DNA from: Catenuloplanes atrovinosus
GTDB taxonomy: Bacteria; Actinomycetota; Actinomycetes; Mycobacteriales; Micromonosporaceae
Assembly: GCF_031458235.1 (NCBI RefSeq)
Contig: NZ_JAVDYB010000001.1
Span: 558,001 to 622,000, forward strand
Reading direction: 5' to 3'
Length of the DNA stretch: 64,000 nucleotides
How positions within the stretch are numbered: the stretch's first letter is position 1; every line of letters begins with the position of its first letter. A program made the position numbers and the translations under genes. Shown here piece after piece: positions 1-64,000 of the stretch. A model generated the notes under the pieces. That model worked only from the letters and a program-made list of their open reading frames with translations, was not told where the DNA came from and made no database searches.

Positions 1-1041
<1,041 letters not shown>

Positions 1042-1241
1042 GGCGGTTCGACACCCGTAGGGCTGTTCCCCGCCGGTTCGGCCGCGACCGGGTGAAGCCG
1101 GCTCGCGCGGTCTGTCGCCATTCCGGTCTCCGCTGGTTCGGCTGCGACGACGTGACGGTGGCTCGCGCGATTGCGGCCCCGCGCGATTCATCCGCATTTC
1201 GGTGATCGCGGGATTTTTGATCTTGCTGGGATCGTGGCTGA

Positions 1242-1310
1242 TCCCCACTTTGTGAGCCTCAGGCACGTTATTCGGCGTGAATTACGTGCCTGAGGCTCAC
1301 AAAGTGGGGA
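1242..1310. repeat. 27-bp perfect inverted repeat (long hairpin)
   Basis: The arms 1242-1268 and 1284-1310 are exact reverse complements of 27 nt around a 15-nt loop. The loop-proximal end of each arm reads GGCACGT. The arms are AT-richer than the surroundings. The position between convergent genes would suit a bidirectional terminator, but the stem is far longer than usual and no T-run follows. A second long hairpin with the same CACGTTA core is at 44937-44985. Confidence 0.85.
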
Positions 1311-1514
1311 CGGAGATCGGCTGCCGCCGTCAATATGCGGAAATTTCGGGCGCGGAGCGCCCGTCCGCAGCCAGGGTCAAGGGCCAACCGCGAGGCCGTG
1401 CGTGGTTGTACTGTCGCGAGCGGGTCCGAACCTGACCGCACGCTGGACCGGTGCGGAAACTGGTCATCGCTGACGCTTTTCTACCGGTGCCGTTGGTCGC
1501 CGAGCCGAGCCGTG

Positions 1515-1730
1515 CGGCTTTCGTTGCACCGGAAGGAAGTCGCGGCTTCCGCGATGAGTCGTGATGGCTGCGGAAAGTCGCGCGGCTTTCGTGGTGAGTC
1601 GTGATGGTCGGAGAGCCGCGCGGCTTTCGCGGTTAGTCGTGATGGCTGAGGAGACGCGCGGCTTTTGTCGGTCACGTTGTACCTCCGGAAGGCCGGGCGG
1701 CTTTCGCAGCGGGTTGCGACAGCCGCGTGG
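1515..1730. repeat. degenerate 38-40-bp tandem repeat
   Basis: The motif CGGCTT recurs at 1515, 1543, 1583, 1621, 1659 and 1698, giving spacings of 28, 40, 38, 38 and 39. The best units share GCGCGGCTTTCG followed by GAGTCGTGATGG. The unit is not a multiple of three, and no frame stays open with family-like content, so it looks non-coding. Confidence 0.75.
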
Positions 1731-1861
1731 CGGGGCTCGGCGGCATGCTTCGGAACGTGGCTGGGAGCCGTGAGCTGCGGGAACGCTCGCTTTCGCCATC
1801 GGCGGCGGCTGCCGGGCGAGATATCCGCCGCTGCGGCGGGAAGTGCGGCGAGGCCGGGTCG

Positions 1862-2662
1862 TTAGACGGCGCGGAGGGCGGGGGAGTTGCCGGTGACGCG
1901 GAGGTCGGCCTCGATGCGGGCGGCGGCGGCCAGCAGCGGGGGGAGCAGGTCGCGGCGCAGGGCGTCGACGGACGTGCGGCTGGCGTGGACGGAGACGTTG
2001 ACGGCGGCGATCACGCCGCCGTTGCGGTCGCGTACCGGGACGGCCATCGACCGCAGGCCCTCCTCCAGTTCCTGGTCCACGATGGCGTAGCCCTGGGCGC
2101 GGACCCGGGCCAGTTCGGCGCGGAGCGCGGTCTCGCCGGTGGTGGTGCGCGGCGTCAGTTTCCGCAGCTCGACGCGGGAGAGGTAGTCGTCGAGCGCGGC
2201 CTCGGGGACGGCGGCGAGCAGCACCCGGCCCATCGACGTGACGTAGGCGGGGAACCGCGTACCCACGTTGATCGAGACCGTCATGATGCGGCTGGTGGGT
2301 ACGCGGGCCACGTAGACCACGTCGTCGCCGTCGAGCACGGAGACGGAGGACGACTCGCGCACCTCGGCGACCAGGCGTTCCAGGTGGGGCTCGGCGACCT
2401 CGGGCAGCGAGATGCTGGACAGGTACGCATATCCCAGCTCCAGCACGCGCGGGCTCAGCCGGAACAGCCGGCCGTCGGTGTGCACGTAACCGAGATCGGC
2501 GAGCGTCAGCAGGAACCGCCGCGCGGCCGCCCGGGTGAGGTCGCAGATGCGCGCCACCTCACTGAGCGTCAACTCCGGATGCGCGGCGTCGAACGCCCGG
2601 ATCACGGCCAGCCCGCGTTCCAGCGACTGGACGAAGTGTCCCTCCCGAGCGCTTTCCGTCAC
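1862..2662 (-). CDS. pcaR: IclR-family transcriptional regulator, likely PcaR
   Basis: A 266-aa IclR-type regulator. It has an N-terminal winged helix (FVQSLERGLAVIRAFD, then LSEVARICDLTRAAARRFLL) and a C-terminal effector domain ending with MAVPVRDRNGGVIAAVNVSV. The GTG start at 2662 is chosen because translation then begins with TESAREGHFVQSLERG, the typical IclR/PcaR N-terminus, 11 nt after the pcaL stop. The longer open frame upstream is only the shadow of pcaL. As last gene of the pca operon it probably controls its own synthesis. Its likely targets are the paired 15-bp palindromes at 8240-8273, 8363-8396 and 14764-14797. The IclR family call is firm; the PcaR role is inferred from context. 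Confidence 0.88.
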   Translation of the reverse strand: MTESAREGHFVQSLERGLAVIRAFDAAHPELTLSEVARICDLTRAAARRFLLTLADLGYVHTDGRLFRLSPRVLELGYAYLSSISLPEVAEPHLERLVAEVRESSSVSVLDGDDVVYVARVPTSRIMTVSINVGTRFPAYVTSMGRVLLAAVPEAALDDYLSRVELRKLTPRTTTGETALRAELARVRAQGYAIVDQELEEGLRSMAVPVRDRNGGVIAAVNVSVHASRTSVDALRRDLLPPLLAAAARIEADLRVTGNSPALRAV

Positions 2663-2673
2663 GGTGGGCAACC

Positions 2674-3807
2674 TTACTCTTCCTCGGCGAGCACGCGGCG
2701 GGCGACGGCCAGCGCCGCGTTGCTCGCCGGCACGCCCGCGTAGATCGCGGTGTGCAGCAGCACCTCGCCGATCTCCGCCTGGGTCAGGCCGTTGCGGCGG
2801 GCCGCGCGCACGTGCATGGCCAGTTCGTCGTGGCAGTGCAGCGCGGTCAGCACGGCGAGCGTGACGCAGCTGCGGGTGCGGCGGTCCAGCGTGTCCCGGG
2901 CCCAGACGCCGCCCCAGGCGTACCGCGTGATCAGGTCCTGGAACGGCGCGGTCAGCGGCGTGGTGCCGGCCACCGCGCGGTCCACGTGTGCGTCGCCGAG
3001 CACCTGGCGGCGCACGATCATGCCGGCATCCTCGGCGGCCCGGTCCTCCAGGTGGTCCAGGAGCAGCGCGGTGACCGCGTCGGCGCGTTCGACGCTGGCC
3101 AGGTGCGCGGCCTCGGGCAACACCTCCAGGCGCGCGCCGGGAATCCCGTCCGCGATGAGCCGCGCGTGTGCCGGCGGCGTGGCCGGGTCGTCGCGGCCGG
3201 CGATCACCAGCGTCGGTGCGGCGATCCGGGCGAGGTCGGCGCGCTGGTCCATGTGCTCGATCGCGGCGCAGGCTCCGGCGTACCCCTCGGCCGGGGTCTT
3301 GATGATCATGTCTTTGAGTCGTCGCACCAGGTCGGGGTGGGTCTCCGCGAAGGCCGGCGTCAGCCAGCGGCCGGTCACCGCGTCCGCGACCGCGCCGGTG
3401 CCGTGTGCCCGCACGGTGCGGGCCCGTTCCGCCCAGCCCTGGGGCGGGCCGAGTCGCGCGGACGTGCAGCACAGCACCAGGCGCCGGACCCGCTCGGGCG
3501 CGTGCGCGGCCAGCCACATCCCGACCATCCCGCCGAGCGAGAGTCCCACCAGGTGCGCGGACGCGACCCCGAGCCGGTCCAGCAGCGCCAGCGCGTCCCG
3601 GCCCAGATCGTCGAGGGCATAGTCCCCCGGCGGTACGGGTGACAGCCCGTGCCCCCGGGTGTCGCATCGGATCACCCGGAACCGCCGGCTCAACGCGGGC
3701 AGTTGCGGCTCCCACATGCTCAGATCGCTTCCCAGCGAGTTGAGCAGCAACAGCGGCGGCGCATCCACCGGCCCGTCCACCACGTGATGCAACGCCACGG
3801 CACTCAT
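2674..3807 (-). CDS. pcaL: bifunctional 3-oxoadipate enol-lactonase / 4-carboxymuconolactone decarboxylase
   Basis: A 377-aa fusion of PcaD and PcaC. Residues 1 to about 245 form an alpha/beta-hydrolase with a nucleophile elbow GLSLGG (Ser90) and a typical DTRGHG segment, hydrolysing 3-oxoadipate enol-lactone. Residues about 250-377 form a carboxymuconolactone decarboxylase domain (RRQVLGDAHVDRA, RTRSCVTLAVLTALHCHDE, AEIGEVLLHTAIYAGVP) that makes the enol-lactone. Such fusions are known as PcaL in Streptomyces and Rhodococcus. The gene starts 10 nt after the pcaB stop and is followed 11 nt later by pcaR, so it sits inside the pca operon. Confidence 0.95.
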   Translation of the reverse strand: MSAVALHHVVDGPVDAPPLLLLNSLGSDLSMWEPQLPALSRRFRVIRCDTRGHGLSPVPPGDYALDDLGRDALALLDRLGVASAHLVGLSLGGMVGMWLAAHAPERVRRLVLCCTSARLGPPQGWAERARTVRAHGTGAVADAVTGRWLTPAFAETHPDLVRRLKDMIIKTPAEGYAGACAAIEHMDQRADLARIAAPTLVIAGRDDPATPPAHARLIADGIPGARLEVLPEAAHLASVERADAVTALLLDHLEDRAAEDAGMIVRRQVLGDAHVDRAVAGTTPLTAPFQDLITRYAWGGVWARDTLDRRTRSCVTLAVLTALHCHDELAMHVRAARRNGLTQAEIGEVLLHTAIYAGVPASNAALAVARRVLAEEE

Positions 3808-3817
3808 GGGAATCCCT

Positions 3818-5401
3818 TCATTCGCGCGGAAGCATGCCGGAATCGCGTGCCATCGGTGCCTCGGGACGAGCGGCCAGGGCCCGGTCGACCAGCGTGCCCG
3901 CGCTGCCCAGGTAGTCCGCCGGGTCCAGGAGCGCGGCGACGGTGGCGGGGTCGAGGTGGGCGGTGACGCGCGGGTCGCCGGTGAGCGGGCGGCCGTCGCG
4001 GACGACGTCGGCGATCAGATCGTGGGCGGCGTCCTTGCCGAGCGCCGGCGCGAGCGCGGCGGCGAGCCGTTCGGCGAGGAGCACGCCGCCGGTCAGGTCC
4101 AGGTTGGCGCGCATGCGGGCCGGGCCGATCTCCAGGTGGGCGAGGCAGTCGCGGAGCCAGTGGGCCGCCGAGCCGACGGCGCGCAGCAGGTCGGTGAGCG
4201 GCAGCCACTCCGCGTGCCACGATCCGGCGGCGCGCTGATGCTCGTGCGCCATGGCCGCGAACAGCGTGGCCGCCAGCCCGGGCGCCCGGGCGGCGGAGGC
4301 GGCGGCGGAGATCGCGGCGATCGGGTTCGACTTGTGCGGCATCGTGGAGGAGCCGCCGCGTTCGCCGCCCTCGCGGACCTCGCCCACCTCGGTCTGCGCC
4401 AGCAGCGTCACATCCCGGGCGATCTTGGCGATCGTGCCGGCCGCGCCCGCGAGCACACCGGCCAGCTCCGCCACCCGGCCACGATCGGTGTGCCACGGCA
4501 GAACCGGCTCGGCCAGCCCGACCTCCTCCGCGAACGCCCCCATCAACGCCGGCCCGATCCAGCCGCGACCGCCGCCGGAGCCGCCGCGGCCGTGGCCGCC
4601 GGCGCCGGCTCCGTCCCCAGCGGCCGGCGCGGAGGTGGGGGGAGAGGCGGAGACCGAGGCGGAAGCGGAAGGTGAGGGCGCGTCGGCGGCCGGCGCGGAG
4701 GTGATGGGAGAGGGCGAACCAGCGGTCGGCGCGCCCGCGGGGGAGAAGGCAGAAGCCGAGGAGGGGGACGGCGAGACGGAGGCGGCGAGGGTGCCGACCG
4801 CGCCGCCGAGCTGGGCGGCGAGCGCATGGCGGCGGGTGAAGGCCAGTCGGGTGGCCGAGGCGTCCAGCGCCGTCGTCCAGCCCGCCGCGATCAGGCCGAA
4901 CGTGGTGGGGAGTGCCTGCTGGAGCAGCGTGCGGCCGGCGATGGGCGTGTCGCGGTGCGCGGCCGCCAGCGCCGCCGCGTGGTCCGCCGCGGCGGTGAGG
5001 TCCGCGAGCAGTGGTCCGGCGGCCCGGTGGGCGATCAGCATCGCCGCCGTGTCGAGGATGTCCTGGCTGGTGGCGCCCGCGTGCGCGACCCGGGCCACGT
5101 CCGGCGGCAACTGGGCGCGCAGGGCCCGTACCAATGGGACCACGGGGTTTCCGGCGGAGGACGCGTCGCGCGCCAGCGCGGCCGGGTCGAAACGGGAGGC
5201 GTGGCAGGCGTCCGTGATCGCGGCGGCGGCCTCGGGGGAGGCGAGGCCGAGCCGGGCCTGGGCGCGGGCCAGCGCGGCCTCCGCGTCCAGCATGGCCTGG
5301 AGCCAGGCGGTGTCGTCGACGAGGCCGTGCACCGGGCCGGCCGACAGTACGGCGTCGAAGAGCCCGGTCCGGTCAGAGCGCGAAGAAGACGGTCTCATCA
5401 T
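3818..5401 (-). CDS. pcaB: 3-carboxy-cis,cis-muconate cycloisomerase with a low-complexity insertion
   Basis: A fumarase/aspartase-superfamily enzyme that lactonises 3-carboxymuconate. The signature GGSSTMPHKSNP is at about residues 349-360, and AHAGATSQDILDTA at 107-119. At 527 aa it is longer than the roughly 450 aa usual for PcaB. The excess is a Pro/Ala/Ser stretch followed by a Gly-rich stretch at residues 209-281 (nt about 4559-4777). It falls between LGGAVGTLA and MGAFAEEVGLAEPVLPW, which are adjacent in ordinary PcaB. The frame is not broken. The start (Met-Met at 5401) overlaps the pcaG end by 29 nt; a start further inside is possible. Confidence 0.92.
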   Translation of the reverse strand: MMRPSSSRSDRTGLFDAVLSAGPVHGLVDDTAWLQAMLDAEAALARAQARLGLASPEAAAAITDACHASRFDPAALARDASSAGNPVVPLVRALRAQLPPDVARVAHAGATSQDILDTAAMLIAHRAAGPLLADLTAAADHAAALAAAHRDTPIAGRTLLQQALPTTFGLIAAGWTTALDASATRLAFTRRHALAAQLGGAVGTLAASVSPSPSSASAFSPAGAPTAGSPSPITSAPAADAPSPSASASVSASPPTSAPAAGDGAGAGGHGRGGSGGGRGWIGPALMGAFAEEVGLAEPVLPWHTDRGRVAELAGVLAGAAGTIAKIARDVTLLAQTEVGEVREGGERGGSSTMPHKSNPIAAISAAASAARAPGLAATLFAAMAHEHQRAAGSWHAEWLPLTDLLRAVGSAAHWLRDCLAHLEIGPARMRANLDLTGGVLLAERLAAALAPALGKDAAHDLIADVVRDGRPLTGDPRVTAHLDPATVAALLDPADYLGSAGTLVDRALAARPEAPMARDSGMLPRE

Positions 5402-5966
5402 CCCCCTGCAACCGGATGTCGAACCGGTAGCCGTCGCGTTCGGGCGTCGCGAGCAGCGTGGACCGGCGGGCGGGCGGCACGGTCGCCAGCACGGGATCGG
5501 CCGCGTTCGCCTCCGCCTCGTCGGCGAAGTAGATGCGCGTCACCACGCGGTGCAGCAGGCCGCGGGCCAGGACCGAGACGTCCAGGTGCGGCGCCTGCGG
5601 CCGCCCCTCGCGGTCCGGGACGATGCCCGGCTTCAGCGTGAGTATCGCCCAGTCGCCGGCGTCGTCGGTGGGACACCGGCCGAAACCGCGGAAGCCGGTC
5701 GGCCGGCCGCGCGGGTCGTCCGGGTGCGCGAAGCCGCCGTCCGGGTCGGCCTGCCACGTCTCGATCAGCGCGTCCGGTACCACCGCGCCGGTGCCGTCGT
5801 ACACGGTGCCGGCGATCCGGATCGCGCCCGGCGTGCCCTCCTCGACCACCGACGGGCCGTCCGGCCACGGCAGGCCGATCGAGAGGTACGGACCGACCGT
5901 CTGCGACGGCGTCAGCCCGTCGAACCCGGCGTCGCCCGCGTAGTCGGACCGGAACTCAGTCGTCAT
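5373..5966 (-). CDS. pcaG: protocatechuate 3,4-dioxygenase, alpha subunit
   Basis: A 197-aa alpha chain of the intradiol ring-cleavage enzyme that opens protocatechuate to 3-carboxy-cis,cis-muconate. It has the PcaG N-terminal signature LTPSQTVGPYLSIGL, followed by the beta-sandwich motif PDALIETWQADPDGGF. It lacks the full set of iron ligands found in the beta chain, as expected for PcaG. It overlaps the end of pcaH by 11 nt and the start of pcaB by 29 nt, consistent with translational coupling and equal subunit synthesis. Confidence 0.95.
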   Translation of the reverse strand: MTTEFRSDYAGDAGFDGLTPSQTVGPYLSIGLPWPDGPSVVEEGTPGAIRIAGTVYDGTGAVVPDALIETWQADPDGGFAHPDDPRGRPTGFRGFGRCPTDDAGDWAILTLKPGIVPDREGRPQAPHLDVSVLARGLLHRVVTRIYFADEAEANAADPVLATVPPARRSTLLATPERDGYRFDIRLQGDDETVFFAL

Positions 5967-6666
5967 GCGGCTCCTCCATCGGGGTCCCGTCCGTACCGCA
6001 GAGCACGATGTCGAACCGGAAGCCGAGCGCCCACGAGTCCACGGTCGCGGCCAGGTCGAACCGGGAGACCAGCCGCGCCCGCGCCCGTTCGTCCCGGACC
6101 GAGTTGAAGATCGGGTCGTAGGCGAACAGCGGATCGTCCGGGAAGTACATCTGCGTCACCAGGCGCTGCGTGAAAGCGCGCCCGAGCAGCGAGAAGTGGA
6201 TGTGCGCGGGCCGCCACGCGTTCTCGTGGTTGCCCCACGGATACGCACCCGGCTTGATCGTCACGAACCGGTAGTGGCCGGAGTCGTCGGTCAGGCACCG
6301 GCCCACGCCGGTGAAGTGCGGGTCGAGCGGCGCGTGGTGCTGGTCCCACCGGTGCTGGTAGCGGCCGGCCGCGTTCGCCTGCCACACCTCGACCAGCGTG
6401 TGCGGGACGGGCCGCCCGTCCGCGTCCCGCACCTGCCCGTGCACGATGATCCGCTGGCCCTGCGCCTCGCCGCCGGGCGCGAGCGTGAGGTCCGCGTCCG
6501 AGTCGCGCACCCGGCCCTCGCCCAGCATCGGGCCGGTGACCTCGGTGAGCGTGTGCGGCAGCAGCACCAGCTGCTCGCGCGGCGCACGCAGCACCGTGGA
6601 CCTGTAGCCGGGGGAGAGCAACGGCGGGTGCGTCGTACCGTCGTCGCGCCGGTAGCTGGGCAGCAT
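5956..6666 (-). CDS. pcaH: protocatechuate 3,4-dioxygenase, beta subunit
   Basis: A 236-aa beta chain carrying the non-haem Fe(III) site. Tyr103 (GRYQHRW), Tyr142 (PGAYPWGN), His155 and His157 (WRPAHIHFS) keep the 39-13-2 spacing of the four ligands known in Pseudomonas PcaH. The family motif LVEVWQANAAGRY is present. It starts 10 nt after pcaJ. A strong AGGAGGG ribosome-binding site overlaps the pcaJ stop region, which may boost dioxygenase synthesis relative to the transferase. Confidence 0.97.
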   Translation of the reverse strand: MLPSYRRDDGTTHPPLLSPGYRSTVLRAPREQLVLLPHTLTEVTGPMLGEGRVRDSDADLTLAPGGEAQGQRIIVHGQVRDADGRPVPHTLVEVWQANAAGRYQHRWDQHHAPLDPHFTGVGRCLTDDSGHYRFVTIKPGAYPWGNHENAWRPAHIHFSLLGRAFTQRLVTQMYFPDDPLFAYDPIFNSVRDERARARLVSRFDLAATVDSWALGFRFDIVLCGTDGTPMEEPHDD

Positions 6667-6675
6667 GGAGCCCTC

Positions 6676-7419
6676 CTAACTCTCGAGCGCGCGCAGCACG
6701 CGCAGCTCGGTGTCGGTCGGCGCCTCGGTGACGCGCAGGTCCGGCGAGACGCGCAGCTCCCAGCCGGTGGCGGCGCGCACCTCGTCGAGCGTGACGCCGG
6801 GGTGCAGCCGGGTGAGGGTCAGCTCGCGGGTCTGCGGGTCCGGCGCGAGCATGCCGAGGTCCGTGACCACCAGCCGCGGCCCCCCGCCGCGCAGCCCGTG
6901 CCGCTCGCGGTCGCCCGGCCCGGTGCCGAAGCCGACCGACGTCACGAAGTCCACGCGCTCCACGAACGTCCGGCGGCTGTGCGTCACGATCACGATGACC
7001 TCGCGGCAGGACGCCGCGATCTCCGGCGCGCCGCCGGCGCCGGGCAGCCGCACCTTCGGACGCGCGTAGTCCTCGCCGATCACGGTGGTGTTGATGTTGC
7101 CGAACCGGTCGAGCTGCGCGGCGCCCAGGAAGCCCACGTCGATCCGGCCGGGCTGCAGCCAGTAGTTGAAGATCTCCGGCACCGAGACCACCGCGTCCGC
7201 GGTCTCGGCCAGCACGCCGTCGCCGATGGACAGTGGCAGCCGGTCCGGCTTCGCGCCGATCGTGCCGGACTCGTAGACCAGCACCAGGTGCGGCGCGTGC
7301 GTGCGGCGGGCCAGGTTCGCCGCGGTGCTGGGCTTGCCGATGCCGACGAAGCAGCGGTCGCCGTCGGTCAGCGCCCGCGCCGCCGCCACGGTCATCATCT
7401 CGCCGGGGGTGTGCGTCAC
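6676..7419 (-). CDS. pcaJ: 3-oxoadipate CoA-transferase, subunit B
   Basis: A 247-aa beta subunit of the succinyl-CoA:3-oxoadipate CoA-transferase. It has the Glu-containing motif LVYESGTIGAKPDRLP, which resembles the E-(S/N)-G active-site motif of family I transferases, and the glycine-rich block VRLPGAGGAPEIA. It starts with GTG at 7419, overlapping the pcaI stop by 4 nt (GTGA), so the two subunits are translationally coupled. The protein is somewhat longer than proteobacterial PcaJ, as in other actinobacteria. Confidence 0.93.
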   Translation of the reverse strand: MTHTPGEMMTVAAARALTDGDRCFVGIGKPSTAANLARRTHAPHLVLVYESGTIGAKPDRLPLSIGDGVLAETADAVVSVPEIFNYWLQPGRIDVGFLGAAQLDRFGNINTTVIGEDYARPKVRLPGAGGAPEIAASCREVIVIVTHSRRTFVERVDFVTSVGFGTGPGDRERHGLRGGGPRLVVTDLGMLAPDPQTRELTLTRLHPGVTLDEVRAATGWELRVSPDLRVTEAPTDTELRVLRALES

Positions 7420-8216
7420 AGGACCTCCCGCTGGAGCCAGTCGGTGAAGGCGTCGCGGTCGCGGGAGATCGCGTCCCAGGACTTGTAGTAGTCGTTGTCC
7501 CGGTCGTAGTAGCCCATCGCGTACGACGGCCGAGCGCCGCCCGGCACCTCGGCGACGCAGGTGACGGTCCAGGACGGCAGCACCAGCGCGCCCGGCCTCG
7601 GCTCCAGTTCGTCGACGATCTCCTCGACCGTGACCAGCGAGGTGCGGGCGGCCAGCACGACCTCCTTGTGCACGCCGGTGATCCCCCAGAGCTGCACGTT
7701 GCCGTCGCGGTCCGCGCGCTGCGCGTGCACGATCGCCACGTCCGGGTTGAGCGCGGGGACCGCGGTCAGCACCTCGCCGGTGAACGGGCAGGTGATCGGC
7801 GCGATGGTGGCGGTGCGCGCGGGCAGGTCCGTGCCGGTGTAGCCGCGCAGCACCGCGAACGGCAGCCCGGCCGCGCCGGCCACGTACCGGTTCGCCATGC
7901 CGGCGTGGCTGTGCTCCTCGATCTCCAGCGGCACCGGCCAGCCGTGCTGCGCCGCGTCCCGGAACCGGTGCAGCGAGCCCACGCCCGGGTTGCCGGCCCA
8001 GGAGAAGACCAGCTTTCGCGCGCAGCCGGCGCCGATCAGCTGGTCGTAGACGATGTCCGGCGTCATCCGGACCAGCGTGAGATCGCGGCGGCGCTGCCGG
8101 ATGATCTCGTGGCCGGCGGCGACCGGGATCAGGTGGGTGAACCCCTCCAGCGCCACCGTGTCACCGTCGTGCACGAGCCGGGCGACCGCGTCGGCCAGCG
8201 TGGTGATCTCCCCCAT
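7416..8216 (-). CDS. pcaI: 3-oxoadipate CoA-transferase, subunit A
   Basis: A 266-aa alpha subunit of the 3-oxoadipate CoA-transferase, first gene of the operon. The N-terminus has the family segment VHDGDTVALEGFTHLIPVAAGHE; the middle has LVFSWAGNPGVGSLHRF. ATG 8216 is chosen because GGGAG lies just upstream. The much longer open frame on this strand runs through the promoter and is not coding. Two operator-like palindromes lie 24-57 bp upstream, and the divergent ABC importer begins 226 bp away. Confidence 0.93.
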   Translation of the reverse strand: MGEITTLADAVARLVHDGDTVALEGFTHLIPVAAGHEIIRQRRRDLTLVRMTPDIVYDQLIGAGCARKLVFSWAGNPGVGSLHRFRDAAQHGWPVPLEIEEHSHAGMANRYVAGAAGLPFAVLRGYTGTDLPARTATIAPITCPFTGEVLTAVPALNPDVAIVHAQRADRDGNVQLWGITGVHKEVVLAARTSLVTVEEIVDELEPRPGALVLPSWTVTCVAEVPGGARPSYAMGYYDRDNDYYKSWDAISRDRDAFTDWLQREVL

Positions 8217-8239
8217 GGCGCTCCCGGGTCCGCGAGTGT

Positions 8240-8273
8240 GTGCGTTTTGCGCACAGGAGTTCGTCCAACGAAC
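8240..8273. promoter_or_regulatory. paired PcaR-type operators upstream of pcaI
   Basis: Two 15-bp palindromes with a 5-bp spacer lie in line: GTGCGTTTTGCGCAC (8240-8254) and GTTCGTCCAACGAAC (8259-8273). They are offset by exactly 19 bp. The architecture GTTCG-N5-CGAAC resembles published IclR-family/PcaR sites. They lie between the pcaI start and the rest of the divergent promoter region. Confidence 0.7.
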
Positions 8274-8362
8274 GTAACGCCGGGCTCGGGGCGGCGTCAA
8301 CGCGGATCGGCAGGTAAGAATATCGATGCGCGGGATTGACGTGGTCCGCGTCACGCCTTTAC

Positions 8363-8396
8363 GTTCTTCTAGAGAACGACTGTTCGGATAGCGAAC
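8363..8396. promoter_or_regulatory. paired PcaR-type operators upstream of the ABC importer
   Basis: Two 15-bp palindromes, GTTCTTCTAGAGAAC (8363-8377) and GTTCGGATAGCGAAC (8382-8396), are again offset by 19 bp. The second extends outward to GACTGTTCG/CGAACAGTC. They lie 47-80 bp upstream of the substrate-binding protein start. This placement suggests the importer shares a regulator with the pca operon. Confidence 0.7.
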
Positions 8397-8442
8397 AGTC
8401 CGCGGGCACAACGGCACACCGAATCGACCCGGGAGACCCCAT

Positions 8443-9408
8443 ATGCGCCGCTTCCTCGCCGCCGTGCTCAGTGCCGCGGCGCTCGCCGCCGTCGCCGCAT
8501 GCGGCGGCACGTCCTCGGAGGAGCCGGGCACCACCGAGTCCGGCCCGCGCAAGGTCACGGTCGGGGTCATCCCGATCGTCGACGTGGCCCCGATCTACCT
8601 CGGCAAGGAGAAGGGCTTCTTCTCCGCCCGCGGCATCGATCTGGAGCTGGTCACCGCGCAGGGCGGCGCCGCGATCGTGCCGGGCGTGCTCAGCGGCGAC
8701 TTCCAGTTCGGCTTCAGCAACATCACCTCGCTGATGATCGCGCAGACCAAGAACGTACCGGTGAAGATCGTGGCGAACGGTGCCGCGTCAACCGGCGTGC
8801 CCGGCAAGGACTTCGGCGGCGTCGTGGTCGGGAAGGACAGCCCGATCGCCACCGCCGCCGCGCTGGCCGGTCGGAAGGTCGCGGTGAACACGCTGAAGAA
8901 CATCGGCGACACCACGGTCCGCGAGTCGGTCCGCAAGGCCGGCGGCGACCCCGGCGGCATCCAGTTCGTCGAGATTCCCTTCCCGGACATGCCGGCCGCG
9001 CTGGAGAGCGGCCAGGTCGACGCGGCCTGGGTGGTCGAGCCGCAGCTCTCCGCGGTGAAGGCCGCGGGCGGCACCGTGATCGCCTCCAACTTCACGGACA
9101 CCGCGCCGAACCTGACGATCGCGGCCTACTTCGCCGGTACGAAGCTGATCGCCGACGACCCGGACCTGGTCGGGCGCTTCACCGAGGCGATCGAGGAGTC
9201 GCTGGCGTACGCGGACGCCCACCCGGACGAGGTGCGCGCCGTGCTGAGCAGCTACACGAAGATCAGCGAGGAGGTCCGCGCCGCGCTGATCCTGCCGAAG
9301 TGGCCCACCGAGGTCGACCGGGCCTCGCTGGAGCGGCTGTCCGAGCTCGGCCGGGCCGACGGCATCTTCGGCGACGCCACGCCCGACCTGGCCGCGCTGC
9401 TGCCGTGA
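8443..9408 (+). CDS. ABC transporter substrate-binding lipoprotein (NMT1/SsuA-like), probable aromatic acid uptake
   Basis: A 321-aa periplasmic-type binding protein of the NMT1/THI5 (nitrate-sulfonate-taurine) class. A lipoprotein signal ends in VAACGG. The mature protein has typical elements: VTVGVIPIVDVAPIYLGKEKGFF, GFSNITSL, and DAAWVVEPQLSAV. It is first in a four-gene importer operon that is divergent from pcaI and shares its regulatory region. By this context the ligand is probably an aromatic acid feeding protocatechuate, not taurine or nitrate. The ligand cannot be read from the sequence. Confidence 0.88.
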   Translation: MRRFLAAVLSAAALAAVAACGGTSSEEPGTTESGPRKVTVGVIPIVDVAPIYLGKEKGFFSARGIDLELVTAQGGAAIVPGVLSGDFQFGFSNITSLMIAQTKNVPVKIVANGAASTGVPGKDFGGVVVGKDSPIATAAALAGRKVAVNTLKNIGDTTVRESVRKAGGDPGGIQFVEIPFPDMPAALESGQVDAAWVVEPQLSAVKAAGGTVIASNFTDTAPNLTIAAYFAGTKLIADDPDLVGRFTEAIEESLAYADAHPDEVRAVLSSYTKISEEVRAALILPKWPTEVDRASLERLSELGRADGIFGDATPDLAALLP

Positions 9409-10175
9409 GCCGCACCTGGTCGTACGGGCTGGCCGGCCTTGCCGGGTTCGTCGCGCTCCTGGAGGTGATCCCACGCGCCGGCCTGGTCCCGGCGGGCTAC
9501 CTGCCACCGGCCGCGGAGATCGCGGTGGCGCTCGGCGGCGAGCTGACCGACGTCGCGTTCTGGGTCGCGCTGCGCGACACGCTCCAGGGCTGGGTGCTCG
9601 GCCTGCTGCTCGCGGCGTCGGCCGGCATCGCGCTCGGCCTGCTGATCGGCGCCGTGCCGGTGCTGCGCGAGCTGACCGCGTCCACCATCGAGTTCCTCCG
9701 GCCGATCCCGTCCGTGGCGCTGATCCCGCTGGTCGTGGTGCTCTACGGCGCGAGCCTGCAGTCCAAGCTGGTCCTGGTGGTCTACGCCGCGTTCTGGCAG
9801 ATGCTGGTGCAGGTGCTCTACGGCGTGCGCGACGTCGACCCGGTGGCGGACGAGACCGCGCGCGCCTACGGGCTCGGCCGCGGCGCCCGGATCGTGCACG
9901 TGCTCTGGCCGACCGCGCTGCCGTACGTGATGACCGGCCTGCGCCTGGCCGCCGCCGTCGCGCTGATCCTCTGCGTCACCGGCGAACTGGTCATCGGCGT
10001 GCCCGGGCTCGGCGCGCGGATCGCGGTCGCGCAGTCCTCCGGCGCGGTCCCGGACCTGTACGCGCTGATCGTGGTCACCGGCCTGCTCGGCGTCGCGATC
10101 AACGTGGGCGCCCGCGCGGTCGAGCGGCACGCGCTGCGCTGGCACCAGTCCGTCCGCGGCGAGGTGGCGGTATGA
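9405..10175 (+). CDS. ABC transporter permease (SsuC/TauC-like), first
   Basis: A 256-aa inner-membrane permease with about six hydrophobic segments and the BPD inner-membrane signature (DETARAYGLGRGARIVHVLWP, the EAA loop that contacts the ATPase). The GTG start at 9405 overlaps the TGA of the binding protein gene (GTGA), so translation is coupled. The longer open frame upstream is antisense-like shadow in the binding protein gene. It is likely to form a heterodimer with the next permease. Confidence 0.88.
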   Translation: MSRTWSYGLAGLAGFVALLEVIPRAGLVPAGYLPPAAEIAVALGGELTDVAFWVALRDTLQGWVLGLLLAASAGIALGLLIGAVPVLRELTASTIEFLRPIPSVALIPLVVVLYGASLQSKLVLVVYAAFWQMLVQVLYGVRDVDPVADETARAYGLGRGARIVHVLWPTALPYVMTGLRLAAAVALILCVTGELVIGVPGLGARIAVAQSSGAVPDLYALIVVTGLLGVAINVGARAVERHALRWHQSVRGEVAV

Positions 10176-10930
10176 GGCTCGTCTACTGGCTGACGCTCCC
10201 GGTCGTACTCGTGGCGGCCTGGTGGGTGGCGACCGCGGGCAGCGAGGACTTCTACGTACCGCCGCTGCGGACCATCCTGGAGACCGCGCCGGACGTGTGG
10301 ACGCCCACCCGGCTGCGGACCGACGTGCTGCCCAGCCTGCTCCGGCTGCTGGCCGGCTTCGGGCTGGCGCTGCTGCTCGGCGTGGCGGTCGGCGTGCTGA
10401 TCGGCGGCAGCCCGCGGGTGCGCGCCACGGTGGAGCCGGTGCTGGAGTTCGTCCGCGCGGTGCCGCCGCCCGTGCTGGTCCCGGTGATCATGCTGTTCGC
10501 CGGCATCGGGGACGGCATGAAGATCCTGGTCATCGTGTCCGGCTGCGTCTGGCCGATCCTGCTCAACACGGTGGAGGGTGTGCGCGCGGTCGACGGCGTG
10601 CTCGCCGAGACCGCCCGCTCCTACGGGCTCACCGGCCCGGCCCGGCTGTGGCGGCTGGTGCTGCCGGCCGCCGGCCCGCAGATCGTGGCCGGTGCCCGCC
10701 AGGCCCTGTCCCTCGCGATCATCCTCATGGTGATCAGCGAGATGTTCGCCGCCAGTTCCGGGCTCGGCTACACGATCGTCGAGTTCCAGCGCAGCTTCGC
10801 CATCCCGGAGATGTGGACCGGCATCATCCTCCTCGGCCTGCTCGGCGTCGTGCTCTCCGGCCTGTTCCGGCTGGCCGAGAACGTGCTCCTGGGCTGGTAC
10901 CACGGCCTGCGCCGCGCGCAGAAGGGTTGA
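10172..10930 (+). CDS. ABC transporter permease (SsuC/TauC-like), second
   Basis: A 252-aa permease overlapping the preceding gene by 4 nt (ATGA). It has an N-terminal signal-anchor helix, RLLAGFGLALLLGVAVGVLIGGSPRV, and an EAA loop LAETARSYGLTGPARLWRLVLP. Two different permease genes in one NMT1-type importer is less common than one and suggests a heterodimeric channel. Confidence 0.9.
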   Translation: MRLVYWLTLPVVLVAAWWVATAGSEDFYVPPLRTILETAPDVWTPTRLRTDVLPSLLRLLAGFGLALLLGVAVGVLIGGSPRVRATVEPVLEFVRAVPPPVLVPVIMLFAGIGDGMKILVIVSGCVWPILLNTVEGVRAVDGVLAETARSYGLTGPARLWRLVLPAAGPQIVAGARQALSLAIILMVISEMFAASSGLGYTIVEFQRSFAIPEMWTGIILLGLLGVVLSGLFRLAENVLLGWYHGLRRAQKG

Positions 10931-10931
10931 C

Positions 10932-11711
10932 ATGCTCGACGTCAAAGGCCTCAAGAAGACCTACACCGGCGACGGCCGTACCGTCGAGGCCGTCCGCGAC
11001 CTCACGTTCACCGTCGCCGACGGCGACCTGACCTGCCTGGTCGGCCCGTCCGGCTGCGGCAAGACCACGCTGCTCAAGTGCATCGCCGGCCTGCTCCCGC
11101 CGTCCGGCGGCACGGTCACGGTGGACGGCACCCCGGTCACCGGGCCGCCGCCCGGCATGGCCGTCGTCTTCCAGGAGTACGGCCGCAGCCTCTTCCCCTG
11201 GATGCGCGTGGCGGCCAACGTGGAGCTGCCGCTGCGCCAGAAGGGCCTGCCCCGGGAGCGCCGCCGCGAACTGGTCGCCGAGTCGCTCGCCGCAGTCGGC
11301 CTCGCGGACGCGCACGGTGCGTACCCGTGGCAGCTCTCCGGCGGCATGCAGCAGCGCGTGGCGATCGCGCGGGCGATCGCGTACGAGCCGCGGGTGCTGC
11401 TGATGGACGAGCCGTTCGCGGCCGTGGACGCGCAGACCCGGGCCGACCTGGAGGACCTGATCCGCGGCCTGTGGCAGCGCCTCGGCGTCACCGTCCTGTT
11501 CGTCACGCACGACATCGACGAGGCCGTCTACCTGGGGCAGCGCGTGCTGATCCTGTCCGCGTCGCCGACCGTGGTCCGCGAGGACCTGCCGATCGACCTG
11601 CCGGCCGAGCGCGACCAGCTGCACACCCGCGCCGCGCCCCGCTTCACGGAACTCCGCACGCACGTCTACGAGCAGATCCAGGCGGCCAAGCGGTCGATCG
11701 CCGCGAGCTGA
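10932..11711 (+). CDS. ABC transporter ATP-binding protein (SsuB/TauB-like)
   Basis: A 259-aa ATPase with Walker A GPSGCGKTT, Q-loop VVFQEYGRSLFPW, signature LSGGMQQR, Walker B VLLMDEPF and the His-switch VTHDIDEA. This is the nitrate/sulfonate-type importer subfamily. It starts 1 nt after the second permease stop. Its stop is only 12 nt from the stop of the convergent FAD monooxygenase gene, with no obvious terminator between. Confidence 0.93.
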   Translation: MLDVKGLKKTYTGDGRTVEAVRDLTFTVADGDLTCLVGPSGCGKTTLLKCIAGLLPPSGGTVTVDGTPVTGPPPGMAVVFQEYGRSLFPWMRVAANVELPLRQKGLPRERRRELVAESLAAVGLADAHGAYPWQLSGGMQQRVAIARAIAYEPRVLLMDEPFAAVDAQTRADLEDLIRGLWQRLGVTVLFVTHDIDEAVYLGQRVLILSASPTVVREDLPIDLPAERDQLHTRAAPRFTELRTHVYEQIQAAKRSIAAS

Positions 11712-11723
11712 CCGGGATCGGCG

Positions 11724-12917
11724 TCACCGCCGTGGCACCGGGATCTCCGGCAGCGCCCGCTCGGTCTCCGCGACCCGGGTCAGCTTCGCCGCGAGCGGCG
11801 CGAACAGCCGGGACGTGAGCACCCGGTCGGCCAGCGCGCGCACGGCCAGGCCGACCCGGGTCCGCGGATAGGCGAACAGCTCCAACCCGGGCGGCAGGCT
11901 CTGCACGTCGTCGACGAGCGGCCGCATCCACCGCTCGTACCCGGCCAGCGCCGCCTCCAGGTCGCCGTTCTCCTGCGCGAGCCGGGCGGCGAGCACGTAA
12001 CCGCCGGTCAGTGCCAGGGACGCGCCTCCGCCGCCCAACGGGGTGACGCACCAGGCGGCGTCACCGGCCAGCACCACCCGCCCGCGGTGCCAGGTGCTCA
12101 TCCGAATCTGCGTGAGGTGGTCGATGTAGACGTCGTCGGCGGTGTCGAACGCGTCCAGGACTCGCGGTGCCTCCCAGCCGGCGCCGGCGTACCGCTCCCG
12201 CACCCGGGCCAGCGCGTCGGCCCGGTCCAGGCCGGTGAGGTCCGCGGAGCGCGCGTAGGAGAGGATCGCCCGGGTGGTGCCGTGATTGTCCGGCCGGAGG
12301 TGCACCTGACGCCCGCCGACCGCGTTGTACCACCGCCAGCGGTCGTCGTCGTGCGGCGTGCGCGGAATGGTGCCGAAGACCATGGTGATCCCCAGCTTCC
12401 GCCGCCCGACCGCGTCACCGAAGACCCGGTCCCGGGTCGACGATCCCACACCCTCCGCCACGACCAGCAGATCCGCGCGCAGCGACCGGCCGCCCGCGGT
12501 GGTGATGCCGACGTGCTCCGGCCCGTCCGTCACGTCCTCGATCGTGTCTCCATAGTGGAACGTAACGCCGTCCGGCAGGTGGTCGAGGATCGTGCGGGCC
12601 AGGTCACCGCGCAGCACCTCCAGCTCCGCCGTGGCGCCGTCCGGCCCGTCGGACGGCAGCTCCGCCCGCACCCGGCCGTCCGCGTTCACCAGGACCGTCC
12701 CGGTCTCCGTGGTGTTCCGCGCCTTGACCGCGTCGAACAGCCCCATCCGCGTGATCACCTCGCGGGCGACGCCGCGCACGTCGACGTTCTGCCCACCGTC
12801 CCGGAACCGTGGGGCGCGCTCGATCACGGTCACCTCCCAGCCGCTCCGCCGCAGCCAGAAGGCGGCGGACAGCCCGGCGATGCTCGCTCCCGAGACCACC
12901 GCACGTCCAGAGGTCAT
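11724..12917 (-). CDS. FAD-dependent monooxygenase (group A, aromatic hydroxylase-like)
   Basis: A 397-aa flavoprotein. The N-terminal Rossmann motif is VSGASIAGLSAAFWLRRSG, the second FAD motif is VVLAGDAAWCVTPLGGGGASLALTGG, and a DG-type motif LLVVAEGVGSSTRD sits mid-protein. It belongs to the PHBH/TetX-like class, which hydroxylates aromatic or polyketide substrates with NAD(P)H and O2. Position between an aromatic importer and an aldehyde dehydrogenase suggests aromatic ring hydroxylation, but the closest relatives include antibiotic-modifying enzymes, so the substrate is open. ATG 12917 is chosen because the Rossmann motif starts eight residues later. Confidence 0.85.
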   Translation of the reverse strand: MTSGRAVVSGASIAGLSAAFWLRRSGWEVTVIERAPRFRDGGQNVDVRGVAREVITRMGLFDAVKARNTTETGTVLVNADGRVRAELPSDGPDGATAELEVLRGDLARTILDHLPDGVTFHYGDTIEDVTDGPEHVGITTAGGRSLRADLLVVAEGVGSSTRDRVFGDAVGRRKLGITMVFGTIPRTPHDDDRWRWYNAVGGRQVHLRPDNHGTTRAILSYARSADLTGLDRADALARVRERYAGAGWEAPRVLDAFDTADDVYIDHLTQIRMSTWHRGRVVLAGDAAWCVTPLGGGGASLALTGGYVLAARLAQENGDLEAALAGYERWMRPLVDDVQSLPPGLELFAYPRTRVGLAVRALADRVLTSRLFAPLAAKLTRVAETERALPEIPVPRR

Positions 12918-12960
12918 GTCGCTCCGCTTCGCTCGCGCCGCATCGATGTTCCGCGAACAG

Positions 12961-13010
12961 ATCTTCCCGCTCCCGGCGTGATCGAGTTCCCAGTGCTCCC
13001 GCGGGCAAAC
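12961..13010 (+). repeat. dispersed intergenic element, copy A
   Basis: It begins ATCTTCCCGCTCCCGGCG and ends AGTGCTCCCGCGGGCA. Related copies are at 41087-41135, 43234-43283, 43865-43913 and 58787-58845. All contain the CTTCCGGCG-like block near one end, and most contain the palindrome CCCGCGGG near the other. It lies in the 3' flank of the leftward aldehyde dehydrogenase gene. Confidence 0.75.
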
Positions 13011-13150
13011 CTCGCGGCGCCTCCGCCGCCGCTCCGGCCCCGCATCGCAGCCGGTCCCGCCGCTGGTCACCGAAACCCCGCCGGCCACCCACCACACCGC
13101 TCCCGGCCGCCCTCCCGCCACGCGGCGCGGCCGGGCCGGGCGCGCAGGGC

Positions 13151-13225
13151 GCGGCTCACGCCGGCGGCTCGGGGTGCGGCTCACGCGGGCCGGTCGGGGT
13201 GTGGCTTACGTTGGCCGGTCGCGGG
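13151..13225. repeat. 25-bp degenerate tandem repeat
   Basis: GCGGCTCACG at 13151 and 13176 and GTGGCTTACG at 13201 give three units of exactly 25 bp with a G/C-rich GGCCGGTCGGGGT-like remainder. Non-coding. Confidence 0.6.
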
Positions 13226-13285
13226 ACCGCTCAAGGCGGTCGATCGGGCGTGGATCGAGGCAGCCGGTCCAGCGTGAGCCGCCGG

Positions 13286-14746
13286 TCAGAACGGGAAGTG
13301 CTTCGGCCGCTGCTGGAGCGTGATCCAGCGCAGGTCGGTGAACGCGTCGACGCCCGCGCGCCCGCCGAACCGGCCGTAGCCGGAGCCCTTGACGCCGCCG
13401 AACGGCGCGATCGGCTCGTCGTCGACGGACTGGTCGTTGACGTGCACGATGCCGGTCTGCAGGCGCCGCGCGATGTCCAGGCCACGGGAGAGGTCCGCGG
13501 TGAGGACGCCCGCGGTCAGGCCGTACGGGCTGTCGTTCGCGATCGCCACGGCCTGGTCCGCGTCGTCGACCGTGAGCACGGTGCAGACCGGCCCGAAGAT
13601 CTCCTCCGAGTAGATCCGCATGTGCGGCTCCACGCCGGACAGCACGGTGGCCGGGTAGAGCGCACGGTCCGGCGTGCCGCCGCCCACGGCGATCTTCGCG
13701 CCCTGACCGACCGCCTCGTCCACCAGCCCGGCCACCCGCCGCGCCGCGTCCTCGCTGATCAGCGGCCCGACCACGGTGGCCGGATCGGCCGGGTCGCCGG
13801 CCGGCAGCGTCGCGGCCTTGGCGGCGAGCAGCGCGGTGAACTCGTCCGCGACCGCGCGGTGCACCAGAATCCGGTCCGCGGACATGCAGATCTGGCCCGC
13901 GTTCAGGTACGCGCCGAACGCCACCGCGTTCACCGCGTACTCCAGGTCGGCGTCGTCCAGCACCAGCACCGCGTTCTTCCCGCCGAGCTCCAGCACGGCC
14001 GGGGTGAGGTGGCGCGCGGCCAACTCGCCGATGCGCCGGCCGACGCCGGTGGAGCCGGTGAAGTTGACCCGGCGCACCCGCTCGTCCGCGATCAGCGTCT
14101 CCGCGATCACGGCCGCGTCCGCGCGGTCGTTGGTGATCACGTTGAGCACGCCCGGCGGCAGCCCGGCCTCGCGCAGCAGGTCCGCCAGGTAGTGCGCGGC
14201 GACCAGCGGCGCGTCCTCACTGGCCTTGACCACCACGGTGTTGCCGACCGCGAGCGGGGTGGCGATCGCGCGGGTGCCCAGGATGATCGGCGCGTTCCAC
14301 GGCGCGAACGCGCCCACCACGCCGACCGGCTGGCGCAGGCCGAGCGCGAGCGCGTCCGGGTTGTCGGTGGCGAGCACCTCGCCGAGCGGCGCGGTGACCA
14401 GCGCGGCGGCCTCGCGCAGCATGCCGGTGGCCAGGCCGACGTTGAACATGGCCCAGCCGAACGGGCCACCGGTCTCCGCACCCATCAGCGTGGCGGCCTC
14501 GCGCGCGTGCTCCTCCAGCAGGTCGGCGGCCCGGTTCAGGATCTTCCGGCGGGCGGTCGGCGGCGTGGCGGCCCAGGCGGGGAACGCGGCGTGGGCCGCG
14601 TCGACCGCGCGCGTGACGTCCTCCGGCGCGGCGGCCGCGACCAGCGCCAGCGGCGTGCCCGTCCAGGGGTTGAGGTCCTCGGTCGTGCGACCGCCGGACG
14701 CGGGCACGTGTTCGCCGTTTATCAGTAGGTTGCGAATGTCGGTCAT
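13286..14746 (-). CDS. aldehyde dehydrogenase, vanillin/salicylaldehyde/benzaldehyde type
   Basis: A 486-aa NAD(P)-dependent aldehyde dehydrogenase. Asn151 is in APWNAP, the cofactor loop is FTGSTGVGRRIG (229-240), the general base Glu253 is in ELGGKN, and the nucleophile Cys287 is in GQICMS. The short GQIC(M)S and the SPYGLTAGVLT region fit the aromatic-aldehyde group (vanillin or salicylaldehyde dehydrogenases) better than the betaine or succinate-semialdehyde groups. It would oxidise an aromatic aldehyde to the acid that is then funnelled to protocatechuate. A pair of PcaR-type palindromes lies directly upstream (14764-14797). Confidence 0.9.
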   Translation of the reverse strand: MTDIRNLLINGEHVPASGGRTTEDLNPWTGTPLALVAAAAPEDVTRAVDAAHAAFPAWAATPPTARRKILNRAADLLEEHAREAATLMGAETGGPFGWAMFNVGLATGMLREAAALVTAPLGEVLATDNPDALALGLRQPVGVVGAFAPWNAPIILGTRAIATPLAVGNTVVVKASEDAPLVAAHYLADLLREAGLPPGVLNVITNDRADAAVIAETLIADERVRRVNFTGSTGVGRRIGELAARHLTPAVLELGGKNAVLVLDDADLEYAVNAVAFGAYLNAGQICMSADRILVHRAVADEFTALLAAKAATLPAGDPADPATVVGPLISEDAARRVAGLVDEAVGQGAKIAVGGGTPDRALYPATVLSGVEPHMRIYSEEIFGPVCTVLTVDDADQAVAIANDSPYGLTAGVLTADLSRGLDIARRLQTGIVHVNDQSVDDEPIAPFGGVKGSGYGRFGGRAGVDAFTDLRWITLQQRPKHFPF

Positions 14747-14763
14747 CGGCGGGCCCTCCGATT

Positions 14764-14797
14764 GTTCGCATGGCGCACATCAGTTAGCCATAAGAAC
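14764..14797. promoter_or_regulatory. paired PcaR-type operators upstream of the aldehyde dehydrogenase
   Basis: GTTCGCATGGCGCAC (14764-14778) and the weaker GTTAGCCATAAGAAC (14783-14797) repeat the N5-spaced 15-bp pattern and the exact 19-bp offset seen at the two sites near 8.3 kb. The nearer site is 17 bp upstream of the ATG at 14746. Confidence 0.65.
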
Positions 14798-14837
14798 GCT
14801 AGGGGTGGCCCACGTAACAGTCAAGAAACGCGGGAAA

Positions 14838-14901
14838 CCCCGCCGATCGCGGGCCGATCGCTGCAGGGGAGGCAGCAGCGATCGGTCCGCGACCGGCGGG
14901 G
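14838..14901 (-). terminator. 27-bp stem hairpin, probable terminator of the secreted-protein operon
   Basis: Arms 14838-14864 and 14875-14901 pair over 27 nt with two mismatches around a 10-nt loop. It lies 83 nt downstream of the stop of the secreted repeat protein gene (14984) and upstream of the aldehyde dehydrogenase promoter. There is no T-tract, as is usual in high-GC actinobacteria. Confidence 0.7.
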
Positions 14902-14983
14902 CTCCCGATGGCGCACCGGCCACCTCCGGGGCCACCGGAGAGTGAAGCCTGAGAGCCTGGTGCGCGCGCCCGTACCGGATGGA

Positions 14984-15796
14984 TCAGAGCGTGATGATCT
15001 TGATGTTGTTCAGCGTCACGTCGCCGCCCTTGCCCTCGGCCGAGCAGATGTTGATCTGCTTGACCTTGCCCGAGCCGTCCGTGGAGTTGAAGCAGAGCAC
15101 GTAGTTGTTGGCGTCGCCGCCGCGGACCTCGATGTTGATGTTCTTGCGGAGGCCCTCGCCGTTGAAGCCCTTGACGTCCACGCCCTTCAGGCCCCACAGC
15201 GCGCCGCCGCCGAACGTGGTGCAGTCGTCGCGCTGGTCGAGCTTGTGCGAGACCACGTTCCAGCACTTGGCGGACGCGCCGCCGTCGGTGCCCTTCGGCG
15301 CTCCGGCCCGGTCGATGACCGCGGACGCGATGGTCCGCGCCACGCCGCCGTTCTGCACGGTCACGTTGTTCAGGTAGACCTTGCCGCCCTTGGCGGTGGC
15401 CCAGCACTTGGTCATCTGACCGGTGCCCTTGGGGCGGTGGTTCTCGCACTTGTCGGCCGCGATGCTGAGGCCGGCGGCCGCCCGGTGCAGCGAGGCGAGC
15501 GCGGACGCGTTCGACTTCGCGGCGGACTGCGACACGAAGATCTCAAGGTTGCTGAGCCCCACCGAGCCGCCGGCCGCGTTCGCCTTGCAGTTGTTCAACT
15601 GCAGCTTGTAGCCGTTCTTCTTGGCCAGGCTCAGCGCCGCCGCGACGTTGCCGCAGACCACGGTGGAGTCGCCGTCGCCGCCCTTGATGTTGATGTCGAC
15701 GTCCGCGGCCGAGGCCGGGGCGACGGACACCGCCAGCGTCAGTGCCAGCACGCCGGTGGCGACCGCGCCGAGGCGCGTCAGGTGTTGCAGTCTCAT
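14984..15796 (-). CDS. secreted Cys-pair repeat protein (four GGD/GGxVxL repeats), family unknown
   Basis: A 270-aa protein with a Sec signal peptide (MRLQHLTRLG... ending PASAADV). The mature part has four diverged repeats at about residues 33-88, 100-148, 172-210 and 219-269. The full repeat reads DINIKGGD......C...(about 20 residues)...NNC.A.AGG.VGLSN; the last reads NIEVRGGD......C...INIC.AEGKGGDVTLNN. Each repeat keeps two Cys (48/70, 117/131, 178/192, 235/251), so four intra-repeat disulfides are plausible. I do not recognise the family. The same repeat occurs in the protein at 16940-17440. ATG 15796 overlaps the stop of the upstream gene by 4 nt, so it is the last gene of a three-gene operon. 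Confidence 0.8.
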   Translation of the reverse strand: MRLQHLTRLGAVATGVLALTLAVSVAPASAADVDINIKGGDGDSTVVCGNVAAALSLAKKNGYKLQLNNCKANAAGGSVGLSNLEIFVSQSAAKSNASALASLHRAAAGLSIAADKCENHRPKGTGQMTKCWATAKGGKVYLNNVTVQNGGVARTIASAVIDRAGAPKGTDGGASAKCWNVVSHKLDQRDDCTTFGGGALWGLKGVDVKGFNGEGLRKNINIEVRGGDANNYVLCFNSTDGSGKVKQINICSAEGKGGDVTLNNIKIITL

Positions 15797-16302
15797 GGTG
15801 TGATCCCTGTGTTGGAGGAGGTCGCGGGCCCGGCGAGCGTCTGCACGGCGCCGGTGGCGAGGTCCTGCACGGTGACGGAGAACGTGCGGCTGAGCGTGGG
15901 ACGGCAGTCCAGTCCGGTGATCACCGGCGCCTGCACGGAGAGGCCGATGACCTGCTCGCCGGTGCGCACGCCGGAGCCGTCGGCCCGGTGCTCGGAGACG
16001 ACCTCGGTCTGGGCGGAGGCCTGCGAGCTGAGCGAGATGCCGCCGCCCACGCAGGTCACGTCCACGTTCCCGGTGGCCCGGATCGACACCAGGCCGGTCG
16101 ACCACGGCTTCGTCCCGGTCTCCCGGAACTCGACCTTCAGCAGCGTGCCGTCCCAGACCGCGGTGGTCCGGCCCGCCGTGAAGGCGGGCTTCGCCGCGGC
16201 GGCCAGGGCCGGCGCCGGCATCCCGGCCGTCGTGGCCACGCCGCCGGCCAGCAGGCCGATCAAGATCGAGGTCATCGGCGGTACGGTGTGAGCGCGCCCC
16301 AT
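15793..16302 (-). CDS. secreted protein of unknown function with one Cys pair
   Basis: A 169-aa protein. The signal peptide region ends near PAPALAAAAKP; the mature part is beta-rich with two Cys (VDVTCVGGG and GLDCRPTLS) that could form one disulfide. No family is recognised. It starts 1 nt after the RTX-type gene stop and overlaps the next gene by 4 nt (ATGA), so the three secreted proteins are made together. The start at MGRAHTVPPM could instead be the second Met. Confidence 0.7.
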   Translation of the reverse strand: MGRAHTVPPMTSILIGLLAGGVATTAGMPAPALAAAAKPAFTAGRTTAVWDGTLLKVEFRETGTKPWSTGLVSIRATGNVDVTCVGGGISLSSQASAQTEVVSEHRADGSGVRTGEQVIGLSVQAPVITGLDCRPTLSRTFSVTVQDLATGAVQTLAGPATSSNTGITP

Positions 16303-16303
16303 G

Positions 16304-16741
16304 TCAGCCGCCCGTGACGTACTTGCGCTCGCAGCCGGCGAACCAGGCGTTCTTCGCCGGGCCGAGGCACCGGTCGCCGCCGGATCCGCCGTCCACCTTG
16401 CCGCCGCCGCGTCCGGCCATCAGCCGGTCGTCGTCCGCACCGCCGTAGAGCGTGTCCCAGCCGGGGCCGCCGACCAGCGTGTCGTCGCCGGCGCCGCCGA
16501 TCAGGATGTCGTCGCCGGCCAGCCCGACGAGGACGTCCTCGCCGCCGAAGCCGCAGATGACGTCCCGGCCGTTCGTGCCGATCAGTCTGTCGTCACCGGA
16601 GGTGCCGTTGATGGTGCAGGCCGGCCACGGCTTGGGCGCGGCCGGCGTCGCCGCCAGTGCCGCGCCGGGCGCGAGCGAGGCGGCCAGGAACAGTGGGAGT
16701 GAGGCGCCCGCCAGGAGGGCGCCCCGGGTCGGACTGGTCAT
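16304..16741 (-). CDS. secreted RTX-type (haemolysin-type) calcium-binding repeat protein
   Basis: A 145-aa protein. The signal peptide ends around PGAALAATP. Then come about seven nonapeptide repeats of the GGxGxDxLx type (INGTSGDDRLIG, GLAGDDILIGGAGDDTLVGG, GPGWDTLYGG). Such repeats form a Ca2+-binding parallel beta-roll outside the cell. No catalytic domain is attached, and the short length is typical of small actinobacterial calcium-binding proteins. A C-terminal segment with two Cys (DRCLGPAKNAWFAGCERK) closes the protein. First gene of the secreted operon. Confidence 0.85.
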   Translation of the reverse strand: MTSPTRGALLAGASLPLFLAASLAPGAALAATPAAPKPWPACTINGTSGDDRLIGTNGRDVICGFGGEDVLVGLAGDDILIGGAGDDTLVGGPGWDTLYGGADDDRLMAGRGGGKVDGGSGGDRCLGPAKNAWFAGCERKYVTGG

Positions 16742-16901
16742 CTGCCATTCCTTCCAGGACTGCGGGCACGAGGGGCGCGGCGTGCGCTGAGAGCCCGTGC
16801 ACGCACTTGCCGAGTCGAGGTAACCGGCGGTGCCTCCTCGCCACGCGGACGGCGCCGGCGTGCCGCCGATGCCGCCCGCGCGGCGGGGGAGGACCGCATG
16901 G

Positions 16902-16933
16902 GTACGCCGGACCGGCGAACCGGTCCGGCGTAC
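16902..16933 (-). terminator. 14-bp perfect hairpin with CGAA loop
   Basis: GTACGCCGGACCGG (16902-16915), loop CGAA, and the exact reverse complement (16920-16933). It begins 6 nt after the stop of the repeat protein gene at 16940 and is its probable terminator. Confidence 0.8.
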
Positions 16934-16939
16934 GGTGGA

Positions 16940-17440
16940 TCAGCTGGTCTGGATGACCGTGAGGTCGACCTTGGTCAGCTTCACGTCGCCGCCCTTGGCC
17001 TCCGAGATCGCGGCGCAGTCCTGGTAGTTCTGGGAGGACGCGCTGCCGCTCAGCACGTTCGCGCAGGCCGCGTAGCCGGTCGCGTCGCCGCCGGCGATCT
17101 TGATGTCGGCGTCGTTGAGCTTCTTGCCCCGGGCACCGGACGAGTCCTGGATGACCGTGATGTCGACGTCCTTGAGCACCACGCCGCCGCCCTGGGCGGA
17201 GGAGATGTTGCTGCAGGACTGGATCTTCGGCGGGGTCTTCTTCAGCTTGGCGTAGGTCTTCGCCACGTTGAAGCAGGCGCCGACGGCCTTGGCGTCGCCG
17301 CCCACGATGGCGATGTCGGCCTTGTTGACGCCGGTGGAACCCCAGTTGGCGGCGGCCGGGGCGGCGGCCACGGCGACGCCGAACGCGGCGGTGGCGACCA
17401 TCAGGGAGATACGGCCGGCGTTGGCCATGGTGATCTTCAT
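16940..17440 (-). CDS. secreted Cys-pair repeat protein (two repeats), same unknown family
   Basis: A 166-aa protein with a signal peptide (ISLMVATAAFGVAVAAAPAAA). It has two clear tandem repeats, residues 41-98 and 111-164. Both read ADI.I.GGDA.....AC.NV, then a spacer, then C..IS.A.GG.V.L..VD.TVIQ. The Cys pairs are 56/76 and 126/142. The repeat matches that of the 270-aa protein at 14984-15796, so the two genes are diverged paralogues. ATG 17440 is preceded by AGGAG. The gene has its own promoter region and terminator and stands just upstream of the RTX operon on the same strand. Confidence 0.8.
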   Translation of the reverse strand: MKITMANAGRISLMVATAAFGVAVAAAPAAANWGSTGVNKADIAIVGGDAKAVGACFNVAKTYAKLKKTPPKIQSCSNISSAQGGGVVLKDVDITVIQDSSGARGKKLNDADIKIAGGDATGYAACANVLSGSASSQNYQDCAAISEAKGGDVKLTKVDLTVIQTS

Positions 17441-17709
17441 GGTGAGAGCTCCTGAAGTACACGTGCCGGAATCGGTCCGACGCCGACCCGAGGCCTTGCA
17501 GTCACCGGAGGTAACTGCGTGATCACTCAGGCACGCCAAACACTATGTAGCTCGGCGGCAAAGAGCCCGTATTTTCGCCATGTGGAGGCTGTCGCGTAAT
17601 TTACACTACGATTTCGTTAAAAATCCGGCATGTCGGATACAGGGAACTAGAATGGATCGTTTCCCGGGTGTAGTGACGCGACGCCGTGGCGGACGAGCGG
17701 TAATACCCG

Positions 17710-18189
17710 CTACTCGCGGATCAAACCCTTCTGCGGCAACGATTCCGGCGCTCCACCCAGCCGGTCCGCGACGCCGTCGTTGAAGCGCTCCAACAGCTCG
17801 GCGAACCGCTCCCGGTCCACCGCCGGCCACTCCCCGGTCAACTCGCGCAGCAGCGCCCGGCGCGCCGCGCGCATGCCGAGCAGCACCTCCGTGCCGTGCT
17901 CGGTGATCGAGATCAGCGTGGCCCGCCGGTCGCCCGGGTCCGCGGAGCGGCTGATCAGGCCCTCGGTCCGCAGCGCCTGCACCTGGCGGCTGACCGTGGA
18001 GACGTCCAGCGTGAACAGCGTGGCGAGCGTGGTCAGCCGCGCCGGGCCGTCGTCGTGGAGGCGGCCGAGGATGCTGTAGGCGGAGCGCTCCACGTGCCGC
18101 ACCACGCCGGGCAGCCGCAGATGGATGCGCTGGGTGCGCCGCACCAGCAGGGTCAGCTCTCGCTCGATGCGGTCCTGCGCGTCGGTCAT
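17710..18189 (-). CDS. MarR-family transcriptional regulator
   Basis: A 159-aa winged-helix regulator. ARLTTLATLFTLDVSTVSRQVQAL is the recognition-helix region and LISRSADPGDRRATLISIT is the wing. The C-terminal helices serve for dimerisation. No divergent transporter or enzyme adjoins directly; the next gene, 139 bp away on the other strand, is the membrane phosphodiesterase. The target is unknown. The AT-rich 270-bp stretch between 17441 and 17709 holds no gene. Confidence 0.88.
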   Translation of the reverse strand: MTDAQDRIERELTLLVRRTQRIHLRLPGVVRHVERSAYSILGRLHDDGPARLTTLATLFTLDVSTVSRQVQALRTEGLISRSADPGDRRATLISITEHGTEVLLGMRAARRALLRELTGEWPAVDRERFAELLERFNDGVADRLGGAPESLPQKGLIRE

Positions 18190-18327
18190 CGCCCATCCTT
18201 CGTACCGGTGCGGAAGCCCAGTGTGGCGGGCGCGCGCCCGCGCGACAACGTGTGCCCCCGGTCACCATCGGCCGGACCGCTCGCGCGTGCGACGGACCCG
18301 CGAGCGCACCTGTGCCAGAGTGCAGGA

Positions 18328-20487
18328 ATGGCCCAGCCACCCGATCTTCCCGGGGCCGAACCCGGCCGCCTCCAGCTGGGCCTGCGCGTGTTGCGCGACT
18401 GGCGGCCGACCGTACCGCGATTCCGCGCGCTGGTGCGCTCGACCGCCACCTCGTTCGTGGTGCTCGCGGCCACGCTCTGGCTGCTGCCCGGCGTCGACGC
18501 CAGCGGCCTGATGGCGCTGCTCTGGCTGGTCGCGCTGGTCACCGGCGTCGGCGCGCTGCTGCGGCCGCTGCTGCTGATGCTGGCCACCGCGCTGGGCGGG
18601 CTCGGCGCGCTGCTGCTCGGCGTGCTGGTGCAGACGATCATCATGTACGTCGCGCTGCACCTCAACCCGGCCACCCGGGTCGTCGGGTTCGAGATCGCGT
18701 TCGCCGCCTCGTGGATCGCGCTGGCGTTGGCCGCGCTGGTCAACTGGGTCATCGACGCCGGCACCGACGACACGTTCACGGTCGAGACGATGCGCCTGAT
18801 GTCCCGCGTCCGGCGCAGCCACCCGCGCCCGGCCGACCGCGACCGGGACGGGATGATCATCATCCAGCTGGACGGCGTCTCCGCGCCGCTGCTGCGCTGG
18901 GCGGTCCGCGCCGGCAACCTGCCGAACCTGGGCCGCTGGCTGCGCGACGGCACGCACCGGCTGGCCACGTTCCACACCGGAGTGCCGGCCACCACGCCCG
19001 CCATGCAGGCCGGCATCCTCTACGGCGACGCGCGTCAGGTGCCCGCGTTCCGCTGGTACGAGAAGGCGGACCGGCGCCTGATGGTGACCAACCGCCCGAG
19101 CGACGCCGCCGAGCTGGAGCGACGGCTCTCCACCGGGCGCGGCCTGCTCCGCGACGGCGGCGTCAGCATCGGCAACGTCTTCCCCGGCGACGCCGAGACC
19201 TGCCTGCTCACCGTCTCCCGCGCCGCGCTGCCCGGCCCGTCATCCGCCGGGTACGCCGCGTTCATGACGTTCGGCCTGGCCCGCGCGATCGTGCTGGGCT
19301 TCGGCGAGATCATGAAGGAGCTCTGGCAGAGCCGGCAGCAGCGCCGCCGCGACGTGCAGCCGAGAATCGTCCGGGGCGGCTTCTACCTGCTGCTCCGCCC
19401 GGCCACGAACGTGCTGCTCCGCGATCTGAACGTGTCGCTGATCGCGGAGCAACTGGCCAAGGGCGCGCCGGTCGTCTACTGCGACTTCGTGGACTACGAC
19501 GAGGTGGCCCACCACGCCGGGCCGGCCCGGCACGAGGCGCTGCACTCGCTGGAAGGCCTGGACCGGGTGCTCGGCGTGCTGCGCCGGCTGGCCGCGGACG
19601 CGCCGCGCGACTACCACCTGGTGGTGCTCTCCGACCACGGGCAGGCGCAGGGCGCCACGTTCCGGCAGCGGTACGGCGAGCGCGTCGAGGACGTGGTGCA
19701 GCGCCTGGTCCGCCCGGCCGGCCCGGCCCGCTCGTCGACCGCGCCGGTCGAGCAGTGGGGCCCGGTGAACGCGCTGCTCACCGAGGCCGCGAACCGCTCC
19801 GGCGCGACCGCGGCCGCGACCCGCGCGGCGACCCGCAAGCGCTCCGACGGCGGCGAGGTCACGCTCGGCCCGGCCGGCGGCGAGCGGGGCGGGGCGGAGG
19901 CGGAGGAGCCGGAGTCCGTGGTGGTCGCCTCCGGCAACCTGGCCATGGTCTACCTGCCCCGGCTGCCCGGCAAGGCCACCCGCGAGCGGCTGGACGCGGC
20001 GTACCCCGGGCTGGTCGCGGGCCTGACCACCCATCCGGGCGTGGGCGTGCTGGTGGTGGGCACGGACGGCGGCCCGGTGGCGCTCGGGGCCCGTGGCGCG
20101 CACCACCTCGCGGACGGCACGGTGGAGGGTGCGGATCCGCTGCTGCCGTACGGCCCGCGCGCCCGCGCCGACCTGCTGCGCCACCAGGGCATGGACCACG
20201 TCGGCGACCTGGTGCTGATCAGCCCGGTCGATCCCGCCACCGAGGACGTGGCCGCGTACGAGGAACTGGTCGGCTCGCACGGCGGGCTGGGCGGCTGGCA
20301 GACCGAGGCGATGGTGGTGCACCCGGCCGAGTGGGCGCGCGACGCGGAGGAGTTCGACGGCCCGGACGCGGTGCACCGTCAGCTGGTCGCCTGGCTGGAG
20401 AAGCTGGGCGTGCGCGCCCCCGCCACCGACGACGAGGTCACGCCGATGCTTCCCGCCGCCGGTGCACCCAGCCGGCCACCTGCGTGA
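18328..20487 (+). CDS. membrane-anchored alkaline-phosphatase-superfamily phosphodiesterase
   Basis: A 719-aa protein. Residues about 30-150 hold four hydrophobic helices (for example SFVVLAATLWLLPGV and ALLLGVLVQTIIMYVAL) similar to the small phage-holin-like membrane domain. From residue about 170 there is a type I phosphodiesterase/nucleotide pyrophosphatase domain: IIIQLDGVSAPLL (metal ligand Asp), GVPATTPAMQAG (candidate nucleophile Thr), CDFVDYDEVAHHAG and VVLSDHGQAQGATF (metal ligands). The substrate is unknown; a lipid-linked or cell-envelope phosphodiester is possible. The start at ATG 18328 follows AGGA. The 3' end overlaps the convergent DedA gene by 50 nt. Confidence 0.82.
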   Translation: MAQPPDLPGAEPGRLQLGLRVLRDWRPTVPRFRALVRSTATSFVVLAATLWLLPGVDASGLMALLWLVALVTGVGALLRPLLLMLATALGGLGALLLGVLVQTIIMYVALHLNPATRVVGFEIAFAASWIALALAALVNWVIDAGTDDTFTVETMRLMSRVRRSHPRPADRDRDGMIIIQLDGVSAPLLRWAVRAGNLPNLGRWLRDGTHRLATFHTGVPATTPAMQAGILYGDARQVPAFRWYEKADRRLMVTNRPSDAAELERRLSTGRGLLRDGGVSIGNVFPGDAETCLLTVSRAALPGPSSAGYAAFMTFGLARAIVLGFGEIMKELWQSRQQRRRDVQPRIVRGGFYLLLRPATNVLLRDLNVSLIAEQLAKGAPVVYCDFVDYDEVAHHAGPARHEALHSLEGLDRVLGVLRRLAADAPRDYHLVVLSDHGQAQGATFRQRYGERVEDVVQRLVRPAGPARSSTAPVEQWGPVNALLTEAANRSGATAAATRAATRKRSDGGEVTLGPAGGERGGAEAEEPESVVVASGNLAMVYLPRLPGKATRERLDAAYPGLVAGLTTHPGVGVLVVGTDGGPVALGARGAHHLADGTVEGADPLLPYGPRARADLLRHQGMDHVGDLVLISPVDPATEDVAAYEELVGSHGGLGGWQTEAMVVHPAEWARDAEEFDGPDAVHRQLVAWLEKLGVRAPATDDEVTPMLPAAGAPSRPPA

Positions 20488-21001
20488 CCACCACGACCAG
20501 CACGATCGCGGCCACCACACCCTCCCACGGGCGCGGGAAGACCGTGCCGCCGAGCAGCCCGACGCCGGTGTAGACCGCGGACCAGAGCGCGCAGGCCGGC
20601 GCGTTCGCGTAGAGGAACGTCCGCCAGGTCACGCCGATCACGCTGGCGGCCAGCAGCATCGGTATCCGGCCGCCGGGCAGCAGCCGGGACACCAGCAGCA
20701 CCGGCACCTCGCGGCTCTTGAGTTCGGCGCCGAGCCGGTCCAGCCGCTCGTTGCCGCGCAGCCAGCGCATCCGGCGGGCCAGCGCCTCGCCGCCCCACCG
20801 GCAGGCCGCGTAGGTGACGAGATCGCCCAGGTACGCACCGAGCGCGCCGGTCAGCACCACGAACAGCACCATGACCGGGTTGCCGTGCGCGGCCAGCGCG
20901 GCCGCGCCGCCCACCGCCGCGCCGGTCGGCACGATCGGCAGCACCGCACCGAACGCGACCGCGCAGAACAGCGAGGCGAGCCCGCCGAGCCCGAGGGTCA
21001 C
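20438..21001 (-). CDS. DedA/SNARE-associated (VTT domain) membrane protein
   Basis: A 187-aa membrane protein of the DedA superfamily. Motifs: VPTGAAVGGAAALAAHG, LGAYLGDLVTYAACRWGG, VLLVSRLLPGGRIPMLLAASVIG. These proteins are linked to lipid carrier scrambling and membrane homeostasis. GTG 21001 overlaps the TGA of the metallo-hydrolase gene (GTGA). Its last 50 nt are shared, on the opposite strand, with the phosphodiesterase gene. Confidence 0.85.
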   Translation of the reverse strand: MTLGLGGLASLFCAVAFGAVLPIVPTGAAVGGAAALAAHGNPVMVLFVVLTGALGAYLGDLVTYAACRWGGEALARRMRWLRGNERLDRLGAELKSREVPVLLVSRLLPGGRIPMLLAASVIGVTWRTFLYANAPACALWSAVYTGVGLLGGTVFPRPWEGVVAAIVLVVVVTQVAGWVHRRREASA

Positions 21002-21801
21002 GGCGCCGGCACGCCCGCGGTCTCGCCCGGCGCGAGCAGGTGCGCGCGGACGCCCGGCAGCAGCTCGCCGGCCAGCCGCGCGAACTCGGTGCCGGGCGTG
21101 TGGAACAGGTGCGGGCGGACGCGGCCCATCCCGACCGGCCAGAACGTGCCGTAGTGGATCGGGATCGCGTCGGACGCGCCGACCCGGCGGACCGCCTCGG
21201 CGCCGTCGGCCGGGCCGAGGTGCTGGGACGGGTGCAGGCTCGGGCCCCAGCCGCCGACCGGGACCAGTGCCAGGTCGACCGGGCCGAGCAGCGACATGCC
21301 GTCGAACAGGCCGGTGTCGCCGGCGAACCAGGTGCGCACCGAGCCCTCGATCAGGAAGCCGAGCGCCTCGCCGCGCAGCCGCGACCAGGGGCCGCGCCCG
21401 CCGTCGTGGGCGGCGGGCACCGCGCGTACCCGCACGTCCTTGATCGTGGTCTCGTCGCCCGGGCCCAGCTCGACGCAGTTGCCGGAGTAGTGACCGCCGA
21501 GGCGGCGGTGGATCAGCCCGGCCGCGCCGCGCGGCACCACGAACACGGTGTCCGGCGGGATTCGGCGCAGCGACGGGATGTCCAGGTGGTCGGCGTGCAG
21601 GTGGGAGACCAGCACCGCGTCCGGCGCGCCGGGCAGCACCGGCCGCGGGCCGCGCACCCGCCGCAGGTGGGCGAGCCGGTCGCCGAGCAGCGGGTCGGTG
21701 AGCAGCCGTACCCCCGAGTCCTCCAGCCAGACCGTGGCGTGCCCCCACCACGTGGCCCTCACCGCCGTGCCGTCCACCTGCCCACCGTACGGGACGATCA
21801 T
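20998..21801 (-). CDS. metallo-beta-lactamase-fold hydrolase (UlaG-like)
   Basis: A 267-aa hydrolase with WWGHATVWLE near the N-terminus, the zinc motif SHLHADHLD, FAGDTGLFDG and IPIHYGTFWP. The set matches the L-ascorbate-6-phosphate lactonase/NAPE-PLD-like branch of the superfamily; NAPE-PLD relatives act on phospholipids. The middle gene of a TetR-hydrolase-DedA operon coupled by 4-nt overlaps at both ends. The pairing with a membrane-lipid protein hints at a lipid substrate (inference). Confidence 0.87.
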   Translation of the reverse strand: MIVPYGGQVDGTAVRATWWGHATVWLEDSGVRLLTDPLLGDRLAHLRRVRGPRPVLPGAPDAVLVSHLHADHLDIPSLRRIPPDTVFVVPRGAAGLIHRRLGGHYSGNCVELGPGDETTIKDVRVRAVPAAHDGGRGPWSRLRGEALGFLIEGSVRTWFAGDTGLFDGMSLLGPVDLALVPVGGWGPSLHPSQHLGPADGAEAVRRVGASDAIPIHYGTFWPVGMGRVRPHLFHTPGTEFARLAGELLPGVRAHLLAPGETAGVPAP

Positions 21802-22427
21802 TCACCGGGTGCGCGGAGCGTGAGCTCGCGCAGCGCGCCGGCCAGCGTGTCGCGCGCCACCGGCGGCGGCATCCGGTCCGGGAACATCAGCGCCTGCAAC
21901 GACAGCCCGTCCACGATCACGTGCAGCCGGGCCGCGCGCGCCTCCCGCTCCGGGTCGGCCAGCGGCGCGGTGAGCTCGTCCGGCCCGGGGAACCCGGTGA
22001 GCCCGGCCACGGCGAGCCGGCACAGGTGGCGGGTGCCGTGCCAGGCCGCGTCGCGCGCCTCGTCCAGGCCGGGCGCGCGCAGCGTGCGATCCGAGACGGC
22101 CACGAAGACCAGCACCTCGATCCGGCGCTCCTCGTCCAGCGGCAGCAACTCCTCCAGCACGGCCAGCACCCGGGCGAACGGCGTCAGTGACGGGTCGGCC
22201 AGGTGCTCCCGGATGCGCGCCGGCACCCGCTCCATCATCAGGTGCGCCGCGAAGGTCAGCAGCTCCGCCTGCGTCGAGAAGTAGTGCCGGATCGCGCCGG
22301 TGGACCAGCCGGACTCGGCCGCGATCGCGCGCACCGACACCGCGCCGGTGCCCTCCCGGCCGATCACCCGCCACAGGGCCGCGGCGAGCTCACGTCTGCG
22401 CTGGTCATGGTCGACGATCCGGGGCAC
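21798..22427 (-). CDS. TetR-family transcriptional regulator
   Basis: A 209-aa regulator with helix-turn-helix VSVRAIAAESGWSTGAIRHYFSTQAELL and a BetI-like C-terminal domain. The GTG start at 22427 is chosen because it begins PRIVDHDQRRRELAAALW, the usual TetR N-terminus. Its stop overlaps the hydrolase start (ATGA). It is divergent from the GAP-like transporter gene, with a 15-bp inverted repeat between them (22436-22478) as the likely operator. Confidence 0.9.
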   Translation of the reverse strand: MPRIVDHDQRRRELAAALWRVIGREGTGAVSVRAIAAESGWSTGAIRHYFSTQAELLTFAAHLMMERVPARIREHLADPSLTPFARVLAVLEELLPLDEERRIEVLVFVAVSDRTLRAPGLDEARDAAWHGTRHLCRLAVAGLTGFPGPDELTAPLADPEREARAARLHVIVDGLSLQALMFPDRMPPPVARDTLAGALRELTLRAPGE

Positions 22428-22435
22428 CCCTCTTT

Positions 22436-22478
22436 TTAGCACGGCCGTGTTACCTTGTTTTTCACACGACCGTGCTAA
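22436..22478. promoter_or_regulatory. TetR operator in divergent promoter
   Basis: TTAGCACGGCCGTGT (22436-22450) and ACACGACCGTGCTAA (22464-22478) are inverted copies with one mismatch. Each half is itself centred on CACGGCCGTG, or nearly so, giving two overlapping levels of symmetry. It lies between the TetR GTG and the transporter gene start. Confidence 0.75.
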
Positions 22479-22499
22479 ATAACATGGGGGAGGACGCTC

Positions 22500-23210
22500 G
22501 TGGATGTCCTGACGCTCGTCGGCCTGGCCGGGCTGGCGCTCATCGACAGCACCAGCATCGGCACGCTGGTGATCCCGATCTGGATGCTGCTCGCGCCGCG
22601 GGTGCGGGCATCCCGGTTCCTGATCTACCTGGCCACCGTGGCGATCTTCTACGCGATCGTCGGTGTGATCCTGGTGCTCGGCGCGGAGGCCGCGACCGCC
22701 GCGCTCTCCGGGCTGTCGAACGCGCGCTGGGTCCTCTGGGCGCAACTCGTGGTGGGCGTGGGCCTGTTCGCGCTCAGCTTCCGCTTCGACGGCAAGCGCG
22801 CGAGGGCCGGCTCCGGCCGCGCGGACCGCTGGCGCGCGCGGCTGACCGGCGACGGCGCCACGATCCCGGCGATGATCGGCCTCGGCCTGGGCGCGGCCAC
22901 GCTGGAGGTCGCCACCATGCTGCCGTACCTGGCCGCGGTTGGCCTGATCACGTCCGCCGGGCTGCCGGCCGCCGGATGGCTGTCCGTGCTCGGCGGCTAC
23001 GTGCTGGTGATGATCCTGCCCGCGCTGGTCCTCGGCGGCGTGCGGGTGCTGGCCCACCACCGGGTCGAGCCGCTGCTCACCCGCCTGGGTGCCTGGCTGG
23101 CGAAACACGCGGACGGCGCGCTCGGCTGGGCCCTCGCCATCGTCGGCTTCCTGCTCGCCCGGGACGCGGCCGTCCGCCTGCTCCCCCTGGAACGGTGGCT
23201 GGGGAACTGA
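22500..23210 (+). CDS. GAP-like (Sap family) multi-span membrane transporter
   Basis: A 236-aa membrane protein with about six TM helices (MDVLTLVGLAGLALIDSTS, FLIYLATVAIFYAIVGVILVLG, PAMIGLGLGAATLEVATMLP, SVLGGYVLVMILPALVLGG). This layout fits the GAP/Sap family of actinobacteria, several members of which export peptidoglycolipids or sulfolipids. The GTG start at 22500 is preceded by GGGGGAGGA. Control by the divergent TetR is likely, so it may act with the hydrolase and DedA genes in envelope-lipid handling. Confidence 0.75.
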   Translation: MDVLTLVGLAGLALIDSTSIGTLVIPIWMLLAPRVRASRFLIYLATVAIFYAIVGVILVLGAEAATAALSGLSNARWVLWAQLVVGVGLFALSFRFDGKRARAGSGRADRWRARLTGDGATIPAMIGLGLGAATLEVATMLPYLAAVGLITSAGLPAAGWLSVLGGYVLVMILPALVLGGVRVLAHHRVEPLLTRLGAWLAKHADGALGWALAIVGFLLARDAAVRLLPLERWLGN

Positions 23211-23225
23211 ACCGCGCGTTGACGA

Positions 23226-23273
23226 CCCGCCGAGCCACCCCATAGCATCGATCCTCATCGGTGGCTCGGCGGG
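23226..23273 (+). terminator. 14-bp stem hairpin after the GAP-like gene
   Basis: CCCGCCGAGCCACC (23226-23239) pairs perfectly with 23260-23273 across a 20-nt loop, 15 nt after the stop of the transporter gene. Confidence 0.75.
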
Positions 23274-23392
23274 CAACACGCGCCGCGGAGCGCCCCGGCC
23301 GGGAGCCCGGGGCGCCGTGCCGCGCCACCGCCGGCATGCGGGCACATGCCGGGGCCGACGCTCTTCCGCCTTCGTGTGAAAGGTTGCCCACT

Positions 23393-24970
23393 ATGCGCGC
23401 GACATGGACGCGCCTCGCTCCCGTCATCGCCGCCGGACTCGTGGCGGCCGCGCTCGTGCCGCTGGCGCAGGCGCGCGCGGAGGAGCCGATCACGGTCGTC
23501 AACAGCACCTTCGAGGACGGTACGACCGGCGGGTGGGCCCCGCGCGGCGCCGAGGTCGTCGAGGCGGCCACCGACGTCGCGCACGGCGGCACCGGCAGCC
23601 TCGCGGTCCGCGGCCGCACCCAAACCTGGGAGGGCCCGGTCCTGGACGTGCGCGGCACGTTCGACAAGGGCGTGCAGTACACGGTCTCCGCCTGGGTGCG
23701 GCCGGCCGCCGGCGCGGACACCGCGCGGATCAGCGTCGAGCGGCGCACCGGCGGCGTCGCCTCCTACGACCAGGTGGTGGGCGACACGCCGCTGCCGGCC
23801 GGCACCTGGGTGCACCTGACCGGCCGCTACACGCTCGCCGCCGACGTCGAGTTCCTCACGCTGTACGTGGAGACCGCGAACGCGACCGGCGAGTTCCACG
23901 TCGACGACGTCACGGTCACGTACGTGCCGGCCACGCCGATCCAGGAGGACATCCCGTCGATCAAGGACGTGGTCACGGAGTTCCCGGTCGGCGCCGCGAT
24001 CACCCCGGTCGCGCTGATCGGCGAGCACGGCCGGCTGCTGACCAAGCACTTCGATTCGGTCACCCCCGGCAACGCGCTGAAGTGGGACGCGACCGAGCCG
24101 GCCGAGGGCGACTTCCGGTTCACCGACGCGGACACCATGGTCAACTTCGCGGAGGCGAACGGCATGGCCGTGCGCGGGCACACGCTGGTCTGGCACAACC
24201 AGACGCCGGCCTGGGTGTTCCAGGACGCGAACGGCGAGGCGCTGACCTCGGCCCCGGAGGACAAGGCGCTGCTGCTGGCCCGGCTGGAGACGCACATCCG
24301 CGCGGTGGCCGGCCGTTACGGCACCCGCATCGGCGACTGGGACGTGGTCAACGAGGTGATCGACGAGTCGCAGCCGGACGGGTACCGCCGCAGCCCGTGG
24401 TTCGAGATCGCCGGGCTGGACTACATCCGCACCGCGTTCCGGGTGGCCCGCGAGGCGGCGCCGGAGGCGACGCTGTTCATCAACGACTACAACACCAACG
24501 TGCCGGCCAAGCGCGACCGGCTGTACGACCTGGTCGCGCTGCTGCGCGCCGAGGGCGTGCCGATCGACGGCGTCGGGCACCAGATGCACGTCAACGTGGA
24601 CTGGCCGGCCGTCGCCGAGGTCGAGACGATGATCCAGACGTTCGTGCCGCTCGGCGTGGAGCAGCAGATCACCGAGATGGACGTGTCGATCTACACGAAC
24701 AGCGGCGAGTCGTTCCCCACCCCGCCCGCGGACCGGCTGCTGAAGGTCGCGTACCAGTACCGGGACCTGTTCGCGCTCTACCGCCGGTACGCCGGGGAGA
24801 TCACCTCGGTCACGGTGTGGGGGCTCGCGGACGACGACACCTGGCTGGACACGTTCCCGGTGACCCGCAAGGACGCGCCGCTGCTGTTCGACACGCGCCT
24901 CCAGGCGAAGGACGCCTACTGGGGCGTGGTCGACCCGTCGCGGATCGGCACCGTGCCGCCCACGCCCTGA
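23393..24970 (+). CDS. secreted endo-1,4-beta-xylanase, CBM-GH10
   Basis: A 525-aa secreted enzyme. The signal peptide (RLAPVIAAGLVAAALVPLAQARA) is followed by a CBM4/9-like carbohydrate-binding module (residues about 33-180: VVNSTFEDGTTGGWAPRG ... FHVDDVTVTYV). A GH10 barrel follows (about 190-525). The acid/base Glu321 is in WDVVNEV and the nucleophile Glu428 in ITEMDVSIY. It cleaves xylan backbones outside the cell. ATG 23393 is chosen because the signal peptide starts there; the open frame extends upstream without coding sense. It stands alone, 7 kb from the alpha-xylosidase operon. Confidence 0.95.
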   Translation: MRATWTRLAPVIAAGLVAAALVPLAQARAEEPITVVNSTFEDGTTGGWAPRGAEVVEAATDVAHGGTGSLAVRGRTQTWEGPVLDVRGTFDKGVQYTVSAWVRPAAGADTARISVERRTGGVASYDQVVGDTPLPAGTWVHLTGRYTLAADVEFLTLYVETANATGEFHVDDVTVTYVPATPIQEDIPSIKDVVTEFPVGAAITPVALIGEHGRLLTKHFDSVTPGNALKWDATEPAEGDFRFTDADTMVNFAEANGMAVRGHTLVWHNQTPAWVFQDANGEALTSAPEDKALLLARLETHIRAVAGRYGTRIGDWDVVNEVIDESQPDGYRRSPWFEIAGLDYIRTAFRVAREAAPEATLFINDYNTNVPAKRDRLYDLVALLRAEGVPIDGVGHQMHVNVDWPAVAEVETMIQTFVPLGVEQQITEMDVSIYTNSGESFPTPPADRLLKVAYQYRDLFALYRRYAGEITSVTVWGLADDDTWLDTFPVTRKDAPLLFDTRLQAKDAYWGVVDPSRIGTVPPTP

Positions 24971-25002
24971 GGGACCGGGCCCGGATCGGGTATGAACACG
25001 GC

Positions 25003-25650
25003 ATGACCTGCTACGTGCTGTTGCCCAGCCCGTTCCTCGGCCCGGCCGCGTGGGAGCCGGTCGCGGCGCTGCTCGGCCCGGACGTGGTCGTGCCGACGGT
25101 GCGCGGCGACACGCCGGAGGAGATCGCCGGTGCGCTCGAGCGGCAGGTTCCGTACCGTGCGGATCTGGTCCTGGTCCCGCACAGCAACGCCGGGCTCTAC
25201 GTGCCCGCGCTGGCGGTCTCCCGGGACGCGCGCCGCCTGGTGTTCGCCGACGCGGTCCTGCCGCCGCCGCGCGGGCGTACCCCGGTGGCCCCCGAGGGGT
25301 TCCGCGCGACGCTGCGGGACCTGACCGGCGAGGACGGCCGGCTGCCGCCGTGGACCGCCTGGTGGCCGCCGGACGCGGTCGAGCCGCTCTTCCCGGACGC
25401 CGCGACCAGGGCGACCGTCGAGCGGGAGCAGCCGCGGATGCCGTTCGCCTACCTCACCGGGAGCGTGGACGCGCCCGCGGGGTGGGACGACCGTCCCACG
25501 ATGTACCTCGCGTTCGGCGACGCCTACGCGGACGAGCGCGCGGACGCCGCCCGCCGCGGCTGGCCCACGCGCACGCTCGCCGGCCACCACCTGCACATGC
25601 TCATCGACCCCGCCGCCGTGGCCGCCGCGATCGCCGAATCGTCCGGGTGA
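25003..25650 (+). CDS. alpha/beta-hydrolase-like protein
   Basis: A 215-aa protein with an alpha/beta-hydrolase start (CYVLLPSPFLGPAAWEPVAALL) and a nucleophile-elbow position reading VPHSNAGLYVP, where Ser is followed by Asn-Ala-Gly. A C-terminal His is in GHHLHMLIDP. It resembles small esterase-like proteins of actinobacteria. Function unknown. The ATG at 25003 follows the xylanase stop by 32 nt, so it may be co-transcribed. Confidence 0.7.
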   Translation: MTCYVLLPSPFLGPAAWEPVAALLGPDVVVPTVRGDTPEEIAGALERQVPYRADLVLVPHSNAGLYVPALAVSRDARRLVFADAVLPPPRGRTPVAPEGFRATLRDLTGEDGRLPPWTAWWPPDAVEPLFPDAATRATVEREQPRMPFAYLTGSVDAPAGWDDRPTMYLAFGDAYADERADAARRGWPTRTLAGHHLHMLIDPAAVAAAIAESSG

Positions 25651-25707
25651 CTGTGGCGTACGCCCGATGGGTCGCCCACCGCGCCGCGGTGTTGCACACT
25701 GTCGGCC

Positions 25708-26700
25708 GTGATGGAAGACAGCGGGCAGCCCCACGCGCTCCTGCGGGCGGCCGTGCCCCGGCCGGTGCGGACGGCCGTGGTGGTCAACCCGGCGAAGGTC
25801 GCCGACCTCGCCGAGCACCGGCGGCTGATCTGCGAAGGGCTGGAGCCGGCCGGCTGGCCCGAGCCGCTCTGGCTGGAGACCACGCCGGAGGACCCCGGCC
25901 TCGGCCAGGCGCGGGCCGCGGTCGCGGCCGGCGCGGAGGTGGTCTTCGTCTCCGGCGGCGACGGCACGGTCCGCGCCGCGATCAGCGGGCTGGCCGGGAC
26001 CGGCGTGGCGATGGCCGTGCTGCCGTCCGGCACCGGCAACCTGCTGGCCGCGAACCTGGGCCTGGAGGGGCACGTGGCCGCGGCCGTGCGCGTGGTGCTG
26101 GACGGCGGCCGGCGGCTGATCGACGTGGGCGAGGTCGACGAGACCGGCGACTGCTTCGCGGTGATGGCCGGCATGGGCTTCGACGCGCAGATGCTGGCCG
26201 GCACGTCCGAGCGGGCGAAGAAGCGGATCGGCTGGTTCGCGTACCTGTTCGGCGCGGCCCGGCACATCCGGGACCGGCCGATGCGGGTGCGGATCAAACT
26301 GGACGGCAACCGAATCCTGGACCGGCGCGCCCGTACCGTGCTGATCGGGAACGTGGGCCGGCTCCAGGGCGGCGTGCGCCTGCTGGCCGACGCGGAACCG
26401 GACGACGGCCAGTTCAACGTGGCGGTGGTGACCGCGCGCAGCCTGGGCCAGTGGGCGGTGCTCAGCCTGGGCGTGCTCTACCGGTGGCGCCGCGTGCCGC
26501 GGATGGAGCTGTACACCGCATCCGAGGTGGAGGTGCGCAGCAACCGGGCACAGCCGCGCCAGCTGGACGGCGACCTGATCGCGCCGGCCGAGGTGCTGCG
26601 CGTCCGCCTCCACCCGAAGGCGCTGGTGCTGTGCGTACCCCGGCCCGAACGCGCCCGCGACCTGGCCGAGGGCGCCGACCGGGTGAAAGAGAAAGCATGA
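25708..26700 (+). CDS. diacylglycerol kinase-family lipid kinase
   Basis: A 330-aa DAGK_cat family protein: VVVNPAK at the N-terminus, the nucleotide motif VSGGDGTVRAA (GGDGT 83-87), and LPSGTGNLLAANL (PSGTGN 106-111). The C-terminal beta-sandwich includes RQLDGDLIAPAEVLRVRLHP. It phosphorylates a lipid such as diacylglycerol, or a relative (the YegS/BmrU group). It starts GTG-ATG. The TGA at 26698-26700 overlaps the ATG of the first of four micro-ORFs. Confidence 0.9.
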   Translation: MMEDSGQPHALLRAAVPRPVRTAVVVNPAKVADLAEHRRLICEGLEPAGWPEPLWLETTPEDPGLGQARAAVAAGAEVVFVSGGDGTVRAAISGLAGTGVAMAVLPSGTGNLLAANLGLEGHVAAAVRVVLDGGRRLIDVGEVDETGDCFAVMAGMGFDAQMLAGTSERAKKRIGWFAYLFGAARHIRDRPMRVRIKLDGNRILDRRARTVLIGNVGRLQGGVRLLADAEPDDGQFNVAVVTARSLGQWAVLSLGVLYRWRRVPRMELYTASEVEVRSNRAQPRQLDGDLIAPAEVLRVRLHPKALVLCVPRPERARDLAEGADRVKEKA

Positions 26701-26762
26701 GCGAATCATCGGCTCAGCGCCGACCACGCCGTCACCGCAGCCAGGTGGGTGGTCCGGCATGA
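26697..26762 (+). CDS. micro-ORF 1 of the coupled chain (21 aa)
   Basis: Encodes MSESSAQ... with the same Arg-rich core RRPRRHRS and C-terminal VGGPA as the later copies, but lacks four residues (ELAS) near the start. ATG overlaps the lipid-kinase stop and TGA overlaps the next ATG. Translation is plausible from the coupling geometry but unproven. Confidence 0.5.
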   Translation: MSESSAQRRPRRHRSQVGGPA

Positions 26763-26836
26763 GCGAGCTTGCGAGTGAATCATCGGCTCAGCGCCGACCA
26801 CGCCGTCACCGCAGCCAGGTGGGTGGTCCGGCATGA
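26759..26836 (+). CDS. micro-ORF 2 of the coupled chain (25 aa)
   Basis: Encodes MSELASESSAQ followed by RRPRRHRSQVGGPA. It is strongly basic in the middle. ATGA overlaps at both ends. It is identical in protein sequence to micro-ORF 3. Confidence 0.5.
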   Translation: MSELASESSAQRRPRRHRSQVGGPA

Positions 26837-26910
26837 GCGAGCTTGCGAGTGAATCATCGGCTCAGCGCCGACCACGCCGTCACCGCAGCCAGGTGGGTGG
26901 TCCGGCATGA
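26833..26910 (+). CDS. micro-ORF 3 of the coupled chain (25 aa)
   Basis: Identical to micro-ORF 2 at the protein level. ATGA overlaps at both ends. The near-perfect identity of the copies indicates recent duplication. Confidence 0.5.
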   Translation: MSELASESSAQRRPRRHRSQVGGPA

Positions 26911-26984
26911 GCGAGCTTGCGAGTGAATCATCGGCTCAGCGCCGACCACGCCGTCACCGCAGCCTGGTGGGTGGTCCGGCATGA
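26907..26984 (+). CDS. micro-ORF 4 of the coupled chain (25 aa)
   Basis: Same as copies 2 and 3 except HRSL instead of HRSQ near the C-terminus. Its TGA overlaps the ATG of the yihY-type gene (26981), so the chain ends by handing over to a real gene. Confidence 0.5.
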   Translation: MSELASESSAQRRPRRHRSLVGGPA

Positions 26985-28102
26985 GTTCCACCAATCAGGT
27001 TCCCGAGACGCGACTGATGTCCGGGGACGAGCTCTCCGCCGACGACGCGTGGCACGCGCTGCGCGTGTACGGCCGCTGGCACCTGTTCCACGACGCGTTC
27101 GTGCGGTTCCGCTACGGCGACGGCTTCAGCCACTCGCGCGCGCTGGCGCTGCAGCTCTGCCTCGCGGTGGTGCCGTTCCTGATCGCGCTCGCCGGTCTCG
27201 CCACCGACCTCGGCGTGGAGGAGGGCGGCCTGGTGGTGGCGGACACCATCCTCGCGCTCACCCCCGGCGCCAGCCACGACATCGTCGCCGACCTGCTCAC
27301 CGACGACCAGCGCACCGAGGAGGCCGGTGAGCTGGCGCTGGCGCTCGGCCTGATCACCGGCATGGTGTCGCTGACCCAGACCATGGCGCAGATCGAGCGC
27401 GGCGCGAACCGGATATACGGCGTCGAGCGCGACCGCCCGGCGCTGCTCAAATACGTCCGCGCCGCCGTACTCGCGGTGCTGGCCGGCGTGCCCGCGCTGT
27501 TCGGCTTCCTCACGCTGGTCGCCAGCCGCCCGTTCGGCGACTCGATCGCGCGCCGCTACCCGGTCTGGGGCGACGAGTTCGCCGCGGTCTGGAACGTGGT
27601 GCGCTGGCCGGCCAGCCTCGCGCTGGTCGTCTTCGCGGTCGGCGTGATCTTCCGGTACGCGCCGCGCCGCCGCCAGCCCGGCCTGTCCTGGCTGTTGTTC
27701 GGCGCCGCGCTGGCCACCGTGCTGTGGTGGGCGACCAGCCTGCTCCTCGCCGGCTACGTGCGCTTCTCCGGGGGCTTCGGCGACACGTACGGCCCGCTGA
27801 CCGGCATCATCGCGTTGCTGATCTGGGCCAACCTGACCGGCATCGCGCTCTTCCTCGGGCTCGCGTTCGCGGCCCAGCTGGAGGCCGCGCGGGTCGGCGC
27901 GCCGGAGCCGGCCGAGCCGGACCGCTGGCGTCCCACGCCGGCCGACGACCGTCCACACGCGCCACACCTGCCCTCGGCCCGGTCGTCGAAGAACCGCAAG
28001 AGCGTCAAGGCCGCGCGGGTACGGTCGTTCGGCGCCGGCTTCGCGGTCGGCCCGGACGGCACGCACCGCCGGGTCCGCCCGCACAAGCCGCCGCCGGAGT
28101 AG
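26981..28102 (+). CDS. YihY/BrkB-family membrane protein
   Basis: A 373-aa protein with about six TM helices and the family features: FSHSRALALQLCLAVVPFLIALAGL, GLITGMVSLTQTMAQIERGANRIYGVER, and LTGIIALLIWANLTGIALFLGLAFAAQLEAAR. Inner-membrane family of uncertain function (formerly called RNase BN). The C-terminal 70 residues are a charged, probably cytoplasmic tail. Translation begins by ATGA overlap with the last micro-ORF; no other ribosome-binding site is present outside the repeat. Confidence 0.88.
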   Translation: MSSTNQVPETRLMSGDELSADDAWHALRVYGRWHLFHDAFVRFRYGDGFSHSRALALQLCLAVVPFLIALAGLATDLGVEEGGLVVADTILALTPGASHDIVADLLTDDQRTEEAGELALALGLITGMVSLTQTMAQIERGANRIYGVERDRPALLKYVRAAVLAVLAGVPALFGFLTLVASRPFGDSIARRYPVWGDEFAAVWNVVRWPASLALVVFAVGVIFRYAPRRRQPGLSWLLFGAALATVLWWATSLLLAGYVRFSGGFGDTYGPLTGIIALLIWANLTGIALFLGLAFAAQLEAARVGAPEPAEPDRWRPTPADDRPHAPHLPSARSSKNRKSVKAARVRSFGAGFAVGPDGTHRRVRPHKPPPE

Positions 28103-28111
28103 GGAGTCGCG

Positions 28112-28918
28112 GTGCCGCTCACGGTCATGACCTACAACATCCTCAACGGTGGCGGATCGCGCCTCGACGACCTCCTCGGGATCGTCGACGCGCGGCGGCC
28201 GGACCTGCTCGCGCTCCAGGAGCTGCGCGGCTGGGACCGCGCCGGCGCCCGGGTGACCACGCGCGTCGCCGCCGCGCTCGGCATGACCGCGCACCTGGCC
28301 CGGGCCACGCTCGGCATGCCGGTCGCGGTGCTGGTCCGGCCGCCCGGCCGGGTGTTGCGGCACCGCGTGATCCGCCTGCCGCTGCACCACGCCGCGTCCA
28401 TCGTGGAGGTGGCCACCGACCGCGGGCCGCTCACCGTGACCAGCGCGCACCTCAACCCGTTCTCCGGCTCCCGCCGCCGGCACGAGGCGGCCCGGCTGGT
28501 GCGCGACACCCGGCCGGCGGACGGGATGGCGCTGCTGATGGGCGACCTCAACGCGCTCGACCCGGGCACCGACCACACCGCGCGGCTGGGCGGGATGCAC
28601 CACCTCTACCGCTCCCGCCACGTGCGCCGCCACCTGCCCGGCAAGGCCGACACGCGCGCGATCGAGACGTTGCTCGCCGCCGGGTACCGCGACCTCTGGA
28701 CGGCCGCGGGCGGGCGCGGCCGGCCGTTCACCGCGCCCACCACGGAGGGCGGCGGCCGCGAGTTCGCCCACGACGGCATGCGCATCGACTACATCCTCGG
28801 CAGCGGCCCGCTCGCCGGCCTCTGCACCAGCTGCGAGACCCTCACCGGCGGCACCACCGAGTCCGCCTCCGACCACTACCCGGTGGTGGCCACGCTCGAC
28901 CTCTCCTGGCCATCCTGA
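28112..28918 (+). CDS. endonuclease/exonuclease/phosphatase-family hydrolase
   Basis: A 268-aa EEP-fold hydrolase: MTYNILNGG (N-terminal Asn), LLALQELRGW (metal Glu), TSAHLNPF, LMGDLNALDPGTD (metal Asp/Asn), RIDYILGS, and SDHYPVVATL (catalytic His). It acts on phosphodiester or phosphomonoester bonds; the substrate is unknown. GTG 28112 follows AGGGAG by 5 nt and lies 9 nt after the yihY stop, so it belongs to the same operon as the lipid kinase and YihY protein. Confidence 0.88.
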   Translation: MPLTVMTYNILNGGGSRLDDLLGIVDARRPDLLALQELRGWDRAGARVTTRVAAALGMTAHLARATLGMPVAVLVRPPGRVLRHRVIRLPLHHAASIVEVATDRGPLTVTSAHLNPFSGSRRRHEAARLVRDTRPADGMALLMGDLNALDPGTDHTARLGGMHHLYRSRHVRRHLPGKADTRAIETLLAAGYRDLWTAAGGRGRPFTAPTTEGGGREFAHDGMRIDYILGSGPLAGLCTSCETLTGGTTESASDHYPVVATLDLSWPS

Positions 28919-29153
28919 TCTGCGGCCGGCGACGGGCGGACGGACGCGGCCCGGGCCGGGCGACGGGGAGGATGTGGCCTCCCTCGGCAGCGGCCGGCAC
29001 CGGTCCGGCGGTCGCGGCCTCGGCCGGGCGCCCGGCGCGAGGTGCCGGGCGCTGTCTGTCCGAGCTGCCCTGATCGGCGGCCGGCGCCAGGTGGTGGCCG
29101 CGGCTTCCGGTCGGCTGGGAGGGAGGTGGCCGCGCCTGTCGCGGTCGTCCCGA

Positions 29154-29774
29154 TCAGTGGCCGGTGCGCGTCGGCGTCAGGCAGATCGACGCGGCCTCGG
29201 CCAGCGTGATGGCGTGGGGCCAGCCGGGCCCGGCCGGGATGAGGGTGACCGCCGGGTGGCGTGCCTGGAGCGCGGCTGCCTCCGTGGCCGGCCGCACCCC
29301 GGCGGACCAGACCACCAGCCGGGCCGGCCCGGCCCGGTCGACGGCGGCGGAGAGCGCGGCCCACGGCAGGTCGGCGCCGAGGCGCCAGCTCTCCACGCCG
29401 TGTTCGAGCAGGATGGCGGCGAGCGCGGACGGTGGCAGGTCGCCGGGCTCGCCCGGGGCGCTGGCGAGCATGACCGTGGGGCGGCGGCCGGGCCGGGCCA
29501 GCCGGACCAGGCGGTCGTCGAGCGCCTGCCGGATGCCGGCGGCCAGCGCCAGCGCGCTCGCGGTGGGCGGGCCGGCGGTGGCGGCCAGCGCGGGCGCGCA
29601 GAGGCGCTGCCAGGTCGGCAGCGTGCCGTCCACCTCCAGCGCGTCGCCGATCAGGCGGGCCACCGCAAGGTCGTCGACCCGGGCGGCGGCCGCGAGCATG
29701 CCCCGCACGTCCGAATCGAATCCGGAGGCGGTGGGTAAGGGGGCGGGGTCACGGAGGAACGGCGTGGATGTCAC
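29154..29774 (-). CDS. B12-binding-like domain protein without DNA-binding domain
   Basis: A 206-aa protein resembling the C-terminal sensory half of B12-type MerR regulators. There is a helical cap (about 25-95: DVRGMLAAAARVDDLAVARLIGDAL ... WQRLCAPALAA) and then a Rossmann-like part (PTVMLASAPGEPGDLPPSALAAILLEHGVESWRLGADLPW). The DxHxxG cobalamin-ligand motif is not evident, and no helix-turn-helix is present. GTG start at 29774. It is divergent from a MarR gene. The role as a sensor is inferred. Bases 28919-29153 are GC-rich without a gene. Confidence 0.65.
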   Translation of the reverse strand: MTSTPFLRDPAPLPTASGFDSDVRGMLAAAARVDDLAVARLIGDALEVDGTLPTWQRLCAPALAATAGPPTASALALAAGIRQALDDRLVRLARPGRRPTVMLASAPGEPGDLPPSALAAILLEHGVESWRLGADLPWAALSAAVDRAGPARLVVWSAGVRPATEAAALQARHPAVTLIPAGPGWPHAITLAEAASICLTPTRTGH

Positions 29775-29896
29775 GGGGCGGGCCTCCGGCGCGGCTGAGT
29801 GCTGTGCAAAGTTGATGCGGTACGGCGCAGTCCTACGATGGTTCTAAAACCGTTCGATTCTAATTTCGTACCATCTTGGCGAGGAGGTGGCAACCG

Positions 29897-30361
29897 GTGG
29901 CGGACAGCCGTGCGGTGATCGTGGCGCTGGAGCGGATGAAGCAGTCGCATCTGACGCTGCACCACGCGGTGGCGCGCCGCCTGAAGATCAACTCGACGGA
30001 CGCGGAGGCGATCGCGCATCTGATCGAGGACGAGCCGCTCAGCCAGGAGGCGCTGCGGGTGCGCCTGCTGATCAGCAAGAGCGCGATGACCGCGCTGGTG
30101 GACCGGCTGGAGCGGAGCGGGTTCCTGGTCCGGCACGCGAATCCGGCGGACCGGCGCTCGACGCTGCTGACCGTGTCGGAGAGCGCACGGCAGGGATGGG
30201 AGACCGGGATGCAGCGGGTCTTCGACACGATCGACCCGGTGGCGGCGGCGCTCGGGCCGGACGCCGCCGCCGTGGTGGCCGAGTTCCTCGACCGCGTCGC
30301 CGACCTGCAGCTCAAGCTGGCGGACGACGTGATGCGCTACCGGTCAGAACCGGGGGAGTAG
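29897..30361 (+). CDS. MarR-family transcriptional regulator
   Basis: A 154-aa winged-helix protein: LSQEALRVRLLISKSAMTALVDRLERSGFLVRHANPADRRST is typical of MarR. GTG 29897 is preferred over TTG 29876 because AGGAGG (29882-29887) sits 9 nt upstream of it. It is divergent from the B12-like protein gene, suggesting a regulator-sensor relation. The last 18 nt overlap the convergent LLM oxidoreductase gene. Confidence 0.88.
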   Translation: MADSRAVIVALERMKQSHLTLHHAVARRLKINSTDAEAIAHLIEDEPLSQEALRVRLLISKSAMTALVDRLERSGFLVRHANPADRRSTLLTVSESARQGWETGMQRVFDTIDPVAAALGPDAAAVVAEFLDRVADLQLKLADDVMRYRSEPGE

Positions 30362-31294
30362 CTCCTTCTGCGCCCACTCCAGGAACGCCTCCTGGTTGTC
30401 GCCGCCGACCTGCACCACGGCGACGTGGCTGAACCCGGCGTCGACGAACTTCTGGATCGAGGCGACGTGCTTCTCCACGTCCGGGCCGCAGCTCACGGCC
30501 TCGGCCACGTCCTCCTCGCGCACGGTCTGGGTGGCGGCCGCGAACGACTCCGGCTCGGGCAGCTCCGCGTTGACCTTCCAGGTGAGGCCGGACCAGCGCC
30601 ACTGGTCGTGCACGATCTTGCGGCAGGCCTCCTCGTCCGGGCCCCAGCAGATCGGCACCTGGCCGTAGCGGTTTCCGGCGCCGCCCGCCTCGCGGTACGC
30701 GCCCAGCAGGTCCGCGTCCGGCTCGATCGCCACCACCGCGTCGCCGTACTCCGCGGCGAGCGCGGCCGAGGATCGGCCGGAGATCGCGATCGCCATCGGG
30801 ACGTGCTGCTCGGGCCGGTCCCAGATACGGGCCTCGGGCACGTCGAAGTACGTGCCGGAGTACGTCAGGCGCTCGCCGGCCAGCAGCGGCCGAATGATCT
30901 GGAGCGCCTCCTCGAACATGTCGTGCCGGTCCTGCACGTGCGGCCAGGGGCCCACCACGTGCTCGTTCAGGTTCTCGCCGGAGCCGAGCCCGAGCGTGAA
31001 CCGGCCCTCGGACAGCACGCCGACCGTCGACGCCTTCTGCGCGACGACGGCCGGGTGGTAGCGGCGGATGGGACAGGTGACGTACGACAGCATCTCCACG
31101 CGCGACGTGGCGTGCGCGACCGCGCCGAGCACGGACCACGCGTAGGGCGAGTGCCCCTGCGACTCCAGCCACGGGTTGTAGTGATCGGACATCACCAGAT
31201 GCCCGAACCCCGCGGCCTCGGCGCGGATCGCGTAATCCACCAGCTCGCGGGGGCCGGACTGCTCACTCATCAACGTGTAGCCAATGGACACCAT
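30344..31294 (-). CDS. LLM-class F420-dependent oxidoreductase
   Basis: A 316-aa luciferase-like TIM-barrel oxidoreductase: GYTLMSEQSGPRELVDYAIRAEAAGF, MSDHYNPW, RFTLGLGSGENLNEHVVG, and HVAVVQVGGDNQEAFLEWAQKEL. This subgroup (near F420-dependent glucose-6-phosphate dehydrogenases) uses coenzyme F420, consistent with an actinomycete. Substrate unknown. Convergent overlap of 18 nt with the MarR gene. Confidence 0.88.
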   Translation of the reverse strand: MVSIGYTLMSEQSGPRELVDYAIRAEAAGFGHLVMSDHYNPWLESQGHSPYAWSVLGAVAHATSRVEMLSYVTCPIRRYHPAVVAQKASTVGVLSEGRFTLGLGSGENLNEHVVGPWPHVQDRHDMFEEALQIIRPLLAGERLTYSGTYFDVPEARIWDRPEQHVPMAIAISGRSSAALAAEYGDAVVAIEPDADLLGAYREAGGAGNRYGQVPICWGPDEEACRKIVHDQWRWSGLTWKVNAELPEPESFAAATQTVREEDVAEAVSCGPDVEKHVASIQKFVDAGFSHVAVVQVGGDNQEAFLEWAQKELLPRF

Positions 31295-31358
31295 GGGCGG
31301 ACCTCCTTCGACGGGTACGCCTTACCCGCGCGAGAGCCGGTGAACCGCCCGCGGCCGG

Positions 31359-31937
31359 TCACAGGCGCGGCAGCACCGTGGTGGCCACCTGCCTGGCCAC
31401 CTTCAGGTTCGCGGCGTCCTCGCCACCGCGGGCGTACACGTCGACCTGGACGTCGCCGGCGAGCACGTACAGGTGGCCGCCCTGGGTGAACACGGCGTCG
31501 CCGACGCCGGTCACCGGCGTGCCGTTCTTCGCCTGGAGCCCGAACTCCGTCTCGGTGGTGTGGCTGACGAAGACGGCGAGCTGACCGCCGTCGAGCTGCC
31601 ACTGGCAGAACCGCACGGCCGTGTCCTCGTCCGCGCCGTCCGCGTCGGTCCGCGTGACCTGGCGCCCGGTCAGCGCGATCACCTCGACCTTGTTCAGCAG
31701 CTCGCACGGGTCCTCGATGGTCTTTCCGGAGGCCGGCTTCCGGCTGCCGGGCAGGCTCGGCATCGCGGTCGGCAGCCCGGTCGCGGGCGCCTTGCCGGCC
31801 GGCGCGCCGGCCGTGGTCGGGACCGGCGCCGGCGGGTCGTAGTCGGGGTTCTCCGTGCTGATCAGGATGCAGCCGGAGAGCGCGGGGACGGTGAGGACGG
31901 CGGCGGCGAGCAGGGGGAGGACGCGGCGGCGGATCAT
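31359..31937 (-). CDS. DUF3558-like lipoprotein
   Basis: A 192-aa lipoprotein. The signal is LPLLAAAVLTVPALSGC. A Pro/Thr/Ala-rich linker and a domain starting EDPCELLNKVEVIALTG follow, with FCQWQLDGGQLAVFV; the two conserved Cys are typical of DUF3558 surface proteins of actinobacteria. Function unknown. ATG 31937 is chosen over the longer frame because it starts the lipoprotein signal and has GGAG upstream. Confidence 0.75.
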   Translation of the reverse strand: MIRRRVLPLLAAAVLTVPALSGCILISTENPDYDPPAPVPTTAGAPAGKAPATGLPTAMPSLPGSRKPASGKTIEDPCELLNKVEVIALTGRQVTRTDADGADEDTAVRFCQWQLDGGQLAVFVSHTTETEFGLQAKNGTPVTGVGDAVFTQGGHLYVLAGDVQVDVYARGGEDAANLKVARQVATTVLPRL

Positions 31938-32094
31938 CTCGAACGCTCCGGAGGCAGTCAGGTCGTGGACAGTCAGAGCGTGTGACATCCGCGCAGGCCA
32001 GGGCGGGCGCGGCCGGGATCGCGGCACATTTTCGGGAGTGCGCGGCGGTCTCATCGCGGCTCGGTAACGCCGAGGAAATCTCGGAGTCACTCCA

Positions 32095-32145
32095 TTGACA
32101 TGACGTACGTCTCAGTCGTAGCTTTCCAGTCGAAGCGTTTCGACT
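32095..32145 (+). promoter_or_regulatory. promoter and LacI-type operator upstream of the sugar operon regulator
   Basis: TTGACA at 32095-32100 is followed, after 17-18 bp, by the weak -10 candidate TAGCTT. Just downstream, AGTCGAAGCGTTTCGACT (32128-32145) is an 18-bp near-palindrome with a central CG, the typical LacI/GalR operator form. This implies autoregulation. No second copy was found directly before the binding protein gene. Confidence 0.7.
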
Positions 32146-32200
32146 AACCGCTTCGATGTCGCTGACCTGCGGTTTTGCATGGCTGGACGTGGAGGTGGGG

Positions 32201-33238
32201 ATGATGGCGTCGATGGCCGACGTGGCCCGCCGCGCGAACGTCGCGGTCTCCACCGTCTCCTACGCGCTGAACGGCACGCGGCCGGTCGCGAAGGCGACGG
32301 CGGAGCGCATCCACCGGGCCATGGAGGAGCTCGGCTACCGGCCGAACGCCCTGGCCCGTGGCCTGGCCAGCAAGCGCAGCCGGAACATCGCGCTGATCTT
32401 CCCGATGCTGGAGCGCGGCCTCGGCCTGACCGAGATGGAGTTCGTCAGCGCCGCCGCGGAGACCGCCGGTGAGCTGGGATACCACCTGGTGCTCTGGTCC
32501 ACGCCGCTCGGCGACACCGACCTGCTCACCCGGCTGACCCGGCAGGGCCTGGTCGACGGCGTGGTGATCATGGAGGTGCACCTCGACGACGCGCGGATCG
32601 AGATGCTGCGCCGCACCGGAGTGCCGTTCTGCATGATCGGCCGGACCGGCGAGAACCGCGAGGACCCGTTCGCGGACATCGACTTCGAGAGCACGATCCG
32701 GGACGCGGTGGCGCACCTGGCCGGGCTCGGCCACCGTACGGTCGGCTTCATCAACCACTCGCGCGCCTCGTTCGACGCGGGTTACGGCCCGTCCGTGCGC
32801 GCGGCGCGCGCGTTCGAGGAGGCGGCGCGCGACAGCGGCCTGCGCCACTTCAGCCGGTTCTGCGACGACTCGCCGACGGCCGGCCGGGAGATGTGGCCGG
32901 AGATCGTCGCGGCCCAACCCGGCGTGACCGGCGTGATCGTGATGAACGAGCGCGCCGGTGCCGGCGTGCTCGCCGCGATCCTGCGGTCGGGGGCGCGCGT
33001 CCCCGAGGATTTTTCGGTACTTTCGGTCGCTTCCTCCGAGCGGGTCGCCGAGATGACCTACCCGCCGCTGACCACGTTCCACCCGCCCGCGGCGGAACTG
33101 GGCCGGCTGGGCGTGCAGGTGCTCATCGACCGCCTGGAGGGAGGCGAGGTACCCCTCGTTCAGCAGCTCATCCCCTGCCGTCTGGTGCTGCGCGACAGCA
33201 CCGGGCCGGCGACGCGACAACCGGGGGCCGGGATCTGA
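32201..33238 (+). CDS. LacI-family sugar-responsive repressor
   Basis: A 345-aa regulator. The helix-turn-helix MADVARRANVAVSTVSYALNG is followed by the hinge helix NALARGLASKRSRNIALIFP, then the periplasmic-binding-like domain. Start at ATG 32201 (GGAGGTGGGG just upstream); 32204 or an internal Met are alternatives. It stands 79 nt upstream of the ABC/GH31 genes and likely represses them until a xyloside is taken up. Confidence 0.92.
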   Translation: MMASMADVARRANVAVSTVSYALNGTRPVAKATAERIHRAMEELGYRPNALARGLASKRSRNIALIFPMLERGLGLTEMEFVSAAAETAGELGYHLVLWSTPLGDTDLLTRLTRQGLVDGVVIMEVHLDDARIEMLRRTGVPFCMIGRTGENREDPFADIDFESTIRDAVAHLAGLGHRTVGFINHSRASFDAGYGPSVRAARAFEEAARDSGLRHFSRFCDDSPTAGREMWPEIVAAQPGVTGVIVMNERAGAGVLAAILRSGARVPEDFSVLSVASSERVAEMTYPPLTTFHPPAAELGRLGVQVLIDRLEGGEVPLVQQLIPCRLVLRDSTGPATRQPGAGI

Positions 33239-33317
33239 ATTTCCCGGTTCCGCACCGAAGAGGCACGGCTTTCTTATCCACTCGAAGAGGCACCAACCGC
33301 TCCACCAGGAGGACGGC

Positions 33318-34622
33318 ATGTTCCGTACCAGGAAGATAGGGGTTGTCGCGGCCGCACTGGCCGTGACGGCGTCCCTCGGACTCGCGGCCTGCGGCGGCGA
33401 CGACTCCGGCGACTCCGGCGACGGCAAGACCCTGAGGCTGTGGCACTACGAGGGGCCGAACAGCGCGATGGGCATCGCCTGGGCCAAGGCGATCGAGGAC
33501 TTCAAGGCGTCCCACCCGGGCGTCGAGGTCGTCTACGAGGAGAAGGGCTTCGAGCAGATCCGGCAGAACGCCGGCATGATCCTGAACTCGAACGAGGCCC
33601 CGGACCTCATGGAGTACAACAAGGGCAACGCCAGCGCCGGTCTGCTGTCCAAGCAGGGTCTCCTGACGGACATGACCGAGGAGGTCACCAAGCGCGGCTG
33701 GGACAAGAAGATCCCGGCGAGCATCGCGACCACGTCCAAGTACGACCAGAACGGCGTCATGGGCGGCGACAAGTGGTACGGCGTCACGAACTACGGCGAG
33801 TACGTGATGGTCTACTACAACAAGGACGAGTTCAAGCGGCTCAACCTGCAGGTGCCGACCACGCTGGCCGAGTTCGAGACGGTCATGCAGAAGTTCAAGG
33901 ACGACGGTAAGACCCCGCTCGCGGTCGGCGGCGCGGAGTACCCGGCGCAGCAGATCTTCTACCAGCTCGCGCTCTCCCAGGCGACGAACACGTTCGTCGA
34001 CGACTTCCAGCTCTACAAGAACAAGGTCAACTTCCAGGGCCCGGAGATGACGTACGGCGCGACCAAGTTCGCCGAGTGGGTCAGCAAGGGCTACATCGCG
34101 AAGGACTCGGCCGGCGTCAAGGCCGAGGACATGGGCGTCAACTTCATCCAGGGCAAGTCGCCCATCCTGATCTCCGGCTCCTGGTGGTACGGCCGCTTCA
34201 GCGACGAGATCAAGTACGACTGGGGCACGTTCCTGTTCCCGGGCAACACGCTGCAGGCCGGCTCCGGCGGCAACCTCTGGGTCATCCCGACCAGCGCGAA
34301 GAACAAGTCGCTGGCGTACGACTTCATCGAGATCACGATGAAGCCGGAGATCCAGGCGCTGCTCGGCAACTCCGGCGGCGTCCCGATCGGTGCCGACGCG
34401 TCCGCGATCACGGACGCGAAGAACAAGGAGCTGATCGAGAACTTCAACAAGATCAATGCTGCGAACGGCCTCGCGTTCTACCCGGACTGGCCGGCGCCCG
34501 GCTACTACGACGTGCTGGTGGCGGGCATGCAGAACCTGATCAACGGTTCCAAGACCCCGCAGGCGGTCCTCGACGAGATCGCCACGCCGTACAACGACAA
34601 CCTCGCCAGCATCGGCAAGTAG
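33318..34622 (+). CDS. sugar ABC transporter substrate-binding lipoprotein (xyloside-type)
   Basis: A 434-aa family 1 extracellular solute-binding protein. Lipobox GLAACGG (Cys25), then TLRLWHYEGPNSAMGIAWAK and EEKGFEQIRQNAGMILNS. The start is set by AGGAGG 7 nt upstream of ATG 33318. Downstream genes (two permeases, GH31 alpha-xylosidase) suggest xylose-containing oligosaccharides as ligand. No ATPase is encoded nearby, so a shared MsiK-type ATPase probably powers it (established for Streptomyces sugar importers; inference here). Confidence 0.9.
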   Translation: MFRTRKIGVVAAALAVTASLGLAACGGDDSGDSGDGKTLRLWHYEGPNSAMGIAWAKAIEDFKASHPGVEVVYEEKGFEQIRQNAGMILNSNEAPDLMEYNKGNASAGLLSKQGLLTDMTEEVTKRGWDKKIPASIATTSKYDQNGVMGGDKWYGVTNYGEYVMVYYNKDEFKRLNLQVPTTLAEFETVMQKFKDDGKTPLAVGGAEYPAQQIFYQLALSQATNTFVDDFQLYKNKVNFQGPEMTYGATKFAEWVSKGYIAKDSAGVKAEDMGVNFIQGKSPILISGSWWYGRFSDEIKYDWGTFLFPGNTLQAGSGGNLWVIPTSAKNKSLAYDFIEITMKPEIQALLGNSGGVPIGADASAITDAKNKELIENFNKINAANGLAFYPDWPAPGYYDVLVAGMQNLINGSKTPQAVLDEIATPYNDNLASIGK

Positions 34623-34636
34623 CAGCACCGGCACCG

Positions 34637-34666
34637 CGCCGGCGGCCTCGGATCGGGCCGCCGGCG
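34637..34666 (+). terminator. intercistronic hairpin between binding protein and permease genes
   Basis: CGCCGGCGGCC (34637-34647), an 8-nt loop, and the exact complement (34656-34666). Its position right after the binding protein gene fits a partial terminator or mRNA stabiliser giving excess binding protein. Confidence 0.65.
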
Positions 34667-34698
34667 TGGGGCCGTCACTGAAAGGCTCCCCCCTCACC

Positions 34699-35610
34699 AT
34701 GGCCAATACCCGGTCCCGGCGGGGTGGCAAGGGCGGTTACCTGCTCTTCCTGCTCCCCGGCGTGCTGCTCTTCACCGCCGTCATCGTCATTCCGCTGATC
34801 ATGAATATCGGGATCAGCTTCACCCGCTGGCAGGGCATCGGCACCCCGCAGTGGATCGGACTGGACAACTACGACCGGCTCATCCACGACGCCAACTTCT
34901 GGGCGTCCTTCCGGAACATCATCTTCATCATCGTGGCGATGGTGGTCATCCCCACGCTGCTCGGACTCTTCCTCGCCGCGGTCCTCTTCGACTACGTCGG
35001 CAAGCGGATCGGCCCGGGTACGGCCAGCGTCTTCCGCTCCGGCCTGTACCTGCCTCAGGTGCTGCCGGTCGCGGTCACCGGCATCGTCTGGGGCTGGTTC
35101 CTCAACTCCAGCACCGGTGTGTTCAACTCCATTCTGGACAGCATCGGGCTCGGCTTCCTCGCGCAGAACTGGCTCGGCGACCCGAAGTGGGCGCTCTGGT
35201 CGGTGATGTTCGTGATGGTGTGGGTCCAGCTCGGCTACCCGGTCGTGATGTTCATGTCCGGTCTGCAGCGCGTCGACCCGGAGCTCTACGAGGCCGCGGA
35301 CCTGGACGGCGCGGGCTGGTGGCAGAAGTTCACCCGGATCGCGGTCCACCTGATCAAGCCGGAGATCTATGTCGTGCTGGTCACGACCACCATCTCGGCC
35401 CTCAAGATCTTCGGTCAGATCTTCGTGCTGACCCGCGGCGGGCCGGGCAACTCCACGCTGGTCCCGTCCTACTTCGCCTGGCAGAACTTCTTCGAGAAGT
35501 TCAACGCGGGGTACGGCGCCGCGATCTCCACGGTGCTGACGCTGATCATCATCGTGCTGACCTACGTCTTCCTGCGGATCCAGACCGCCGACGAGCGGCG
35601 GGGAGCCTGA
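34699..35610 (+). CDS. sugar ABC transporter permease (MalF-like)
   Basis: A 303-aa permease with six hydrophobic segments (first: GGYLLFLLPGVLLFTAVIVIPLIM) and the EAA loop ELYEAADLDGAGWWQKFTRI. MANTRSRR at 34699 is preferred over the Met at 34666, which lies inside the intercistronic hairpin. Works with the following permease. Confidence 0.9.
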   Translation: MANTRSRRGGKGGYLLFLLPGVLLFTAVIVIPLIMNIGISFTRWQGIGTPQWIGLDNYDRLIHDANFWASFRNIIFIIVAMVVIPTLLGLFLAAVLFDYVGKRIGPGTASVFRSGLYLPQVLPVAVTGIVWGWFLNSSTGVFNSILDSIGLGFLAQNWLGDPKWALWSVMFVMVWVQLGYPVVMFMSGLQRVDPELYEAADLDGAGWWQKFTRIAVHLIKPEIYVVLVTTTISALKIFGQIFVLTRGGPGNSTLVPSYFAWQNFFEKFNAGYGAAISTVLTLIIIVLTYVFLRIQTADERRGA

Positions 35611-35611
35611 T

Positions 35612-36499
35612 ATGTCGACTGACACCGTGACGAAAGCGGCCGGCGAGCCGGTCAAGCCCGTCAAACCCGCCAAGCCCGGCGGGCTCGCCACCAAGACGCT
35701 CGTCCTGGCCGGCCTGACCGTCTTCACCGGCCTCGTGCTCGCACCGTTCCTGGTCGTGCTGATCAACGCGTTCAAGTCCTCGGAGGACTACAGCCAGGGC
35801 GGGCCGCTCGCGCTGCCGTCCAGCATCTACCTCCAGGGCATGATCGATTTCTGGAACCGGGTCGAGTTCGGCGAGAAGCTCTGGAACAGCTTCGTCATCG
35901 CGGCCTCGGTCGCGGTGCTCGCCGTGATCATCAGCGTGCTCAACGCCTACGCGATCGGCATCGGCCGGCTGCGCGGGCGTACCGCGTTCCTGATGTTCTT
36001 CCTGCTGGCCAACCTGCTGCCGCAGGAGGCGCTGGTCTACCCGCTGTACTACCTGTCGAAGCAGTTCGACCTCTACAACACGCGGCTCATGGTGATCATC
36101 ATCTTGACCGCGATCCAGGCCGCGTTCGGCACCTACCTGCTCTCCAGCGTGTTCCGGGACTTCCCGCCGTCGCTGCTGGAGGCCGCGGCGCTGGACGGCG
36201 CCGGCAAGCTGCGCACGCTGATCCGGGTGGTCGTGCCGACCAGCTGGCCGACGCTCTCCGTGCTGTTCACGTTCTTCTTCATCTGGACGTGGAACGAGTT
36301 CTTCCTCCCGCTGATCTTCCTGATCGACAACGACCTCCAGACCGTGCCGCTGGCGCTGGCCGTGCTCCAGGGACAGCGCGAGGTCGACATCACCACCACG
36401 GCCGCGTCCGCGCTGCTCGGCATCGTGCCCGCGGTGCTGTTCTTCCTCATCTTCCAGCGCACGCTGACCCGCGGGGTCATGTCGGGCGCGGTCAAGTGA
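35612..36499 (+). CDS. sugar ABC transporter permease (MalG-like)
   Basis: A 295-aa permease. The N-terminal cytoplasmic tail is Lys/Pro-rich. Six TM segments follow, with the EAA loop SLLEAAALDGAGKLRTLIRV near the C-terminal third. It starts 1 nt after the preceding stop, with GGGGAG as ribosome-binding site. Confidence 0.9.
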   Translation: MSTDTVTKAAGEPVKPVKPAKPGGLATKTLVLAGLTVFTGLVLAPFLVVLINAFKSSEDYSQGGPLALPSSIYLQGMIDFWNRVEFGEKLWNSFVIAASVAVLAVIISVLNAYAIGIGRLRGRTAFLMFFLLANLLPQEALVYPLYYLSKQFDLYNTRLMVIIILTAIQAAFGTYLLSSVFRDFPPSLLEAAALDGAGKLRTLIRVVVPTSWPTLSVLFTFFFIWTWNEFFLPLIFLIDNDLQTVPLALAVLQGQREVDITTTAASALLGIVPAVLFFLIFQRTLTRGVMSGAVK

Positions 36500-36521
36500 C
36501 ACATCCCGGAAGGACCCGGAA

Positions 36522-38798
36522 ATGAAGTTCAGCAACGGCTACTGGCGGATGCGGGACGGGGTGACCCCCATGTACCCGATGGAGGTGCGCGACGTCCAGG
36601 TCACCGGGGACGCGCTGACCGTCTACGCGCCGACCAAGCGGATTCTCACCCGGGGAGACACGCTCAACCTGCCGCTGCTGACCGTGCGCGCGTCCTCGCC
36701 GGCGCCGGGCGTCATCTCGATCAGGACGACGCACTTCGCGGGGCGGCGTCCCCGCACCCCCTCCTTCCAGCTCGCCGATGGCGGCGCCGACGTGCGGATC
36801 GCGGACGGCGAACAGTTCGCGTCGCTGACCAGCGGGGAGCTGACCGTCCGGTTCCACAAGGGCGACCAGTGGAGGCTGGACTTCCTGGCCGAGGGGCGGG
36901 TGCTCACGTCCAGCGGCTACAAGAACCTGGCCGCGCTGGACGTCGAGGGCGAGGGCTCGTACGTGCGGGAGCAACTGCTGCTCGGCGTCGGCGACACGGT
37001 CTACGGGCTGGGCGAGCGGTTCGGGCCGTTCGTGAAGAACGGGCAGGTCGTCGACATCTGGCAGGAGGACGGCGGCACCAGCAGCGAGCAGGCGTACAAG
37101 AACGTCCCGTTCTACCTGACCAACGCGGGGTACGGCGTCTTCGTCAACCACCCCGGCGGCGTCTCGTTCGAGGTGGCGTCCGAGTCGGTGTCCCGGGTCG
37201 GCTTCTCCGTGCCCGGCCAGGAGCTGGAATATCTCGTCATCTACGGCCCGACGCCGAAGGACGTCCTCCGGCGCTACACCTCGCTGACCGGGAAGCCCGC
37301 GCTGCCGCCGGCCTGGTCGTTCGGGCTGTGGCTGTCCACCTCGTTCACCACGGACTACGACGAGGAGACGGTCAACAAGTTCGTCTCCGGGATGGCCGAC
37401 CGCGACCTGCCGCTGTCCGTCTTCCACTTCGACTGCTTCTGGATGCGCGAGTTCCACTGGACCGACTTCGAGTGGGACCCGAAGGTCTTCCCGGACCCGG
37501 TCGGCATGCTCAAGCGGCTCAAGGACCGCGGACTGCGCATCTGCGTGTGGCTCAACCCGTACATCGCGCAGCGGTCCGTGCTGTTCGAGGAGGGCGCGGC
37601 CAACGGCTACCTGCTGAAGACCACCGACGGCGACGTCTGGCAGTGGGACCTGTGGCAGGCCGGCATGGCGCTGGTCGACTTCACCAACCCCGAGGCCCGC
37701 GCCTGGTACGCGTCGAAGCTGCGCGGCCTGCTGGAGATGGGCGTGGACGCGTTCAAGACCGACTTCGGCGAGCGCATCCCGGTCCGCGACGTGGTCTGGC
37801 ACGACGGCTCCGACCCCGAGCGGATGCACAACTACTACACGCACCTTTACAACCAGGTCGTGTTCGACGTGCTCCGGGAGGTGCGCGGCGAGGGTGAGGC
37901 CGTGCTGTTCGCGCGCTCCGCCACCGCGGGCGGCCAGCAGTTCCCGGTGCACTGGGGCGGCGACTGCGAGTCCACGTTCGAGGCGATGGCGGAGAGCCTG
38001 CGCGGCGGGCTGTCGCTGTCCGCGTCCGGCTTCGGGTTCTGGAGCCACGACATGGGCGGCTTCGAGGGCAAGCCGCACCCGGCCGTGTTCAAGCGGTGGA
38101 TCCCGTTCGGCCTGCTCAGCTCGCACAGCCGGTTGCACGGCAGCCAGTCGTACCGGGTGCCCTGGGAGTTCGACGAGGAGGCGGTGGACGTGCTGCGCAC
38201 GTTCACGAAGCTGAAGGCGCGGATCATGCCCTACCTCTTCGGGCAGGCGGTGCAGGCCCACGAGCAGGGCGTACCGGTGATGCGCCCGATGATCGTGGAG
38301 TTCCCGGACGACCTCGCGGTCACGCACGTCGAGCGGCAGTACATGCTCGGCGACGCGCTGCTGGTCGCGCCGGTGTTCAGCGAGGGCGGCGAGACCACGT
38401 TCTACACGCCGGCCGGTTCGTGGACGCATCTGCAGACCGGGGAGACGTTCACCGGCCCGGCCTGGCACCGGCGCACGGTCGGCTTCGGCGAGGTGCCGGT
38501 GCTGGTCAGGCCCGGCACCGTGCTCGCGCTCGGCGCCGTCGACGACCGGCCCGACTACGACTACGCGCGCGGCGTGACGCTGGCCCTCTACGAGCTGCCG
38601 GACGGCGCGGACGTCACGGTCTCGATCCCGGCGGTCGACGGCACCGAGGCGGCCCGGTTCACGGCCGTGCGGACCGGCGACGCGATCACGGTGACCCGGG
38701 TGTCCGGCGAGCCGCTGCCCTGGCGGGTCCGGCTCGGCCACGCGGGCACCCCGGTGGAGCTCTCCGCGGAGACCACCGGCCACGTCGTGACGCTCTAG
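36522..38798 (+). CDS. GH31 alpha-xylosidase (YicI-like)
   Basis: A 758-aa glycoside hydrolase family 31. An N-terminal beta-sandwich (GEGSYVREQLLLGVGDTVYGLGERFGPF) precedes the barrel; PLSVFHFDCFWMREFHWTDFEW is the substrate-recognition strand of alpha-xylosidases. The nucleophile Asp414 is in FKTDFGERIP and the acid/base Asp481 in WGGDCEST. The FxxDCFWM and KTDFGE motifs favour alpha-xylosidase over alpha-glucosidase. No signal peptide is seen, so it acts inside the cell on imported xylosides such as isoprimeverose-type fragments. Last gene of the operon; a strong hairpin follows. Confidence 0.93.
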   Translation: MKFSNGYWRMRDGVTPMYPMEVRDVQVTGDALTVYAPTKRILTRGDTLNLPLLTVRASSPAPGVISIRTTHFAGRRPRTPSFQLADGGADVRIADGEQFASLTSGELTVRFHKGDQWRLDFLAEGRVLTSSGYKNLAALDVEGEGSYVREQLLLGVGDTVYGLGERFGPFVKNGQVVDIWQEDGGTSSEQAYKNVPFYLTNAGYGVFVNHPGGVSFEVASESVSRVGFSVPGQELEYLVIYGPTPKDVLRRYTSLTGKPALPPAWSFGLWLSTSFTTDYDEETVNKFVSGMADRDLPLSVFHFDCFWMREFHWTDFEWDPKVFPDPVGMLKRLKDRGLRICVWLNPYIAQRSVLFEEGAANGYLLKTTDGDVWQWDLWQAGMALVDFTNPEARAWYASKLRGLLEMGVDAFKTDFGERIPVRDVVWHDGSDPERMHNYYTHLYNQVVFDVLREVRGEGEAVLFARSATAGGQQFPVHWGGDCESTFEAMAESLRGGLSLSASGFGFWSHDMGGFEGKPHPAVFKRWIPFGLLSSHSRLHGSQSYRVPWEFDEEAVDVLRTFTKLKARIMPYLFGQAVQAHEQGVPVMRPMIVEFPDDLAVTHVERQYMLGDALLVAPVFSEGGETTFYTPAGSWTHLQTGETFTGPAWHRRTVGFGEVPVLVRPGTVLALGAVDDRPDYDYARGVTLALYELPDGADVTVSIPAVDGTEAARFTAVRTGDAITVTRVSGEPLPWRVRLGHAGTPVELSAETTGHVVTL

Positions 38799-38811
38799 AT
38801 CAACCAAAACA

Positions 38812-38845
38812 CGGCGGGGGTACGGCATGCGCCGTACCCCCGCCG
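38812..38845. terminator. 15-bp stem bidirectional terminator
   Basis: CGGCGGGGGTACGGC (38812-38826), loop ATGC, and exact complement (38831-38845). It sits midway between the convergent alpha-xylosidase and lectin genes. Short T-rich stretches follow on the + side. Confidence 0.88.
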
Positions 38846-38857
38846 CTTTGTGGATCT

Positions 38858-40024
38858 TTACTTGAGCGTGCCACCGAGGTAGGCGAAGGAGCCGTACGGG
38901 CTGCCCGGCGCCCACTGCGACTTCGCGTAGAGCGCGTTGTCGGTGCCGCGCACGAAGACCGCGATCCGCCAGTCGTGGTTGGCGGACGCCTCGATCTCGT
39001 TGGTCAGCACGCCACCCTGGTTGGACCAGTCGGTCCAGCCGGCGCTACCGCTGTTGTGCTGCACGCGGGTGTAGAGCGCGTTGTCCGTGCCCCGCACGAA
39101 GACCTGCAGCTTGCCGCTCTTGTTGATGATCGCGGACGGGTTGCTGGTCAGGACGCCGCCCAGGCTGGCCCAGTTGGTCCAGTTGCCGCTGTTCGGCGAC
39201 ATCTGGCGGCGCGTCCACAGCGCGTTGTCGGTGCCCTTGACGAAGACCTGGATGCGGCCCTTGCCGTCCACCACCGGGGTGGTGTCGCTGGTCAGGCCGC
39301 CGCCGAGGGACTTCCACGGCGTCCAGTTGCCGCTGTTCGCGTAGGACTGGCGGCGGGTCCACAGCGCGTTGTCCGTGCCGCGGGCGAAGATGGTCAGCCG
39401 CTGGTCCTTGTCGAACGACACCGACGTCTCGCTGGTGATCTTGCCACCCAGCGACTGCCAGCTGGTCCAGGACGAGCTGTTGCGGTCCTTCTGGCGCTTG
39501 GTCCAGACCGCGCCGTCCGTGCCCTCACCGAAGACGGTCAGGCGGCGACCCTGGTCCGCGGTGACGGTCGGGTCGCTGTTCAGCACGCCGCCCAGGCTGG
39601 TCCACGAGGTCCAGCTGGAGCTGTTCGCCGAGGTCTGGCGCTTGGTCCAGATCGCGTTGTCGGTGCCCCGCGCGAACACCTGGATCCGCCGGGCCTCGTC
39701 CACGCCGACGCGCGGTGCGCCGGTGATGACGCCGCCGAGGCTGACCCAGTTCGTCCAGGAGCTGGAGCCGCGCTTGATCTGCGTCTTCACGTAGACCGCG
39801 TCGTTGGTGCCGCGGACGAACGCCGACAGGCGGCCGTCGCGGTTGAGCGCGGTGTCGACCGACGGCGTGCCGGCCGGGGAGGCGCTGCGCGCGGTGGCCG
39901 GCGTGGCCTCCGCGATCGGCGCCGCCTGGGCGGGCGCCGAGACGAGACCGCCGCCGAGCAGGGTCAGCGCGGTCGCCGCGACGATCGCGCTCCGTACACG
40001 TCGGGTTGCGAGTGCACCCTCCAT
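38858..40024 (-). CDS. secreted seven-bladed beta-propeller lectin (PLL-like)
   Basis: A 388-aa secreted protein. The signal peptide ends VSAPAQAAP. The mature part contains seven repeats of about 47 residues, each with a strand like RIQVFVRGTDNALW, then W..W.SLGG. The pattern is that of PLL/tachylectin-type seven-bladed beta-propellers, which bind fucose and O-methylated sugars between blades. Placed tail-to-tail with the xyloside operon, it may bind plant or fungal polysaccharide. AAGGAG lies upstream of ATG 40024. Ligand specificity is inferred from fold only. Confidence 0.85.
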   Translation of the reverse strand: MEGALATRRVRSAIVAATALTLLGGGLVSAPAQAAPIAEATPATARSASPAGTPSVDTALNRDGRLSAFVRGTNDAVYVKTQIKRGSSSWTNWVSLGGVITGAPRVGVDEARRIQVFARGTDNAIWTKRQTSANSSSWTSWTSLGGVLNSDPTVTADQGRRLTVFGEGTDGAVWTKRQKDRNSSSWTSWQSLGGKITSETSVSFDKDQRLTIFARGTDNALWTRRQSYANSGNWTPWKSLGGGLTSDTTPVVDGKGRIQVFVKGTDNALWTRRQMSPNSGNWTNWASLGGVLTSNPSAIINKSGKLQVFVRGTDNALYTRVQHNSGSAGWTDWSNQGGVLTNEIEASANHDWRIAVFVRGTDNALYAKSQWAPGSPYGSFAYLGGTLK

Positions 40025-40370
40025 GACGATTCTCCTTCCGGTTCAGGTGGTACGCCGGGCCGGACCGTCCTCGGCGGACGGCTGGTGGAGGCCCGGAAGC
40101 CCGTACCCCTGGTGCTGGCTGGTGATGGTCGAGCCCGAAACGCGCACAATGCCCGTTCTGACCGACCACAACGGAGCGTAATTTGCCGGTGGCCTTTCCG
40201 TGGCGAGTTCATCCCGTCGCCACGCCGCCGTGCCTGTCGCGTAAGTGACACTTAAAGTAAATTGGACGAAATAACGGCATATTAACGGGCGATTAGGCCG
40301 GACGACCGGATGATTTACGGCGAATCGGACCGGTGTCCACGGTGGGCCGTGATACCGCGGGCTTTAGCAT
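40025..40370. other. 346-bp divergent intergenic region
   Basis: It lies between the lectin gene and a membrane protein gene. It contains an AT-rich patch around 40240-40300 and a 13-bp palindrome TAAGTGACACTTA (40242-40254) that could be a regulator site or promoter element. No gene seen. Confidence 0.55.
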
Positions 40371-41030
40371 GTGTCGATGCGGTGGATCTTGTCGCTTCCG
40401 GCCATTGTGGGCGCGGCCTGCGTCGCGGTCGCGGGCGCGATGGCGGCCTCGCCGGGGATCGCGGGCGGGGCTGCGCTCGCCGTGTCGGTGCTGCTCATCG
40501 CGCATCCGGCGGTCGCGCGCGTGCCGGACGCGGCGAGCCGGGTGCTGCTGCGCGGCGTGGCCGGGTTCGTGGGCGCGGCGGTCGTGCTGCGGGTGTCGGA
40601 GTGGTGGCGGTGGCGATCCCCGGACCGGGCGCCGGAGGACCTGGGGCCGCACCGGGCGGAGTACGCGGCCGACCTGCTCACGGTGGGCTGCCTGGCGGTG
40701 GCGGTGGTCTGCGCGGGCGTGGTGATCGGGCGGTCCTGGCGCGGGCGGCGAGTGCCGGTCGCGGTCGCGATGGCGGGCGTGTTCCTGCTGGCCGGGGCCG
40801 CGTGGCGGGCGGTGGTGGCGGCGCGGGTCAGCGGGGAACTGCTCCGGGCCCGCGAGTCGGCGGCGGAACTGGCCAGGGGCGGCGCCTTCGTCCAGGAGGG
40901 GCTGCGGTACTCGCGGACCGCGATGGTCGCGATCGAGGTGTGGCCGGCCGTGCTGGTCGGCGCGATGCTGCTCGGTGCGGTCCTGGCCGTGGCCGCCGGC
41001 GCCCGTCTCGCCGCGGCGGAACGGCGCTGA
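40371..41030 (+). CDS. hypothetical membrane protein
   Basis: A 219-aa protein with about five hydrophobic segments (PAIVGAACVAVAGAMAAS, AALAVSVLLIAHPAVA, LLTVGCLAVAVVCAGVVIG, VAVAMAGVFLLAGAAW, and a C-terminal AVLVGAMLLGAVLAVAAGARL). No family recognised. GTG 40371 or ATG 40377 could be the start. It ends in a tail-to-tail region containing copy B of the dispersed element. Confidence 0.65.
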   Translation: MSMRWILSLPAIVGAACVAVAGAMAASPGIAGGAALAVSVLLIAHPAVARVPDAASRVLLRGVAGFVGAAVVLRVSEWWRWRSPDRAPEDLGPHRAEYAADLLTVGCLAVAVVCAGVVIGRSWRGRRVPVAVAMAGVFLLAGAAWRAVVAARVSGELLRARESAAELARGGAFVQEGLRYSRTAMVAIEVWPAVLVGAMLLGAVLAVAAGARLAAAERR

Positions 41031-41086
41031 CCGTGGGCCTGACCCGGCCACCGCGGGTCCGGCAGGGAGGCCGCCCGCGGCCGGCC

Positions 41087-41135
41087 GGTGCCCGCGGGAG
41101 CACTGGGACATCGGCCACGCCGGACGTGGGAAGAC
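41087..41135 (-). repeat. dispersed intergenic element, copy B
   Basis: Reverse orientation relative to copy A. Read on the minus strand it gives GTCTTCCCACGTCCGGCG ... CAGTGCTCCCGCGGGCA. It lies between the convergent membrane protein gene and the gene at 41190-41954. Confidence 0.75.
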
Positions 41136-41189
41136 GGCTTTCACGATTGTGATGGCCGTGGGTCCGCCACGCGAACGGGACGCGGGTCT

Positions 41190-41954
41190 CTACAGCGTCA
41201 TCATCTTCGCGGCCAGCGCGACCGGCGTCAGGTCGCCGTTGCGCAGTTCCTCGGCCGCGGTGGCCTCACCGATCGTGTCCAGGTGCTCGGCCGCGGTGCG
41301 CAGCGCGCGTTCGTCGCCGCTGAGCAGCTTGCGGGCGATGTGCGTCTGGGCGGCCGTCAGCTTCGCGAACGCGCACGCGTCGAGCGCGGTGATCACGCCC
41401 TCGTTCAGCGTGCCGTCCATCGCCCGGCGCGCGCCGATCTCCAGCAGCCACTTCGGCCACCAGGCGTAGCGGCCGACCAGCCCGCCGTACCGGATGGCCT
41501 CCTCGGGGGAACGGCCGGCCGCCAGCAGGTTGACGGCCAGCTCGGTGTCGAAGCGCTCCAGGCGCAGCGCGGTCATCGCGAGCAGCAGCGTGGGCTGCGC
41601 GCCGAGCAGCGGCTCGGCCCCGGCGGCCGCGCCCGGGTAGTCGCCGCCGACCGCCGCGTTGATCACCCATGCCTCGGTCAGGCGGGTGCTGTCCGCGTCC
41701 ACCCGGTCGAGCGTGTTACGCAGGCGCTGCCGGGCGGCCTGGGCGTCGTCGGCGAGATACTCGTCGAGCGGGCGGAGCAGGTGGCGGTTCACGGTCGCGG
41801 CGGCCAGCTCGATCTCGCGGCGGACCAGCGGATTCGTGATCCTGGGGGCGAGCGCGGTGGTCAGTTCCTCGACGAAGTAGGGCGCGTCGAACTGCGCGGA
41901 CGCGGCGAGCAGCTCCGCCCACCACTCCACCGGATGCGCCGCCCCTTCCTCCAT
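41190..41954 (-). CDS. hypothetical protein, alpha-helical
   Basis: A 254-aa soluble protein, predicted largely helical (AAHPVEWWAELLAASAQFDAP ... GGDYPGAAAGAEPLLGAQPTLLLAMTALRLERFDTELAVNLLAAG). No signal peptide, TM segment or catalytic motif is visible, and I do not recognise the family. It is divergent from citrate synthase with about 180 bp between. It could be an Actinomycetota-restricted hypothetical protein. Confidence 0.6.
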   Translation of the reverse strand: MEEGAAHPVEWWAELLAASAQFDAPYFVEELTTALAPRITNPLVRREIELAAATVNRHLLRPLDEYLADDAQAARQRLRNTLDRVDADSTRLTEAWVINAAVGGDYPGAAAGAEPLLGAQPTLLLAMTALRLERFDTELAVNLLAAGRSPEEAIRYGGLVGRYAWWPKWLLEIGARRAMDGTLNEGVITALDACAFAKLTAAQTHIARKLLSGDERALRTAAEHLDTIGEATAAEELRNGDLTPVALAAKMMTL

Positions 41955-42135
41955 TTGTACGACTATATGGCGAAAAATCGGGCCTTATGTGGGGAAAGGC
42001 TTAGGCGCGGTTACTGGGGTCGTGGCTTGGGTCACGTAACGTATCGCCCGGCGGTAACGTACGGAAAACTCCGACGAAACGACGGTTTCCCCGCCTGGGA
42101 CGCCGTCTCCTGGCGCGACGTGTGAGGAGGGGACG

Positions 42136-43230
42136 ATGACCACGTTCAAGCCCGGTCTCGAAGGTGTGATCGCATTCGAGACGGACATCGCGGAGCCCGA
42201 TCGCGAGGGCGGCTCGCTGCGCTATCGCGGCGTGGACATCGAGGACCTCATCGGCCAGGTCTCGTTCGGCAACGTGTGGGCGCTGCTGGTCGACGGCGAG
42301 TTCGGCCCCGGCCTGCCGCCCGCGGAGCCGTTCCCGGTCCCGGTCCATTCGGGCGACATCCGCGTCGACGTGCAGTCCGCGGTCGCGATGCTCGCGCCGT
42401 ACTGGGGGCTGCCGCAACTGCTCGACGCCTCTGACGAGCAGGCCCGCGCCGACCTCGCCCGCGTCTCCGTCACCGCGCTCTCGTTCGTCGCCCAGTCCGC
42501 GCGCGGGCTCGGGCTCCCCGCGGTGCCGCAGAAGGAGATCGACAAGGCGGACACCGTGGTCGAGCGCTTCATGCGGCGCTGGCGCGGCGACCCCGACCCA
42601 CGGCACATCAAGGCCGTCGACGCGTACTTCATCTCCGCCGCCGAGCACGGCATGAACGCCTCCACGTTCACCGCCCGCGTCGCCGCCTCCACCGGCGCCG
42701 ACGTCGCCGCCTGCATCTCCGCCGCGATCGGCTCGCTCTCCGGCCCGCTGCACGGCGCCGCCCCCACCCGCGTACTGCAGATGCTGGAGGCCGTCGAGTA
42801 CTCCGGCGACCCCGCCGGATACGTCCGCGGCGTCCTCGACCGCGGCGAGCGCCTGATGGGCTTCGGCCACCGCGTCTACCGCGCCGAGGACCCGCGCGCC
42901 CGCGTCCTCCGCCGCACCGCCAAGGAACTGGGCGCCCCCCGCTACGAGATCGCCGAGGCCCTGGAGAAGGCCGCCCTGGAGGAACTCGCGAACCGCCGCC
43001 CCGACCGGGTCCTCCCGACCAACGTCGAGTTCTGGGCCGCCGTCGTGCTCGACTTCGCCGAGGTCCCCGCCCACATGTTCACGTCCGTCTTCACCTGCGC
43101 CCGGGTCGCCGGCTGGAGCGCCCACATCCTCGAACAGAAGAAGCTCGGCCGCCTCGTCCGCCCCTCCGCCCGCTACACCGGCCCCGAGCCCCGCAAGCCC
43201 TCCGCCGTCCCCGGCTGGGACTCCCTCTAA
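42136..43230 (+). CDS. citrate synthase (type 2-like)
   Basis: A 364-aa citrate synthase of the short actinobacterial type: GSLRYRGVDIEDLIG at the N-terminus, His in GPLHGAAPTR, His in MGFGHRVYRAEDPRA, and catalytic Asp in VVLDFAEVP. It condenses oxaloacetate and acetyl-CoA, the product of the beta-ketoadipate pathway. The ATG at 42136 follows GAGGAGGGG. The dispersed element (copy C) begins immediately after the stop. Confidence 0.92.
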   Translation: MTTFKPGLEGVIAFETDIAEPDREGGSLRYRGVDIEDLIGQVSFGNVWALLVDGEFGPGLPPAEPFPVPVHSGDIRVDVQSAVAMLAPYWGLPQLLDASDEQARADLARVSVTALSFVAQSARGLGLPAVPQKEIDKADTVVERFMRRWRGDPDPRHIKAVDAYFISAAEHGMNASTFTARVAASTGADVAACISAAIGSLSGPLHGAAPTRVLQMLEAVEYSGDPAGYVRGVLDRGERLMGFGHRVYRAEDPRARVLRRTAKELGAPRYEIAEALEKAALEELANRRPDRVLPTNVEFWAAVVLDFAEVPAHMFTSVFTCARVAGWSAHILEQKKLGRLVRPSARYTGPEPRKPSAVPGWDSL

Positions 43231-43233
43231 CCC

Positions 43234-43283
43234 ATTTTCCCGCTTCCGGCGCGGTCGCTCCCCGCATGCTCCCGCGGGCACCG
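43234..43283 (+). repeat. dispersed intergenic element, copy C
   Basis: ATTTTCCCGCTTCCGGCG ... CATGCTCCCGCGGGCA, starting 4 nt after the citrate synthase stop. A further shared tail GTCGCTGGCGCTCCTCCC (from 43287) is repeated in copy E at about 58824. Confidence 0.8.
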
Positions 43284-43449
43284 GTCGTCGCTGGCGCTCC
43301 TCCCTGCCAGTCCCGCACCCACCCGGCCGACCGCCCCGGCCGTCCTCGGCCCACCCCGCGCCCCCGCCGCCTGCGCCGCTCGCGGCGCGCCGTCCCGTTC
43401 CCGGCCGGCACGCCAGGTGCCCGGCGCGGCTCGTTGCCGTGGGTGGCGT

Positions 43450-43660
43450 GCTGCGGGCCGCGTTTCGTTTCCTGGCTGGGACGCCGCCGTGTCCGGCGTG
43501 GTTCGTGCTGCGGACGCTGTGCTGCGGGCCGTGTCTCGTCCGCGGGCTGGGGCGCCGCCGTCTCCGGCGTGGTTCGTGCCGCGCTGTGCTGCGGGCCGTG
43601 TCTCGTCCGCGGGCTGGGGCGCCGCCGTCTCCGGCGTGGCCTGTGCCGGGGGCACGTGCG
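43450..43660. repeat. 67-71-bp tandem repeat
   Basis: GCTGCGGGCC recurs at 43450, 43521 and 43588. Units two and three share a long block containing GTGTCTCGTCCGCGGGCTGG; the first is more diverged. Confidence 0.75.
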
Positions 43661-43864
43661 CCGCTTCCGTTCGGGCCCGGAGGCCAGCACGTCAGGCACG
43701 GCGGGTGGTGGGGGCGGCCGTCGTCGTTGCCGATGTGGAGTTGATGCGCGCCGGGTGACGCGGGCAGCGGCGGTGATCGCGTGCTCTGTCCCGGCCACCC
43801 ACTCCACCGGCTCCGACGCCGCGAGCGGAGCGGAGCGCCAGCGGAGTCGGAGCCCGCGGCGAGG

Positions 43865-43913
43865 TTTGCCCGCGGGAGCATGCGCGGCTGGTCCACGCCG
43901 GAAGCGGGAAAAT
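43865..43913 (-). repeat. dispersed intergenic element, copy D
   Basis: On the minus strand it reads ATTTTCCCGCTTCCGGCG ... GCATGCTCCCGCGGGCA, nearly identical to copy C at both ends but inverted relative to it. It lies in the 3' flank of the DUF559 gene. Confidence 0.8.
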
Positions 43914-43970
43914 CCGGGTCTGAGTTGTTCTTCACGCGACGTGGCCGGCCGGGATGGGTGTAGCCGTGCA

Positions 43971-44918
43971 TCAGTGCGGTCGGCGCCGGCGGCGGAGGGC
44001 GGCGGTGATGGCGCGGATGGTGTCGGCGGGGGTGCGGAGGACGTCGTCGGCGGTGAAGCGGAGGACGAGCCAGCCGGCCTCCTCGAGGCGTCGCTGACGG
44101 GCGATGTCGTGGCGGAATACGGACCGTTGGCGGTGGTGGTCGCCCTCGTATTCGATCGCGATACGCAGGGTGGGGTAGGCGAGGTCGACACGGAGCGGCG
44201 CTGCTCCGCGGGATATCAAGATCTTGTGTTGGGCGACCGGGCGGGGGAGGCCCGCGTCCGTGATCAACAGACGCAACAGGGTTTCCATGGGGGACTCGGT
44301 GAGCGGCTCGGCCTCGGCCAGGCGGGTGGTGAAGAGTGCGACGCCGCGCCAGCCGTGGCGTGCCGTGGCGAGGGCGGTGAGCTGCTCGATGGTGACGAGC
44401 CTCCGGTGCAGCAGAGCGTCCAGCGCCATGATCGCCCGGCGGCGGTCGGGGAGGCGGCCGGCGTCGAACGCGGTCCGCCCAGGGCTGGTCACCGGGAGTC
44501 CGCTGATCGAATCGAGGTCTTCGGGAAGCAGTTTTCCGCGGGAGACCTTCAATCCTCTCTGGACCCTCAGGCTGCATGACGGCGGAATGGTGACGGTGAC
44601 GGCCGATCCGCGGGGTGGTGATCCGGCGCCCCAGAGGAATACCGCGCTCGGTCCGCTGATCACGCCGCCGGCGGGAAGCGTGAGGGCGGCCGCGGCACAC
44701 CACATCCGGTGATCGTCAGGGGTGTATTCGGAGGCTCGGACGTAGATGTCGTGAAACAGCCGATGCCACCGGGGTGACTGGAGCTGGCGGCGCGTGACCA
44801 GGTCGGCCGCGGTCGCGTGGCTGCCGCGGAAGGGGGCGAGTCCGAGCCGGTGCGGCGCTGATGACGTTCGAGTCACGGGCTCATTCTGGTGCGGCCCTCC
44901 GACAATTCGATATTGCAT
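43971..44918 (-). CDS. DUF559/Vsr-like endonuclease-fold protein with AbiEi-like N-terminal part
   Basis: About 315 aa. The N-terminal half has the pattern TRRQLQSPRWHRLFHDIYVRA ... GGVISGPSAVFLWGAG seen in AbiEi-type and related actinobacterial proteins. The C-terminal half is a DUF559 (Vsr/PD-(D/E)XK-like) domain: LRVDLAYPTLRIAIEYEGDHHRQ, then RLEEAGWLVLRFTADDVLRTP. The Asp and Glu in DLAYP and IEYEGD are the candidate metal ligands. Members are common and unstudied; nuclease activity is inferred. The start is uncertain: ATG 44918 is used because the first Met (44951) falls inside a 24-bp hairpin; a GTG at 44876 is another option. Confidence 0.72.
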   Translation of the reverse strand: MQYRIVGGPHQNEPVTRTSSAPHRLGLAPFRGSHATAADLVTRRQLQSPRWHRLFHDIYVRASEYTPDDHRMWCAAAALTLPAGGVISGPSAVFLWGAGSPPRGSAVTVTIPPSCSLRVQRGLKVSRGKLLPEDLDSISGLPVTSPGRTAFDAGRLPDRRRAIMALDALLHRRLVTIEQLTALATARHGWRGVALFTTRLAEAEPLTESPMETLLRLLITDAGLPRPVAQHKILISRGAAPLRVDLAYPTLRIAIEYEGDHHRQRSVFRHDIARQRRLEEAGWLVLRFTADDVLRTPADTIRAITAALRRRRRPH

Positions 44919-44936
44919 TATCGATCGACTGGTGAG

Positions 44937-44985
44937 AGATACGTAGAGCACGTTATGAGGGCCTCGTAACGTGCTCTACGTATCT
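44937..44985. repeat. 24-bp inverted repeat (long hairpin) upstream of DUF559 gene
   Basis: Arms 44937-44960 and 44962-44985 pair with one mismatch around a 1-nt centre. The arm contains GAGCACGTTA, like the GGCACGTTA in the hairpin at 1242-1310. AT-rich compared with its surroundings. Could be a cruciform, operator or mobile-repeat remnant. Confidence 0.8.
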
Positions 44986-45089
44986 GTAATCGGTTCAACT
45001 GGCGGGCCGGGCGGAGATGGGCCGGGACGCGCTGGGGCCGGCCCGGCCGGAGTCGGGAGTGGCCTGCCGGGCGGGCGCGGGCGGCGGGG

Positions 45090-45821
45090 TCAGGGGGTGA
45101 TGGTGACGAGGGCCGGGAAGGGGGTGCCGGAGCGGAGCGACGTGATGAGGGTGGAGAGGGCGGGTGGGCCGCCGGAGGTGGCGAGCCAGTGGCTGACCAG
45201 GCAGGCGGCCTCGGCGTAAGAGTCGTCGTGAGCGGCGGAGCGCAGGTTCCAGGGGCGGGTGGTGAGGGGGAGGGCGTCGGTGAGTGGCATCAGGCAGCGG
45301 GCGGACGGGGCGGGGGACGCGGCGGGGGCCAGGTAGCGGGGGTCGTCGGAGATGACGACGGCGAGGCCCTCGTCGAACCACTGGGGTACCGAGGCGGACC
45401 CGAGGCGGGTGTGCAGTTCGACGTGGGCGAGTTCGTGGGTGGCGATGACCGGGTTGATGCCGGCGGGGGAGAGCATCAGGCCGCGGTTGAGGATGGCGAT
45501 GCCCTTGCTGCCGCCGCCGCGCAGGCGCTGGTAGCAGGCGTCCGTGACGCAGGCGAGGACGCGCGGGGTGCTGAGGCGGTCGCCGTAGAAGGCGCGGATG
45601 GTGGCGTCGGCGGCGGAGAGGGCGGAGTCGACGGCGGCGCGCTGGGCGTCGGTGGCGCCGCGTTCCACGTACACGCCGGGCTGGGTTTCGGAGAGGTTGT
45701 AGCAGCGCGGGCAGGCGAGCGCGGTGACGGACGGGTAGACCACGGCCAGCGCGGCGATCGAGATGACGATCAGCAGCGGCGGGATCGACCCGAGGACGAC
45801 GAACAGCCGGCGGCGCGTCAT
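45090..45821 (-). CDS. membrane-anchored HExxH metallopeptidase (peptidase MA-like)
   Basis: A 243-aa protein: one N-terminal TM helix (LFVVLGSIPPLLIVISIAALAVVYP), then an extracytoplasmic gluzincin-like domain. The zinc motif is ATHELAHVELH, and the downstream VPQWFDEGLAV supplies the third-ligand Glu in the pattern of the peptidase MA family. It has four or more Cys (CPRCYN, CVTDACYQ) suitable for disulfides. ATG 45821 is preferred over 45848, which would reach into the divergent promoter. Substrate unknown. Confidence 0.75.
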   Translation of the reverse strand: MTRRRLFVVLGSIPPLLIVISIAALAVVYPSVTALACPRCYNLSETQPGVYVERGATDAQRAAVDSALSAADATIRAFYGDRLSTPRVLACVTDACYQRLRGGGSKGIAILNRGLMLSPAGINPVIATHELAHVELHTRLGSASVPQWFDEGLAVVISDDPRYLAPAASPAPSARCLMPLTDALPLTTRPWNLRSAAHDDSYAEAACLVSHWLATSGGPPALSTLITSLRSGTPFPALVTITP

Positions 45822-45857
45822 GCCGAGACAGTCTAGGGCTTGACGCATGGGTGTTTA

Positions 45858-45885
45858 CTGTTCTCAACAGAGAGCACTGCTCTCT
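45858..45885. promoter_or_regulatory. nested palindromes in divergent promoter
   Basis: CTGTTCTCAACAG (45858-45870, 5-bp arms) overlaps AGAGAGCACTGCTCTCT (45869-45885, perfect 17-bp palindrome). They lie just upstream of the deazaflavin-nitroreductase gene and near the start of the divergent peptidase gene; likely a repressor site, regulator unknown. Confidence 0.6.
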
Positions 45886-45907
45886 AACTGGAGCGGGGAG
45901 GGAACAC

Positions 45908-46351
45908 GTGCGACTCGTCGAGGCCGAGGGTGGGAGCAAGGCGTTCAACGACATCGCGAAGTGGCTGACCGCGCGCGGGGTCAGCCTGCTGGGCAGCCGG
46001 GTGCTGGCGGTCCGGGGGCGCGGCAGCGGGCGGACGCGCACGGTGGTGGTCAATCTGTTCACGTACGAGGGTGAGCGCTATCTGCTCGCGCCGCGCGGGC
46101 ACACCCAGTGGGTACGGAACCTGCGCGCGGCCGGGGAGGGGGAGTTGCGGCTCGGCGCGCGCGTGGAGCGGTTCACGGCGGTCGAGGTCGCCGACCCGGA
46201 CAAGCCGCCGCTGATCCGCCGCTACCTGCGGAAGTGGGCGTGGGAGGTAGGCAGGTTCTTCGACGGGCTGGACAAGGACTCGCCGGAGGAGGAACTGCGC
46301 GCGGCGGCACCCGGTTTCCCGGTGTTCCGGATCGTGCCGCGCGGGCGGTAG
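45908..46351 (+). CDS. deazaflavin (F420)-dependent nitroreductase-family protein
   Basis: A 147-aa split-barrel protein of the DDN/DUF385 family: [51 protein letters not shown] is the characteristic core that binds F420. It reduces unknown substrates with F420H2. The GTG start at 45908 is chosen because GGGGAGGG precedes it and the family N-terminus fits; the frame is open further upstream. Confidence 0.85.
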
Positions 46352-46360
46352 ACTCGCGGC

Positions 46361-46420
46361 AGGCCGAGAGGCGCTGCGACGGACCTCTGTGAGTCCGCCA
46401 CGCTCGGCCTGTGGATCACA
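46361..46420 (+). ncRNA. SAH (S-adenosylhomocysteine) riboswitch aptamer
   Basis: The conserved core GCGCTGCGAC (46371-46380) and CCACGCTCGG (46398-46407) match the known SAH riboswitch. P1 pairs AGGCCGAG (46361-46368) with CTCGGCCT (46403-46410). P2 pairs CGGAC (46380-46384) with GTCCG (46393-46397). Its loop TGTGA (46388-46392) can pair with TCACA (46416-46420), the family's pseudoknot. It precedes the adenosylhomocysteinase gene, the usual target. In this class SAH binding turns expression on. Confidence 0.92.
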
Positions 46421-46423
46421 CGT

Positions 46424-46454
46424 AAGGGCGCCTCCGTACCGTGGAGGCGCCCTT
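46424..46454 (+). terminator. 12-bp hairpin, probable expression platform of the SAH riboswitch
   Basis: AAGGGCGCCTCC (46424-46435) pairs exactly with 46443-46454. It lies 4 nt after the pseudoknot strand and 97 nt before the ahcY start, so it could be a terminator whose formation depends on the aptamer state. Confidence 0.7.
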
Positions 46455-46550
46455 CGGCTTCTCCCGGTATCGCCGCGTGGCCTGACGAGGCCGCGCGGAC
46501 TCGCACACCGTCCGCTCAGGGCGAGCGGACGCGGGAGAGGAGAGGGAAAC

Positions 46551-47957
46551 GTGACTGCTCAGGACTACAGGATCGCGGATCTCGGGCTGGCCGAGGCCGG
46601 GCGGCACCAGATCCGGCTGGCCGAGCACGAGATGCCGGGCCTGATGGCGCTGCGCCGGGAGTACGCGGAGTCCCAGCCGCTGCGCGGCGCGCGGATCGCC
46701 GGCTCGCTGCACATGACCGTGCAGACCGCGGTGCTGATCGAGACGCTGGTCGCGCTCGGTGCCGAGGTCCGCTGGGTCTCCTGCAACATCTTCTCGACGC
46801 AGGACGAGGCGGCCGCGGCCGTGGTCGCGGCCGGCACGCCGGTCTTCGCCTGGAAGGGCGAGACGCTCGAGGAGTACTGGTGGTGCACCATGCGCCTGTT
46901 CGACTTCGGCGGCGGGCAGGGGCCGAACCTGATCGTCGACGACGGCGGGGACGTGACGCTGCTGGTGCACAAGGGCGTCGAGTACGAGCGCGCGGGTGCG
47001 GTCCCGCAGCCGGCCGAGGGTGACCACGAGGAGCAGCGGGTCATCCTGGACACGCTGCGGGCGAGCCTGGCCGAGGACCCGCGCCGCTTCACCCGGATCG
47101 CGGAGGGGCTGCGCGGCGTCAGCGAGGAGACGTCGACCGGCGTGGCCCGGCTCTACCGGATGGAGGCGGAGGGCTCGCTGCTCATCCCGGCGATCAACGT
47201 CAACGACTCGGTGACCAAGAGCAAGTTCGACAACAAGTACGGCATCCGCCACTCGCTCGCGGACGGGCTCAACCGGGCCACCGACGTCATGCTCGGCGGC
47301 AAGCTGGCCGTGGTCTGCGGGTACGGCGACGTGGGCAAGGGCGCGTCGGCCGCGCTGCGCGGGCAGGGCGCCCGCGTGGTGGTCACCGAGATCGACCCGA
47401 TCTGCGCGCTCCAGGCCGCGATGGACGGCTTCCAGGTCACCACGGTCGACGACGTCGTGGAGCGGGGCGACATCTTCATCACCACGACCGGCGGCACGGA
47501 CATCATCACCGCGGCGCACATGGCGCGGATGAAGCACAACGCCATCGTCGGCAACGTCGGGCACTTCGACACCGAGATCGACATGGCCGGGCTCGCGGCG
47601 TACCCCGGGGTCGAGAAGATCGAGGTCAAGCCGCAGGTGCACGAGTGGCGCTTCCCGGACGGGCACTCGATCCTGGTGCTCTCCGAGGGGCGGCTGATGA
47701 ACCTGGGCAACGCCACCGGGCACCCCAGCTTCGTCATGTCGAACTCGTTCGCCAACCAGGTGATCGCGCAGATCGAGCTGTGGACCGGCTCGTACGACGT
47801 CGCGGTGTACCGGCTGCCGAAGCACCTGGACGAGAAGGTGGCGCGGCTGCACCTGGACGCGCTCGGCGTGCGGCTGACCACGCTCACCAAGGCGCAGGCG
47901 GAGTACCTCGGCGTGGACGTCGAGGGGCCGTACAAGCCGGAGCACTACCGGTACTGA
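46551..47957 (+). CDS. ahcY: adenosylhomocysteinase
   Basis: A 468-aa SAH hydrolase, which splits S-adenosylhomocysteine into homocysteine and adenosine to relieve product inhibition of methyltransferases. [50 protein letters not shown] and the NAD site [20 protein letters not shown] are all present. The C-terminus ends with the family signature YKPEHYRY. The GTG at 46551 is set by GAGAGGAGAGG upstream; the open frame before it covers the riboswitch. Confidence 0.97.
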
Positions 47958-47961
47958 CGCG

Positions 47962-47991
47962 GATGGGGCGCCCCGAGCGGGGCGCCCCATC
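47962..47991. terminator. 13-bp stem terminator with GAGC loop
   Basis: GATGGGGCGCCCC (47962-47974) and the exact complement (47979-47991), between the convergent ahcY and LolA-like genes. Confidence 0.88.
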
Positions 47992-48010
47992 GACGGTGGT
48001 GTCCGATCGG

Positions 48011-49198
48011 TCAGTCGTTCGCGGCGACCTCGTACAGCTTCTCCGGCGCGACCAGGCCTCCGTAGACCTTGCCGTCGTCGGTGAAGAGCACGCTGAACAG
48101 GTTGCCGGAGAGCAGCCGGCCCTTGCCCCAGGCACCGCTCACCTCGGGGAACTGCGCGGACAGCGCCTCCAACTGGGCGGCCGGCAGCTCGTCCGGCGCG
48201 CCCTCCGGCGCGTTCTCCGGCTTCACCGCGTCCGCCGGGACGGCCCGCTCGGCGGCGGCCAGGTCGGCCGTGAAGACCGTGGTCCAGCCCTCGCCGATCG
48301 TCTTCGGCTTCGCGGCCTCGGCCAGCTTGTCGATCTCGGCCTGCTCCTCGGGCGTCGGCTCGGCGTCGTGCTCCTCCGCGGACAGCGCCTTGGAGTTGCC
48401 CTCGGTGACCGTGCCGCCGGGCGGCGGGTTGAACGCGAACTGCGCCGCGTCCGGCCGGCCGAAGTCGACCTGCGTGAACGCGACCTTGAACGCGGAGACG
48501 TTGTCCTTCTTCGCGATGATCTCGGCGCGCAGCGGGATCTTGTGCTCCGCGTCGATCGCCAGCCGGACCTCGCCGACCAGCGACGTCGTGTCGCGCGGGC
48601 GCAGGATCAGCTCGTACGCGTCACGGCCCGCGACCTTCGCGGACCGGCCGACCACGACCTCGGTGGTCGGGTCGACGGCGGCCAGCGCCTGGTCGGCCGC
48701 CTCCTGCGGGGTGGACGGCAGCCCGGACGCCATCGGCGCCGGAGCCTCGTCCGCCTGGCCCGCCGGGACAGTCCAGTGCTGCGCGGTGTTGCCCGCGCTC
48801 TGCCAGATCCACACGTCGGTGCCGTTGCGGATCACGTCGGTCTGGCCGAGCGTGCCGACCAGCGCGACGCGGGACTTGTCCGGCTCCGAGTGCCAGACCC
48901 GCAGCGTGTTCTCGCCGGAGATCAGCGAGCCGAGGCTGCCGGTCTCGCCGCCGACGTCCGCGGCCAGCTTCGCGATGCCGGGCAGGCCGAGGTCGGCGGT
49001 CTGCACGACGGTGCCGGACAGGCCGTCGACCTTCGCGTTCTGCAGGTCGACCAGGAGCTCGGCCGCGCTGCGCTGCGGGAGCACCGGGTCAGCGCCCGCG
49101 GCGAGCGCGCCCACCGCGGCGCCTCCGCCGATGACGGCGACCGCGGCGGCGGCCGGGATCAACCAGCGCCGGGCCGTCTGAGACTTCATCAGTGACAT
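48011..49198 (-). CDS. secreted/membrane-anchored LolA/RseB-like protein
   Basis: A 395-aa protein. Its signal anchor is WLIPAAAAVAVIGGGAAVGALAAGA. The extracytoplasmic part (SAAELLVDLQNAKVDGLSGTVVQTADLG ... NTLRVWHSEPDKSRVALVG ... DVWIWQSAGNTAQHW) has the LolA/MucB-RseB-like fold pattern common in actinobacteria next to regulators. AGGAGGTGCG precedes ATG 49198. It is divergent from a two-component system and may report envelope state or be one of its targets (inference). Confidence 0.75.
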   Translation of the reverse strand: MSLMKSQTARRWLIPAAAAVAVIGGGAAVGALAAGADPVLPQRSAAELLVDLQNAKVDGLSGTVVQTADLGLPGIAKLAADVGGETGSLGSLISGENTLRVWHSEPDKSRVALVGTLGQTDVIRNGTDVWIWQSAGNTAQHWTVPAGQADEAPAPMASGLPSTPQEAADQALAAVDPTTEVVVGRSAKVAGRDAYELILRPRDTTSLVGEVRLAIDAEHKIPLRAEIIAKKDNVSAFKVAFTQVDFGRPDAAQFAFNPPPGGTVTEGNSKALSAEEHDAEPTPEEQAEIDKLAEAAKPKTIGEGWTTVFTADLAAAERAVPADAVKPENAPEGAPDELPAAQLEALSAQFPEVSGAWGKGRLLSGNLFSVLFTDDGKVYGGLVAPEKLYEVAAND

Positions 49199-49298
49199 GG
49201 GTGTCGCACCTCCTGCACACCATGATGGGTCGGCGTGCCTGTGACGAAGCTGAGCCGCGACAGGCGCGGCTGAGAGCGCTCGTGGCACTGTAACTCTC

Positions 49299-49961
49299 AT
49301 GCGACTGCTGGTGGTCGAGGACGAGGCGCGGATGGCGCGGGCGCTGCAGCGCGGGCTGCAGGCCGAGGGGTTCGCGGTGGACGTGGCCGCGGACGGGCCG
49401 GGCGGGCTGGAGATGGCCCGGCACGGCGGCTACGACGCGATGATTCTGGACGTGATGCTGCCCGGCCTGTCCGGCTACCGCGTGGTGCGCCAGCTGCGCG
49501 CGGAGGACGTGTGGCTGCCGGTGCTGATGCTCAGCGCGAAGGACGGCGAGTACGACCAGGCGGACGGCCTGGACTGCGGCGCCGACGACTACCTGACCAA
49601 GCCGTTCTCCTTCGTGGTGCTGCTGGCCCGGCTGCGCGCGCTGCTGCGCCGTGGCGCGCCACAGCGACCGGCCGTGCTCACGGTCGGCGACCTGACGCTC
49701 GACCCGGCCCAGCGCCGGGTCAGCCGCGCCGGCACCGACATCACGCTCACCGCGCGGGAGTTCGCGCTGCTGGAGTACCTGATGCGCCGGGAGGGCGCGG
49801 TCGTCTCCAAGACCGAGCTGCTCGACCACGTCTGGGACGCCGCCATGGAGACCGCGCCGAACGCGGTGGAGGTCTACATCGGCTACCTCCGCCGCAAGAT
49901 CGGCCGGGACCTGCTGGAGACCGTGCGCGGCGCCGGCTACCGTCTCTCGGCCGCCCGATGA
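49299..49961 (+). CDS. OmpR/PhoB-family response regulator
   Basis: A 220-aa regulator. The receiver domain has the phosphoacceptor Asp51 in DAMILDVMLPGLSGY and the conserved Lys in DDYLTKPF. The C-terminal winged helix is ITLTAREFALLEYLMRREGAVVSKTELLDHVWD. It overlaps the kinase gene by 4 nt (ATGA). Confidence 0.95.
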   Translation: MRLLVVEDEARMARALQRGLQAEGFAVDVAADGPGGLEMARHGGYDAMILDVMLPGLSGYRVVRQLRAEDVWLPVLMLSAKDGEYDQADGLDCGADDYLTKPFSFVVLLARLRALLRRGAPQRPAVLTVGDLTLDPAQRRVSRAGTDITLTAREFALLEYLMRREGAVVSKTELLDHVWDAAMETAPNAVEVYIGYLRRKIGRDLLETVRGAGYRLSAAR

Positions 49962-51334
49962 CCAACCCCGCGCCGGTACGCCGTGAGCGCTCCCTTCGTA
50001 CCCGCATCGTGCTCCTGTGGGTGTTCGGGCTGGCCGTGGGCCTGGCGCTGGGCGGCACCACGCTGCTCGGGTCGCTCGGCATCGCGCTGAACCGCACCGC
50101 GGAGGCGGAGGCGGCCAAGACCGTGGAGGGCGTGGCGAGGCTGCTCGAGGAGGACGAGCTGCGAAACCCGGTGCCGGTCGCCGGTACGGACGTGCGCGTG
50201 CAGGTGGTCGACGCGCAGAGCCGGGTGCGGTTCTCCTCGATCGGCGCGGACCGGCTCGTCCCGATGCTGCACGGCGACGAACTCGCGCGCGCGACCGGCG
50301 GCGCGAGCGTCCTGATCGACGGCGTGCGCCTGGGCATCGAGGGGCCGGTGCTGGTGGTGGCCGGCCCGGCCGACGCCGGCGACGAGCGGCTCACCGTGCT
50401 GGTCGCCAAGTCGATGCGGGACCTCTACCAGAGCGCCCGGTTCATCCGTAACGCACTGCTGGTCGCGTTCCCACTGCTGGTGGCGGTGCTGGCGCTGGTC
50501 GCCTGGCGCGTGATCGGTGCCACGCTCCGCCCGGTCGAGCAACTGCGGCGCGGTGCCGAGGAGATCACCGGCGGCGGGCGGGCCGGGCGGCTGCCCGTCC
50601 CCGCGTCCCGCGACGAGATCCACCGGCTCGCGGTCACGCTCAACGACATGCTCTCCCGGCTGGACGCGGCCCGCGCCCGGCAGCGCGCGTTCGTCGCGGA
50701 CGCGGCCCACGAACTGCGCAGCCCGCTGGCCAGCATGCGGGTGCAGCTGGAGGTGGCGCAGCGGCTGCCCGGCGACACCGACTGGCCGGGCTTCGTCGAC
50801 GACCTGATGCTGGACGCGGACCGGCTCTCCCGGCTCGTCGACGACCTGCTGCTGCTGGCCCGCGCGGACGACGCGACCGAGGCCGCCCGGCGTACCGCGC
50901 CGGTGGAGCTGGGCGAGCTGCTCACCGACCTGGCCGCGCGCTACCCGTCCGTGGCGTTCACGCCGCCGGCCGAGCAGTTCTGGACCGACGGGGACGCGGA
51001 CGCGCTGCGCCGCGCGGTCGCGAACCTGCTGGACAACGCGGGCCGGCACGCGCGCTCCACGGTCGCGCTGGCGCTGGCGAGGGAGGGCGACCACCACCTG
51101 ATCACGGTCACCGACGACGGCCCCGGCATCCCGGCCGCGGACCGGGAACGCGTCTTCGACCGGTTCACCCGGCTGGACGACGCGCGCGCCCGCGACGCCG
51201 GCGGCAGCGGGCTCGGCCTCGCCATCGTGCGCGAGGTGGTCCGGCTGCACCACGGCGCGATCACGCTCACCGACGCGCCGCCGCCGGCCGGGTCCGGGCT
51301 GCGCGCGGAGATCCGGCTGCCCGCCGGGGACTGA
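49958..51334 (+). CDS. two-component sensor histidine kinase
   Basis: A 458-aa kinase. TM1 (IVLLWVFGLAVGLALGGTTLLGSLGIAL) leads into an extracellular sensor of about 120 aa; TM2 is NALLVAFPLLVAVLALVAWRVIG. A HAMP domain follows, then the H-box with His251 in DAAHELRSPL, N-box NLLDNAGRHA, G1 DDGPGIPAADRERVFDRF and G2 GGSGLGLAIV. ATG 49958 gives the coupled overlap with the regulator. Signal unknown. Confidence 0.95.
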   Translation: MTNPAPVRRERSLRTRIVLLWVFGLAVGLALGGTTLLGSLGIALNRTAEAEAAKTVEGVARLLEEDELRNPVPVAGTDVRVQVVDAQSRVRFSSIGADRLVPMLHGDELARATGGASVLIDGVRLGIEGPVLVVAGPADAGDERLTVLVAKSMRDLYQSARFIRNALLVAFPLLVAVLALVAWRVIGATLRPVEQLRRGAEEITGGGRAGRLPVPASRDEIHRLAVTLNDMLSRLDAARARQRAFVADAAHELRSPLASMRVQLEVAQRLPGDTDWPGFVDDLMLDADRLSRLVDDLLLLARADDATEAARRTAPVELGELLTDLAARYPSVAFTPPAEQFWTDGDADALRRAVANLLDNAGRHARSTVALALAREGDHHLITVTDDGPGIPAADRERVFDRFTRLDDARARDAGGSGLGLAIVREVVRLHHGAITLTDAPPPAGSGLRAEIRLPAGD

Positions 51335-51337
51335 CCG

Positions 51338-54300
51338 TCAGCGGCTGGTGCAGACCTCCGGGGACTTCTCGACCGCGCTGGTGGAGTAGACGACCGCGAC
51401 CGTGAAGCAGTAGTCCGCGTCCGGGTTCAGGTTGTAGACCGGGTACTGCTCGGTGCCGGCCGGCAGCTCCTTGATCGGCACGGAGTTGCCGCGCCGGCCA
51501 CCGGCGATGAGCACCGGGCCCTCCGCGTCGTCCGGGTACGCCCAGGTCAGCGTCACCTGCGTGCGTGAGTCCTGGATGCGTACGCCGGTGGGCGGGCCGG
51601 CCGCGGCGCGCACCGGGGCCTGCGCGGGCGGGGGCGTGGCCACGTCGGACGGCGCGCCGGCGGACGCGGTCGGCTGCGGGGGTGCCGGCTGGCGGGTGTC
51701 GCGCTCGGTGAGCAGGAAGCCGCCGATCACCACGATCGTGCCCAGCCCGACCGCGACCAGCGCGGCGATGATCTTTCCGGTGGGGCGCTCGGGGTACCGC
51801 TCCGGCGCCAGACCGGCCGGGCGCCGCGTGGGCACCAGCATGCCGGGCGGTTGCCGCCGCGCCGCCGGGCCCGCGGTGAGGGAGCGGTCTCCCTGGGTAC
51901 GGCGGTGCGCCTTGATCTGCGGCTGGCCCGGCTGGCCGTAGCCGGGCGCCAGCGGCGAGTAGCGGCCGCCGGGGGGTGGCGTCCGGACGCCGCGGGCCTG
52001 GCTGCGCCACGGCTGGTCCTGGCGGGCCTGGCGCTGGGCGTACCCACGCGGGACCCGGTCCTCGGCCGGTGGCCGCTGCTGCTGTGGCTGCTGCTCGGCC
52101 GGCTGGCGGGGCTGGGCGACCGCCGGCGGGGCGGCCTGGTGCGGGCCGTGGGTGGAGAGGTCGTCGAAGACGGCCGGCGGAAGCGGAGCGGCGGCGCCGT
52201 CGTCGGTCCACCGCTGCTCGTCCGGGCGGTCGTCGTAGGGGACCGGGGTGGGTGGCGTCGCGAACCGGCCCTGGCGGGACTGCGGCGGGACCGCGGCCGG
52301 CTGGTCCCCCTGGTCCGGCGTGGCCGGGGGCGCCGACGACCAGGCGCCGGTGGGGTCCGGTGGCTGCCAGGCGGGGGGCTGATCCAGCGGCCAGTCGCCG
52401 AACGGCTCCTCCTCCGGGGCCGTCCCGGCCGGTGGCGGTGTGGGGACCGGCGCGGGGTGGGCCGCGGCGCCGGCGACCCAGGGTGTCGACTTGGGGATGC
52501 CGGAGGCGGGCCAGCGCGGGGTGGGGGGTGGTGTGCGCTCGGGCGGGGTCCACGGGGTGGCACCGCTGTCGCTGCCGCGGGGCCAGGGCTCGGAGGGGCC
52601 GCGCTCCGCGGGCGGCTGCCACGCCTCCGGCCGGTCGGGGTCGGCGGTGGGCCGCCACGCGGCGGCGGTGTCCTGGGGCGCCCGCCGGCCGGCGGGCGCC
52701 GCGGGCTCATCGGCCGGTGGCCGTGCCGGGGTGTCGTCCTCGCCCGGCCGGGGGCCGACGTAGAAGCTCACGGCCCGCCACGGCTCGACGTCGTCGCCGG
52801 TCTGGAGCGGCGGGTGCCACGGGCCGATGACCGGCTCACGGTCGTCCACGGAGGACGCCGCGCCGAGGTCGTGCATCGGTGGGTGCCACGCCGCTTCCGG
52901 TGCGGTGGTGGCGGCCTCCGCCGGCGGCGTGGCGAGATCCTGTTCCGGCGGGTTCTGTCGCGGGGCGGCGCGCTCGGCCGGACCGTCGGCGCCGGGACGC
53001 TCCTCCACATCGGACAGCGACCGGGCCGGTGAGGCGCCGGGCCGCATGTCGTCGGCGCCGATCTCGTCCGGTTCGTCATCCTCTCGCCGTTGCGAGGGAT
53101 CAGCGACAGCCGTCTGCCCGATCACCGGCTCCGGTGTCGCGGCGACGTTCGGGACGCCGCTTTCCGGGGCGGGTGTGTCCCGGGGCTGGGCGGCGGGTGG
53201 CGGATCGTGGATCAGCTCGGGCGCGACCGGCTCTCTGTCGATCGAGGCATCGGAGGGACCGTGGTGATCGTGATCGGGGTCGACGGCCGGATCGGGATCG
53301 GGTGTGTCGTGGTGGGGAGCCGCGCCGTGCGTGCCCCGGGGCGGCCAGTCGATGTCCGGCGCGCTGAGGTCGTCCACATCGGGCGGGAAATCGTCGAAGC
53401 CGGCGTCCGCGGTGAGGCTCGGGTAGGCCGGTGCGGGGTCGGCCCACGGCGCCGGCGGCGGGCCGGCGGCCTCCGTGGGTGGCGCCGGGTCGGCCCGCGG
53501 CGCCGGGGGCGGGCCGGCGGCCTCCGTGGGTGGCGCCGGGTCGGCCCGCGGCGCCGGGGGCGGGCCGGCGGCCCCCGTGGGTGGCGCCGGGTCGGCCCAC
53601 GGTGCCGGCGGCGGTGGCGGAGTGGTGGACTCCGCGGCCGGCGCCACCGGCCTGGGGGATCGCTGCGGAGCCGTGCCCCACGGCGTGCCGGCCGTGCCGC
53701 CGGGAGCGTCCGCGGCGCCGGGCGTCGTGGCGGTGGGGCTGCCACCGTCCGGAGTGGACGGGGCGTCCGTCGTACCGGTGGGGATGGGGAGGTCTGGGGG
53801 GTCGGCGGAGATGTCGTCGTCGGCGGGGTGGAGGTTGCGGCAGACGTGGTCGGGGTCGGCGCCGGCCCGGGCGAGCGCGGCGATCTGCGCGGCCATCGGG
53901 TGGTCGGCGGGGAGATATTCGCGGCAGAGGTCGCGGGCGCCGCTGAAGCGCTGGTGGGCCTCGCCGAAGTTGCCGCAGTCGCGCTCCATGGTGCCGAGCC
54001 GGGCCAGCATCTTGATGCCGGCGGGATGGCCCTCGCCGTAGGTCTCGCGGTGCCGTCGGTACGCGTCCGCGAGCAGCCGGCGGGCGGTCTCGCACTCGCC
54101 GCGCGCGTGTTCGACCGTGGCGAGGTCGGCCTGGGCGGCCAGCACGCGCGTGGAGCCGGGGCCGTCGACCAGCGTGAGCCGGGCGACCACGTCGCGGTAG
54201 AGGTGGGCGGCGCCGGCGTAGGCGCCGACGCGGTGCAGCACGGCGGCGAGCGTGGCGGCCGCGACCACGGTGTGCTCGTCGGCGGGGCCGCGCAGCCGCC

Positions 54301-54541
54301 GCTGGGCGGTGTGCGCGAACGTGGCCCAGGCGCGGGCGGAGTGCGGCTCGCCGAGCGCGACCAGGATGCGGGCGAGCAGGCCCGCCGCGTCGGCCAGATC
54401 GGCCGACGCGCGCAGCGGATCGACGTCGACGGCGGCGAGCGCGTCGCTGAGCAGCGCCTGGGCCGACCCGAGGTCGCCCGCGCCGACCAGGTCCTTCGCG
54501 TGCGCTGTCAGTTCAGCCAATCCGTGGGACACGTGCCCCAT
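51338..54541 (-). CDS. large TPR / proline-rich / TM / FnIII-like protein
   Basis: A 1067-aa single-span protein. Residues about 5-230 form TPR-like helical repeats (LVGAGDLGSAQALLSDALAAV, LGEPHSARAWATFAHTAQRRL, RGECETARRLLADAYRRH). Residues about 235-915 are low-complexity, Pro/Ala/Asp/Glu-rich, including about four copies of a 17-aa unit (PAPRADPAPPTEAAGPP) encoded by a 51-bp repeat near 53420-53620. A TM helix IIAALVAVGLGTIVVIGGFLL lies at about 920-943. A C-terminal fibronectin-III-like domain (VTLTWAYPDDAEGPVLIAGG ... YPVYNLNPDADYCFTVAVVY) is outside. The gene ends 3 nt from the kinase stop (convergent). Function unknown; it looks like a scaffold linking cytoplasm and surface. Confidence 0.75.
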   Translation of the reverse strand: MGHVSHGLAELTAHAKDLVGAGDLGSAQALLSDALAAVDVDPLRASADLADAAGLLARILVALGEPHSARAWATFAHTAQRRLRGPADEHTVVAAATLAAVLHRVGAYAGAAHLYRDVVARLTLVDGPGSTRVLAAQADLATVEHARGECETARRLLADAYRRHRETYGEGHPAGIKMLARLGTMERDCGNFGEAHQRFSGARDLCREYLPADHPMAAQIAALARAGADPDHVCRNLHPADDDISADPPDLPIPTGTTDAPSTPDGGSPTATTPGAADAPGGTAGTPWGTAPQRSPRPVAPAAESTTPPPPPAPWADPAPPTGAAGPPPAPRADPAPPTEAAGPPPAPRADPAPPTEAAGPPPAPWADPAPAYPSLTADAGFDDFPPDVDDLSAPDIDWPPRGTHGAAPHHDTPDPDPAVDPDHDHHGPSDASIDREPVAPELIHDPPPAAQPRDTPAPESGVPNVAATPEPVIGQTAVADPSQRREDDEPDEIGADDMRPGASPARSLSDVEERPGADGPAERAAPRQNPPEQDLATPPAEAATTAPEAAWHPPMHDLGAASSVDDREPVIGPWHPPLQTGDDVEPWRAVSFYVGPRPGEDDTPARPPADEPAAPAGRRAPQDTAAAWRPTADPDRPEAWQPPAERGPSEPWPRGSDSGATPWTPPERTPPPTPRWPASGIPKSTPWVAGAAAHPAPVPTPPPAGTAPEEEPFGDWPLDQPPAWQPPDPTGAWSSAPPATPDQGDQPAAVPPQSRQGRFATPPTPVPYDDRPDEQRWTDDGAAAPLPPAVFDDLSTHGPHQAAPPAVAQPRQPAEQQPQQQRPPAEDRVPRGYAQRQARQDQPWRSQARGVRTPPPGGRYSPLAPGYGQPGQPQIKAHRRTQGDRSLTAGPAARRQPPGMLVPTRRPAGLAPERYPERPTGKIIAALVAVGLGTIVVIGGFLLTERDTRQPAPPQPTASAGAPSDVATPPPAQAPVRAAAGPPTGVRIQDSRTQVTLTWAYPDDAEGPVLIAGGRRGNSVPIKELPAGTEQYPVYNLNPDADYCFTVAVVYSTSAVEKSPEVCTSR

Positions 54542-54636
54542 AGTGCTCGTTCCGGAACGATGTGTTCAAGTGGGCGCTCTCGGCGGCGCCGTCCGGTCGC
54601 CGTATTACCGGGCGATTCCGGACTGTCGCGTAGCCG

Positions 54637-55101
54637 TCAGCGCAGCTCGTGGTCCGGATCCAGGTGGTCGAGCAGCCGGGTGCTGATCTCCCCGAGCTGG
54701 GTCAGTTGCTCCGGGGTGAGCTGGTCGAAGAGGTGCGCGCGGACGCCGTCGACGTGCCGGGGCGCGGCGGCGGCCAGCACCTCGTACCCCCGGTCGGTGA
54801 GCACGGCGAGCTGGCCGCGCCGGTCGGTGGGGCAGTCCTCGCGGCGTACCCACCCCTGCTCGGTGAGCCGGGTCACCGCGTGCGAGAGCCGGCTGCGGGA
54901 CGACGCGAGCGAGGAGGCGAGGTCGCTCATCCGCATGCTGCGCTCGGGTGCCTCGGAGAGCCGGACCAGGATCTCGTAGTACGCGTGCGGCATGCCTGAG
55001 TCGTGCTGGAGTTCCCGGTCGAGCGTCTCCAGCAGGGCCCGGGAGGCGAAGAGGAACGCCCGCCAGGTGCGTTGCTCCTCGGCGTTCAGCCAGCGAGTCA
55101 T
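54637..55101 (-). CDS. MarR-family transcriptional regulator
   Basis: A 154-aa regulator with MRMSDLASSLASSRSRLSHAVTRLTEQGWVRREDCPTDRRG as helix-turn-helix and wing. ATG 55101 is preferred over the longer frame, since the sequence before it overlaps the operator region. It is divergent from a VOC-family dioxygenase gene; perfect palindromes in between suggest direct control of both. Confidence 0.88.
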   Translation of the reverse strand: MTRWLNAEEQRTWRAFLFASRALLETLDRELQHDSGMPHAYYEILVRLSEAPERSMRMSDLASSLASSRSRLSHAVTRLTEQGWVRREDCPTDRRGQLAVLTDRGYEVLAAAAPRHVDGVRAHLFDQLTPEQLTQLGEISTRLLDHLDPDHELR

Positions 55102-55114
55102 GACCGTATGATAA

Positions 55115-55137
55115 TCAACTAGTTGAAACCTCAACTA
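55115..55137. promoter_or_regulatory. MarR operator between divergent MarR and VOC genes
   Basis: TCAACTAGTTGA (55115-55126) is a perfect 12-bp palindrome and overlaps TAGTTGAAACCTCAACTA (55120-55137), with perfect 7-bp arms around AACC. AT-rich, as usual for MarR sites. Confidence 0.75.
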
Positions 55138-55159
55138 TCAAGATGGCAGGGGGACCACC

Positions 55160-55675
55160 ATGGGCGTCGTCAGGCTCAACCACGCCGTGCTCTACGTCAG
55201 TGACCTCGATCGAAGCGTGGCGTTCTACCGGGACGTGCTCGGGTTCCGGCAGGTGCCGATGACGCCGAACGGTTTCCGGGCCGCGTTCATGCAGGCCGCG
55301 GACTCGACGAACGATCACGACCTGGGACTCTTCGAGATCGGGCCGGCCGGGCCGTCGATGGCGGGGCGCGCCACGGTCGGGCTCTACCACCTCGCATGGG
55401 AGGTCGACACGCTGGAGACGCTGGAGCGGGTGATGGTGGCGCTGGCGAACGCGGACGCGCTGGTCGGCACGTCGGACCACGGCACCACCAAGAGCCTCTA
55501 CGGGCGGGACCCGGACGGCCTGGAGTTCGAGGTGGTCTGGCTCATCCCGGCGGACCTGCTTGACGACGCGGCGCTGGCCGCGCGCAGGACCATCGGCCGG
55601 CTGGACATCTCCCGGGAGAAGCAGCGGTACGGCGGCCGGACGCGCGGCGGAGTGGGAGTCTCCGAGGGCGCCTGA
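55160..55675 (+). CDS. VOC-family (glyoxalase/extradiol dioxygenase-like) protein
   Basis: A 171-aa vicinal-oxygen-chelate protein: RLNHAVLYVSDLDRSVAFYRDVLGF at the N-terminus (metal His8), TVGLYHLAWEVDTLETLER (second His) and LYGRDPDGLEFEVVWLIP (Glu ligand). This resembles catechol-2,3-dioxygenase-type single modules. The reaction is not determined. Regulated by the divergent MarR. Confidence 0.85.
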   Translation: MGVVRLNHAVLYVSDLDRSVAFYRDVLGFRQVPMTPNGFRAAFMQAADSTNDHDLGLFEIGPAGPSMAGRATVGLYHLAWEVDTLETLERVMVALANADALVGTSDHGTTKSLYGRDPDGLEFEVVWLIPADLLDDAALAARRTIGRLDISREKQRYGGRTRGGVGVSEGA

Positions 55676-55698
55676 CCGCCGTACCGGCGAGAAGGCTC

Positions 55699-55890
55699 TT
55701 ATGAGTTGCTCGTGGAACGGGACTTGTCCTGCTTCCAGGAGAACGGGCCGGGCAGGTCGACGCGGTGCGCGCGGGCCCGCGAGTTCCAGGACCAGCGGCC
55801 GATCTTGATGCTCCACGAGGAGAATCCGTTTTCCGTGAAGTTGAGGATCAGCGGTCCGAACTTCTTGCGCTTACGGAACATCAGGCCCAT
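55699..55890 (-). CDS. DUF4236 family small protein
   Basis: A 63-aa protein beginning MGLMFRKRKKFGPLILNFTENGFSSWSIKIGRWSWN, which is the DUF4236 pattern (F-R-K, then LNF...G). GGGAG lies upstream of ATG 55890. Function unknown. The gene is short but the pattern is specific. Confidence 0.75.
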   Translation of the reverse strand: MGLMFRKRKKFGPLILNFTENGFSSWSIKIGRWSWNSRARAHRVDLPGPFSWKQDKSRSTSNS

Positions 55891-55974
55891 GGCGTGTTGC
55901 TCCCTTCGTCTGCATGGCTGCCGGGGTTGTCGAACATGTGCCCGAAACCCCGGCGGAGCAAACGTTCGGGTGAA

Positions 55975-56436
55975 TTACCGCGGTTCCCAGGCGTCCGGGC
56001 GGGTGGTGAGCTTCTTGACGTGGTTGGGCAGCCGGCCGCTGACCACGTCCGCCAGGCTGGTCTCGTCGACGACCTCGCGCACCGCGCTGCGCACCGCGAC
56101 CCAGAGCTTCGGCAGGTGCTCCGCGGCGCCGTCGTAACGCGTCTCCTCGGGCCGCATGCCGCGCACGCCGGCGAGCGGACCGTCGACCGCGCGCAGGATC
56201 GCGCCGATCATGATGTCGCGCGGGCTCTGCGCCAGCGTGTAACCGCCCTCGGCGCCGCGCTGGGCGCGGACGATGCCGGCCCGGCGGAGGTCGGCCAGCA
56301 CCGCCTCCAGGAACTTCCGCGGCATGTCCTGCTCCTGCGCGATGGCCTGGGCGGACATCAGCGACGGCGAGACCGCGGCCAGGCTGAGGGCGGCTCGGAC
56401 GGCGTACTCACCACGCGCGGAGATCTGCACCTCCAC
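55975..56436 (-). CDS. Rrf2-family transcriptional regulator lacking cluster-binding cysteines
   Basis: A 153-aa Rrf2 protein: ISARGEYAVRAALSLAAVSP, QEQDMPRKFLEAVLADLRRAGIVRAQRGAEGGYTLAQ. No Cys occurs in the whole protein, so the three-Cys iron-sulfur site of IscR/NsrR is absent. It may sense something else, as in CymR-type or RsrR-like members. Confidence 0.85.
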   Translation of the reverse strand: MEVQISARGEYAVRAALSLAAVSPSLMSAQAIAQEQDMPRKFLEAVLADLRRAGIVRAQRGAEGGYTLAQSPRDIMIGAILRAVDGPLAGVRGMRPEETRYDGAAEHLPKLWVAVRSAVREVVDETSLADVVSGRLPNHVKKLTTRPDAWEPR

Positions 56437-56495
56437 ATTGTGACCCCGCGTACGGCTCTCACGTGCGCCGCCCCGGTTTGTCCTATTAAGTGAAA

Positions 56496-57368
56496 CTACA
56501 TCTCATGGAAAGCCGTGGTGCGCAGCCGGTGCGGGGCGGACTCGTGGGTGTCCAGCGGCGGGCCGGGCAGCGCGGCCCGGAACGCGCCGGGGGAGCGGCC
56601 GGTCTCCCGGTGGAAGAAGCGGCCGAAGTTGGTCGGCTCCGGGAAGCCCAGCGCCCGGCCGATGTCCGCGATCGGCGCATCCGTGCAGGCCAGCAGGCGC
56701 CGGGCCTGCAGCGCCACCCGGTCGTCGATCACCTGCTTGGCACTGCGGCCGGTCGCGGCCAGGCACGCCCGGGTCAGCGTGCGGACCGAGCAGCCGAGCT
56801 CGCGCGCGTACTCCTCGACGCGGCGGGTCCGGGTGTACCCCGCCTCGACCGCGTCGGTGAACTCCCGGAACGTGGTCCGCTCCGGGGCGCGCGCGGCACC
56901 GCCGCCGGCCAGCAGCGCGATGCGCAGCATCAGCACGGTGAGCTGGTGGCGCAGCAGGTCGTCGGCGAGCGGCGTGCCGGCGTGCCGCTCCCGGTCCACC
57001 ACCAGCTGGCTGACCTCGCTGATCACCGCGTCCTCGTCCTCGCCGGCCAGCTGCCAGCCGCATCGCCCGTCCGGCCGCCAGTGGTCCGGCAGATCCTCGG
57101 GGTGCCAGGAGATGAGCACCGCGTCCAGCCCGGCCCGCCGGTTGAGCCGGATCGCCTGGCCGGGACGGGCCCACAGCAGCGTGCCGGGGCGGCAGTCGTG
57201 CCGGACGAAGTCGATCTCCTGCGCGCCCTGGCCGACGGTGACCAGCAGCAGCAGGTTGCGATCGAGGAGGTGCGGTCCGTCGCCGGGGAAGTCGCTGAGC
57301 GTAGTGGCGCCGATGCCCGTGGGGCGTGCGGGCTCGATGCCCTGTCGCGCCTGACCGATACCGACCAT
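56496..57368 (-). CDS. AraC-family transcriptional regulator
   Basis: About 290 aa. The N-terminal cupin-like part (LLLLVTVGQGAQEIDFVRHDCRPGTLLWARPGQ) precedes two helix-turn-helix motifs: VEEYARELGCSVRTLTRACLAATGRSAKQVIDDRVALQARRLL and PIADIGRALGFPEPTNFGRFFHRETGRSPGAFR. The start is uncertain between ATG 57368 and GTG 57377. Divergent or adjacent target not evident. Confidence 0.85.
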   Translation of the reverse strand: MVGIGQARQGIEPARPTGIGATTLSDFPGDGPHLLDRNLLLLVTVGQGAQEIDFVRHDCRPGTLLWARPGQAIRLNRRAGLDAVLISWHPEDLPDHWRPDGRCGWQLAGEDEDAVISEVSQLVVDRERHAGTPLADDLLRHQLTVLMLRIALLAGGGAARAPERTTFREFTDAVEAGYTRTRRVEEYARELGCSVRTLTRACLAATGRSAKQVIDDRVALQARRLLACTDAPIADIGRALGFPEPTNFGRFFHRETGRSPGAFRAALPGPPLDTHESAPHRLRTTAFHEM

Positions 57369-57473
57369 CCGACTCACGGTAACCGCCCCTGACCAGGGCC
57401 GCATCCCCCGGGCTCGCACTATTCCGTTTGTTGCATATTTATGGCAATTTCGCCGTTTTAATAGGTATATGAC

Positions 57474-57510
57474 TGACCCGCGCGGACCGTTAACGGTACC
57501 GCGCGGGTCA
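57474..57510. terminator. hairpin with nested palindrome, probable bidirectional terminator
   Basis: TGACCCGCGCGG (57474-57485) pairs with 57499-57510, and the centre ACCGTTAACGGT is itself a 12-bp palindrome. A short T-rich run (GTTTTTGTCC) follows on the + side. Confidence 0.7.
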
Positions 57511-57543
57511 AATGGTCGTTTTTGTCCCTTTATAAGCGTTTTG

Positions 57544-57975
57544 CTATCGTCCCGCCAGCAGCCGGTTCACGGCCGCGTCCACGTCCAGGTGATCGCCCTC
57601 GCGGCCCCGCGGCACCACTACGTACGTCCGGCGAAGGAACCGGACCAGTACGCTGCGTGGTACCTCGAAGAGGGCGTTCCCGTCCGGCGAGGACAGCGCC
57701 AGGGCGACGAAGTCACCCTTCGGGGTGGCCCACGGCCACACCCGGACGTCGCCGATCCCGGCCGGCTCATCGAGCCCGGTGACCAGCAGCTCCCGCGCGA
57801 ACGACCAGCTCACGGCCTCGCCCCCGGCCGTCTCGGCGTGGAACAGGACGTGCACCGCGTACGGATCTGACGGGTCGTAGCGAAGGCTGGCGCGCACCGG
57901 CAACGCGGTAGCATCCGGTGCGACAAGCCGCAGCGACGTCTCGACCTCGACGGTCGTCGGTCGGATGACACTCAT
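57544..57975 (-). CDS. SsgA-like sporulation/cell division protein (SALP)
   Basis: A 143-aa SsgA-family protein: RLVAPDATALPVRASLRYDPSDPYAVHVLFH, VSWSFARELLVTGLDEPAGIGDVRVWPW, and VALALSSPDGNALFEVPRSVLVRFLRRTYVVVP. This family controls septation and sporulation and is restricted to morphologically complex actinomycetes. It gives the best taxonomic clue in the window. Confidence 0.93.
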   Translation of the reverse strand: MSVIRPTTVEVETSLRLVAPDATALPVRASLRYDPSDPYAVHVLFHAETAGGEAVSWSFARELLVTGLDEPAGIGDVRVWPWATPKGDFVALALSSPDGNALFEVPRSVLVRFLRRTYVVVPRGREGDHLDVDAAVNRLLAGR

Positions 57976-58244
57976 TGACGTTCTCCCCCCGGCACCGCTG
58001 CGGGGTGCTCACCCCGCGTATCCCATACTCAGCGGATACATCCGATTACGCTCCGTCATACGCTGATCTCACCCAGTAGTAGGAAGTCGGTACCGAACTG
58101 GTCTTCCAAAAGCGGATTTCTAGTAAGATCCCGGCGTCTTGCCTGCTCCTCGGCCCGCCCTCGCGGCGGTACCAACGTCGACTCACTCCGGTAACGTCGA
58201 GTTGTCCCTTTCAGTGACGGCCCTAGGGCTACCGGGAGTAGGTA

Positions 58245-58739
58245 ATGACGGCAAATCCCTCCACGGCGTCTCCCTCCACGGCGTCCGATTCCACGGGTGA
58301 TCATGAAAAGGCGGAAAGCCCCGAAGCGGTGAACCGACCCATTCCGGCATGGCGCCGCCGGATCACCACCACACTGGCCAACATCCGGGCGAATCCGACC
58401 GGCCGGATAGCCCTCAAGATCGGCGTCGGCCTGCTCGGCGCGATCGTGGTCGCCGTCGGTATCGTCGCCATCCCGCTCCCCGGGCCGGGCTGGGGCATCG
58501 TCATCGTCGGCCTGGCCATCTGGGCCATCGAATTCGCCTGGGCCCGGCACCTGCTCCACTTCACGCGCACATACGTACAGGCCTGGACCCGCTGGATCAT
58601 GCGACAGCCGTGGCCGCTGCGATCGTTGCTGGGCCTGCTCTGCTTCGTCTTCGTCAGCGCCGTGGTGTGGCTCTCCATCCGCCTCACCACGGGCATCGAC
58701 CTCATCCAGGTGGGCCTGGACATCCTCGACCGCTTCTGA
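58245..58739 (+). CDS. PGPGW-motif (TIGR02611-like) membrane protein
   Basis: A 164-aa protein. It has an N-terminal Ser/Thr/Ala-rich tail, then two TM segments around the motif AIPLPGPGWGIVIVGLAIWAIEF and a final pair (LLGLLCFVFVSAVVWLSIRL). The PGPGW motif defines a small actinobacterial membrane family of unknown role. ATG 58245 is used. Copy E of the dispersed element follows the stop. Confidence 0.82.
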   Translation: MTANPSTASPSTASDSTGDHEKAESPEAVNRPIPAWRRRITTTLANIRANPTGRIALKIGVGLLGAIVVAVGIVAIPLPGPGWGIVIVGLAIWAIEFAWARHLLHFTRTYVQAWTRWIMRQPWPLRSLLGLLCFVFVSAVVWLSIRLTTGIDLIQVGLDILDRF

Positions 58740-58786
58740 ACCGGCCGGCTGGGCGGCGTGACGAGTATCAGGAGCGTCAGAAGCCG

Positions 58787-58845
58787 ATGTACCCGCTTCC
58801 GGCGGCGCGGGATCCGCATGCTCGTCGCTGGCGCTCCTCCCTGCC
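58787..58845 (+). repeat. dispersed intergenic element, copy E (variant)
   Basis: GTACCCGCTTCCGGCGGC ... GCATGCTC, then directly GTCGCTGGCGCTCCTCCC as in the tail of copy C. It lacks the CCCGCGGG block, which looks like an internal deletion. It lies in the 3' flank of the PGPGW gene and upstream of tRNA-Val. Confidence 0.65.
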
Positions 58846-59011
58846 GGTCCCGTCGTGGTCCGGGCCGCTTGCGGTCGCGTCGTGGTCCGGCCGCTTGCGG
58901 CGGCCGGCGGCGCGGCGCATGGGAACGGCCGCGTGGCCGCGATCCCTCCGACGCGCCGGAGACCCCGATGTGCGCGGCGGGCGCGGCCTCCGGTACAGTT
59001 CTGTCTCGCAA

Positions 59012-59086
59012 GGGCGATTAGCTCAGTGGGAGAGCGCTCCGTTCACACCGGAGAGGTCACTGGTTCGAACCCAGTATCGCCCACCA
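59012..59086 (+). tRNA. tRNA-Val (anticodon CAC)
   Basis: Acceptor GGGCGAT (59012-59018) pairs with ATCGCCC (59076-59082), and ACCA follows, so CCA is encoded. The D-arm contains TAGCTCAGTGGGAGAGC. The anticodon stem-loop is CTCCG-TTCACAC-CGGAG, giving anticodon CAC. The T-arm is CTGGTTCGAACCCAG. It stands alone; no integrase gene or direct repeat of the 3' end was seen nearby. Confidence 0.97.
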
Positions 59087-59113
59087 TCCCTTATCGGATG
59101 TTTCCGATCCTCT

Positions 59114-59140
59114 GAAGGCCAGCCGCGTGGGCTGGCCTTC
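59114..59140 (+). terminator. 11-bp hairpin after tRNA-Val
   Basis: GAAGGCCAGCC (59114-59124), loop GCGTG, exact complement (59130-59140), followed by CGTGTTTCC. It is 28 nt beyond the tRNA and is its likely terminator. Confidence 0.78.
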
Positions 59141-59336
59141 CGTGTTTCCGTGCTGGTGCGAGCCCGCGGACCGCCGGAAGAGTGACCTGTCCATCGTTGT
59201 GGCTCGGCCGTGCGGCCGTCGAAGTCTTCCACGCAGCACATGGCCGTACAGCGTCAGCAAGCCGATCGAGGCGCCGCGGCTGCGGGTCATCCGCTGGACG
59301 CGCCGGATCACGGTAGTGAGTCGCCGGGAGGACGGG

Positions 59337-60503
59337 TCAGGGGAGGAGGCGTTCGGTGGCGTCCGCGGCGGCGGGGGTGCCGCCGGCGGTGGTGAGTTCG
59401 TCGCGCATCCAGGTTAGGCGGGTGCGGATGTGGTGGCTGGTGGTGACCTCGTCGATGGCGGTCCAGAGCGTATCGGCAGTGACCTGGGCCGGGGGGAGGG
59501 TGGTGCCGAGGCCCAGTTCGGCGATGCGGTCGGCGTTGGCGCGTTGTTCGGCCATCTGGGGGATGGCGACCATCGGGACCTGGAAGTGGAGGGCCTCCAT
59601 GGTGCTGCCCATGCCGGCGTGGGTGACGAAGGCCCGGGCGTGGCGGAGCACGGCCAGCTGGGGTACGTGGCGGTGGATCTCCACGGTGGGTGGGACGGGA
59701 CCCAGGGCGGCCGGGTCGACGTCGCCGATGGCCAGGACGACGTGCCAGGGGCGGGTCTCGGCGGAGCGCAGGACGGTGCGGTAGAAGTCGGGGCGGTCGT
59801 TGTAGGCGGTGCCGAGCGAGACCAGGACCACCGGGAGGTCGCCAGGCGGTGCCCAGTCGCCCTGGTAGGCGCGCTCGGAGAAGAGTGGGCCGACGAACTC
59901 GTACCGGTCGGTGAACGTGTCGCCGGCGTACTGGAAGGCGCGCGGCAGCGTCACCAGGCGGAGTGCGGCGCTGTCGCCGCGCATGAACGGCTCCATGGCG
60001 CCGGCGCCCCGCTGTTGCAGGAACCGGCTGATCCGGGCCGCCATGAGCAGGAAGCGCGGGCTCAGCGGGTTGAACGTGGTGTACGCCCGGGCCATCGACC
60101 AGTGCTCGTTGCTGACCAGGTTCGGCCAGGTCTCCACGGAGGGCAGCTGCCACCGGCGGGCCAGGATGCGGCCCCACCAGCACATCGGCCCGTCGTGGAC
60201 CACCAGGTCGGGCCGCTCGGCGTCGGCCAGCTGAGCCAGCATCGAGCGGGTCTCGGTGAGTAGCAGGTTCATGGCGCGGGCCAGTTCGCGGCCGTGCATC
60301 TGCGGCGTCCGGACATCGCGGCGGCCCTCCCAGGTGGAGGTGACCGGGACGACCTCGGCGCCGGTCTCGGCGACGCGCTCCGCGTACGCGGGCGTGGTGG
60401 CGTAGGTGACGCGGTGTCCGCGCCGGACCAGCTCGGCGGCGAGGCCGAGCGTCGGGTTCACGTGCCCCGCGGCGGCGGGGGCGTAGAAGGCGACGGTAGC
60501 CAT
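59337..60503 (-). CDS. MGT/OleD-type glycosyltransferase (GT1)
   Basis: A 388-aa GT-B glycosyltransferase. N-terminus VAFYAPAAAGHVNPTLGLAAELVRRGHRVTYATT (acceptor side); C-terminal nucleotide-sugar motif THAGMGSTMEALHFQVPMVAIPQMAEQRANADRIAELGLG. This is the macrolide-inactivating/natural-product group, often giving self-resistance or modifying small molecules. It is divergent from the second sugar importer, with about 90 bp between. Acceptor unknown. Confidence 0.92.
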   Translation of the reverse strand: MATVAFYAPAAAGHVNPTLGLAAELVRRGHRVTYATTPAYAERVAETGAEVVPVTSTWEGRRDVRTPQMHGRELARAMNLLLTETRSMLAQLADAERPDLVVHDGPMCWWGRILARRWQLPSVETWPNLVSNEHWSMARAYTTFNPLSPRFLLMAARISRFLQQRGAGAMEPFMRGDSAALRLVTLPRAFQYAGDTFTDRYEFVGPLFSERAYQGDWAPPGDLPVVLVSLGTAYNDRPDFYRTVLRSAETRPWHVVLAIGDVDPAALGPVPPTVEIHRHVPQLAVLRHARAFVTHAGMGSTMEALHFQVPMVAIPQMAEQRANADRIAELGLGTTLPPAQVTADTLWTAIDEVTTSHHIRTRLTWMRDELTTAGGTPAAADATERLLP

Positions 60504-60595
60504 ACGTGCATTTAAGTACGTCGAGTCGACCCGCGTTGCGAGGTGATCGTCGCACTTCTATATTCGCCGGTAGGTGCGGTGACAGGGGGACGACG

Positions 60596-61921
60596 ATGGT
60601 CAGCCGAATCGTACGGCCGATGATCGCGGCCGGGCTCGTGGGCGTGCTCGCCGTGGGGTGCGGCGGCGTGGGCGGCGGTGGTGGCGGAGACGCGGTCACG
60701 CTGTCGATGATGGGCTTCGGGACCGGGGACGAGATCGCCAAGACGCGGTTCGACGAGGCCAACCGGAGCATCGCCCCGAGCGCGGCCGCGGCCGGCGAGG
60801 GCAGCTTCGACGCGCAGCAGTTCCTGGCCGCGGTGGCGTCCGGCGCGCCGCCGGACCTGGTGTACATGGAGCGGCGGCTGCTCGGGACGTACGCGGCGAA
60901 GAAGGCGCTGGTGCCGCTGGGAGACTGCGTGGCGCGCGAGGGGATCGACCTGGGGCAGTTCCGCCCGGCCGCGATCGCGGAGGCGACGCTCAACGGTGAG
61001 CTGTACGGGCTGCCGGAGTTCTACAACAACCGCATGCTGCTGATCAACGACGCGGTGCTGAGGGAGGCGGGGCTCGACCCGGCCGCGTTCGCCACCACCG
61101 ACTGGGACGCGCTGGCGGAGGCGGCGGAGCGGCTGTCCGTCACGGACGCGGGGGCGCTGCGGCGGATCGGGTTCGACCCGAAGATCCCGGAGTTCCTGCC
61201 GATGTGGGCGCGGGCCAACGGGGCCGAACTGGTCAGCGTAGACGGGCGTACCGCGCGGCTGGACGACCCGAAGGTGGCCGAGGCGCTGGAGTTCACGGTC
61301 CGGCTGATCCGCGCGCAGGGCGGCTGGGCCGCGTTCAAGTCGTTCCGGGACACGTTCGACTTCTTCGGCGCGCGGAACCAGTTCGCGCAGGGCCAGCTCG
61401 GCGCGTTCGTGATGGAGGACTTCTACCTCAACGTGCTGGCGGAGCACTCGCCGCAGGCGACCGTGACGGTGGCGCCGTTCCGCGGCCGGGACGGTGCGCC
61501 GGTCGACTGGATCACCGGGAACGCGTGGGCGATCCCGGCCGGCAGCCCGCACGCGGAGCAGGCCTGCCGGTGGATCAAGACGATGACGGACAGTCCGACG
61601 TGGATCGCGGCGGCCAGGGAACGGGCGCGGGTGCGGGCGGAGGCGGGCAAGCCGTACGCCGGCACGTTCACCGGCAACGTCCGCGCGGACGAGGTGATCT
61701 TCCGGGACGTGGTGCAGCCGAGCCCGGCCGTACGTACCGTGCTGGAGACGCAGCCGTCCGGGTTCGCGCTGCCCGCGATGGCGGCCGGCGAGGAGTTCAA
61801 GGCCGCCTGGCAGGAGGCGGTCAACCGGGTGCTGGACGGCCGGCAGTCACCGGCCGAGGCGCTCGCCGAGGCGCAACGACAGGCCCAGGCGGCGCTGGAC
61901 GAGGCGAACCGCGGATCGTGA
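60596..61921 (+). CDS. sugar ABC transporter substrate-binding lipoprotein, second system
   Basis: A 441-aa family 1 extracellular solute-binding protein. The lipoprotein signal is MIAAGLVGVLAVGCGG; the mature part has NGELYGLPEFYNNRMLLINDAVLREAGLDP and DWITGNAWAIPAGSPHAEQACRWIKTM. ATG 60596 starts the signal. It is followed by two permeases; again no ATPase gene is in view, fitting a shared MsiK-type ATPase. Confidence 0.9.
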   Translation: MVSRIVRPMIAAGLVGVLAVGCGGVGGGGGGDAVTLSMMGFGTGDEIAKTRFDEANRSIAPSAAAAGEGSFDAQQFLAAVASGAPPDLVYMERRLLGTYAAKKALVPLGDCVAREGIDLGQFRPAAIAEATLNGELYGLPEFYNNRMLLINDAVLREAGLDPAAFATTDWDALAEAAERLSVTDAGALRRIGFDPKIPEFLPMWARANGAELVSVDGRTARLDDPKVAEALEFTVRLIRAQGGWAAFKSFRDTFDFFGARNQFAQGQLGAFVMEDFYLNVLAEHSPQATVTVAPFRGRDGAPVDWITGNAWAIPAGSPHAEQACRWIKTMTDSPTWIAAARERARVRAEAGKPYAGTFTGNVRADEVIFRDVVQPSPAVRTVLETQPSGFALPAMAAGEEFKAAWQEAVNRVLDGRQSPAEALAEAQRQAQAALDEANRGS

Positions 61922-61922
61922 C

Positions 61923-62816
61923 ATGGCGCGCCGCGAGACGTGGGCCGCGTACGGGTTCCTCTCCCCGTGGATCATCGGCTTCGCCGTGTTCATGGCCGGG
62001 CCGATGGTGGCCAGCCTGGTGCTGTCCTTCACCGACTACGACGTGCTGACCGACACCCGGTTCGTCGGCGCGGACAACTACCGGGCGATGCTGGCCGATT
62101 CGCGGGTACGCACCAGCCTGGCCAACACGCTGATCTACACGGCACTGCACGTACCGTTGACGATGGTGGTCTCGCTCGCGCTGGCCATGCTGCTGATCCG
62201 CGCCGGGCGCCGGTCGGCCGGGTTCTACCGGACCGTCTTCTACCTGCCCACGGTGACGCCCAAGGTGGCGGTCGGCGTGCTGTTCCTGCTGCTGTTCAAC
62301 GGGCAGGACGGGCTGATCAACCGGGTGCTCGCGCTGGCCGGCGTGGACGGCCCGGACTGGACCGTGGACCCGGCGTGGATCAAGCCGGGCCTGGTGCTGA
62401 TCGGCGCGTGGAGCCTCGGCAGCACCGTGATCATCTACCTGGCCGCGCTGCAGAACGTGCCGCGGGACCTGCACGAGGCGGCGGCGATGGACGGCGCGTC
62501 CGCGTGGGCGCGGTTCCGCGCGGTAACCGTGCCGTCGATCAGCGGCGCGCTGTTCTTCACGCTGATCATCAACACGATCGGCGGGCTGCAGACGTTCGAC
62601 GAGGTCTACACCGCGTTCTACGGCAGCGCCAATCAGCAGACGTACGGCAGCGACGCCGCGCTGTTCTACGTCGTCTACCTGTTCCAGCAGGCGTTCCGGT
62701 TCCTTCATGTGGGGTACGCGTCCGCGCTCGCCTGGCTGCTCTTCCTGATCATCGTGGCGATCACGCTCGTCCAGGTGCGGCTGAGCCGCCGCTTCGTCTA
62801 CTACGAGAGCGAGTGA
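61923..62816 (+). CDS. sugar ABC transporter permease (MalF-like), second system
   Basis: A 297-aa permease, six TM segments, EAA loop LHEAAAMDGASAWARFRAVTVP. It starts 1 nt after the binding protein stop; its stop overlaps the next start by 1 nt (TGATG). Confidence 0.92.
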   Translation: MARRETWAAYGFLSPWIIGFAVFMAGPMVASLVLSFTDYDVLTDTRFVGADNYRAMLADSRVRTSLANTLIYTALHVPLTMVVSLALAMLLIRAGRRSAGFYRTVFYLPTVTPKVAVGVLFLLLFNGQDGLINRVLALAGVDGPDWTVDPAWIKPGLVLIGAWSLGSTVIIYLAALQNVPRDLHEAAAMDGASAWARFRAVTVPSISGALFFTLIINTIGGLQTFDEVYTAFYGSANQQTYGSDAALFYVVYLFQQAFRFLHVGYASALAWLLFLIIVAITLVQVRLSRRFVYYESE

Positions 62817-63646
62817 TGTCGGTGAAGGCACGTCGCTGGCTGATCTGGATCGGGCTCGCCGTGGCGGCCGTCGTGTTCACATACCCGTTCGCCTGGCTGG
62901 TCAGCGCGTCGCTGAAACCGCGGGCGGACGTGTTCGACAACGCGCTGATCCCGCGCGAGTGGGCGCCGGAGAACTACGTGACCATCTGGAGCGCCGCGCC
63001 GGTGCTCACCTGGCTCACGAACAGCGTCGTGGTGGCGCTGGCCGCCGCCACCACGGTGACGATCTCCAGCGCGATCGTGGCATTCGGCTTCGCGTACTTC
63101 CGCTTCCCCGGCCGCAATGCACTGTTCGGGCTGGTGGTCGGCACCATGATGCTGCCCGGCGCGGTCACGATGATCCCGACGTACCTGATCTGGAACGAAC
63201 TCGGCCTGGCCGCCACGCAGGTGCCGCTCTGGGCGCAGAACCTGTTCGGCAGCGCGTTTTACATCTTTCTGATCCGGCAGTTCTTCCTCGGCGTGCCGCG
63301 CGAGCTGTTCGAGGCCGCCCGCGTCGACGGCGCCGGCTACTGGCGGCTGTTCTGGCGGATCGCGGTGCCGCTCTGCCGTCCCGCACTGATCGTGGCGTTC
63401 GTGTTCGAGCTGCGGGCGAGCTGGTCCGACCTGCTGCGGCCACTGATCTATCTGCGCGACCCGGCACTGTTCACCATGCCACGCGGCATGAAGGCGATCC
63501 TCGACCAGTTCGGCCAGGCGGGGGAGTCACGCTGGGAGGTGGTGCTGGCCGGCGCGGTGATCACCACGATTCCGATGATCGTGGCCTTCCTGCTCTGCCA
63601 GCGATATTTCCTGGAGGGCGTCGCGACCCAGGGCCGAAAGGGCTAG
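62816..63646 (+). CDS. sugar ABC transporter permease (MalG-like), second system
   Basis: A 276-aa permease with six TM segments and EAA loop LFEAARVDGAGYWRLFWRIAVP. It starts at the ATG sharing the A of the preceding TGA. A 65-bp tandem repeat begins about 105 nt after the stop and continues to the window end. Confidence 0.92.
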   Translation: MSVKARRWLIWIGLAVAAVVFTYPFAWLVSASLKPRADVFDNALIPREWAPENYVTIWSAAPVLTWLTNSVVVALAAATTVTISSAIVAFGFAYFRFPGRNALFGLVVGTMMLPGAVTMIPTYLIWNELGLAATQVPLWAQNLFGSAFYIFLIRQFFLGVPRELFEAARVDGAGYWRLFWRIAVPLCRPALIVAFVFELRASWSDLLRPLIYLRDPALFTMPRGMKAILDQFGQAGESRWEVVLAGAVITTIPMIVAFLLCQRYFLEGVATQGRKG

Positions 63647-64000
63647 CTTTCGGCACGACTCGTTCACAGGCCGGGTCTCCCCGCGGCTCGCGCTTCTTTC
63701 CGCGTGACCTGTTCGCCGCGGTGGGGAGGGGTTGCTGGCCCGGCCATCTCCGTTCACGGTCGCGCTTGCTTGCCGTGGGGCTCGTCCTGCCGGGAGCGGT
63801 GGAGTTCGGGCGCTCCGTTCACGGTCGCGCTTGCTTGCCGTGGGGCTCGTCCTGCCGGAGGCGCTGAAGTTCGGGCGCTCCGTTCACGGTCGCGCTTGCT
63901 TGCCGCGGGGCTCGTCCTGCCGGAGGCGCTGAAGTTCGGGCGCTCCGTTCACGGTCGCGCTTGCTTGCCGCGGGGCTCGTCCTGCCGGAGGCGCTGAAGT
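63647..64000. other. non-coding 3' region with a 65-bp tandem repeat
   Basis: Frames here are Arg/Leu/Gly translations of the repeat in different phases and do not resemble proteins. The region is cut by the window end. Confidence 0.65.
63751..64000. repeat. 65-bp tandem repeat, at least 3.8 copies, running off the window
   Basis: CGTTCACGGTCGCGCTTGCT recurs at 63751, 63816, 63881 and 63946, exactly 65 bp apart. The second to fourth units are almost identical; the first differs in its second half. 65 is not divisible by three, so the repeat cannot encode a simple repeated peptide in one frame. Confidence 0.92.

Follow-up and report, generated by a model that had tools for sequence, protein, structure and literature searches.

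A four-unit array of ATGA-coupled micro-ORFs upstream of yihY in Catenuloplanes atrovinosus is probably a local expansion of a dispersed, MIRU-like insertion repeat

Between a lipid kinase-like gene and a yihY/BrkB-type gene, Catenuloplanes atrovinosus carries a chain of very short ORFs, each of which starts on the stop codon of the one before. Is such a chain a ribosome relay that tunes yihY translation, a source of short basic peptides, or a by-product of repeat expansion of a leader? These possibilities were raised by an earlier reading of the bare letters (the sequence-only reading) of a 64,000-nucleotide stretch of the genome, referred to here as the window. Our analysis points, with a probability of roughly 85%, to a local four-copy expansion of a dispersed insertion repeat that is predicted to preserve translational coupling and that resembles the MIRUs, the mycobacterial interspersed repetitive units reportedly described by Supply et al. 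in 1997.

Read directly from the DNA, ATGA stands at 26697, 26759, 26833, 26907 and 26981, yielding units of 62, 74, 74 and 74 bp (Table 1). At each unit junction the TGA ends one ORF and the overlapping ATG starts the next, and the junction array of 284 bp, counted from ATGA to ATGA, is made up entirely of the four units. The upstream gene, which belongs to the DAGK_cat and YegS_C families, has its TGA stop at 26698-26700; the 25-aa ORFs beginning at 26759, 26833 and 26907 each terminate on the following ATGA; and the downstream gene, a Virul_fac_BrkB (YihY/BrkB family) member, starts at 26981. The first unit is without 12 nt relative to the others, leaving the frame unaffected. The stretch AGGTGGGTGG precedes three of the array's starts, and unit 4 carries TGGTGGGTGG instead. 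Tandem Repeats Finder described the yihY array as period 74, 3.9 copies and 99% matches with a score of 560, the top of its 24 rows in the window. The sequence, the ORFs and Tandem Repeats Finder all bear out the proposed chain of four ATGA-coupled micro-ORFs running from the lipid-kinase stop to the yihY start. A search of 26500-27200 against Rfam gave no match at E up to 1. Elsewhere in the window we observed a tandem repeat with a period of 65 bp at 63748-64000, running to the window end (3.9 copies, 97% matches), a 51-bp repeat, a multiple of 3, at 53436-53614 (3.5 copies, 95% matches), and a repeat of about 67 bp at 43448-43639 (2.8 copies, 90% matches).

Table 1. Features of the array and its flanking genes, in window coordinates.
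Feature	Position	Strand	Remarks
DAGK_cat/YegS_C lipid kinase-like gene, 330 aa	25708..26700	+	stop TGA inside first ATGA
Unit 1, 62 bp	26697..26758	+	ORF 26697-26762, 21 aa, read from the sequence
Unit 2, 74 bp	26759..26832	+	ORF 26759-26836, 25 aa, MSELASESSAQRRPRRHRSQVGGPA
Unit 3, 74 bp	26833..26906	+	ORF 26833-26910, peptide same as unit 2
Unit 4, 74 bp	26907..26980	+	ORF 26907-26984, single Q to L change
AGGTGGGTGG, Shine-Dalgarno-like, ahead of unit 2 start	26743..26752	+	repeated at 26817 and 26891
TGGTGGGTGG ahead of yihY start	26965	+	counterpart of AGGTGGGTGG in unit 4
ATGA, unit 4 stop and yihY start	26981..26984	+	
yihY/BrkB-type gene, 373 aa	26981..28102	+	downstream of junction

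Copies of the unit occur elsewhere in the genome too. A genome-wide search, proposed as a check by the sequence-only reading, returned 94 blastn matches to the unit in the 8,906,892-bp genome, and its 31-nt core, with up to 3 mismatches allowed, matched 133 times compared with 0 for a reversed-pattern control. We assembled 51 loci from 39 other blastn clusters, 11 loci among 100 of the 133 core matches, and the window; the set draws on 100 of the 133 core matches and is not exhaustive, and more copies turned up later. A pattern script recognised 114 units in the 51 loci, a few shorter ones escaping it (e.g. at L012 and L028), and two or more units in 30 of them. At 40 loci the first NTGA serves as the stop codon of an upstream ORF that counts as coding because its codon-position GC is that of a genuine gene; the test was negative at the other 11. 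Following the ORF chain, the script reached a downstream coding ORF at 44 of the 51 loci. By inspection, each of the remaining seven leads to an ORF or is fused with one. Long fused arrays precede ORFs of 90, 335 and 353 codons at L024, L044 and L048; the repeats at L019 and L055 each share one frame with a long ORF; and the ORFs reached at L033 and L051 are short, at 53 and 72 codons. The last unit is 74 bp long and ends on NTGA at 44 of the 51 loci, continues in frame into the downstream ORF at six, and was misread by the script from a shortened head at one. From the upstream and downstream ORF counts and the last-unit endings it follows that the repeats lie at start codons, in reading orientation.

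If these are insertions, what do the same junctions look like in relatives? With 130-nt queries taken from 20 loci of the set, we found orthologues in four congeners and made 64 locus-by-genome comparisons at 19 loci, namely 18 of those 20 and the window against C. japonicus; we excluded L010 and L046 because the repeats themselves had led to their orthologues, and removed duplicate loci. A site was called empty when it lay within 12 nt of the length predicted by array removal. We observed 36 empty sites, 12 with a recognised unit and 16 in some other state. The length was exact at 27 of the 36 empty sites and off by 3, 6 or 9 nt at the other nine, and ATGA or GTGA stood in place of the array (e.g. 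at L016, L038, L042, L044 and L053); the empty L039 site in the congener G003 has ATGG. Five of the 16 other sites resemble, by eye, shortened units of about 57-65 bp, and the rest show different changes at L021, L023, L035, L045, L053 and L058. The class of unit also differs between genomes at some junctions: L056 has two 74-bp units in C. atrovinosus, one 74-bp unit in G004, one 77-bp unit in G001 (Catenuloplanes japonicus NRRL B-16061) and no unit in either G002 or G003. Two congeners (L134 and L102) have another kind of short repeat at L021, where the downstream gene begins.

The yihY junction itself is empty in G004 (ATGA) and G002 (GTGA) and has one 50-bp unit in G003, one 77-bp unit in G001 and four units (284 bp) in C. 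atrovinosus, giving 0/0/1/1/4 across five congeneric species. By eye it is also empty in four Actinoplanes loci and one Asanoa locus, which have TTGA, GTGA or ATGA overlaps. Repeat expansion of an inserted leader, one of the readings originally offered, is supported in that the junction is empty in two congeners and holds one unit in two others. Frame-breaking lengths, named beforehand as evidence against the coupled chain, are absent from this junction in the four congeners (0, 0, 50 and 77 bp versus 284 bp in C. atrovinosus), and every unit there has a length of 2 mod 3. Presence that differs between congeners at one junction could also reflect repeated loss.

Unit lengths follow a phase rule. 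Among 63 tandem spacings scored in the 51 loci, 37 were 74 bp, and all 37 were stop/restart junctions with NTGA; 24 were 75 bp, and all 24 were in-frame read-through, NTGA being lost in 23. The other two spacings, both at L009, were 72 bp (read-through) and 64 bp (stop elsewhere), and none of the 63 was 73 or 76 bp. Open frames were retained across 62 of the 63. Counted by locus, NTGA was retained in 20/20 loci with 74-bp spacing versus 1/9 with 75-bp spacing (Fisher p 2e-6). Spacing and NTGA state inside one locus are not independent, and some of the nine 75-bp loci (L038 and L053) share junction letters, so that the nine represent fewer independent events. The mean anti-SD duplex energy per locus, calculated as the pairing of the 17 nt before the junction with the 16S tail, was -10.5 kcal/mol for 74-bp and -4.2 for 75-bp junctions, with -4.7 at random positions (p 1.8e-5). 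The comparison of NTGA and Shine-Dalgarno state between the two kinds of junction shows that start and Shine-Dalgarno are kept where a restart is needed and mostly lost elsewhere. Retention of the Shine-Dalgarno is not absolute, since L038 and L053 also have a weak one before the downstream gene (-4.8 and -4.6).

The same rule was observed in other genomes, where all 15 registered 74/77-bp junctions are coupled and all six 75/78-bp junctions are read-through; four of these six are without NTGA, and the two with NTGA keep a strong Shine-Dalgarno (-9.2 and -11.3). Six further rows from other genomes, with 80- and 95-bp units, are out of register and were judged separately from their sequences. 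The ATGA relay architecture put forward for the window is upheld by the stop/restart at every 74-bp spacing and by the retained NTGA and Shine-Dalgarno, and there is good evidence at the level of sequence that the arrays are translated. Copies within a locus are 89% identical (30 loci) versus 76% for first units of different loci, as slippage would yield, and a plain untranslated minisatellite with accidental ATGA junctions would explain this difference. For untranslated DNA, however, neither dispersal to dozens of gene starts nor the linked loss of NTGA and Shine-Dalgarno in 75-bp arrays is expected, and we give a minisatellite hardly any credence.

We therefore return to the insertion repeat and picture what is observed (dispersal, gene-start position, empty and filled sites, the 74/75 phase rule, and retention of start and Shine-Dalgarno) as follows. 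Each unit would be a complete micro-ORF, from ATGA to ATGA, with its own Shine-Dalgarno-like stretch. Insertion, perhaps by transposition or conversion, would occur at an NTGA start that is usually also the stop of the preceding gene, and would double the ATGA. A ribosome ending the upstream gene could then restart on the unit and, at the end of the unit, on the downstream gene; with the ATGA doubled, the frame open and a Shine-Dalgarno of its own, translation would pass from upstream gene to unit to downstream gene. Since the restart would take place on the doubled ATGA, an operon should tolerate any number of 2 mod 3 units. The tandem copies would come from ordinary local repeat duplication, in line with the 89% identity within loci versus 76% between them. 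In the cell, ribosomes probably resume translation on every ATGA, and the benefit presumably lies mainly in harmlessness to the host operon, not in yihY regulation. The ribosome relay is thus best read as a consequence of coupling-preserving insertion.

Alternatively, the relay may have been selected for regulation, the number of coupled micro-ORFs setting the ribosome supply downstream and serving as a tuning dial for yihY and other genes, which we consider possible though doubtful. Retention of Shine-Dalgarno and NTGA where restart is needed would agree with such a dial, as would the variation in unit number at the yihY junction (0/0/1/1/4) and the recognised unit in 12 of 64 orthologous comparisons. 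Yet 36 of 64 comparisons with relatives show these junctions empty, which argues that the relay is dispensable, and 75-bp arrays drop the restart and retain the open frame alone. RNA structure bears on both sides. A hairpin was scored when at least 11 places in the last 13 nt of a unit, including the next start, paired with an arm further upstream. In the 77-bp class 21 of 40 units have such a 3′ hairpin, which would enforce coupling, versus 0.18 expected, but in the 74-bp class 0 of 24 tested units, mostly from congeners, have it. A start-sequestering hairpin is therefore a property of only part of the family. RNAalifold gave z -0.45 for the mixed set of 77-bp units (3′ half -1.5), -5.2 for the g29 subset and -1.1 for the Catenuloplanes-type subset. 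The 74-bp units of this genome gave z -2.2 (3′ half -2.8), a signal that comes from a nearly invariant 4-bp GCCG/CGGC helix with no covariation, and mutual information on the units mainly split two lineages. Three stretches of the window array were no more stable than shuffles (z -0.31, -0.98 and 0.18), and folds of this array drew the Shine-Dalgarno-like stretch paired.

REP/RAYT and MITE repeats are small and dispersed and encode no enzyme. The present family is likewise small, dispersed and without an encoded enzyme, and its 77-bp class has the 3′ hairpin; the palindrome check found this hairpin in 21/40 units of that class and 0/24 of the 74-bp class, the latter having the short GCCG/CGGC helix (z -2.8, 3′ half). 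If the repeat were a REP- or IS200-type element mobilised by a Y1/RAYT transposase of the same genome, this would account for a hairpin that extends into the ATGA (z -5.2 in the g29 set). Unlike REP/RAYT repeats, the units sit at start codons in reading orientation, and the Y1 transposase family PF01797 had 0 matches in 7/7 repeat-bearing genomes versus a positive result in 5/14 control genomes. We rejected a RAYT/IS200 mobiliser on this absence from 7/7 genomes and regard such an element as exceedingly improbable.

The peptide itself does not appear to be what is maintained. That the units encode short basic peptides acting as peptides would fit the open frames in 62 of 63 spacings and the conserved SSAQRRPR stretch of the class seen in the window. 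Against this, diversity is nearly flat across codon positions 1, 2 and 3 (0.216, 0.218 and 0.252; 45 units, one per locus), which gives little indication that the amino acids are under selection. Similarity between units is much higher in their first 43 nt than in the remainder, even at third positions. Three genomes belonging to genus g4 (G130, G161 and G164) have 80-bp units with the same DNA (GCGAGCGAATCATC..CTCAG or near), which follows a small insertion and is read in another frame, yielding MSERQRANHQ.., MSERLRANHQ.. and one MSERSERIIR.. versus MSELASESSA.. in C. atrovinosus. All of these units (L226-L229) end on ATGA except one cut by a contig end. Because homologous DNA is read in other frames elsewhere, the peptide is not the conserved thing; across the g4 relatives it changes completely and coupling persists. 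Searches of Pfam and NCBIfam gave no family for the unit peptides, with one sub-threshold DUF1155 match of a fused array (19.2 bits; cut-off 25). The Arg-rich peptide with its RRPRRHRS core is indeed present in the window units as first noticed, but it is one of several encoded by related units, and the proposed source of short basic peptides is disfavoured. We rule against a basic-peptide function on the flat codon-position diversity and the frame-shifted homologues, and consider it highly unlikely.

The repeat could also supply signals for transcription initiation and thereby allow independent expression of the downstream gene. We counted such a promoter role as a rival because a passage in PMC4213456 says that the MIRU-holding senX3-regX3 region of M. 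tuberculosis drives senX3-independent regX3 expression. A simple scan that covers few actinomycete promoters found no sigma-70-like promoter in 26500-27200, and the phase rule would be left unexplained, which makes this role improbable in our judgement. A simple scan likewise found no terminator at the array.

The family extends well beyond this genome. The 33-nt head, with up to 3 mismatches, occurs in 13 of 250 Micromonosporaceae genomes: the five Catenuloplanes genomes have 117 (C. atrovinosus), 27 (G001), 11 (G002), 10 (G003) and 9 (G004) matches, and outside the genus it is patchy within the family, with up to 20 matches in G125. These head matches across family genomes support the suggestion, offered with the first reading, that MSE-type leaders are dispersed over gene starts of Micromonosporaceae. 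The 33-nt head had no match in phages and three weak, partial, chance-like matches in plasmids. At the level of the order, a 77-bp query matched 17 of 140 genomes, which belong to families f1, f2, f4, f13, f15 and f16. In 13 of 20 loci fetched from the order's matching genomes the script found the head pattern, and these loci mostly hold micro-ORFs of 12-32 aa terminating on ATGA or GTGA, with three tandem 95-bp units in G277; as exceptions, L218 stops at TAG, L219 is a fusion, and contig ends truncate L221 and one L222 unit. Across the class, the strict head pattern occurs in 3 of 296 genomes, C. atrovinosus and two of genus g136 from another order, whose units are mostly 26 aa. All these counts are lower bounds because frame-shifted heads escape the patterns. 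In the same class search the strict pattern of the 25-nt head had no match in 24/24 genomes of family f8. We take f8 to be the mycolata because 2-5 copies of the arabinosyltransferase are present in 5/5 tested f8 genomes; a single copy is present in one genome each of f15 and f16.

A broader reading, which we offer only tentatively, is that these repeats form a frame-agnostic insertion family spanning several families and at least two orders of Actinomycetes. The 25-nt head would be near-invariant, and the peptide not, because a dedicated mobilising activity recognises the head and targets NTGA coupling sites; ribosome restart would then provide harmlessness, and long arrays would act as multi-step relays.

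The closest known system is the MIRU. A passage in PMC12548453 describes MIRUs as apparently mobile, inserting at start codons and having an internal ORF 4-nt-coupled to the downstream gene; part of PMC3914561 gives lengths of 46-101 bp and 41 loci in M. tuberculosis H37Rv; and PMC3635867, a further paper, also treats MIRUs. The senX3-regX3 gap has 77- and 53-bp MIRU units according to a section of PMC4213456, lengths that, like those of the present units, are 2 mod 3. The present family shares four features with MIRUs. It is a short dispersed repeat (74 bp, 133 core matches, 51 loci examined); it is tandem with variable copy number (0/0/1/1/4 across five congeneric species); its internal ORF is co-oriented with a 4-nt NTGA overlap (upstream at 40/51 loci, downstream at 44/51); and insertion is at the start codon or NTGA (36/64 empty comparisons, including the yihY junction in G002 and G004). 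It differs in that the host is Catenuloplanes (Micromonosporaceae), not a mycobacterium, and in apparently being another sequence, as the 25-nt head is absent from 24/24 f8 genomes, MIRUs being compared by description. Given the non-mycobacterial host and the apparently different sequence, we call the repeat MIRU-like and not a MIRU. The architecture is that published for MIRUs, seen here in other actinomycetes and with what appears to be another sequence. Among the best open-access matches listed, no paper dealt with repeats of this kind in Micromonosporaceae or with MIRU-like ones in hosts other than mycobacteria.

A section of PMC12548453 reviews how overlaps of 4 nt couple the translation of neighbouring genes through termination-reinitiation. 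The junctions described here have the same geometry, with a Shine-Dalgarno ahead of the restart, but the coupled ORFs are repeats, with up to five successive restarts, and are secondarily inserted. Natural chains of this length provide material for termination-reinitiation studies. MIRUs are widely used for typing and, to our knowledge, their movement and the translation of their ORFs have hardly been tested. The large natural set in this soil genus, where some sites are filled and others empty, copy number varies and junctions are of the restart or the read-through kind, makes both MIRU mobility and ORF translation testable. For annotation, it is worth noting that an insertion repeat fused to a gene accounts for some N-terminal MSELASE.. 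stretches (6 of 51 loci). As a separate observation, six units at 75-bp spacings at L024:2055-2507 on the minus strand form a 150-aa repeat ORF between two genes, whose product would be protein-like though built from an insertion repeat.
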